Below are positions 1-22,458 of a stretch of 22,458 nt of DNA, piece by piece. Source of the DNA: a virus; the IMG/VR virus record IMGVR_UViG_3300042295_000240, positions 1 to 22,458 of that record. One strand, given 5' to 3'. Positions within the stretch are counted from its first letter, which is position 1, and every line of letters begins with the position of its first letter. The position numbers and the translations under genes are program-made. Below the pieces are notes generated by a model, which was not told the origin of the DNA, searched no databases, and was given only the letters and a program-made list of their open reading frames with translations.

Positions 1-2
1 CA

Positions 3-440
3 GATGAGTTCTACGAGGACGACGATCAACCGCAGGAAACCAACCCCGTCAGGGCGAGGATGAAGCAGTTGGAGAAAGAAAACCGTGAGTTCAAAAAACA
101 ACTTGCGGAAGCCGAACAAGCCCGTAAAGAAGTGAACTTTCTTAAGGCAGGAATTGATCCTACCGAACCAAAGTTCAAATACTTCGTTAAGGGTTACGAC
201 GGTGAACTTTCCCCAGAAGCAATCAGAAGTGCGGCTGAAGAAGCACAGTTGATTACACCCAAACAAGAAGTCTCAGATGTAGACAAGCAAGCGTGGCAGA
301 CCAGTAACAAGGTCGCCGCAGGAGCAGAGTCCGCACCAGACGGCCCATCTTGGATGAAACGAATCAACGATGCGCAGTCCGAACAAGAACTAATGTCGAT
401 TTTTGCAGAGGCGCAAGCCCAAGGGATTGACCTGGGCTAA
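3..440 (+). CDS. Scaffolding protein, 3' part (5' end outside window)
   Basis: The reading frame is open from base 3 to the TAA at 440, so this is the C-terminal 145 residues of a longer protein. An acidic stretch (DEFYEDDD) is followed by a Lys/Glu coiled-coil-like segment (RMKQLEKENREFKKQL) and then an Ala/Glu/Gln-rich helical tail ending QAQGIDLG. Acidic and coiled-coil composition, no globular motif, and a position 36 bases upstream of the major capsid gene fit a head scaffolding protein, which would organise coat subunits during prohead assembly and then leave. An internal ATG at 60 is possible, but the upstream codons are in frame and continue the acidic character, so I treat the gene as truncated by the window edge. 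Function is inferred from position and composition. Confidence 0.75.
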   Translation, partial: DEFYEDDDQPQETNPVRARMKQLEKENREFKKQLAEAEQARKEVNFLKAGIDPTEPKFKYFVKGYDGELSPEAIRSAAEEAQLITPKQEVSDVDKQAWQTSNKVAAGAESAPDGPSWMKRINDAQSEQELMSIFAEAQAQGIDLG

Positions 441-476
441 CCCCATCCACAATCTTTCTGCAAAGGAAAAAACAAA

Positions 477-1457
477 ATGGCTGATTACTACGCCGCCGAA
501 ACAGGAACGGGCAACCTTTCCGTAGACCAAACCGCATTTGAGAAGTTGGCATACTTCGCCCTCCGTGACGAAATGTACTTCGATCAGTTCGCAGACGTTC
601 AGGCAACCAACGCCACGAACCCTGGTGCAACTGTGACATTCACCATCTTCCAGGACCTTTCACCTGCAACCACACCTTTGGGTGAGGCTGAGGACGTAAC
701 TCCTGTCGCAATGACTGATAGCCAAGTTTCCGTTGTTCTCAACGAGTACGGTAACGCAACTGTCACCACAGCGAAACTGCGTGCAACATCGTTCATCCCA
801 GTTGACCCAGTAGCCGCAAACGCTGTTGGATACAACGCTGGTATCTCGATCGACACCATCGCACGTAACGCCGCTCAGGCAGGAAGCAACGTTCTGTACG
901 CAACAGGCGGAGCAACCGACCCAACAAGCCGTGCAACCGTCGCCGCTGAGGACATCCTCACCGCAAATGACGTGCGTCGTGCAGTGGCTCAGTTGCGTAA
1001 GGCAAACGTCCCAACCTTCGGAGGTTCATACGTTGCGGTGATTCACCCAGACGTGTCCTACGACTTCCGTTCGGCAACAGACGCCGCCGCTTGGCGTGCA
1101 CCTGCAAACTCTGTAAACCCAGAGGGCATCTACAACGGTGAGATCGGATTGTTCGAAGGAGTTCGCTTCATCGAAACAGCACGTGCACCATTGTTCGCAA
1201 ACGCATCAGACGGTTCAGGATCTTCTGGAACGGTTGACGTTTACGGCACGCTCATCATGGGCCGTCAAGCACTTGCTAAGGGCATTAGCCTCGGCGGTGA
1301 ATACGGTGCACAACCAACAATGGTTTACGGCGAAGTCACCGACCTCCTCAAGCGTTTCCGCCCAGTCGGCTGGAAGCACTTCGTTGGTTACGGTGTATTC
1401 CGTCAGGAAGCATTGCGCCGCATCGAATCATCTTCGAGCATCGGAGCAAACGTCTAA
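477..1457 (+). CDS. Major capsid protein (N4-gp56-like family)
   Basis: This 326-residue protein starts at an ATG preceded by AAAGGA (463-468). The N-terminus has the helical FEKLAYFALRDEMYFDQFAD segment, followed by the beta-rich VTFTIFQDLSPATTPLGE region and an Asn/Ala-rich central helix (NAAQAGSNVLYATGG). The second half carries AVIHPDVSYDFR and IYNGEIGLFEGVRFIET, which I recognise as typical of the N4-gp56/P22-coat-like branch of HK97-fold capsid proteins. Length and position after a scaffold-like gene agree. It would form the icosahedral shell. A strong terminator follows directly (1482-1513), consistent with a separately controlled, highly expressed transcript. Family assignment is from memory of motifs, not from a search. 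Confidence 0.88.
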   Translation: MADYYAAETGTGNLSVDQTAFEKLAYFALRDEMYFDQFADVQATNATNPGATVTFTIFQDLSPATTPLGEAEDVTPVAMTDSQVSVVLNEYGNATVTTAKLRATSFIPVDPVAANAVGYNAGISIDTIARNAAQAGSNVLYATGGATDPTSRATVAAEDILTANDVRRAVAQLRKANVPTFGGSYVAVIHPDVSYDFRSATDAAAWRAPANSVNPEGIYNGEIGLFEGVRFIETARAPLFANASDGSGSSGTVDVYGTLIMGRQALAKGISLGGEYGAQPTMVYGEVTDLLKRFRPVGWKHFVGYGVFRQEALRRIESSSSIGANV

Positions 1458-1481
1458 TCCCGTTTGGATAAGTAAATAGCG

Positions 1482-1513
1482 AAACCCCCTGCCTTCGGGT
1501 GGGGGGTTTTGTT
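1482..1513 (+). terminator. Rho-independent terminator with UUCG tetraloop
   Basis: Twelve bases (1482-1493, AAACCCCCTGCC) pair with 1498-1509 (GGTGGGGGGTTT), ten Watson-Crick pairs plus two G-T wobbles. The loop at 1494-1497 is TTCG, closed by a C-G pair, the very stable cUUCGg tetraloop. The 3' arm runs into TTTTGTT. It lies 25 bases after the capsid stop codon. The T tract overlaps the -10 box of the next gene's promoter, so termination and new initiation are packed within about 40 bases. Confidence 0.88.
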
Positions 1514-1518
1514 ATTAT
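1513..1518 (+). promoter_or_regulatory. -10 box for a leaderless transcript of the 1525 gene
   Basis: TATTAT lies exactly 6 bases upstream of the ATG at 1525, with no Shine-Dalgarno sequence between. The expected transcription start is therefore at or next to the start codon, the leaderless geometry common in actinobacteria. No convincing -35 is present; that position is occupied by the terminator stem. The same 6-base spacing recurs at 12790 and 13831. Confidence 0.55.
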
Positions 1519-1524
1519 CCAGAC

Positions 1525-1785
1525 ATGGCTATTTTCCGTCCCCCTACAGATAACTACGTAACGTGGGGAAGACCAGACGAAGAAGGAATCTTCGCCTATC
1601 TAAAGCCATGGCCTCGTGGCCGTAACGTGTTCAAACTTAAGAACGGGAACTTCACAGAGAGCCAACCATCAGATATGGATACCGTAGAAAAGATTTACCA
1701 CGGTGGACATATCCATGAAATTGACGCTAATGAAGAAGCGGATCTAATAGCCGCAGGATATGAGGATTACATTGAAGCATCGTGA
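1525..1785 (+). CDS. Hypothetical head-region protein, 86 aa
   Basis: I do not recognise this gene. The 86-residue product (MAIFRPPTDNYVTWGRP...) is soluble and mixed in charge, with an aromatic/proline-rich N-terminus, a central EGIFAYLKPWPRGRNVFKLKNGNF stretch that looks like short beta strands, and an acidic C-terminus (EEADLIAAGYEDYIEAS). The start ATG has no ribosome binding site but sits 6 bases after a TATTAT box, suggesting leaderless expression. It is the first gene after the capsid terminator and overlaps the start of the next gene by 14 bases, so the two are probably translated together. Position suggests a small head decoration, completion or connector factor, but nothing in the sequence proves this. 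Confidence 0.75.
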   Translation: MAIFRPPTDNYVTWGRPDEEGIFAYLKPWPRGRNVFKLKNGNFTESQPSDMDTVEKIYHGGHIHEIDANEEADLIAAGYEDYIEAS

Positions 1786-2050
1786 GAAGCACCCCAACCT
1801 TGATGTAGAAGGTTGTTTTGGTTGTCGTGTAGCAGGGGTTTCTTTCGGTTCAAACTCCACCACTACACGTGGAGCAAAAGTATCTAAAATCAATAAAACA
1901 GAAAAACAGTGGAACGCAGATATGCCCGCATATAAGCGTCTACGCCAGCAAGGTCTTCAACCAAAATCTATTGACGGGGCATCCATCCTTGAAAAGCACG
2001 CCACAGAACGGTGGCAAATTGAAGGTGCCTCAGCCTTAAAAGCAGAGTAA
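1772..2050 (+). CDS. Small CxxC protein with GCFGC motif, 92 aa
   Basis: I place the start at TTG 1772, which has GAGGA (1762-1766) five bases upstream; an in-frame ATG at 1760 has its AGGA only one base away and is less likely. The N-terminus reads (M)KHREKHPNLDVEGCFGCRV. The GCFGC-x-V-x-GVSFG motif is something I have met in many small proteins of actinobacterial phages, where function is unknown. The C-x-x-C pair could bind zinc if His residues near the N-terminus take part. The rest is basic and helical. It overlaps the previous gene by 14 bases and ends 4 bases before the glycosyltransferase gene. The existence of the gene is well supported; its role is unknown. Confidence 0.75.
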   Translation: MKHREKHPNLDVEGCFGCRVAGVSFGSNSTTTRGAKVSKINKTEKQWNADMPAYKRLRQQGLQPKSIDGASILEKHATERWQIEGASALKAE

Positions 2051-2054
2051 CCCC

Positions 2055-3140
2055 ATGAACTATCAATCATGGCATGGCTTTAATAACCCTAACTTTGGCT
2101 ATGGGGCAATGCTGGAAGGGTTTCTTAAACACGTTCCTGCAACAGTAGAACTAAACGACAAAGCATCAGTCAATGTATTTATGGGCGTACCATTTGGGAT
2201 TAAAGGATGGCACGAGGGACAGCATCGTGTTCTTTTTTCCATGTGGGAAACAGACACACTTCCTAAATCTTTCATTAGATGGCTGGACCAATACGACAAG
2301 ATCCTTGTGCCCTGCGACCACAACGTCGATCTGTTCTCTCAGCATCACGACAATGTTTCGTATGTGCCACTTGGTGTAGACCGCACCTTCTGGAAACCAT
2401 CTGATGTTCCACACGACGGGGTGTACAGATTTCACGCTGGTGGTTCACTATGGAAACGCAAAGGCCTAGACGTAGTCGTCGAAGCATTTAACAAAATAAA
2501 ACTACCCGACGCTGAACTGCACATCAAAGCCGCACCCCACGCCAAAGACGTCCCGATTGGGAAACTTGGTGACAACATCTACCTCCATAGAAACTGGATG
2601 TCACTAGAGGAACAAAAGGATTGGTTCCAACAAGCAGACTGCTACATAGCCGCAAGCCGAGGAGAAGGATTCGGTCTAATGCCACTCCAGTCGATAGCCC
2701 TCGGAATCCCTACCATCGTCTCTGACAGCACAGGTCAATCACAATTCTCCGATTTAGCAAGCGATGTTGTTCCCTGTGAAAAATCTCGAGCCGAGACCAT
2801 CGGATACTGGGACGAACCAAATCTGGACTATCTATGCGAAACCATGATTAACCATTACAACAACCGTGAAACAAAGCACCAACTAGCCAGGTCAATGGCC
2901 TCCAAGACAGAAAAGTTTTCTTGGAAGAAAGCCACAAATAAACTGGTAGCGGCCCTCCCTGAAGGTTCTCTACTTAAGACAGACACCTGGGTTTTACCCC
3001 ACGTAACTGTTAATGTGACCCTGAACAGAAACCTCAAATGCGACATCGGCAAGGAGTCTTTTAACTTCACGAAGGGTGTAACGTATGAGGTGTCTGAAAA
3101 CGTTTACGAAGTTCTCTCTAATGCAAAGGTCCTAGCATGA
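2055..3140 (+). CDS. GT4-like (GT-B fold) glycosyltransferase with extra C-terminal module
   Basis: The 361-residue protein has the two-domain layout of retaining GT-B enzymes. The N-terminal half includes LFSMWETDTLP and DKILVPCDHNVDLF, followed by VPLGVDRTFWKP. The nucleotide-sugar-binding half begins RFHAGGSLWKRKGLDVVVEAF and contains ASRGEGFGLMPLQSIALGIP (about 202-221). That is the E-x7-E region of GT4 enzymes, with Gln replacing the second Glu. It should transfer a sugar from a nucleotide donor; the acceptor is unknown. The last ~55 residues (after LPEGSLLKTD) form a small beta-rich module outside the usual catalytic fold. It lies among virion genes and its stop overlaps the next start (ATGA), so modification of the particle is a reasonable inference. 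Confidence 0.85.
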   Translation: MNYQSWHGFNNPNFGYGAMLEGFLKHVPATVELNDKASVNVFMGVPFGIKGWHEGQHRVLFSMWETDTLPKSFIRWLDQYDKILVPCDHNVDLFSQHHDNVSYVPLGVDRTFWKPSDVPHDGVYRFHAGGSLWKRKGLDVVVEAFNKIKLPDAELHIKAAPHAKDVPIGKLGDNIYLHRNWMSLEEQKDWFQQADCYIAASRGEGFGLMPLQSIALGIPTIVSDSTGQSQFSDLASDVVPCEKSRAETIGYWDEPNLDYLCETMINHYNNRETKHQLARSMASKTEKFSWKKATNKLVAALPEGSLLKTDTWVLPHVTVNVTLNRNLKCDIGKESFNFTKGVTYEVSENVYEVLSNAKVLA

Positions 3141-3289
3141 AAGCAAAACCAATCTGGGAAAAGAAAAACCCCAACAAAAAATCAAAGCCATTGACAGATA
3201 AGCAAAAGTCCGCCGCTAAAGAACGAGCCAAAAAAGCAGGACGTAAATACCCAAATATGGTGGACAACGCATGGGCGGCACGGCAATGA
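3137..3289 (+). CDS. Small Lys-rich basic protein, 50 aa
   Basis: This short gene starts with an ATG overlapping the TGA of the glycosyltransferase (ATGA at 3137-3140) and ends in another ATGA overlap with the next gene, so both boundaries show translational coupling. The product (MKAKPIWEKKNPNKKSKPLT...) has about sixteen Lys/Arg in 50 residues, no transmembrane segment, and a C-terminal KYPNMVDNAWAARQ. I have seen similar LTDKQKxxAKxRAKKAGRxYPN proteins in phages of aquatic bacteria, without known function. The basic composition would allow DNA or RNA binding, or a structural role inside the head; this is inference. Confidence 0.78.
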   Translation: MKAKPIWEKKNPNKKSKPLTDKQKSAAKERAKKAGRKYPNMVDNAWAARQ

Positions 3290-3558
3290 CAATCGAATAC
3301 CGTGGAGAAAAGTTCTCTGGATACAACAAACCAAAGCGCACCCCGAACGCTTCTAAGTCCCACGCTGTGCTCGCTAAAGAAGGCGACAAGGTCAAACTGA
3401 TCCGCTTCGGACAACAGGGGGTTTCTGGGTCACCTAAGAAAGCGGGGGAATCAGATGCCGCACGTAAGCGCCGTGAATCCTTCAAAGCACGCCACGCCAA
3501 GAACATTGCCAAAGGTAAAATGTCTGCGGCGTACTGGGCAAATAAGGTAAAGTGGTAA
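3286..3558 (+). CDS. Basic conserved phage protein (SFKARHxxNIxKGKMSAAYWA), 90 aa
   Basis: I start this gene at ATG 3286, inside the ATGA overlap with the preceding stop, rather than at ATG 3271, which lies in the previous gene with no clear ribosome site. The first part (MTIEYRGEKFSGYNKPKRTP) and VLAKEGDKVKLIRFGQQG suggest a small beta domain. The C-terminal half is very basic and contains RRESFKARHAKNIAKGKMSAAYW. This R-x-SF-x-ARH...K-x-A-x-YW pattern resembles small proteins, or domains, near capsid-maturation genes in cyanophages (recalled, not searched). It probably belongs to the virion or its assembly. Exact function unknown. Confidence 0.8.
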   Translation: MTIEYRGEKFSGYNKPKRTPNASKSHAVLAKEGDKVKLIRFGQQGVSGSPKKAGESDAARKRRESFKARHAKNIAKGKMSAAYWANKVKW

Positions 3559-3562
3559 CGCT

Positions 3563-5640
<2,078 letters not shown>

Positions 5641-5642
5641 TT

Positions 5643-6056
5643 ATGAAACTCGCAGTTGCTAGTTGGACACACTGGAATCCTGAGACAACAGTAGAATCCT
5701 TACCTGAAACGTCTGAACAGTTAATGGATGTTTTTCGTGACCAACGTGACACGCTTCTAAAAGAATCAGACTGGTGCGTGGGAACAGATACCCCTCTCAG
5801 CCCTGAAGTAGTTGAAGAATGGAAGCAATGGCGGCAACTTATGCGGGACATAACAAAAACTATTAGTTTTGAAGACAATCAGAAATGGATTGAAATACCA
5901 AATCCGCCAGTTATTGGGAGACCTAAAACTTGGATAAACGTTGATTACGATGTTCTTTTAGAAAGAAACGCTCACGTTTTAGAAATCTTAAACAGTGGTG
6001 TTGAGGCTGGGATTTTCCAACCTTACCCATCTGATGGGGGGCATCATGTCCACTAA
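5643..6056 (+). CDS. Tail-fibre-assembly chaperone-like protein, 137 aa
   Basis: The gene starts 2 bases after the fibre stop. Its core, RDQRDTLLKESDWCVGTDTPLSPEVVEEWKQWRQLMRDI (about 34-72), matches the pattern RDxLLxxSDW...PLSxExxxxWxxYRxxLRDI that I know from XkdW-like and tail-fibre-assembly/chaperone proteins encoded directly after fibres. The N-terminus (MKLAVASWTHWNPETT) and the C-terminal tail are not recognised. It probably helps fold or trimerise the collagen-like fibre, or is itself a small tail component. The ending (HHVH) overlaps the next start by 11 bases. The family link is from motif memory and is moderately sure. Confidence 0.72.
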   Translation: MKLAVASWTHWNPETTVESLPETSEQLMDVFRDQRDTLLKESDWCVGTDTPLSPEVVEEWKQWRQLMRDITKTISFEDNQKWIEIPNPPVIGRPKTWINVDYDVLLERNAHVLEILNSGVEAGIFQPYPSDGGHHVH

Positions 6057-6564
6057 AGAGCCAGTCAAGAAATTCAAAGTCCCCAAACAATTAAAGGGAT
6101 ACGGCAACGGTCGTATACCCGCACATGAACTTGCCGACATTACTGGCGGAGGAAAGATGTGGGGTGTTGCCGCTTTTTGGTGGAACCACATGGCCGCTGA
6201 AGCCGCCACAGCAGGGATCTCTATCAAAGGTGTATCAAAGGGATACAGGTCATACGAGGAGCAGGAACGAATGTTTATGGTTCGCTACTCCTCTAAACCC
6301 ACTGGTCGCATACCTGAAGTAACCCGCCGTTGGAAAATGCGTAAGTGGTGGTTACGTAAAGGTAAGGCCCCAAGTGCGACACCAGGGATGTCGAATCATG
6401 GGTGGGCGATGGCCCAGGACATAGAGGTACCTAAAGAAACTTACGATTGGATGTGCAACAATGCACCCCGCTATGGCTTTTATCTACAGGGTCCGTCTAA
6501 ACTACGGAACGGCAAACCAAACCCAGAGTTTGAAGCCTGGCACTGGCAGTTCTGCCACGTATAA
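6046..6564 (+). CDS. M15-family peptidoglycan peptidase (endolysin or virion lysin)
   Basis: The chosen ATG at 6046 follows a GGGGGG run (6036-6041) and overlaps the previous gene; a longer frame from 5995 would begin deep inside that gene. The 172-residue protein has the M15/VanY layout: KGYRSYEEQERMF (~65-77), then MSNHGWAMAQDIEV with zinc ligands H118 and D125, and a terminal EAWHWQF with catalytic E163 and zinc ligand H166. All key residues are present. Such enzymes cut peptide cross-links or D-Ala bonds in peptidoglycan. It has no signal peptide, so release through a holin or packaging in the virion are both possible. Its place among fibre genes slightly favours a virion or late-lysis role. 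Confidence 0.88.
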   Translation: MSTKEPVKKFKVPKQLKGYGNGRIPAHELADITGGGKMWGVAAFWWNHMAAEAATAGISIKGVSKGYRSYEEQERMFMVRYSSKPTGRIPEVTRRWKMRKWWLRKGKAPSATPGMSNHGWAMAQDIEVPKETYDWMCNNAPRYGFYLQGPSKLRNGKPNPEFEAWHWQFCHV

Positions 6565-6584
6565 AAATCCTGGAAGGGGAAATA

Positions 6585-7625
6585 ATGAGAATCGCTGTAG
6601 CAACCATCGCTAAAAACGAAGCACAATTTGTTCAACGCTGGGCTGAATCCTGTGCTAATGCCGACCATCGTTTAATACTTGACACTGGATCAACGGACAA
6701 TACTGTTGAACTTGCTGAGAGATACGGAGTTGCCTGCGAAACCAGAGTATTCGACCCGTGGCGCTTTGACCATGCAAGAAACTACGCCATGAGTCTTATC
6801 CCTCAATACATTGACTATGTCATCTGGCTAGACATGGACGAAGTGCTACAACCAGGATGGCGTGAAGCACTAGAAAAAGTATCCCCATCTACTACCCGCC
6901 CCCGATATAAATATGTCTGGTCCTGGAACGATGACGGTTTTGAGGGATTGGTTTACGGTGGTGACAAAATCCATTCCCGTCAGGGCTACACATGGAAACA
7001 CCCAGTACATGAAGTTCTTAAACCCGTATATGGAACAGAACGCCAAGAATGGATAAACGGATTAGAGATTCATCATCACCCCGACCCCACAAAATCCAGA
7101 GCCCAGTATCTACCCTTACTTAAGTTAGCGGTGGAAGAAGAACCAGACGATGACCGCAACCAGTTCTACCTAGCACGTGAACTGTATTTCAATAATGACT
7201 ATATGCTGGCGGCGGAACATTTCGGGAAACATCTCCAGTTGTCTAAATGGGCACCAGAACGTGCGGCGTCCTGCCGATACCTAGCCAAGATGGCTACAGA
7301 CAAAAAGGAATACTGGGCTTGGCGTGCAGTGTCAGAAGATTCAACCCGTAGAGAGAACTGGGTTTATCTGGCTTCTTTGTACTACGACCGAAAAGATTGG
7401 GTGGCTGTACGTTCCTGCTGTGAGATGGCTTTCCGAGTTAAAGAAAAACCACTGGACTATCTATGTGAGGCAGATGCTTGGGGCTGGCTACCTCATGACC
7501 TTATGGCTAATGCATGCTTCCATCTTGGAGATAAAGACATGGCGTGGGAGCATGGTGCTGAGGCGATCTATCTAAACCCCGACGATGAAAGGCTTCAGGC
7601 TAACCTGCGCTGGTATCGCCAATAG
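6585..7625 (+). CDS. GT2-family glycosyltransferase with C-terminal helical repeats
   Basis: This 346-residue protein opens with the GT-A fold signature MRIAVATIAKNEAQFVQRW, then ILDTGSTDNTVELAERYG (31-48), YAMSLIPQY and WLDMDEVLQPGW, where D83-M-D85 is the metal-binding DxD motif. The first ~180 residues are the inverting GT2 catalytic part, ending near HHHPDPTKSRAQYL. The second half (~NQFYLARELYFNNDYMLAAEHF through ACFHLGDKDMAWEHGAEAIYLNPDD) reads as TPR-like helical repeats, often used to grip a protein acceptor. It has a good GGAAGGGGA ribosome site. With the GT4-like enzyme upstream it probably builds a short glycan on a virion protein. Acceptor and sugar are unknown. Confidence 0.9.
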   Translation: MRIAVATIAKNEAQFVQRWAESCANADHRLILDTGSTDNTVELAERYGVACETRVFDPWRFDHARNYAMSLIPQYIDYVIWLDMDEVLQPGWREALEKVSPSTTRPRYKYVWSWNDDGFEGLVYGGDKIHSRQGYTWKHPVHEVLKPVYGTERQEWINGLEIHHHPDPTKSRAQYLPLLKLAVEEEPDDDRNQFYLARELYFNNDYMLAAEHFGKHLQLSKWAPERAASCRYLAKMATDKKEYWAWRAVSEDSTRRENWVYLASLYYDRKDWVAVRSCCEMAFRVKEKPLDYLCEADAWGWLPHDLMANACFHLGDKDMAWEHGAEAIYLNPDDERLQANLRWYRQ

Positions 7626-7627
7626 GC

Positions 7628-7633
7628 TATGAT
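7628..7633 (+). promoter_or_regulatory. Possible -10 box upstream of the 7663 gene
   Basis: TATGAT lies just after the glycosyltransferase stop and 29 bases before the next ATG. A strong AAGGAG (7650-7655) follows, overlapping a GTCTTAAG (7646-7653) that resembles the palindrome repeated in the minus-strand arm. No good -35 hexamer was found at 16-18 bases. This may be a weak internal promoter for the neck/tail genes. Confidence 0.35.
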
Positions 7634-7662
7634 ACGGGTGTCCCTGTCTTAAGGAGTATCAA

Positions 7663-7791
7663 ATGCCCAAGGTCGGTAAAAAAGAATTTCCGTACAGCGC
7701 TAAAGGTATGGCTATGGCTAAAGCAGAATCCAAGAAATCAGGTAAAAAAATGGTGTCTGGCAAGGCTAAGAAGGGCAACAAAAAGAAGTGA
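7663..7791 (+). CDS. Lys-rich miniprotein, 42 aa
   Basis: The ATG follows AAGGAG with seven bases of spacing. The product (MPKVGKKEFPYSAKGMAMAK...) is extremely basic, about one third Lys, ends KKGNKKK, and has no hydrophobic segment. MPKVGKKxFxYxxxG is a start I associate with tiny conserved proteins in the structural regions of aquatic phages. Its stop overlaps the GTG start of the next gene (GTGA at 7788-7791), so the two are coupled. A DNA-contacting or head-interior role is plausible but unproven. Confidence 0.75.
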   Translation: MPKVGKKEFPYSAKGMAMAKAESKKSGKKMVSGKAKKGNKKK

Positions 7792-8675
7792 CCACGGCCG
7801 CCCATTTGATTACTCGCACCCACCGACAGTTGCTGTCGGGGTTGGTGGAAGAGAGAAACAAACTCGCTTCAGGCATTAACGCCACCGCTACCTCTGTCGT
7901 GCTGTCTTACGACATGGGTGGTATTCGTAGTGGTGCCGTAATCGAGGTTGGCTCGGAACAGATGTACGTTTGGGACATTGTCGAGTCATCCAAGACAGCA
8001 ACCGTAGAACGTGGATTTAATGGGACCACAGCAGTGGCTCATTCCACGGGCACTATCTGTATTGTTAACCCACGGTTCCCCCGCAACCAAATCCTTGAGT
8101 CAATCAATGATGAAATGTCTGACTTAAGTTCCCCCATGCACGGCCTGTTCCAGGTTCGCACATTGGACATTGAGTACACCCCCGTGAACCGTCAAACAAA
8201 TCTTCCTGCTGTAGCAGATGTCATCGACATCATCGAAGCCCGATACCGCTACAAAATGGACGACTATAAAAAAATCAACGACATCAAATTGATCCGTGAC
8301 CTTCCAACCAAAGACTTCGGCTCGTCACTAGCAATCCAAATAGACAGCAACATCCCCGCATCAGATGTCCGCCTCGTATATAAGGCACCATTCACACGCA
8401 TCCACAGCGAACAAGACGACCTACAACTTATTGCTGGATTCCCACAATCAGCAGAAGACATCTTGATTATCGGTGCACAAATCCGCATGATGTCTCCACG
8501 AGAAATGAAACGGAACTTCACCGAATCACAAGGAGATACACGACGCTCCGACGAAGTGCCACCAGGTGCAGTAGCCAACTCGATTACCAACCTTCTCCGT
8601 TTACGTCGTGACCGCATCACTGCTGAAGCGGCGAAACTAACTCGAAGGTACCCCACGTTCTTGCAAAGGACGTAA
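7788..8675 (+). CDS. Neck / head-tail connector-like structural protein, 295 aa
   Basis: Translation starts at GTG 7788, overlapping the TGA of the Lys-rich miniprotein. Residues ~1-25 (THRQLLSGLVEERNKLASG) are helical. Residues ~30-95 are a small beta module ending TATVERGFNGTTAVAHSTGTIC, a module that recurs in the fibre protein at 10550. The remainder (RFPRNQILESINDEMSDL... through LLRLRRDRITAEAAKLTRRYP) mixes helices and strands and contains ADVIDIIEARYRYK. Position before the large tail protein and the ILESINDEM helix suggest a neck or adaptor protein linking portal and tail. No enzyme motif is present. Structural assignment is moderately sure; the precise role is inferred. Confidence 0.65.
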   Translation: MTTAAHLITRTHRQLLSGLVEERNKLASGINATATSVVLSYDMGGIRSGAVIEVGSEQMYVWDIVESSKTATVERGFNGTTAVAHSTGTICIVNPRFPRNQILESINDEMSDLSSPMHGLFQVRTLDIEYTPVNRQTNLPAVADVIDIIEARYRYKMDDYKKINDIKLIRDLPTKDFGSSLAIQIDSNIPASDVRLVYKAPFTRIHSEQDDLQLIAGFPQSAEDILIIGAQIRMMSPREMKRNFTESQGDTRRSDEVPPGAVANSITNLLRLRRDRITAEAAKLTRRYPTFLQRT

Positions 8676-8678
8676 CAA

Positions 8679-10541
8679 ATGTCCGCCCCAACCTTTACGC
8701 TTCCTTTTGTAGGAACCCCACCGTACTTCTCTGGTACGGGAACATCAGCCCTCGTACCAGATGTTTACCCTGTCGCCATCGATGGTCGCCCTTACATGAT
8801 CGACATGAAATCAGGGAGATTCCAGCGTGGATACGAACCACGTGTTAGAGATTCTCAAGACATTTCTACAGCACCAGGAGAATCAGCGATCAACCCTGGC
8901 GGCCTGTGGCGTAGAGGCCAGGACTCTTGGCATTTAGGGGCTGGACAAGAATATGCCGACGCCGCATCAGCACAAGACTTCCGTTTCTATAAGTCAAAAG
9001 GAATTAACCCTTGGACCAAGGGACATGTAAAACTTCTCAACTCAACGAAACTTTCTTTAGGTTCCACAAACACGAACCTTTTCACTTGTGTTGTAAAAGC
9101 AAGCAACGGAACAGAGTATCTATATGTGGCAGACGGTTCCGTACTTAAGTACTCAACCAACCCATTTGCTTCATCCCCAACGTGGACATCTGTTACCACT
9201 GGTTCTCCTGGTACCGCCATCACTGGCTTAGAAACCAACGGTGTCAATGTCTATATTGCATACACGAACAACGACATCTATATAACCACCCCAGGTTCGG
9301 CATCTGTATCTTTGTTTTACCCAACCAGTGGCACAGCAAACCAAACCTATTACGCATTTGGATACGCAAAAGGACGTGGCTTTGCGGCAGTAGCCCAAGA
9401 CCTATATGCAATCGGTGTGGGGTCTGGAGGTCATACAGTTTTCTATGACAACCCAGATACATCGATGCGTTGGGTTGGTGCCGCATCAGGGCAAAATGCT
9501 GTTTACGCCGCCGCCCATTCTGGAGAACATTCATATATCTACAAGATCACCATCAAAACAGATGGCACATTGGACGTACCAGTTGTTTCTCTGGAACTAC
9601 CAGTAGGAGAAATAGTTTCCTCGATCTATGGATACTTAGGATTTATCTTGCTGGGTACAAACAAGGGTGTTCGCTTCTGTTCAACAGACGCAAATAACAA
9701 TCTCGTAGCGGGATCAATCATCCCAACAACAGGGCCAGTGTATGACTTCACTGCCGAAGATAGGTTCGTATGGTTCGGATGGACGAACTACGACGGAACA
9801 TCTTCTGGCCTTGGGCGTCTTGATCTTTCCCAATTCACTTCAGCGAACACACCCGCTTACGCCACAGACTTAATGTATTCCAACACTGAAGCAGTTCTTT
9901 CAGTGACATCACTACAAGGAAAACGAATCTTTACCATTTCAGGGATAGGAATAATTGTCGAAGACACGGCCAACCTTGTGGCATCTGGAGAAATTGAAAG
10001 CGGAATTTACCGTTGGGGTATCCCAGACCGTAAGTTCGTAGCCAAAGTAGACGCCCGAGCAGAACCATTAGTGGGATCTATTACGGCATTCCTTCAGTTA
10101 GACACCAACGGATACGAGTCGCTCGATACCTGGTCAACAACAGGAAGTACCGAGTACACCTATGACGGGTCTGATGAGAAAACCATTGAGGCTTCATTTA
10201 AGTTTGTACTCAACAGGGCAACCGCTACCACGGGGCCGATCTTTACCCGATGGATGGCCAGGGCTTATGCCGCACCTTTCCGCTCACAGGTTTTTGTTAT
10301 CCCGATTCTTCTCCACCACAAGATGAGAATCAGGGAAAAGGACCATTACATAAACGTCCAAGAAGAGTTAGATAATCTCGACAGATTGATTTCTGACCCT
10401 GGAATTGTCACCCTTCAGATAGGCAATACTTTCCACACAGTCATCGTCGAAGACTTTGAATGGACACCCGTTGACGGCTATGGCAAGAAATGGGACTGGG
10501 ATGGTACTGCTACTGTTACTATGAGATCGGTCGAAAACTAG
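8679..10541 (+). CDS. Large tail/nozzle-like structural protein, 620 aa
   Basis: The ATG follows AAAGGA (8666-8671). The 620-residue protein is rich in Gly, Ser, Thr and aromatic residues, with many short beta strands and recurring pieces such as NLFTCVVKASNGTEYLYVADGSVLKY, NGVNVYIAYTNNDIYITTPGSAS and GQNAVYAAAHSGEHSYIYKITI. These look like blades of a beta-propeller or beta-barrel. The C-terminal ~120 residues (from about RWMARAYAAPFRSQVF) form a compact domain ending WDWDGTATVTMRSVEN. Size, composition and location between the neck-like and fibre genes suggest the tail nozzle or main tail component of a short-tailed phage. No sequence family is recognised with certainty. Confidence 0.62.
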   Translation: MSAPTFTLPFVGTPPYFSGTGTSALVPDVYPVAIDGRPYMIDMKSGRFQRGYEPRVRDSQDISTAPGESAINPGGLWRRGQDSWHLGAGQEYADAASAQDFRFYKSKGINPWTKGHVKLLNSTKLSLGSTNTNLFTCVVKASNGTEYLYVADGSVLKYSTNPFASSPTWTSVTTGSPGTAITGLETNGVNVYIAYTNNDIYITTPGSASVSLFYPTSGTANQTYYAFGYAKGRGFAAVAQDLYAIGVGSGGHTVFYDNPDTSMRWVGAASGQNAVYAAAHSGEHSYIYKITIKTDGTLDVPVVSLELPVGEIVSSIYGYLGFILLGTNKGVRFCSTDANNNLVAGSIIPTTGPVYDFTAEDRFVWFGWTNYDGTSSGLGRLDLSQFTSANTPAYATDLMYSNTEAVLSVTSLQGKRIFTISGIGIIVEDTANLVASGEIESGIYRWGIPDRKFVAKVDARAEPLVGSITAFLQLDTNGYESLDTWSTTGSTEYTYDGSDEKTIEASFKFVLNRATATTGPIFTRWMARAYAAPFRSQVFVIPILLHHKMRIREKDHYINVQEELDNLDRLISDPGIVTLQIGNTFHTVIVEDFEWTPVDGYGKKWDWDGTATVTMRSVEN

Positions 10542-10549
10542 GAGTAAGT

Positions 10550-11437
10550 ATGACGCTACCAGTAAGAAAAGGATATTCAGGCTCAAGCGTTAGCACGACG
10601 CTGACCTCAAGCCCGACCAACTCCGATACCACGTTTACTGTGACTGCTGTCACTAACTGGCCAAACGTGTACCCCTTCTTTATCGTCGTTGACCCAGGCA
10701 CAGCCAAAGAAGAAAAGATGAAAGTCACTGGTGTTTCTTCTTTAACCATCACAGTGGTCCGAGGCCAAGACGACACAAATGCCGTGTCTCACAACTCTGG
10801 CGCTATCTGCTACCCCGTCTTCACCGCAACTGAAGCAGGAGAGGCAAACGAAATTGCTTCGACCATGACCACCAAGGGTGATGTCATTACCACAGATGGA
10901 TCGAATATCAACCGCCTCGCCGTCGGCACGAATGCACATGTTCTTCAAGCCGACTCATCAGCCACTAATGGAATTAAATGGGGAACGGTCAGCGCTAACG
11001 GATTGGCAAGTGACTCCGTAACCACAGCCAAGATTGTTAATGATGCAGTAACTACCGTTAAGATCCTCGATGCAAACGTGACGACAGCCAAGATTGCTAA
11101 CGATGCTGTAACGGCAGACAAGATTGCAAGCGGTGCCGTCGGAACAAGCGAACTGGCTTCTGCCTCTGTGACTGCCGCCAAGGTTGCTTCCGAGGTAGCA
11201 GGATCTGGTTTGGTTGGTGGTGCTGGAGATGCACTTGCCGTCAATGTCGACGATTCAACTATCGAAATCCAGACGGACGCTTTGCAGTTAAAAAACCTTG
11301 GAGTAACCACAGCGAAGATTGCCGACGATGCTGTAACCAACGACAAGATTGATTACACCACGGTTCCTCAGATGACTGTTTCTACCAGTGACCCCACTGG
11401 AGGCAAGAATGGTGACATCTGGGTTAAGGTGATCTAA
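10550..11437 (+). CDS. Tail fibre-like protein with TTAKI repeats, 295 aa
   Basis: I use ATG 10550, preceded by GGAG eight bases after the previous stop; the longer frame from 10490 lies inside the upstream gene. Residues ~14-90 form a beta module with VVDPGTAKEEKMKVTG and TVVRGQDDTNAVSHNSGAIC, clearly similar in pattern to the module at ~30-95 of the 7788 gene product. Residues ~155-205 and ~255-275 contain tandem units of the kind SVTTAKIVNDAVT / NVTTAKIANDAVTADKI / GVTTAKIADDAVT. Such repeats are common in trimeric phage fibres. The C-terminus ends DPTGGKNGDIWVKVI, a short motif often seen at the tip or junction of fibre proteins. It probably forms a host-contacting appendage. It overlaps the next gene (TAATG). 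Confidence 0.72.
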   Translation: MTLPVRKGYSGSSVSTTLTSSPTNSDTTFTVTAVTNWPNVYPFFIVVDPGTAKEEKMKVTGVSSLTITVVRGQDDTNAVSHNSGAICYPVFTATEAGEANEIASTMTTKGDVITTDGSNINRLAVGTNAHVLQADSSATNGIKWGTVSANGLASDSVTTAKIVNDAVTTVKILDANVTTAKIANDAVTADKIASGAVGTSELASASVTAAKVASEVAGSGLVGGAGDALAVNVDDSTIEIQTDALQLKNLGVTTAKIADDAVTNDKIDYTTVPQMTVSTSDPTGGKNGDIWVKVI

Positions 11438-12561
11438 TGCCTGGTGCTAACGGAAACGTCCCCAAGGCGTATCTTGGCGGCACATGGAAAGACTGGAATG
11501 CTGTACAAGGAAAACTTGACGGCACATGGAAACTTTCCTCCGATGTTTACATGAAACATAACGGAGAATGGAAGAAGGTTTGGGTTCGTTTAACTGCCCC
11601 CACTAATGGATCTACAAGTTTGTCTGATGTGACAGCAACCATTTCTTGGACACCTGGAGTGGGGCAAGAGGGATACAAACTTTACCGAAACAATGTTTAC
11701 GTGAAAGATGTGCCCGCTAATGCGACACAAACAACGGACACATTGCCTGCTCTTCAGACAACCTATACATATACGGTTTCTGCTTTTGCTGGCCCGACTG
11801 AAACAGAAAAGATTTCTTGTGGTGCTGGCGTAAGTCAGGGTGTCGGCACACCATCATCATCTACTTCTATTAACAGGGACTGGGGCTATTCGAATAGTAC
11901 GTGGGATGGACAACAGATTCTGTTCTACACTTCTTGTACTGCTGTAACAAACGCAACAAGTTACCAGTGGTCCCTCGATAATGGTTCTACTGCTGGCGGC
12001 ACCGAAGCAGACAGAGATCTAGTTTTCGGTATGAACCAGGATCAGACGTTCTATGTCCGTTGGAGAGCATACAGAACATACCTCGGTGTTACATACTACG
12101 GAGCATGGTCAAACACCAACACTGTTTACGCTGGTAGACCGTTGACACGTAACGCCGCACAGAACTTCGACTACAACAAGACAGTTCGCTTCGATGAAAC
12201 AATCGGTGAAACAGTTAACTTTACTGGTGGTTTCGGAACGGTCATCGACTCTTACGAGTTCCGTGAAGTTGACGCCGTCGGCTCAAGCCTCTTGGCTAAC
12301 AGTGTTCGTCGTGTCACGTTCCGTCGTCCTTCTGGTGCTGGTGGAGACATCGCCATTCCTTACGGGTCATCAACAACATCAGGAACTGGTGATGACGGTG
12401 GAAACTACCGACAGGGACCATTCACGAACTACGTCGATGGTTTCTACGGTGTTAGCACATTCGGTTCATGGTCAGTGGCTTCCACCCCATACGTCACATA
12501 TAAACTACGCTTTACTGGAAGAAGTATCGCCCAAGTAAACATCTCATATAGCATCACGTAG
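11437..12561 (+). CDS. Appendage protein with fibronectin-III-like domain, 374 aa
   Basis: The start ATG shares a base with the previous TAA (TAATG), showing coupling. The N-terminus has two short Gly-Thr-Trp repeats (LGGTWKDWNAVQGKLDGTWKL) and DVYMKHNGEWKKVW, typical of phage tip proteins. Residues ~50-135 (LTAPTNGSTSLSDVTATISWTPG... YKLYRNN... YTYTVSAFAG) fit a fibronectin type III fold. The rest is beta-rich with many aromatic and Gly residues and ends with a strand-like SIAQVNISYSIT. It is probably the distal or receptor-facing partner of the 10550 fibre. No signal peptide or membrane segment. Domain call is by pattern, not search. Confidence 0.7.
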   Translation: MPGANGNVPKAYLGGTWKDWNAVQGKLDGTWKLSSDVYMKHNGEWKKVWVRLTAPTNGSTSLSDVTATISWTPGVGQEGYKLYRNNVYVKDVPANATQTTDTLPALQTTYTYTVSAFAGPTETEKISCGAGVSQGVGTPSSSTSINRDWGYSNSTWDGQQILFYTSCTAVTNATSYQWSLDNGSTAGGTEADRDLVFGMNQDQTFYVRWRAYRTYLGVTYYGAWSNTNTVYAGRPLTRNAAQNFDYNKTVRFDETIGETVNFTGGFGTVIDSYEFREVDAVGSSLLANSVRRVTFRRPSGAGGDIAIPYGSSTTSGTGDDGGNYRQGPFTNYVDGFYGVSTFGSWSVASTPYVTYKLRFTGRSIAQVNISYSIT

Positions 12562-12569
12562 GAGACGCC

Positions 12570-12764
12570 ATGAAAGAATTAGTAGAACAAATCAAACCGA
12601 TAGCCCTGTCTTATGCTCGTGTATTTATCGCCGCATCACTCACCCTGTACCTCGCAGGGGAACGTGATCTTGGTGCCTTGTGGGCCGCTGGACTTGCATC
12701 AGTTTTGCCACCACTTGTCCGTTGGCTTAACCCAAACGACGAAGGTTTTGGCCGACACAATTAA
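12570..12764 (+). CDS. Two-helix membrane protein, putative holin, 64 aa
   Basis: A good AGGAG (12561-12565) precedes the ATG. The 64-residue product has a short charged N-terminus (MKELVEQIKP), a hydrophobic helix (IALSYARVFIAASLTLYLAG), a turn (ERDLG) and a second helix (ALWAAGLASVLPPLVRWL), ending in NPNDEGFGRHN. Two helices and a polar C-tail match small holins, which open the membrane for lysins. It follows the last fibre gene and precedes other membrane miniproteins, as expected for a lysis cassette. Similar proteins ending VLPPLLRWLNPND are known to me from aquatic actinophages, usually unannotated or called holin. Confidence 0.7.
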   Translation: MKELVEQIKPIALSYARVFIAASLTLYLAGERDLGALWAAGLASVLPPLVRWLNPNDEGFGRHN

Positions 12765-12765
12765 T

Positions 12766-12795
12766 TTGTCCGTAGGGCTGGACACGTAGTACCAT
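12766..12795 (+). promoter_or_regulatory. Promoter for a leaderless transcript of the 12802 gene
   Basis: TTGTCC (12766-12771) and TACCAT (12790-12795) form -35 and -10 boxes with 18 bases between. The -10 ends exactly 6 bases before the ATG at 12802 and no ribosome binding site is present, so the mRNA should begin at or near the start codon. It sits in the 37-base gap after the putative holin gene. Confidence 0.5.
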
Positions 12796-12801
12796 CACGG
12801 T

Positions 12802-13233
12802 ATGGGAAACAACGAAGACGAAAGATCCGCCGCTTACAATCGTCATATCTATTTTGAGTTCGCCAAAATTGTTCAGAATTATAACGACACTGCACACCCA
12901 GAACATGACGATATTGAATTTGTTCCCGCAACCATTGATGAATTAGATGGTTTAGAGTTGGATATGAACGGAGAGAAGTTCGATCCGCTTGATGAGTTCA
13001 ACGATTTCATTGTTGATTTGATCTCTGCTATTCAAGAGTATGGTTCCTTCGAGGACATCCCAGACGACTACGAATTTGATGCTCCTGACGACGTGGTTAT
13101 TGACATAATCTTCCGAGACGACCAAGAGAAGTGTGACAGTCAAGATTGCAAGTTGTGCAATAGTGAAGGCCAGGAAAAGAACTACATAATTATTCATGTA
13201 TTCAAAAAGAAGGATGGCCCAGACATCTTCTGA
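12802..13233 (+). CDS. Acidic hypothetical protein, 143 aa
   Basis: I do not recognise this protein. It is very acidic: Asp and Glu make up roughly a third of the residues (for example DELDGLELDMNGEKFDPLDEF and FEDIPDDYEFDAPDDVVIDI). Near the C-terminus is EKCDSQDCKLCNSEG, a three-Cys cluster (C-x4-C-x2-C), followed by a strand-like NYIIIHVFKKKDGPDIF. The start has no ribosome site and sits 6 bases after a -10-like TACCAT. Strong acidity could indicate a DNA-mimic or protein-inhibitor role, but that is speculation. It interrupts the run of small membrane proteins and has its own promoter, so it may be an independently expressed accessory gene. Confidence 0.72.
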   Translation: MGNNEDERSAAYNRHIYFEFAKIVQNYNDTAHPEHDDIEFVPATIDELDGLELDMNGEKFDPLDEFNDFIVDLISAIQEYGSFEDIPDDYEFDAPDDVVIDIIFRDDQEKCDSQDCKLCNSEGQEKNYIIIHVFKKKDGPDIF

Positions 13234-13240
13234 ACTGTGC

Positions 13241-13246
13241 TATGGT
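13241..13246 (+). promoter_or_regulatory. Possible extended -10 box upstream of the 13293 gene
   Basis: TGCTATGGT (extended -10 TGn plus TATGGT at 13241-13246) lies in the 59-base gap before the next gene. The -35 position is not convincing. A GGTGGGA (13281-13287) ribosome site serves the ATG at 13293. An intervening ATG at 13259 would encode only ten residues and is not annotated. Confidence 0.33.
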
Positions 13247-13292
13247 TCACCACGACCTATGATTAAAGTACTTTTCTACACGGTGGGATGAC

Positions 13293-13412
13293 ATGACTAA
13301 GTGGATAATCGCTGGATGGATGACGATTGGCATTGCCTCTGTCGCCGTCGTTATTAGTATTTATCGTGCGATTATCAAGATCGAAGACGGAAGCGATTGG
13401 TTCTACGAATGA
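13293..13412 (+). CDS. Single-span membrane miniprotein, 39 aa
   Basis: The ATG is preceded by GGTGGGA. The product begins MTKWIIAGWMTIGIASVAVVISIY, one uninterrupted hydrophobic helix, followed by a short charged tail (RAIIKIEDGSDWFYE). Its stop overlaps the start of the next membrane protein gene (ATGA at 13409-13412), so they are translated as a pair. Paired small membrane proteins downstream of a putative holin suggest antiholin, second holin or spanin-like helper. The sequence itself shows only membrane topology. Confidence 0.72.
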   Translation: MTKWIIAGWMTIGIASVAVVISIYRAIIKIEDGSDWFYE

Positions 13413-13642
13413 CTATCGCACAATGGATCATCACCGCTGGTGCAGTAGTAGGCGCACTAGGAATTATCTTTCGCACACTCGTTAAGCCTGTTGTCTCGTG
13501 GGCTCGACGAATAGAAAAAGCAGTATCAACCGTAGAACAAAACATGAACAATAACGGTGGATCATCGCTACGAGATGCAATCGACCGTATCGAACGCCGA
13601 CTCAACGAAGTCGAAGAAATAATTACCAAACCTAAAAAGTAA
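13409..13642 (+). CDS. Membrane protein with C-terminal coiled coil, putative holin-like, 77 aa
   Basis: I start at ATG 13409 (ATGA overlap) rather than 13397, which is inside the previous gene. Residues ~4-27 (AQWIITAGAVVGALGIIFRTLV) form one membrane helix. A basic stretch follows (KPVVSWARRIEKAV), then a heptad-rich tail (LRDAIDRIERRLNEVEEII) and KPKK. One N-terminal span plus a cytoplasmic coiled coil and positive end resembles DUF2746-type and other one-span holin families of actinophages. It is probably part of the lysis cassette with the two preceding membrane proteins. Confidence 0.72.
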   Translation: MTIAQWIITAGAVVGALGIIFRTLVKPVVSWARRIEKAVSTVEQNMNNNGGSSLRDAIDRIERRLNEVEEIITKPKK

Positions 13643-13652
13643 AACAGAAGAT

Positions 13653-13679
13653 AAACACACCCTCATGGTGGTATGTTTT
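13653..13679 (+). terminator. Weak candidate terminator after the lysis genes
   Basis: AAACA (13653-13657) pairs with TGTTT (13674-13678) and CACC (13658-13661) pairs with GGTG (13667-13670), with a three-base bulge on the 3' side and a five-base loop. The 3' arm ends in TTTT. The stem is AT-rich and bulged, so activity is uncertain. It sits at the boundary between late and following genes, where a terminator would be expected. Confidence 0.33.
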
Positions 13680-13687
13680 CCTGTCTT

Positions 13688-13822
13688 ATGACACAGCAAG
13701 ACATTGACATTCTCATCCAATACCTGCGCAAGGTAGTAGTCCCAGCAAACGACCACGAGGCTTTCCTGAAGGCTTTTGAGCGGCTCCAATCCTTGAGATC
13801 CCGCCCCAAACAGGCCGCTTAG
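13688..13822 (+). CDS. Small helical hypothetical protein, 44 aa
   Basis: The frame opens with ATG 13688 and reads MTQQDIDILIQYLRKVVVPA, continuing NDHEAFLKAFERLQSLRSRPKQAA to TAG. It is predicted mostly helical and mildly basic at the end. There is no clear ribosome site; an extended -10-like TGGTATGTT (13669-13677) lies ten bases upstream, giving a leader of only a few bases. The regular codon pattern and neat fit between neighbours make it a likely gene. Function unknown. Confidence 0.55.
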   Translation: MTQQDIDILIQYLRKVVVPANDHEAFLKAFERLQSLRSRPKQAA

Positions 13823-13827
13823 GGCTC

Positions 13828-13840
13828 GGCTAATCTAGCC
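13828..13840 (+). promoter_or_regulatory. Palindrome covering a leaderless -10 box
   Basis: TAATCT (13831-13836) ends exactly 6 bases before the ATG at 13843, the same geometry as at 1525 and 12802. The box lies in the middle of a perfect 13-base inverted repeat, GGCTA-ATC-TAGCC. A repressor binding this palindrome would block the -10 directly. No -35 match was found. Confidence 0.48.
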
Positions 13841-13842
13841 CC

Positions 13843-13965
13843 ATGACCACAATGAAGAACTGGCTGACATGCCCAACCTGCGACTTTGGCTGGCATGTTA
13901 GCGAGGGCAGATTCTGTCCTCATTGCAAAACGGAAGGTGACACAAGTGACGGATCAGAAGATTGA
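13843..13965 (+). CDS. Zinc-ribbon miniprotein, 40 aa
   Basis: This short frame encodes MTTMKNWLTCPTCDFGWHVS followed by EGRFCPHCKTEGDTSDGSED. Two C-x2-C knuckles (C10/C13 and C25/C28) fit a compact zinc ribbon, with an acidic tail. There is no ribosome site; the -10 box six bases upstream indicates leaderless expression. The end overlaps the next gene by 20 bases. Zinc ribbons of this size usually contact nucleic acid or a protein partner such as RNA polymerase, but no specific function can be read from the sequence. Confidence 0.7.
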   Translation: MTTMKNWLTCPTCDFGWHVSEGRFCPHCKTEGDTSDGSED

Positions 13966-14227
13966 ACCAACCGAATTTCCAATTGTTGTTATCCGTTGGG
14001 CTGATGCTCATTGCGGTCATGGTGGATGGCAAGAACTAGAAGACTACGAAGACGACGGAGAAGTAATTGTTACCACCGTTGGCTACATGGTTCCCCACGA
14101 CATGCCAGGCGGAAAGAAAGATCATCTCACTGTGTGGCAAACCATCACTGAAGGTGAAGGCATTCATCCGTTCCATATCCCAGCGGGAATGGTACGTGAA
14201 GTGACTCTTGTCACAAATCCAAAATAA
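13946..14227 (+). CDS. Hypothetical protein, 93 aa
   Basis: I choose GTG 13946, which has GGAAGG (13931-13936) upstream and gives a start MTDQKIEPTEFPIVVIRW; the longer frame from 13886 overlaps the zinc-ribbon gene heavily. The protein has alternating strand-like segments (IVVIRWADAHCGHGGW, EVIVTTVGYMVP) and a C-terminus ending VREVTLVTNPK. Small proteins with IRWxDA...GW and a VGYMV strand are, as I recall, common in actinophages and may have a compact beta fold, but have no established function. It is followed by a 76-base gap with a good promoter. Confidence 0.72.
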   Translation: MTDQKIEPTEFPIVVIRWADAHCGHGGWQELEDYEDDGEVIVTTVGYMVPHDMPGGKKDHLTVWQTITEGEGIHPFHIPAGMVREVTLVTNPK

Positions 14228-14241
14228 ATGTGTAACAGAAC

Positions 14242-14270
14242 TTGACCTTGGCACACCCCTTATGTAAAGT
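14242..14270 (+). promoter_or_regulatory. Sigma70-type promoter for the recombination/replication operon
   Basis: TTGACC (14242-14247) and TAAAGT (14265-14270) are separated by the ideal 17 bases. The predicted start is near 14277, leaving a leader of about 27 bases before ATG 14304 with the ribosome site AGAAGGGGG (14291-14299). It lies in an intergenic gap directly before the exonuclease gene and probably drives the whole forward cluster down to WhiB. Confidence 0.72.
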
Positions 14271-14303
14271 GACCGACAATCACTCAACATAGAAGGGGGC
14301 CTT

Positions 14304-15260
14304 ATGGCGCTTCACCGTTATCGGATAACTAAACCAACACATGGTTCAGGCGACTGGCTAAATGCACGGTTCTGGGATGAGAAAGGGAACAAGCGGGTTT
14401 CAGCCTCAGCGGCCGCCGCTATCTACGGACTCCACCCATTCGTAGCAATGGACACCTACGCCGCTGAACTCATGTCAGAGGTACCACCAACACCAGTACC
14501 ACCCAACGAAGCGATGGAGCGAGGCAACCGTCTCGAAGACCCCATCATGCAGTGGGCATCTGACCGTCTCGGTATTTCGTACATCACACCAGAGGAAATG
14601 TTCGTAGCAGAATCCAAAGGTGGTGCTCGAATGATCTCTACCCTTGACGGTTTCTACGAAGATGGAGACACCCGCAAGGTTCTCGAAATCAAAACCACCA
14701 CCAAGAACTGGGAAGGAATCCTTCCTGATTACTGGCGCATCCAAGGCGTACAGCAAGCGATCTGTGCAGACGTCACAGAAATCACATGGGCAATCTTTGA
14801 CCCATCACTGAAGTTGTATACCCACGTTCAGACAGTGACACCTGCTGAACAGGCAGAACATATTTCCGCTGTCGAGAAATGGTTGAACGCTATTGATCTT
14901 GGTATGACACCAGTCGGTGTTAAGTGGTCATACGAAACCATCTCGACACGCTACTCACGTTCCGAACCTAAGACAGTAGAACTTTCAGATGATGTCCTTG
15001 AACTCATCGAGCAGTTACGTCATGTCAAGTCAGAAGCCAAGGCATACGCCGAGATGGAAGACCAACTCAAAGCAAAGATTTGCGAGTTGATGGGAGACGC
15101 TGACACCGCTACAGTGAATGGTGTAACTGTTGCGACATGGAAGGGTCAGACACGAGAGTCGCTAGACATCAAGGCATTCAAAGCCGCACACCCAGACATC
15201 GCACGCAACTTCAGCAAACAAGTAACCACAAGAACATTCCTAGTAAAGGGGAACAAATAA
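14304..15260 (+). CDS. YqaJ/lambda-exonuclease-family DNA exonuclease
   Basis: The 318-residue protein has the PD-(D/E)XK core of viral alkaline exonucleases. It contains RVSASAAAAIYGLHPF (31-46), the motif ERGNRLEDPIMQWA with E79, STLDGFYE with catalytic D115, and LEIKTTTK with E128 and K130, followed by RIQGVQQAIC with conserved Gln. These residues cut one DNA strand 5'-3' to leave a 3' tail. The C-terminal third (LIEQLRHVKSEAKAYAEMEDQLKAKI) is helical. The next gene, overlapping by one base, is a strand-annealing protein, the standard two-component recombination pair. It supports recombination-dependent replication or end repair in the phage. Confidence 0.9.
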   Translation: MALHRYRITKPTHGSGDWLNARFWDEKGNKRVSASAAAAIYGLHPFVAMDTYAAELMSEVPPTPVPPNEAMERGNRLEDPIMQWASDRLGISYITPEEMFVAESKGGARMISTLDGFYEDGDTRKVLEIKTTTKNWEGILPDYWRIQGVQQAICADVTEITWAIFDPSLKLYTHVQTVTPAEQAEHISAVEKWLNAIDLGMTPVGVKWSYETISTRYSRSEPKTVELSDDVLELIEQLRHVKSEAKAYAEMEDQLKAKICELMGDADTATVNGVTVATWKGQTRESLDIKAFKAAHPDIARNFSKQVTTRTFLVKGNK

Positions 15261-15958
15261 TGGAAAAGAAATCAATCGGCCTCGATGAGGTCCTCAACAA
15301 GTACGGAGTACCAGACCCGAAGATTGTTGGCAAGTTGCCGAAGGGTGGTCAGCAGTTGTCCTTCGTCGGCCACGCTGACGTAACAAAAATGCTTCTCGAA
15401 GTGGACAGTGGATGGACATGGGAGCCAGTGGCCTTCGATGCTGATGGTCTACCTGCCTACCGTGTAGAGAACGGCATGGCACACATGGCTGGATGGATGA
15501 CAGTACATGGGGTACGCCGTCTCGGTGTCGGCTCATGCCTACCTAACAAGCCTGACTTAATGAAGGAACTAATAAGCGACCTCATTAGGAACTGCGCCAT
15601 GCGATTCGGGTTTTGTCTTAGCCTTTGGACGAAGCAGGAATGGGAAGACTTGGAACATAGCCCCGCACATGCACCCAACGGTCCCGTGCCAAACAAGAAA
15701 GATACTGGCCCACGTGTCAGTAAGGCAGTGGAGATCGCACAACGTGCTACCGCTAAAGCGGCCGCTCAAGAAGCCAACGCTGAACTTTCCGAAGAGCAAC
15801 GTAACCAGTTCGTTACAGCCTGCACTAAAGCGAACCTTGATCCAGAGGTAGTGGCAAAGAATGCTGGCCTTGACTGGACTAAAGGAATCAAGGAAGCAGA
15901 CCTTGGCGCATTGCGTGAATCATTCAAAGACCTCAAAGCATTTCAAGAAGGAGCGTAA
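15260..15958 (+). CDS. Single-strand DNA annealing protein (Erf/Rad52-like)
   Basis: The true start is ATG 15260, sharing a base with the exonuclease stop (TAATG) and preceded by AAAGGGGA; the longer frame from 15137 is inside the exonuclease gene. The 232-residue protein has QLSFVGHADVTKMLLEVDSG, WMTVHGVRRLGVGSCL and LISDLIRNCAMRFGFCLSLW. This hydrophobic/aromatic pattern and the LGVGS...EL..D..RNAAMRFG segment are what I associate with Erf/Rad52-like annealing proteins of actinophages. The C-terminus (~165-232) is Ala/Lys/Glu-rich and likely flexible or partner-binding. It would coat the 3' tails made by the exonuclease and pair them with complementary strands. Confidence 0.8.
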   Translation: MEKKSIGLDEVLNKYGVPDPKIVGKLPKGGQQLSFVGHADVTKMLLEVDSGWTWEPVAFDADGLPAYRVENGMAHMAGWMTVHGVRRLGVGSCLPNKPDLMKELISDLIRNCAMRFGFCLSLWTKQEWEDLEHSPAHAPNGPVPNKKDTGPRVSKAVEIAQRATAKAAAQEANAELSEEQRNQFVTACTKANLDPEVVAKNAGLDWTKGIKEADLGALRESFKDLKAFQEGA

Positions 15959-15963
15959 GAACG

Positions 15964-16155
15964 ATGCCTAACAAAAGAACAGTCGACCCTGATTCAGCCG
16001 AAGCATCAGTACGGATCATTGGTCTTCGTGTAACAGAGAAACAGTTGAAGCAGATTGCTGACCTGTGCGAGTCGAGGGGGGTGAAGCGGAGCAGATTGTT
16101 CCGTGACCTCCTTATCGAAGCATGGAATCGTGACCAGATTGAGGAGCCGTTCTAA
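15964..16155 (+). CDS. Ribbon-helix-helix DNA-binding protein, 63 aa
   Basis: The 63-residue product has a short flexible start (MPNKRTVDPDSAEA), a strand (SVRIIGLRVTEK) and two helices (QLKQIADLCESRG, RSRLFRDLLIEAWNRDQ). This order matches ribbon-helix-helix (CopG/Arc-type) dimers, which bind palindromic operators through a paired beta strand. It is probably a transcriptional regulator of the surrounding operon or of the minus-strand arm. It overlaps the next gene by one base (TAATG). Its operator is unknown; the repeated GTCTTAAGAC palindrome in this window is one candidate. Confidence 0.78.
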   Translation: MPNKRTVDPDSAEASVRIIGLRVTEKQLKQIADLCESRGVKRSRLFRDLLIEAWNRDQIEEPF

Positions 16156-16343
16156 TGGCTACCGATTATGTACATATCGATACGGCATCGGAGATGGTGC
16201 GAGAGGTTCAGGAGAAACTAGATAACGCATTGAAAGACAACACCCGTGCGTGGGAACGTGTCGCTCAACTTGAATCAACTGTTTCTGTTTTGTCTGCTGA
16301 GTGTTCGAGACTTACGTCAGAACTTGCACGTACCTACACATAG
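16155..16343 (+). CDS. Coiled-coil miniprotein, 62 aa
   Basis: The start ATG shares a base with the preceding TAA. The protein (MATDYVHIDTASEMVREVQE...) is nearly all helix, with heptad-like leucine/valine spacing in LDNALKDN and VAQLESTVSVLSAECSRLTSELA. It likely forms a parallel coiled-coil dimer. No catalytic or metal-binding motif is visible. It may act as a partner or oligomerisation factor for a neighbour; function unknown. Confidence 0.75.
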   Translation: MATDYVHIDTASEMVREVQEKLDNALKDNTRAWERVAQLESTVSVLSAECSRLTSELARTYT

Positions 16344-16351
16344 GGGGAGTT

Positions 16352-16537
16352 GTGACTACTGGTTATAAAACTCCTCCAACTGTGGAGGCGATGGCTGATG
16401 CGATCGAACATATCTTTAAGACTTATTCGAAGGGGGAACTTGTCCCGTATGAGGATTCGATTATTCCTACGCATGAGTTCTTTCTTGACTTATGTCAGAG
16501 GTTGCTGGCCGTAGAGAAAGCGTTAAGCGGTGAGTAA
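16352..16537 (+). CDS. Hypothetical protein, 61 aa
   Basis: I set the start at GTG 16352, just after GGGGGAG (16343-16349), giving MTTGYKTPPTVEAMADAIEH; the frame open from 16301 lies in the coiled-coil gene. The product is short, acidic and helical, with EHIFKTYSKGELVPY, IIPTHEFFLDLCQRLLAVEKALSGE. It ends inside the start of the next gene (GTG at 16530 lies before its TAA). No family recognised. Confidence 0.68.
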   Translation: MTTGYKTPPTVEAMADAIEHIFKTYSKGELVPYEDSIIPTHEFFLDLCQRLLAVEKALSGE

Positions 16538-16865
16538 GGCTAAACAGAAAGGCACTGCCGCTGAGACAGCAGTTGTGAAGTACCTGAAAGACAATGGGTT
16601 CCCTTATGCTGAGCGTCGTGCACTGCATGGCATCAACGACAAGGGTGACATCACTGGGTGTGGGCCTGTTGTCTTCGAGGTGAAGGATCACGGCACGTTG
16701 AAACTTAGTGAGTGGGTGTCCGAACTTAAGGAAGAGATTGCTAACGCTGAGGCCAACACTGGAACAGTGGTTGCTAAGAAGCGTGGCACGTTAAAGGTTG
16801 AGGATTGGTATGCAGTTTTACCATTCGGATTATTTGTTGAACTACTAAAGGAAGCAGGATACTAA
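16530..16865 (+). CDS. Holliday-junction-resolvase-like PD-(D/E)XK nuclease, 111 aa
   Basis: Translation starts at GTG 16530, overlapping the previous stop. The protein shows a compact resolvase layout: KQKGTAAETAVVKYLKDNGF with E12, then RALHGINDKGDITG with D40, and VVFEVKDHG with E50 and K52, the E-x-K pair of the PD-(D/E)XK fold. Basic residues near the start (KAKQKG) could contact DNA. The order E...D...ExK in about 55 residues matches archaeal Hjc-like and phage resolvase-like nucleases. It probably cuts branched DNA produced by recombination and replication before packaging. It overlaps the next gene by one base (TAATG). Confidence 0.82.
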   Translation: MSKAKQKGTAAETAVVKYLKDNGFPYAERRALHGINDKGDITGCGPVVFEVKDHGTLKLSEWVSELKEEIANAEANTGTVVAKKRGTLKVEDWYAVLPFGLFVELLKEAGY

Positions 16866-17011
16866 TGGAAAATGAAGAAGAAAAAGAAGTTACAGAAAAG
16901 ACATTCGTTGAATCCGTAATTGAATCGGTTGACTTCGTAGTCAACATGATGAACAACGGCAAGGTTGATCCGCTTAAGGTTTACCCACCTGGCAGATACC
17001 AAGGCGACTGA
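16865..17011 (+). CDS. Small acidic hypothetical protein, 48 aa
   Basis: The frame starts at the shared base of TAATG after the resolvase gene and encodes MENEEEKEVTEKTFVESVIE followed by SVDFVVNMMNNGKVDPLKVYPPGRYQGD. The N-terminus is highly acidic and the middle is an amphipathic helix. It ends one base before the TTG start of the next gene. No family recognised. Tight packing on both sides supports it as a real gene. Confidence 0.66.
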   Translation: MENEEEKEVTEKTFVESVIESVDFVVNMMNNGKVDPLKVYPPGRYQGD

Positions 17012-17012
17012 C

Positions 17013-17426
17013 TTGAAGAAACCTTTCGATGTTGGCTTGTATCTGGCTGATGACAATGCGAAGTTCGCAATCATCGACTGGCTACATGCCAATAACTTCT
17101 ACGCTTGGGTTAACCCTGACCAATATGGGATTGATGTTCTTGCATTTAAGGACTGGTCTGATTATGGTTTTGAAGTAGAGGTGAAACATAATTGGAAGGG
17201 GAAAGATTTTCCATTTGGAACTGTGCACTTCTCTGCTCGTAAACAGAAGTTCATTGCACCTAATCATTACTTCACAATGTTGAATGATGATCGGTCTTAT
17301 GTTCTCGTTGTTGATGGCGAGACGTTGGCGCAGGTTCCTGTCGTAAGTAAGCAAACCAAGTACACATCTGATGAGCAGTTCATTGCTGTTCCGATTGGTA
17401 AGTGCGAGATATTTCGGCTAGACTAA
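17013..17426 (+). CDS. Putative PD-(D/E)XK-fold nuclease, 137 aa
   Basis: I place the start at TTG 17013, one base after the previous stop, with AAGG upstream (17001-17004); an ATG at 16965 would lie inside the preceding gene. The N-terminal half has DVGLYLADDNAKFAIIDWLHANNF. The key segment is QYGIDVLAFKDWSDYGFEVEVKHNW, where D41 and E56-V-K58 sit in the right order for a PD-(D/E)XK active site on consecutive strands. KDFPFGTVHFSARKQKF follows, and I recall similar FPYxTVHIPxRKxKF segments in marine phage proteins of unknown function. It may be a structure-specific or restriction-like nuclease. The assignment rests on motif spacing. Confidence 0.65.
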   Translation: MKKPFDVGLYLADDNAKFAIIDWLHANNFYAWVNPDQYGIDVLAFKDWSDYGFEVEVKHNWKGKDFPFGTVHFSARKQKFIAPNHYFTMLNDDRSYVLVVDGETLAQVPVVSKQTKYTSDEQFIAVPIGKCEIFRLD

Positions 17427-17427
17427 C

Positions 17428-17457
17428 TTGATCCGTTTCACATTTCGGAGGTAGGTA
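17428..17457 (+). promoter_or_regulatory. Possible promoter for the lysozyme gene
   Basis: TTGATC (17428-17433) and TAGGTA (17452-17457) are 18 bases apart in the 73-base gap before the lysozyme gene. The -10 is a weak match. A very strong ribosome site AAAGGAGG (17488-17495) precedes ATG 17500, so good translation is expected whichever promoter supplies the transcript. Confidence 0.35.
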
Positions 17458-17499
17458 TAGAGAGATACACGTCCTTATCGTCCTAACAAAGGAGGCCCC

Positions 17500-18003
17500 A
17501 TGCGAAAACGCATACTGACCCCACTCATATTCATCGCAACCCTTATCCCTACAACCCCCGCATTGGCCTCTCAGACGGCCTCTCAGCCCTTCAAATGCCC
17601 GAAGGCTATGCGTATAGCCCTAGAGGTGGGCTTCCGAAAGAAAGACCTCAAAACCCTCGATCGAATCGTGTATCGAGAATCCAAGTGCCAGTCCAAAGCA
17701 GTCGGCTGGAACTACCGCAAACCCCTCACCCATAAAGATTGCAAACTGAAACCTTGGAAGCAGTACCGCAAATGCAAAGCAGTCAAGTCAGCAGACTTCG
17801 GGCTCACTCAAATCAACGACCGCTCTTGGGTTACATACTTAAGACAGAAGGGAATCATTAACACCGTCGATGATCTACTCAACCCAGTCGTCAACCTGAC
17901 CGCCGCTAAAGCGCTCTATGACTATTCTCTTGACAAGGGACATCACGCATGGAAACAATGGGATACAAAGAAACCAAACGGTTCTGGCAACGTGTCTCGA
18001 TAG
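17500..18003 (+). CDS. Secreted SLT-type lysozyme / lytic transglycosylase
   Basis: The 167-residue protein starts with a Sec signal peptide (basic MRKR, hydrophobic ILTPLIFIATLIP, cleavage likely after ALA at 23). The mature part has IVYRESKC with catalytic E60 and SADFGLTQIN (97-106), the two hallmarks of goose-type/SLT lysozyme folds. C33, C63, C81 and C92 could form disulfides outside the membrane. It cleaves the glycan strands of peptidoglycan. Unusually, it lies in the replication cluster, far from the lysis cassette, with its own strong ribosome site, so an early role in cell-wall remodelling or exclusion is possible. Its last 18 residues (from ~150) are encoded in DNA shared with the HNH gene and may be altered. 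Confidence 0.85.
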   Translation: MRKRILTPLIFIATLIPTTPALASQTASQPFKCPKAMRIALEVGFRKKDLKTLDRIVYRESKCQSKAVGWNYRKPLTHKDCKLKPWKQYRKCKAVKSADFGLTQINDRSWVTYLRQKGIINTVDDLLNPVVNLTAAKALYDYSLDKGHHAWKQWDTKKPNGSGNVSR

Positions 18004-18377
18004 GTGACCCTGAAGATTGCTGGGAATGGAAAGGCGGACTACGTGGTGACGGATACGGACAGTTCTATGTCTGGGGTAAACACCGTGCAGTACACCGCTT
18101 CTCATTCTTTATCGCAAACCTTTACTGGCCTCCTGTCGTAAGACACACATGCGACAACCGTCGATGCGTCAACCCACACCATCTCAAAGGGGGAACACAA
18201 TCAGAGAACATGCAGGACATGGTGGAACGTGGACGACACTTCCATAAAAACAAAACTCACTGCCTATACGGGCATGAATACACAGAAGAAAACACTTACA
18301 CTCGACCAGACAATTCACGAGAATGCAGAACTTGTAGAAGGGAAAGAGTCAATGGAAAAAACGATCTGGACTTGTGA
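17949..18377 (+). CDS. HNH homing-type endonuclease
   Basis: ATG 17949 has AAGGGA (17935-17940) eight bases upstream. The 142-residue protein has FWQRVSIGDPEDCWEWKGG, GYGQF...GKHRAVHRFSF and RHTCDNRRCVNPHHLKGGTQSEN, the HNH_3-type core in which His residues bind the metal and attack DNA. NMQDMVERGR is a common C-terminal motif of these enzymes. A further HCLYGHEY...CRTCRRER segment could bind zinc. Such genes are often mobile and cut related phage genomes. The first 55 bases overlap the end of the lysozyme gene in another frame, consistent with insertion there. The end overlaps the next gene by 26 bases. Confidence 0.88.
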   Translation: METMGYKETKRFWQRVSIGDPEDCWEWKGGLRGDGYGQFYVWGKHRAVHRFSFFIANLYWPPVVRHTCDNRRCVNPHHLKGGTQSENMQDMVERGRHFHKNKTHCLYGHEYTEENTYTRPDNSRECRTCRRERVNGKNDLDL

Positions 18378-18492
18378 AAGGTGTGGCATCAGGGTTACTC
18401 TCTATGTCACGCCAACACAGGCACCAACACATGTCTGCTCTAAGGCAGTCAATAAAACCAAACCACTAAAGAAAGAAGGGGAAACCCAATGA
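18352..18492 (+). CDS. Small zinc-binding protein, 46 aa
   Basis: I choose ATG 18352, with GAAGGGAAAGAG upstream, giving MEKTIWTCERCGIRVTLYVT; the frame open from 18229 runs through the HNH gene. C8-x2-C11 and H27-x-C29 are possible zinc ligands (WTCERCG...PTHVC), and the C-terminus is Lys-rich. Proteins of the form WTCxxCGxxVxxxVxPTxxPxHxC are, in my recollection, frequent in actinophages and of unknown role. Its stop overlaps the SSB start (ATGA), implying coupling. Confidence 0.75.
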   Translation: MEKTIWTCERCGIRVTLYVTPTQAPTHVCSKAVNKTKPLKKEGETQ

Positions 18493-18890
18493 ACCACATC
18501 ACTATCCACGGCAACGTGGGTTCCGACCCAGAACTGAAGTTCTCAGCAAGCGGCATGGCCATCGCTGAGTTCTCAGTAGCAGACACCTACGGCAAAGACG
18601 ACAAGAAGAAAACAACATGGCACAACGTCATCGTGTTCGGATCTCTCGCAGAGAACTTCGTCGCTTCAGCAACCAAAGGCAACAGCGTTATCGTCCATGG
18701 ACGTTACGAGGTTGAGGAATACACCAAGAAGGACGGCACTAAAGGCAAGTCTGTCAAAGTTGTTGCTGACGAAATCGGTATGTCAGTACGTTGGGATCGT
18801 TGGGTCAAAGACCAGACAGATGCAGTGATGCAGAAGATCGGCAACGTCTTCCCTAATGCACGCCCAGCGTCAGACTTCGAGGATTTCTAA
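18489..18890 (+). CDS. ssb: Single-stranded DNA-binding protein
   Basis: The 133-residue protein is a typical bacterial/phage SSB. It begins MNHITIHGNVGSDPELKFSA, continues AIAEFSVADTYGKDDKKKTTWHNVIVFGSLAENFV, and then has KGNSVIVHGRYEVEEYTKKDG, which together form the OB fold. The short C-terminal part ends ASDFEDF, a minimal acidic/aromatic tail of the kind SSBs use to recruit replication and repair enzymes. It is shorter than cellular SSBs because the Gly-rich linker is missing. It protects single strands made during replication and by the exonuclease. ATG 18489 overlaps the previous stop. Confidence 0.93.
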   Translation: MNHITIHGNVGSDPELKFSASGMAIAEFSVADTYGKDDKKKTTWHNVIVFGSLAENFVASATKGNSVIVHGRYEVEEYTKKDGTKGKSVKVVADEIGMSVRWDRWVKDQTDAVMQKIGNVFPNARPASDFEDF

Positions 18891-19139
18891 ATGGACTTGT
18901 CGAAGATCCACTTCGATGAATGGATGGAGATTGGCCTGATGAGAGGGTTCGTCGGGCCACCCGTCTGTTCAACGCATGACGGTATTCCATACACCGCCGA
19001 AGAAGAACAAGAGTTCGAAGAAGGATTCGATCCATGTGTTCATGTCATAAGACCGTACAGTTCATTAGAGGAAAAGAAAAGTGTCGAAGAAAACCATCCG
19101 CCAACAACATGGAGAAACCCACTCGTTAGCGGGGGCTGA
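18891..19139 (+). CDS. Conserved actinophage hypothetical protein, 82 aa
   Basis: The ATG directly follows the SSB stop, with GAGG (18879-18882) as ribosome site. The product reads MDLSKIHFDEWMEIGLMRGF and VGPPVCSTHDGIPYTAEEEQEFEEG, then DPCVHVIRPY and a polar tail. I recall proteins with GPPVCxxHDGxPxTxxE...GxDPCxHxxRxY in many actinophage genomes without a function. Two Cys and two His could bind a metal. The C-terminal 59 bases overlap the next gene in another frame. Confidence 0.78.
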   Translation: MDLSKIHFDEWMEIGLMRGFVGPPVCSTHDGIPYTAEEEQEFEEGFDPCVHVIRPYSSLEEKKSVEENHPPTTWRNPLVSGG

Positions 19140-19416
19140 GATATGCATCGAGGCGTATGACCTTATTACGGGAGACCGTAACAACGATTACGCACACCCG
19201 TATGACGACTACTCAAAGGTGGCTTCCATCTTTGAAAGTCTGTCGGGGGTATCTCTAAGTGTTGAGGAGGCAGTGTTGTTCCCTCTCGCTATGAAACTTG
19301 CACGGATGCGCACAGCACGTGAGAACAATCGGTGGCACCACGATTCTGTCGTGGATGCCATCGGTTATCTCGGCTGTCTCAGCATGATTAACGAACGAAA
19401 GAGCATCGTTGAGTGA
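19081..19416 (+). CDS. DUF6378 / MazG-like protein, 111 aa
   Basis: Translation starts at GTG 19081, with GAGG (19069-19072) upstream, inside the end of the previous gene. After a polar start (MSKKTIRQQHGETHSLAGAE) comes DLITGDRNNDYAHPYDDYSKVASIFESL and then VEEAVLFPLAMKLARMRTARENNRWHHDSVVDAIGYLGCLSMI. This all-helical pattern, with GDRxxDYGxPxxxF early and a DxxGY near the end, is that of DUF6378-type phage proteins related to MazG nucleotide pyrophosphohydrolases. It may adjust nucleotide or alarmone pools during infection; the biochemical activity of this subfamily is not established. Confidence 0.8.
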   Translation: MSKKTIRQQHGETHSLAGAEICIEAYDLITGDRNNDYAHPYDDYSKVASIFESLSGVSLSVEEAVLFPLAMKLARMRTARENNRWHHDSVVDAIGYLGCLSMINERKSIVE

Positions 19417-19594
19417 CGGGCTCTGGCAATTTACACGGGCACACCCCGACTGTACGCACTGCGGGACAGTAGAACGGGCGATCGAGCGCTGGCCACAATC
19501 GGTTCACGATACGTGTCCGTGTATCTGCCATCAACACAAAACAACAAACGCAAAACTAGAACTTAAGAAAGCAAAAAGGGGAAGAAGAAAATGA
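19409..19594 (+). CDS. Small Cys/His-rich protein, 61 aa
   Basis: It starts at GTG 19409, overlapping the previous stop by 8 bases. The protein contains HPDCTHCGTVERAIERW and HDTCPCICHQH, a C-x2-C plus C-x-C-x-C-H-x-H cluster that could hold zinc, followed by a basic tail (KLELKKAKRGRRK). The tail might contact nucleic acid. No family recognised. Its stop overlaps the start of the WhiB gene (ATGA at 19591-19594), so the two are coupled. Confidence 0.72.
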   Translation: MSDGLWQFTRAHPDCTHCGTVERAIERWPQSVHDTCPCICHQHKTTNAKLELKKAKRGRRK

Positions 19595-19875
19595 TTTGGT
19601 TTGAAAAGGCCGCATGTGCAGGGATAGCGAGGATTGACCCGACAATCTTTTTCCCTGACGTAGACCGAGGACAGACTGGCCCTCACTGTTGGGATCAAGC
19701 ACGGGCTATCTGTCGTGAGTGTGTCGTAAGACATGAGTGTCTTGAGTACCAGATGAAGTTCGAGGAAGAGTCAGGCCGTCGTGACGGGATGTGGGGTGGC
19801 TACACACCCAAGGAGCGGGAGCAGTTGTTTCAGGAACGGATAAGGCTCCAGCCACGGGGAAGGGGAAACCCATGA
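19591..19875 (+). CDS. WhiB-family iron-sulfur transcription factor
   Basis: The 94-residue protein has four cluster-ligand cysteines in the WhiB arrangement: C9, then C41-x2-C44-x5-C50 (AICRECVVRHECLEY). These would bind a [4Fe-4S] cluster. DPTIFFPD (16-23) and GMWGGYTPKERE (66-77) are the other family signatures; the Gly-Trp turn normally contacts the principal sigma factor, followed by a basic DNA-contacting tail (RIRLQPRGRGNP). An extra Cys at 33 is not one of the canonical four. WhiB proteins occur only in actinobacteria and their phages. It likely redirects host or phage transcription, perhaps together with the CRP-type promoter in the opposite arm. Confidence 0.92.
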   Translation: MIWFEKAACAGIARIDPTIFFPDVDRGQTGPHCWDQARAICRECVVRHECLEYQMKFEEESGRRDGMWGGYTPKEREQLFQERIRLQPRGRGNP

Positions 19876-19928
19876 CTGGAGCCGATCTGATGCTAGCAGT
19901 TATTTATCCGATTTGTTTTATCTCATAG
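19872..19928 (+). CDS. Possible hydrophobic micropeptide, 18 aa
   Basis: ATG 19872 overlaps the WhiB stop (ATGA) and has GGGGAAGGGG (19857-19866) upstream. It encodes MTGADLMLAVIYPICFIS, hydrophobic after the first residues. Its end overlaps the last 25 bases of the convergent gene. The good ribosome site and coupling are the only support; it could equally be chance. Confidence 0.28.
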   Translation: MTGADLMLAVIYPICFIS

Positions 19929-20197
19929 CGGGATTTGTAGTAGACCGAACAGTTCATTGCTTCTGACTCTGCCCTGTCTAAAGTGTTAAAGGTTTGTGCT
20001 TCGTGGATTGAAGTTGTCCAGCGCCAGACCTCCTCGAAGTCGTAGCGGAAGTAGTAATGCCCACCTCCTGCCTTAAGTCTGACGATGACGTACTTCTTAG
20101 GTTCTGGTACTGGAGTCCTTAGAACTCGGTGCTCCAGTAGTCTTCGTTTATATCTGCGCACGATGGACAGATGTCTTTTCCTAGTCGCCGTTGCCAT
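19904..20197 (-). CDS. Basic hypothetical protein, 97 aa
   Basis: I start at the ATG at 20197 (minus strand), with AAAGGGGA a few bases upstream, giving MATATRKRHLSIVRRYKRRL; the frame open to 20275 lacks a site and overlaps the neighbour more. The N-terminal 35 residues are strongly basic. The remainder (KYVIVRLKAGGGHYYFRYDFEEVWRWTTSIHEAQTF) looks like a small alpha/beta domain with many aromatic residues, ending SRYEIKQIG. It overlaps the upstream zinc protein gene by 79 bases in a different frame. No family recognised. It is the last gene of the minus-strand arm, facing the WhiB gene across a convergent junction with no visible terminator. Confidence 0.68.
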   Translation of the reverse strand: MATATRKRHLSIVRRYKRRLLEHRVLRTPVPEPKKYVIVRLKAGGGHYYFRYDFEEVWRWTTSIHEAQTFNTLDRAESEAMNCSVYYKSRYEIKQIG

Positions 20198-20304
20198 TGG
20201 TTCCCCTTTGCCTGTTTCCATACCCAGCGTGGTTGGCTCCCCGTAAGTATCGAGATACGAGCGCACTCGTCGCACCGTATCCGATACTCAGCGAAGATGC
20301 TCAT
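20119..20304 (-). CDS. Zinc-ribbon-like protein, 61 aa
   Basis: The ATG at 20304 overlaps the TGA of the upstream membrane protein gene (ATGA) and follows GGAG; the frame open to 20403 is not needed. The product has MSIFAEYRIRCDECARISIL, then a Trp/Gln/Arg-rich middle, and DICPSCADINEDYWSTEF. C11-x2-C14 and a second C-P-S-C pair make a plausible zinc ribbon. Function unknown. The 79-base overlap with the downstream gene is unusually long for this genome. Confidence 0.7.
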   Translation of the reverse strand: MSIFAEYRIRCDECARISILTGSQPRWVWKQAKGNQWQRRLGKDICPSCADINEDYWSTEF

Positions 20305-20576
20305 CCCTTCTGCTCCTCCATGAGGATTGCAAGTGCGAAACCGATCATCGAGAATGATGAGCCTAGCGTGATGAATATGGGAGCGTTGTTCTCTGATAGC
20401 CATGCGATGGTTGGTAGTGAACCGATGAGGAATGTCACTGCGATGAGTGTCTCAATTTTTTGTGCGATTACTTTACGGAATTGTTTACGTTCCATTGTCT
20501 CTCTCTTTTCTTTTTCTAGTTGTAGTTCTGGTGTCCATGCACGTACTGCTGGATGGTTGTGTGCGTACTTCTTCAT
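20301..20576 (-). CDS. Two-span membrane protein, 91 aa
   Basis: The start follows the junction TAA-GAC-ATG with the upstream gene, in the same reading frame. After a polar, charged first half (MKKYAHNHPAVRAWTPELQL, EKEKRETMERKQFRKVIAQK) come two hydrophobic helices: TLIAVTFLIGSLPTIAWL and APIFITLGSSFSMIGFALAIL, separated by SENN, and an acidic end (MEEQKG). It is an inner-membrane protein with a likely cytoplasmic N-terminus. Possibilities include a superinfection or host-takeover factor; nothing specific is shown. Confidence 0.75.
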   Translation of the reverse strand: MKKYAHNHPAVRAWTPELQLEKEKRETMERKQFRKVIAQKIETLIAVTFLIGSLPTIAWLSENNAPIFITLGSSFSMIGFALAILMEEQKG

Positions 20577-20586
20577 GTCTTAAGCC
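20577..20586. repeat. Imperfect copy of the GTCTTAAGAC palindrome
   Basis: GTCTTAAGCC matches the palindrome at 9 of 10 positions. On the minus strand it reads GGCTTAAGACATG, providing the stop TAA of the 145-residue gene and, three bases later, the ATG of the membrane protein gene. Confidence 0.7.
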
Positions 20587-21017
20587 TCGACTTTCTTGAC
20601 GATGAGACGGACGAAGTTACTCATGTCGGTCACGCCGTAACCCGTACCATCGTGTGCTACTGGGTGCGCTGTGGCTATCCGCACAGAATCCCCTTCATCA
20701 TCCTTCCAGTAGAAGATGTTGATGTCGAAGTTGTGTCGTCCCACTGTGACGTTCTCCCACCAATCTTCTTCGTCTTCCCATTTCGTGATGAGTTCTTCTG
20801 CCTTAAGTGTTAGTTCGACACTGTTGGCCATGATGTCATCGACGGTTGATGTCTGCATTTCTAGTGACTCGATCTTTTCCTCTACCGTGGTAGCGAAGTC
20901 ATCGTTGCTAGTGAAGTCAGGGTTGCCGAACTTCGACCACGCTTGCTCCTCTGCCATCTCTTCATCTTCCGCTTCTATCTCTACTGAGTAGTGGAATGTG
21001 ACGTTGTACTTTTTCAT
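20580..21017 (-). CDS. Acidic hypothetical protein, first gene after the CRP-type promoter, 145 aa
   Basis: I choose the ATG at 21017, preceded by the GGGGAG ribosome site of the duplicated 23-bp block; the ATG at 21053 would sit at the predicted transcription start and lacks this site. The protein opens with a beta strand (MKKYNVTFHYSVEIEAEDEE), then an acidic helical part (MAEEQAWSKFGNPDF, VEEKIESLEM, LKAEELITKWEDEEDWW). The second half is beta-like (VGRHNFDINIFYWKDDEGDSVRIATAHPV), ending LIVKKVEA. It resembles small phage proteins whose N-terminus reads YxVxFxYSVEVEAEDExxAEEQA, known only as hypothetical. It is the direct target of the strong promoter at 21060-21088. Confidence 0.75.
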   Translation of the reverse strand: MKKYNVTFHYSVEIEAEDEEMAEEQAWSKFGNPDFTSNDDFATTVEEKIESLEMQTSTVDDIMANSVELTLKAEELITKWEDEEDWWENVTVGRHNFDINIFYWKDDEGDSVRIATAHPVAHDGTGYGVTDMSNFVRLIVKKVEA

Positions 21018-21035
21018 TGTTCTCCCCTTCGGAGT
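21013..21035 (-). repeat. Duplicated 23-bp start-associated block, copy 1
   Basis: On the minus strand this reads ACTCCGAAGGGGAGAACA followed by ATGAA, covering ribosome site and start codon of the 145-residue gene. It is identical over 23 bases to 21343-21365. CTCC can pair with GGAG across GAAGG, which would place the ribosome site in a small hairpin. It recalls the start-associated sequences of cluster K mycobacteriophages, although the sequence differs. Confidence 0.8.
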
Positions 21036-21059
21036 TGTTATGTCGGATGACATGATTAG

Positions 21060-21088
21060 ATTTTATATAAGTGTTATACGTTTGTCAA
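21060..21088 (-). promoter_or_regulatory. Strong sigma70-type promoter of the minus-strand arm
   Basis: On the minus strand TTGACA (21083-21088) and TAAAAT (21060-21065) are separated by exactly 17 bases. The -35 is a perfect consensus. Transcription should start near 21053, giving a leader of about 36 bases that contains the duplicated start-associated block. A CRP-type palindrome abuts the -35 box upstream. Confidence 0.82.
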
Positions 21089-21106
21089 GTGTGAACTATG
21101 TCACAC
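21089..21106. promoter_or_regulatory. CRP/GlxR-type operator
   Basis: GTGTGAACTATGTCACAC is a perfect inverted repeat of six-base arms around six bases. It contains TGTGA-N6-TCACA, the CRP consensus, and the central TA fits the actinobacterial GlxR form TGTGANNTANNTCACA. Its centre is about 44 bases upstream of the predicted start and it ends directly at the -35 box, a position suited to activation by a host CRP-family protein, or to repression if it hinders polymerase. Confidence 0.68.
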
Positions 21107-21110
21107 GTCT

Positions 21111-21120
21111 GTCTTAAGAC
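21111..21120. repeat. GTCTTAAGAC palindrome, copy 1
   Basis: A perfect 10-bp palindrome. On the minus strand it contains the TCT-TAA ending of the 77-residue gene and lies 4 bases upstream of the CRP-type site, at the start of the only promoter-bearing gap in this arm. Confidence 0.85.
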
Positions 21121-21347
21121 TCGACCTCGACGATGTCGCTGTTATTAAACTGCCAGTGGTTGCCATCGGTGTCGATGATTTCATACCAACCTTGGAATGA
21201 ATACAGTTGATAGTGCACCTCGGCCACGGTCACGAGGAGTTGCTCGCTCGGTCTATCGTCAGTGTTCACAACGATCTTGTAGCCGTTGCGCACCTCCCCG
21301 ATAGGCACCCTGACTCTGGTGTCTGTTGTAGTTGATTGGCTGTTCAT
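21114..21347 (-). CDS. Hypothetical protein, 77 aa
   Basis: The ATG at 21347 lies in the second copy of the duplicated start-associated block, with GGGGAG as ribosome site. The product begins MNSQSTTTDTRVRVPIGEVR and then alternates strands: YKIVVNTDDRP, LLVTVAEVHYQLY, GWYEIIDTDGNHWQF, ending SDIVEVES. It looks like a small beta-barrel. No family recognised. Its stop is formed by a GTCTTAAGAC palindrome (TCT-TAA). It is preceded by a 100-base gap with two hairpins and followed by the CRP-type promoter. Confidence 0.74.
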   Translation of the reverse strand: MNSQSTTTDTRVRVPIGEVRNGYKIVVNTDDRPSEQLLVTVAEVHYQLYSFQGWYEIIDTDGNHWQFNNSDIVEVES

Positions 21348-21365
21348 TGTTCTCCCCTTCGGAGT
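21343..21365 (-). repeat. Duplicated 23-bp start-associated block, copy 2
   Basis: Identical over 23 bases to 21013-21035, again covering ribosome site, start codon and the first two bases of codon 2 (Asn AAC here, Lys in the other copy). The flanking DNA and the encoded proteins differ, so this is not part of a larger gene duplication. Confidence 0.8.
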
Positions 21366-21378
21366 GTTGTCTACTGCT

Positions 21379-21423
21379 CACCATCGTGGCTCGCATGGTG
21401 GACGGTCGGGTGTCGCTCCCGAC
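21379..21423 (-). promoter_or_regulatory. Two inverted repeats in the 100-base gap
   Basis: The gap 21348-21447 holds two stem-loops: GTCGGG (21405-21410) with CCCGAC (21418-21423), loop of 7; and CACCAT (21379-21384) with ATGGTG (21395-21400), loop of 10. Neither is followed by a T tract in the minus direction, so they do not look like terminators. They may be operators or a structured leader for the 77-residue gene. No tRNA-like T-arm was seen. Confidence 0.45.
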
Positions 21424-21444
21424 TAAGGCCAAGCCCCGCCCCTT

Positions 21445-21454
21445 GTCTTAAGAC
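21445..21454. repeat. GTCTTAAGAC palindrome, copy 2
   Basis: A perfect copy. On the minus strand it supplies the TCT-TAA end of the 75-residue gene. Unlike the copies at 22090 and 22402, no start codon follows directly; a 100-base gap does. Confidence 0.85.
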
Positions 21455-21675
21455 AGTGATTCCACCGCCTCATAGATGGCACTCATGTTTCGGAGTGTCC
21501 GCTCTGAAGCGTTAGGGAACACCGCCAGTATCTCGGCACCCTCGTCTCCTGCTGTGCAGTATGCAATCTCTCGGGCTATGCCGTCTGCCCAGTCGATCGA
21601 CTCGAACGCCTGCCCTGTGCGCCAGTACGTGCGCCCGTCGCTCTCTCTCCAGATGATTGTTAGTTGGTGTTTCAT
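21448..21675 (-). CDS. Hypothetical protein, 75 aa
   Basis: The ATG at 21675 follows GGAGGACTAAGAA, where GGAGG is the ribosome site and TAA the stop of the upstream gene in the same frame. The product (MKHQLTIIWRESDGRTYWRT...) has an N-terminal beta hairpin, a helix around SIDWADGIAREIAYC, a strand (EILAVFPNA), and a final helix (LRNMSAIYEAVESLS). No family recognised. Its stop lies in palindrome copy 2. Confidence 0.73.
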   Translation of the reverse strand: MKHQLTIIWRESDGRTYWRTGQAFESIDWADGIAREIAYCTAGDEGAEILAVFPNASERTLRNMSAIYEAVESLS

Positions 21676-21678
21676 TTC

Positions 21679-22089
21679 TTAGTCCTCCATTAGTGGTCGT
21701 GGTGTGAAGATGATGAAGCGGGTGTCACTGTTGTATGTGTCGAGCCCTGCTTTGTTTACTCGGCGCTCTACCTCGTCATAGTCGGGGCAATCGGAGCCCT
21801 GTGGACGGAGGTCGTGCAAGAAGATTCCTACCGTGTCTGCGATACGCATTAGGGCTTGGTTGTGGAATGTCCGTGCCTCCTCTTCGTCGTCGGGCATCTC
21901 GTCGAACCACACTGCATAGATGAAATCGTCGAGGTCGTCGGGCTCTATCTCGTGGCTCTTGCCTGTGACCTCTTCACAGTAGGCGCTATGAATCTTCTCA
22001 CCGTTCTCTAACCGTAGGATTTCCTCCCAGTCCCAGTGATGCGGATTGAACTGACTCGTGATTGTGATTGTTATTTGATAGGTGTTCAT
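21679..22089 (-). CDS. Acidic hypothetical protein, 136 aa
   Basis: The ATG at 22089 comes directly after the palindrome copy 3, with AAGGAG as ribosome site. The protein begins with a strand (MNTYQITITITSQFNPHHWD), then is rich in Glu/Asp (EIEPDDLDDFIYAVWFDEMPDDEEEA), and has a helical part (NQALMRIADTVGIFLHDL) followed by YDEVERRVNKAGLDTYN and a strand (RFIIFTPRP). No motif for activity. Its end MED-TAA-GAA leads straight into the ATG of the next gene, in the same frame. Confidence 0.74.
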   Translation of the reverse strand: MNTYQITITITSQFNPHHWDWEEILRLENGEKIHSAYCEEVTGKSHEIEPDDLDDFIYAVWFDEMPDDEEEARTFHNQALMRIADTVGIFLHDLRPQGSDCPDYDEVERRVNKAGLDTYNSDTRFIIFTPRPLMED

Positions 22090-22099
22090 GTCTTAAGAC
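22090..22099. repeat. GTCTTAAGAC palindrome, copy 3
   Basis: A perfect copy. On the minus strand AAGGAGTCTTAAGACATG combines a ribosome site, the TAA stop of the 102-residue gene and the ATG of the 136-residue gene. Confidence 0.88.
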
Positions 22100-22401
22100 T
22101 CCTTGATTTCTGCTAGTTCTTTTTCTGTCTTGATGATTGCGGTTCGGAGGTCGTAGGCCAGTTGGGTACGTCCGCCGTGTAGGTCTACCTCCACTTCGAG
22201 GTCTGCCTTAAGACCCTCTAAGTAGTCTTCGATGGCGAGGCGGTCGGTGATTTGGCGGGCGATGTCAAGGCGGGTCGAGTCGGTGGCGTCTTGCACCTTG
22301 GCCCAATCCTCCTCCGTCCATCTGTCGGTGACGGTCACAAGTGGGAGACCTCCACCGTAGGAGCCGTCCTCAGCGAACCAGTAGAGCGATGATGTATTCA
22401 T
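22093..22401 (-). CDS. Hypothetical protein with coiled-coil tail, 102 aa
   Basis: The ATG at 22401 directly follows palindrome copy 4, with GAGG upstream. The start (MNTSSLYWFAEDGSYGGGLP) and LVTVTDRWTEEDWAKVQDAT look like a small mixed domain. The rest is helical (LDIARQITDRLAIEDYLEGL, LRTAIIKTEKELAEIKES) and may form a coiled coil. No family recognised. An imperfect palindrome (GCCTTAAGAC, 22205-22214) occurs within the coding region. The stop is part of palindrome copy 3. Confidence 0.74.
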   Translation of the reverse strand: MNTSSLYWFAEDGSYGGGLPLVTVTDRWTEEDWAKVQDATDSTRLDIARQITDRLAIEDYLEGLKADLEVEVDLHGGRTQLAYDLRTAIIKTEKELAEIKES

Positions 22402-22411
22402 GTCTTAAGAC
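22402..22411. repeat. GTCTTAAGAC palindrome, copy 4
   Basis: A perfect copy. On the minus strand GAGGTCTTAAGACATG holds the ribosome site, the TAA stop of the truncated upstream gene and the ATG of the 102-residue gene. Confidence 0.88.
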
Positions 22412-22458
22412 CTCATTCCTTCTCTGATTCCTTGCATGATTTCTTGGGCGTTGGAGCG
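22405..22458 (-). CDS. C-terminal fragment of an upstream gene (continues outside window)
   Basis: On the minus strand the frame enters from the window edge and reads RSNAQEIMQGIREGMRS before the TAA in palindrome copy 4. Only 17 residues are visible. It ends in Ser-stop like the next genes and is in the same frame as the 102-residue gene, which argues that it is a real member of the chain. Nothing can be said about function. Confidence 0.5.
   Translation of the reverse strand, partial: RSNAQEIMQGIREGMRS

Follow-up and report, generated by a model that had tools for sequence, protein, structure and literature searches.

The 22,458-nucleotide stretch of viral DNA analysed here (the window) contains at 17500-18003 (plus strand, marked + below) a gene for a predicted secreted muramidase, and comparison with relatives indicates that uncultured, probably actinobacterial phages reserve a single slot at this place for an exported wall-cutting glycosidase, with the catalytic domain alternating between a lysozyme and an Rpf-type domain. 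We consider it slightly better than an even bet (probability about 0.55) that the product of the slot gene is an accessory endolysin exported by Sec and comparable to Tgl of Kayvirus, a reading drawn from sequence, a structure model and analogy. A value of 0.6 had been given to it before the peptidase partners were checked, and it was lowered because one of the two partner types, type b, gave weak support (see below).

The first-pass annotation had described a secreted lysozyme with a signal peptide, four cysteines and a ribosome site of its own, and all of these were found in the window. The gene begins with ATG, encodes 167 aa and is preceded by the Shine-Dalgarno sequence AAAGGAGG (17488-17495, +); the assignment as a c-type-lysozyme-like muramidase is a prediction from the ORF, its relatives, a profile and a structure model. 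Residues 1-23 (17500-17568, +) read MRKR, a hydrophobic stretch (peak 13-residue Kyte-Doolittle mean 2.26) and an AxA site, ALA/S, which by pattern is typical of a cleavable-type signal peptide. A SAR endolysin was ruled out by the AxA site after the hydrophobic stretch, a judgement from pattern only. The cysteines are residues 33, 63, 81 and 92; the first two were present in 39/39 aligned members, Cys81 and Cys92 in 17/39. Glu60 (codon 17677-17679, +), the putative catalytic acid, was conserved in 39/39 members and aligned with the ES motif of c-type lysozymes, and Asp99 (codon 17794-17796, +), the putative second catalytic residue, aligned with their D-x-G and was found in 36/39, the remaining three having a gap. 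These alignment positions are the two catalytic positions of c-type lysozymes. Trp154 was kept in all 39, and a wall-binding domain is absent.

Family searches with the window protein stayed below the Pfam cut-offs (SLT_3, 23.2 of 27 bits; SLT, 19 of 21.3 bits) and gave no match in PHROGs or NCBIfam, and the lysozyme of relative L024 scored over the SLT cut-off (26 of 21.3 bits). The profile of the 39 members (alignment A9) matched c-type lysozymes and EtgA among solved structures, down to 3.8e-7 against PDB lysozymes. The AF2 model had a mean pLDDT of 87.5, with residues 31-150 confident (block means 96-99), 151-160 weaker (81) and 161-167 poor (43). Foldseek with this model returned animal lysozymes as best matches, with probabilities mostly of 0.97-1.00 and TM of about 0.5-0.63 on target length, at a best E of 2.1e-3 and no match at 0.001 or below. 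The predicted lysozyme fold, catalytic Glu and second acid place the enzyme in the c-type/SLT lysozyme superfamily; the earlier label of SLT-type thus holds at superfamily level, but by profile, structure model and Glu/Asp positions the c-type lysozymes are nearer. A chance ORF is unlikely, since other viral contigs contain one near-identical copy and further relatives of 37-70% identity. A cellular gene as origin was rejected after a genome scan, in which 58 pattern-matching stretches led to one weak relative, on a MAG contig.

Upstream of the lysozyme lies a gene that we label PD-(D/E)XK-nuclease-like (16965-17426, +) for its conserved D..EVEVK pattern; it had no Pfam or PHROG match, and many relatives carry it ahead of the slot. 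Downstream are an HNH endonuclease gene (17949-18377, +), a 46-aa protein with C-x2-C, here called zinc ribbon, which starts inside the HNH gene, adjoins SSB in relatives and belongs to no family found in Pfam or NCBIfam (18352-18492, +), and SSB (18489-18890, +; PF00436, 1.4e-25). The host is probably an actinobacterium, because the window carries a WhiB gene (PF02467, 1.2e-14) and its capsid protein has its best matches in the phage collection among Streptomyces phages (up to 44% identity), with Vibrio and Bacillus phages also matched. whiB has been linked to actinobacterial hosts (PMC6802176), and the hosts of the relatives were likewise inferred from WhiB. Tandem WhiB pairs were seen in L158, L159, L160 and L161, both L160 copies being confirmed by Pfam.

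The place of the gene was compared by a scan around SSB that covered the best 80 of 146 relatives, all uncultured contigs with many near-copies across samples, and three of the 80 were cut off at a contig end. A secreted wall glycosidase preceded the (HNH)-zinc ribbon-SSB block in 77/77 loci in view, 26 of them with the lysozyme and 51 with an Rpf-type domain. Among seven Rpf-type slot proteins scanned for PF06737 (Rpf), four were over the cut-off (L124, L108, L147 and L167), two were below it (L101 and L114) and L098 had no match; the window lysozyme was not assigned to PF06737 by Pfam. The Rpf-type profile and model matched solved RpfE/C/B structures, with a best Foldseek E of 1.4e-3.

Close pairs indicate how the two types replace each other. 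The lysozyme locus L126 is 95-97% identical to the Rpf loci L124/L132 over 151 bases ending at base 65 of the gene, and identity of about 91% returns from near the gene end. DNA homology between L128 and L134, and between L111 and L112, likewise stops 65 bases in, where the signal peptide ends, and returns at or near the end of the gene; between L111 and L110 it stops 39 bases into the slot gene. As judged from these alignments, near relatives exchange the mature domain only, the leader and signal peptide being retained. At least nine lysozyme/Rpf changes were counted on an SSB tree, seven of them forced by supported branches; the tree was built from SSB, and recombination adjoining SSB would also be counted as a change. 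Its 72 rows came from the SSB scan plus 17 more loci, rows alike in SSB sequence and labels being merged and SSB fragments of less than 100 aa left out; two contigs occur twice (L024/L099 and L025/L100).

The sole match for three slot-protein queries in the phage collection was DSL-LC01, metagenome-assembled according to the title of PMC10611076, in which a VanY gene is found on the strand opposite the lysozyme, at a distance of about 0.6 kb. A literature search, mostly of titles and abstract openings, brought up no account in which we recognised the slot, and a term search of the available text of two aquatic actinophage papers (PMC10202952 and PMC6802176) turned up no mention of wall enzymes. 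In the other phage contigs L044, L039, L054 and L068 an Rpf-type domain (PF06737 over the cut-off) and the same lysozyme domain occur in one protein, that of L039 also with a weak PG_binding_1 match.

The leader of the slot gene is a concrete candidate for a control element. AAAGGAG was conserved across the 10 slot-gene leaders aligned, and in 52/61 distinct 80-base slot leaders a minigene was found, consisting of a Shine-Dalgarno sequence, a start codon at -40 to -43 (ATG, once TTG), one or three more codons (mostly three) and a stop, with TAA, TGA and TAG all used; L153 and L176, for which no start was assigned, and repeated leaders were dropped from this set. After leaders were collapsed to less than 75% identity and ATG was required, the minigene remained in 17/23 (8/12 lysozyme and 9/11 Rpf), for an expectation of 0.2 from shuffles. 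Examples, each with its own Shine-Dalgarno sequence about 40 nt before the enzyme start, are L126:2983-2997, L111:2923-2937 and L098:2927-2941. It was found in 0/102 leaders taken from six other genes, a set that includes some coding sequence, and, since 0/22 leaders of distant lysozyme relatives had it, the minigene belongs to this locus. The leader in the window (17427-17499, +) has a second SD-like GGAGG at 17447-17451 and lacks the four-codon minigene of the relatives. No RNA pair was predicted in the leader. That the minigene acts by re-initiation or attenuation is a guess; re-initiation is the subject of PMC2268962, which proves nothing for the minigene.

A second wall enzyme of the M15 type had been noted in the window and is indeed present, as a VanY gene at 6043-6564 (+; PF02557, 3.9e-13) that is a candidate canonical endolysin. 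Before it, the gene at 3904-5640 encodes a long protein with collagen repeats (PF01391) and a phage tail collar domain (PF07484). Two small membrane proteins were considered holin-like by size and hydropathy. The first (12570-12764, +; 64 aa) has two hydrophobic stretches and belongs to no named family in Pfam or PHROGs; the second (13397-13642, +), which we label DUF2746-like, gave a sub-threshold match to PF10874 and weak PHROG matches, and its gene adjoins the peptidase gene in relatives. The lysozyme had been called remote from lysis genes, which is right for VanY, 11.5 kb away in the window, but less so given these two holin-like ORFs.

Relatives with this locus have a candidate peptidase and small membrane genes about 4.5-6.5 kb upstream of the slot on the same strand. 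Inspection of the upstream regions of 20 relatives found the candidate peptidase beside small membrane proteins in 19, the exception being L264, where the contig ends. The peptidase is either VanY or a protein of about 170 aa (type b, alignment A7; for instance L256 and L272) that replaces VanY between the same neighbours, as in L255 compared with L256. In most of the upstream regions L255-L274 a Thr-rich protein whose N-terminus resembles a signal peptide was also seen near the small membrane and peptidase genes, and it is a possible wall-spanning lysis partner.

Type b is called a candidate peptidase, its M15 signals being weak. None of the six type-b proteins searched with Pfam had a match over the cut-off, Peptidase_M15_4 reaching an E of 0.11-0.13 in three; a stretch S-x-H-x2-G-x-A-x-D is common to type b and the VanY group, with a profile-comparison probability of 8% over 34 columns; the L015 protein had a weak endolysin PHROG match (0.0086), and a profile search gave no PDB match. 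As a family that has no curated counterpart, type b could possibly be a new endolysin type.

The peptidase search covered 80 records, and 14 further loci were left out. VanY scored over the cut-off in 25 records and type b was present in 36; 19 had neither, and none had both over the cut-off, although G055 has type b and a sub-cut-off VanY stretch. The 19 records with neither extend no further than 5.5 kb beyond the slot on its upstream side. In the wider set of 82 entries (81 loci and the window) a VanY or type-b match was found in 38, at 11.5 kb in the window and within 6 kb in the other 37. Slot and peptidase types were paired as lysozyme with VanY in 24 records, lysozyme with type b in 4, Rpf with VanY in 1 and Rpf with type b in 32 (61 records), an association with a raw Fisher p of 8e-12 that is confounded by ancestry. 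On the SSB tree, by eye, both genes switch in the same direction in four sister contrasts, namely the window and L098 (weak branch support), the L153 and L136 groups, the L154 group and its Rpf neighbours, and L119 and L134; the slot alone switches in L111/L113 and L130/L131, and the peptidase alone in L190/L191 and L024/L025. This pattern of sequences suggests that the slot enzyme and the peptidase work together.

An accessory endolysin accommodates these features best. Its support consists of the signal-peptide pattern, the lysozyme fold, both catalytic positions, the conserved place before (HNH)-zinc ribbon-SSB, the recurrent exchange of the mature domain for an Rpf-type glycosidase behind a retained leader and signal peptide, and one candidate upstream peptidase, VanY or the weakly M15-like type b, in each of the 61 records reaching that far. 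The exported glycosidase would accumulate in the wall, restrained by the energised membrane, until the holin collapses the membrane potential, when it would act on the glycan and the peptidase on the peptides. If this is so, the phages would have a two-enzyme lysis scheme of an exported glycosidase and a holin-released peptidase. Several points count against it: the gene lies among recombination and replication genes, 11.5 kb from VanY in the window; VanY could act in the virion, given that its best PHROG is the peptidase stretch of a tape-measure family; the lysozyme has no wall-binding domain, and the holins were assigned by size and hydropathy. The weak M15 signals of type b, and the part that ancestry may have in the pairing of slot and peptidase types, also weigh against it.

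The first-pass annotation had argued that export without a holin suggests a role before lysis, such as weakening the wall or blocking other phages. On this reading early export would loosen the wall or keep other phages from adsorbing or bringing in their DNA. The argument from a missing holin fails, since holin-like genes are present and Kayvirus Tgl is an exported accessory endolysin that awaits the holin (PMC7150955); export therefore does not imply a task before lysis. The signal peptide and the position beside recombination and SSB genes are compatible with such a role, and Kayvirus tgl is itself under a host-type promoter (PMC7150955), but nothing found in this analysis favours it. Repeated exchange with Rpf-type domains argues for wall cutting of a general kind and against specific exclusion. 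As for timing, a pattern scan of 12500-20300 placed all 11 terminator-like sites on the minus strand and no promoter-like site immediately ahead of the lysozyme, so that co-expression with upstream genes is possible, as far as such patterns tell. We regard a dedicated role before lysis as unlikely, if still the strongest competitor of the accessory endolysin.

A further step down in probability is a phage-borne growth factor, in which an Rpf-like exported glycosidase would keep or bring actinobacterial cells into growth and so provide more productive hosts. The Rpf-type domain does fill the slot in 51/77 loci (SSB scan, best 80 of 146 relatives) and matches solved Rpf structures, and host rpf genes rise in Rhodococcus under phage WC1, for which the authors suggest a benefit to the phage (PMC10986025). 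However, the window and 26/77 loci of the same scan have a lysozyme instead, and Rpf domains are also muralytic enzymes (PMC1084345). Were the Rpf side to matter, phages would carry the dormancy-breaking enzyme of their hosts. Equally speculative is a combined proposal of a timed wall-signal gene of actinophages, in which the minigene would gate translation of an exported lysozyme or Rpf glycosidase. Before lysis this enzyme would loosen the wall and, in the manner of Rpf, maintain growth of infected cells or of dormant actinobacteria nearby, leaving the phages live hosts; at lysis it would team up with the peptidase that the holin releases.

The end of the lysozyme gene requires separate consideration, as its last 18 residues had been attributed to creation or alteration by an inserted HNH gene. 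The HNH ORF does begin 55 bases inside the lysozyme ORF (17949-18377 and 17500-18003); the next ATG, at 17958, would give an overlap of 46 bases, and its Met was kept in the four HNH copies aligned. Both possible starts lie in the +2 frame within the codons for W151-x-Q-W154 (17949-17961, +), a placement seen in the sequence and in relatives. Lying after the lysozyme and ahead of the zinc ribbon, HNH takes its start codon from the W-x-Q-W codons. The HNH protein was over the HNH_3 (PF13392) cut-off (25.2 of 24.8 bits) and matched phrog_826 (1.1e-34), and the gene is at the same position in L024, L025, L038 and others. Comparison with HNH-free relatives had been proposed as the refuting test, and these have the same enzyme through W-x-Q-W, usually with the next Thr. 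Lysozyme conservation stops at Trp154, and the last ~11 residues (157-167; 17968-18000, +) are a variable tail that is an out-of-frame reading of the downstream gene, as the alignments and the low model confidence indicate. With a pLDDT of 43 for residues 161-167, the tail would lie outside the fold. An HNH-made C-terminus was therefore rejected up to residue 156 and retained for the tail: the extreme end has been altered, and 18 residues have not been created.

The tail beyond Trp154 varied from 4 to 59 residues in the 11 members read, several distant members ending two residues past Trp154, and in L024/L025 the lysozyme frame extends 193 nt into the HNH gene. The likeness of the tails PNGSG and PNGSAG may be chance, because they are read from different downstream genes. 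In L038, on the same contig as L014, the first HNH codons (MENKQ) are the lysozyme's own end in the HNH frame. A microhomology at CGGTTCTG is a candidate joining point of the HNH gene.

HNH was present in 61 and absent from 16 of the 77 loci, three more being cut off (SSB scan, best 80 of 146 relatives). In the HNH-free loci L003-L013, L027, L029 and L030 the order is lysozyme, zinc ribbon and SSB, some loci ending early. The zinc-ribbon gene overlaps the lysozyme by 46-61 nt, depending on the start codon chosen, in L003-type loci, L027, L160 and L161, and in the L003-type loci and L027 its +2-frame start coincides with, or slightly precedes, an ATG within the lysozyme Q-W codons. The overlap is 11 nt in L029, L030, L176 and L177, in another frame in L029/L030. 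Within the SSB scan (best 80/146) the zinc ribbon was overlapped in 5/10 HNH-free lysozyme loci, and no overlap with HNH was found in 43/45 Rpf and 13/16 lysozyme loci with HNH (56/61 in total), counts for which gene starts were assigned by script and which include some loci with DNA methylase genes in between. HNH-free relatives of the same type have the overlap and most HNH carriers do not, so the overlap tracks the lysozyme type rather than HNH. In L033 an Endonuclease_7 gene (PF02945, 2.5e-23) takes the place of HNH, from 3235, with a GTG start in the lysozyme Q-W codons. The W-x-Q-W spot thus appears, from the sequences compared, to be used for the start codon by three gene kinds: zinc ribbon, HNH and Endonuclease_7.

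The HNH gene probably encodes a free-standing, mobile endonuclease, having an HNH domain and being present or absent at one site among relatives. It has probably long been resident at the locus, because its divergence resembles that of its neighbours: identities between the window and L024, L025 and L038 were 76, 74 and 57% for HNH, 70, 67 and 54% for the lysozyme (the last over 69 residues only) and 84, 82 and 56% for SSB. DNA methyltransferase genes were observed between the secreted enzyme and HNH in L115, L118, L120, L122, L143, L171, L173 and L188 (N6_N4_Mtase in L115 and Dam in L188 by Pfam, the remaining six by eye). The junction between secreted enzyme and HNH looks like an insertion hot spot.

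It has also to be asked whether the lysozyme is a decaying relic whose overlap and C-terminus were generated by HNH insertion. Residues 157-167 derived from HNH DNA and the 193-nt extension in L024/L025 would fit, as would a promoter-like match (10/12) at 17930-17959, in the end of the lysozyme gene and at the HNH start, although such matches are fewer than in shuffles (4 in 12500-20300, for 8.2 expected). This is very improbable, as the overlap and the end of the fold are identical in HNH-free relatives, the catalytic residues are preserved and HNH has diverged as much as its neighbours. Least credible of all is a virion or entry lysin borne in the particle, for which the predicted wall hydrolase would be suitable, but the enzyme has a cleavable-type signal peptide and the family loci place its gene between recombination genes and SSB, away from tail genes.

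Several parts of the locus resemble known systems. HNH genes inserted out of frame in phage methylase genes (PMC11855218) likewise lie in another frame with their start codon inside the host gene, but in the window the overlap with the lysozyme is confined to the first 46-55 bases of HNH. Fold and the Glu and Asp catalytic positions are common to the window lysozyme, c-type lysozymes and bacterial EtgA (PDB matches); in contrast to these, the window enzyme is encoded by a phage, is about 16-22% identical to them in structural alignments and belongs to a family with an extra loop carrying Cys81/Cys92 in 17/39 members. The exchange of domains recalls the displacement of actinobacterial Rpf by firmicute Sps (PMC1084345), also secreted muralytic proteins of similar architecture in which the catalytic domain is replaced by an unrelated family; that displacement is between bacterial phyla, whereas exchange in the phage slot is repeated and among close relatives.

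The nearest parallel for the proposed accessory endolysin is Kayvirus Tgl (PMC7150955), which is exported and muralytic and lyses S. aureus only once nisin depolarises the membrane. Tgl has an AxA signal peptide, as predicted by pattern for the window enzyme, and both are lysozyme-superfamily glycosidases. Kayvirus has a separate canonical endolysin and a holin, and tgl is not far from lysK and the lysis genes, yet its promoter is of the host type; in the window the partners are inferred. Tgl is IsaA/SceD-like and belongs to other phages of another host group, whereas the phages described here alternate the catalytic domain with one of Rpf type and have an endonuclease and a zinc-ribbon gene downstream.
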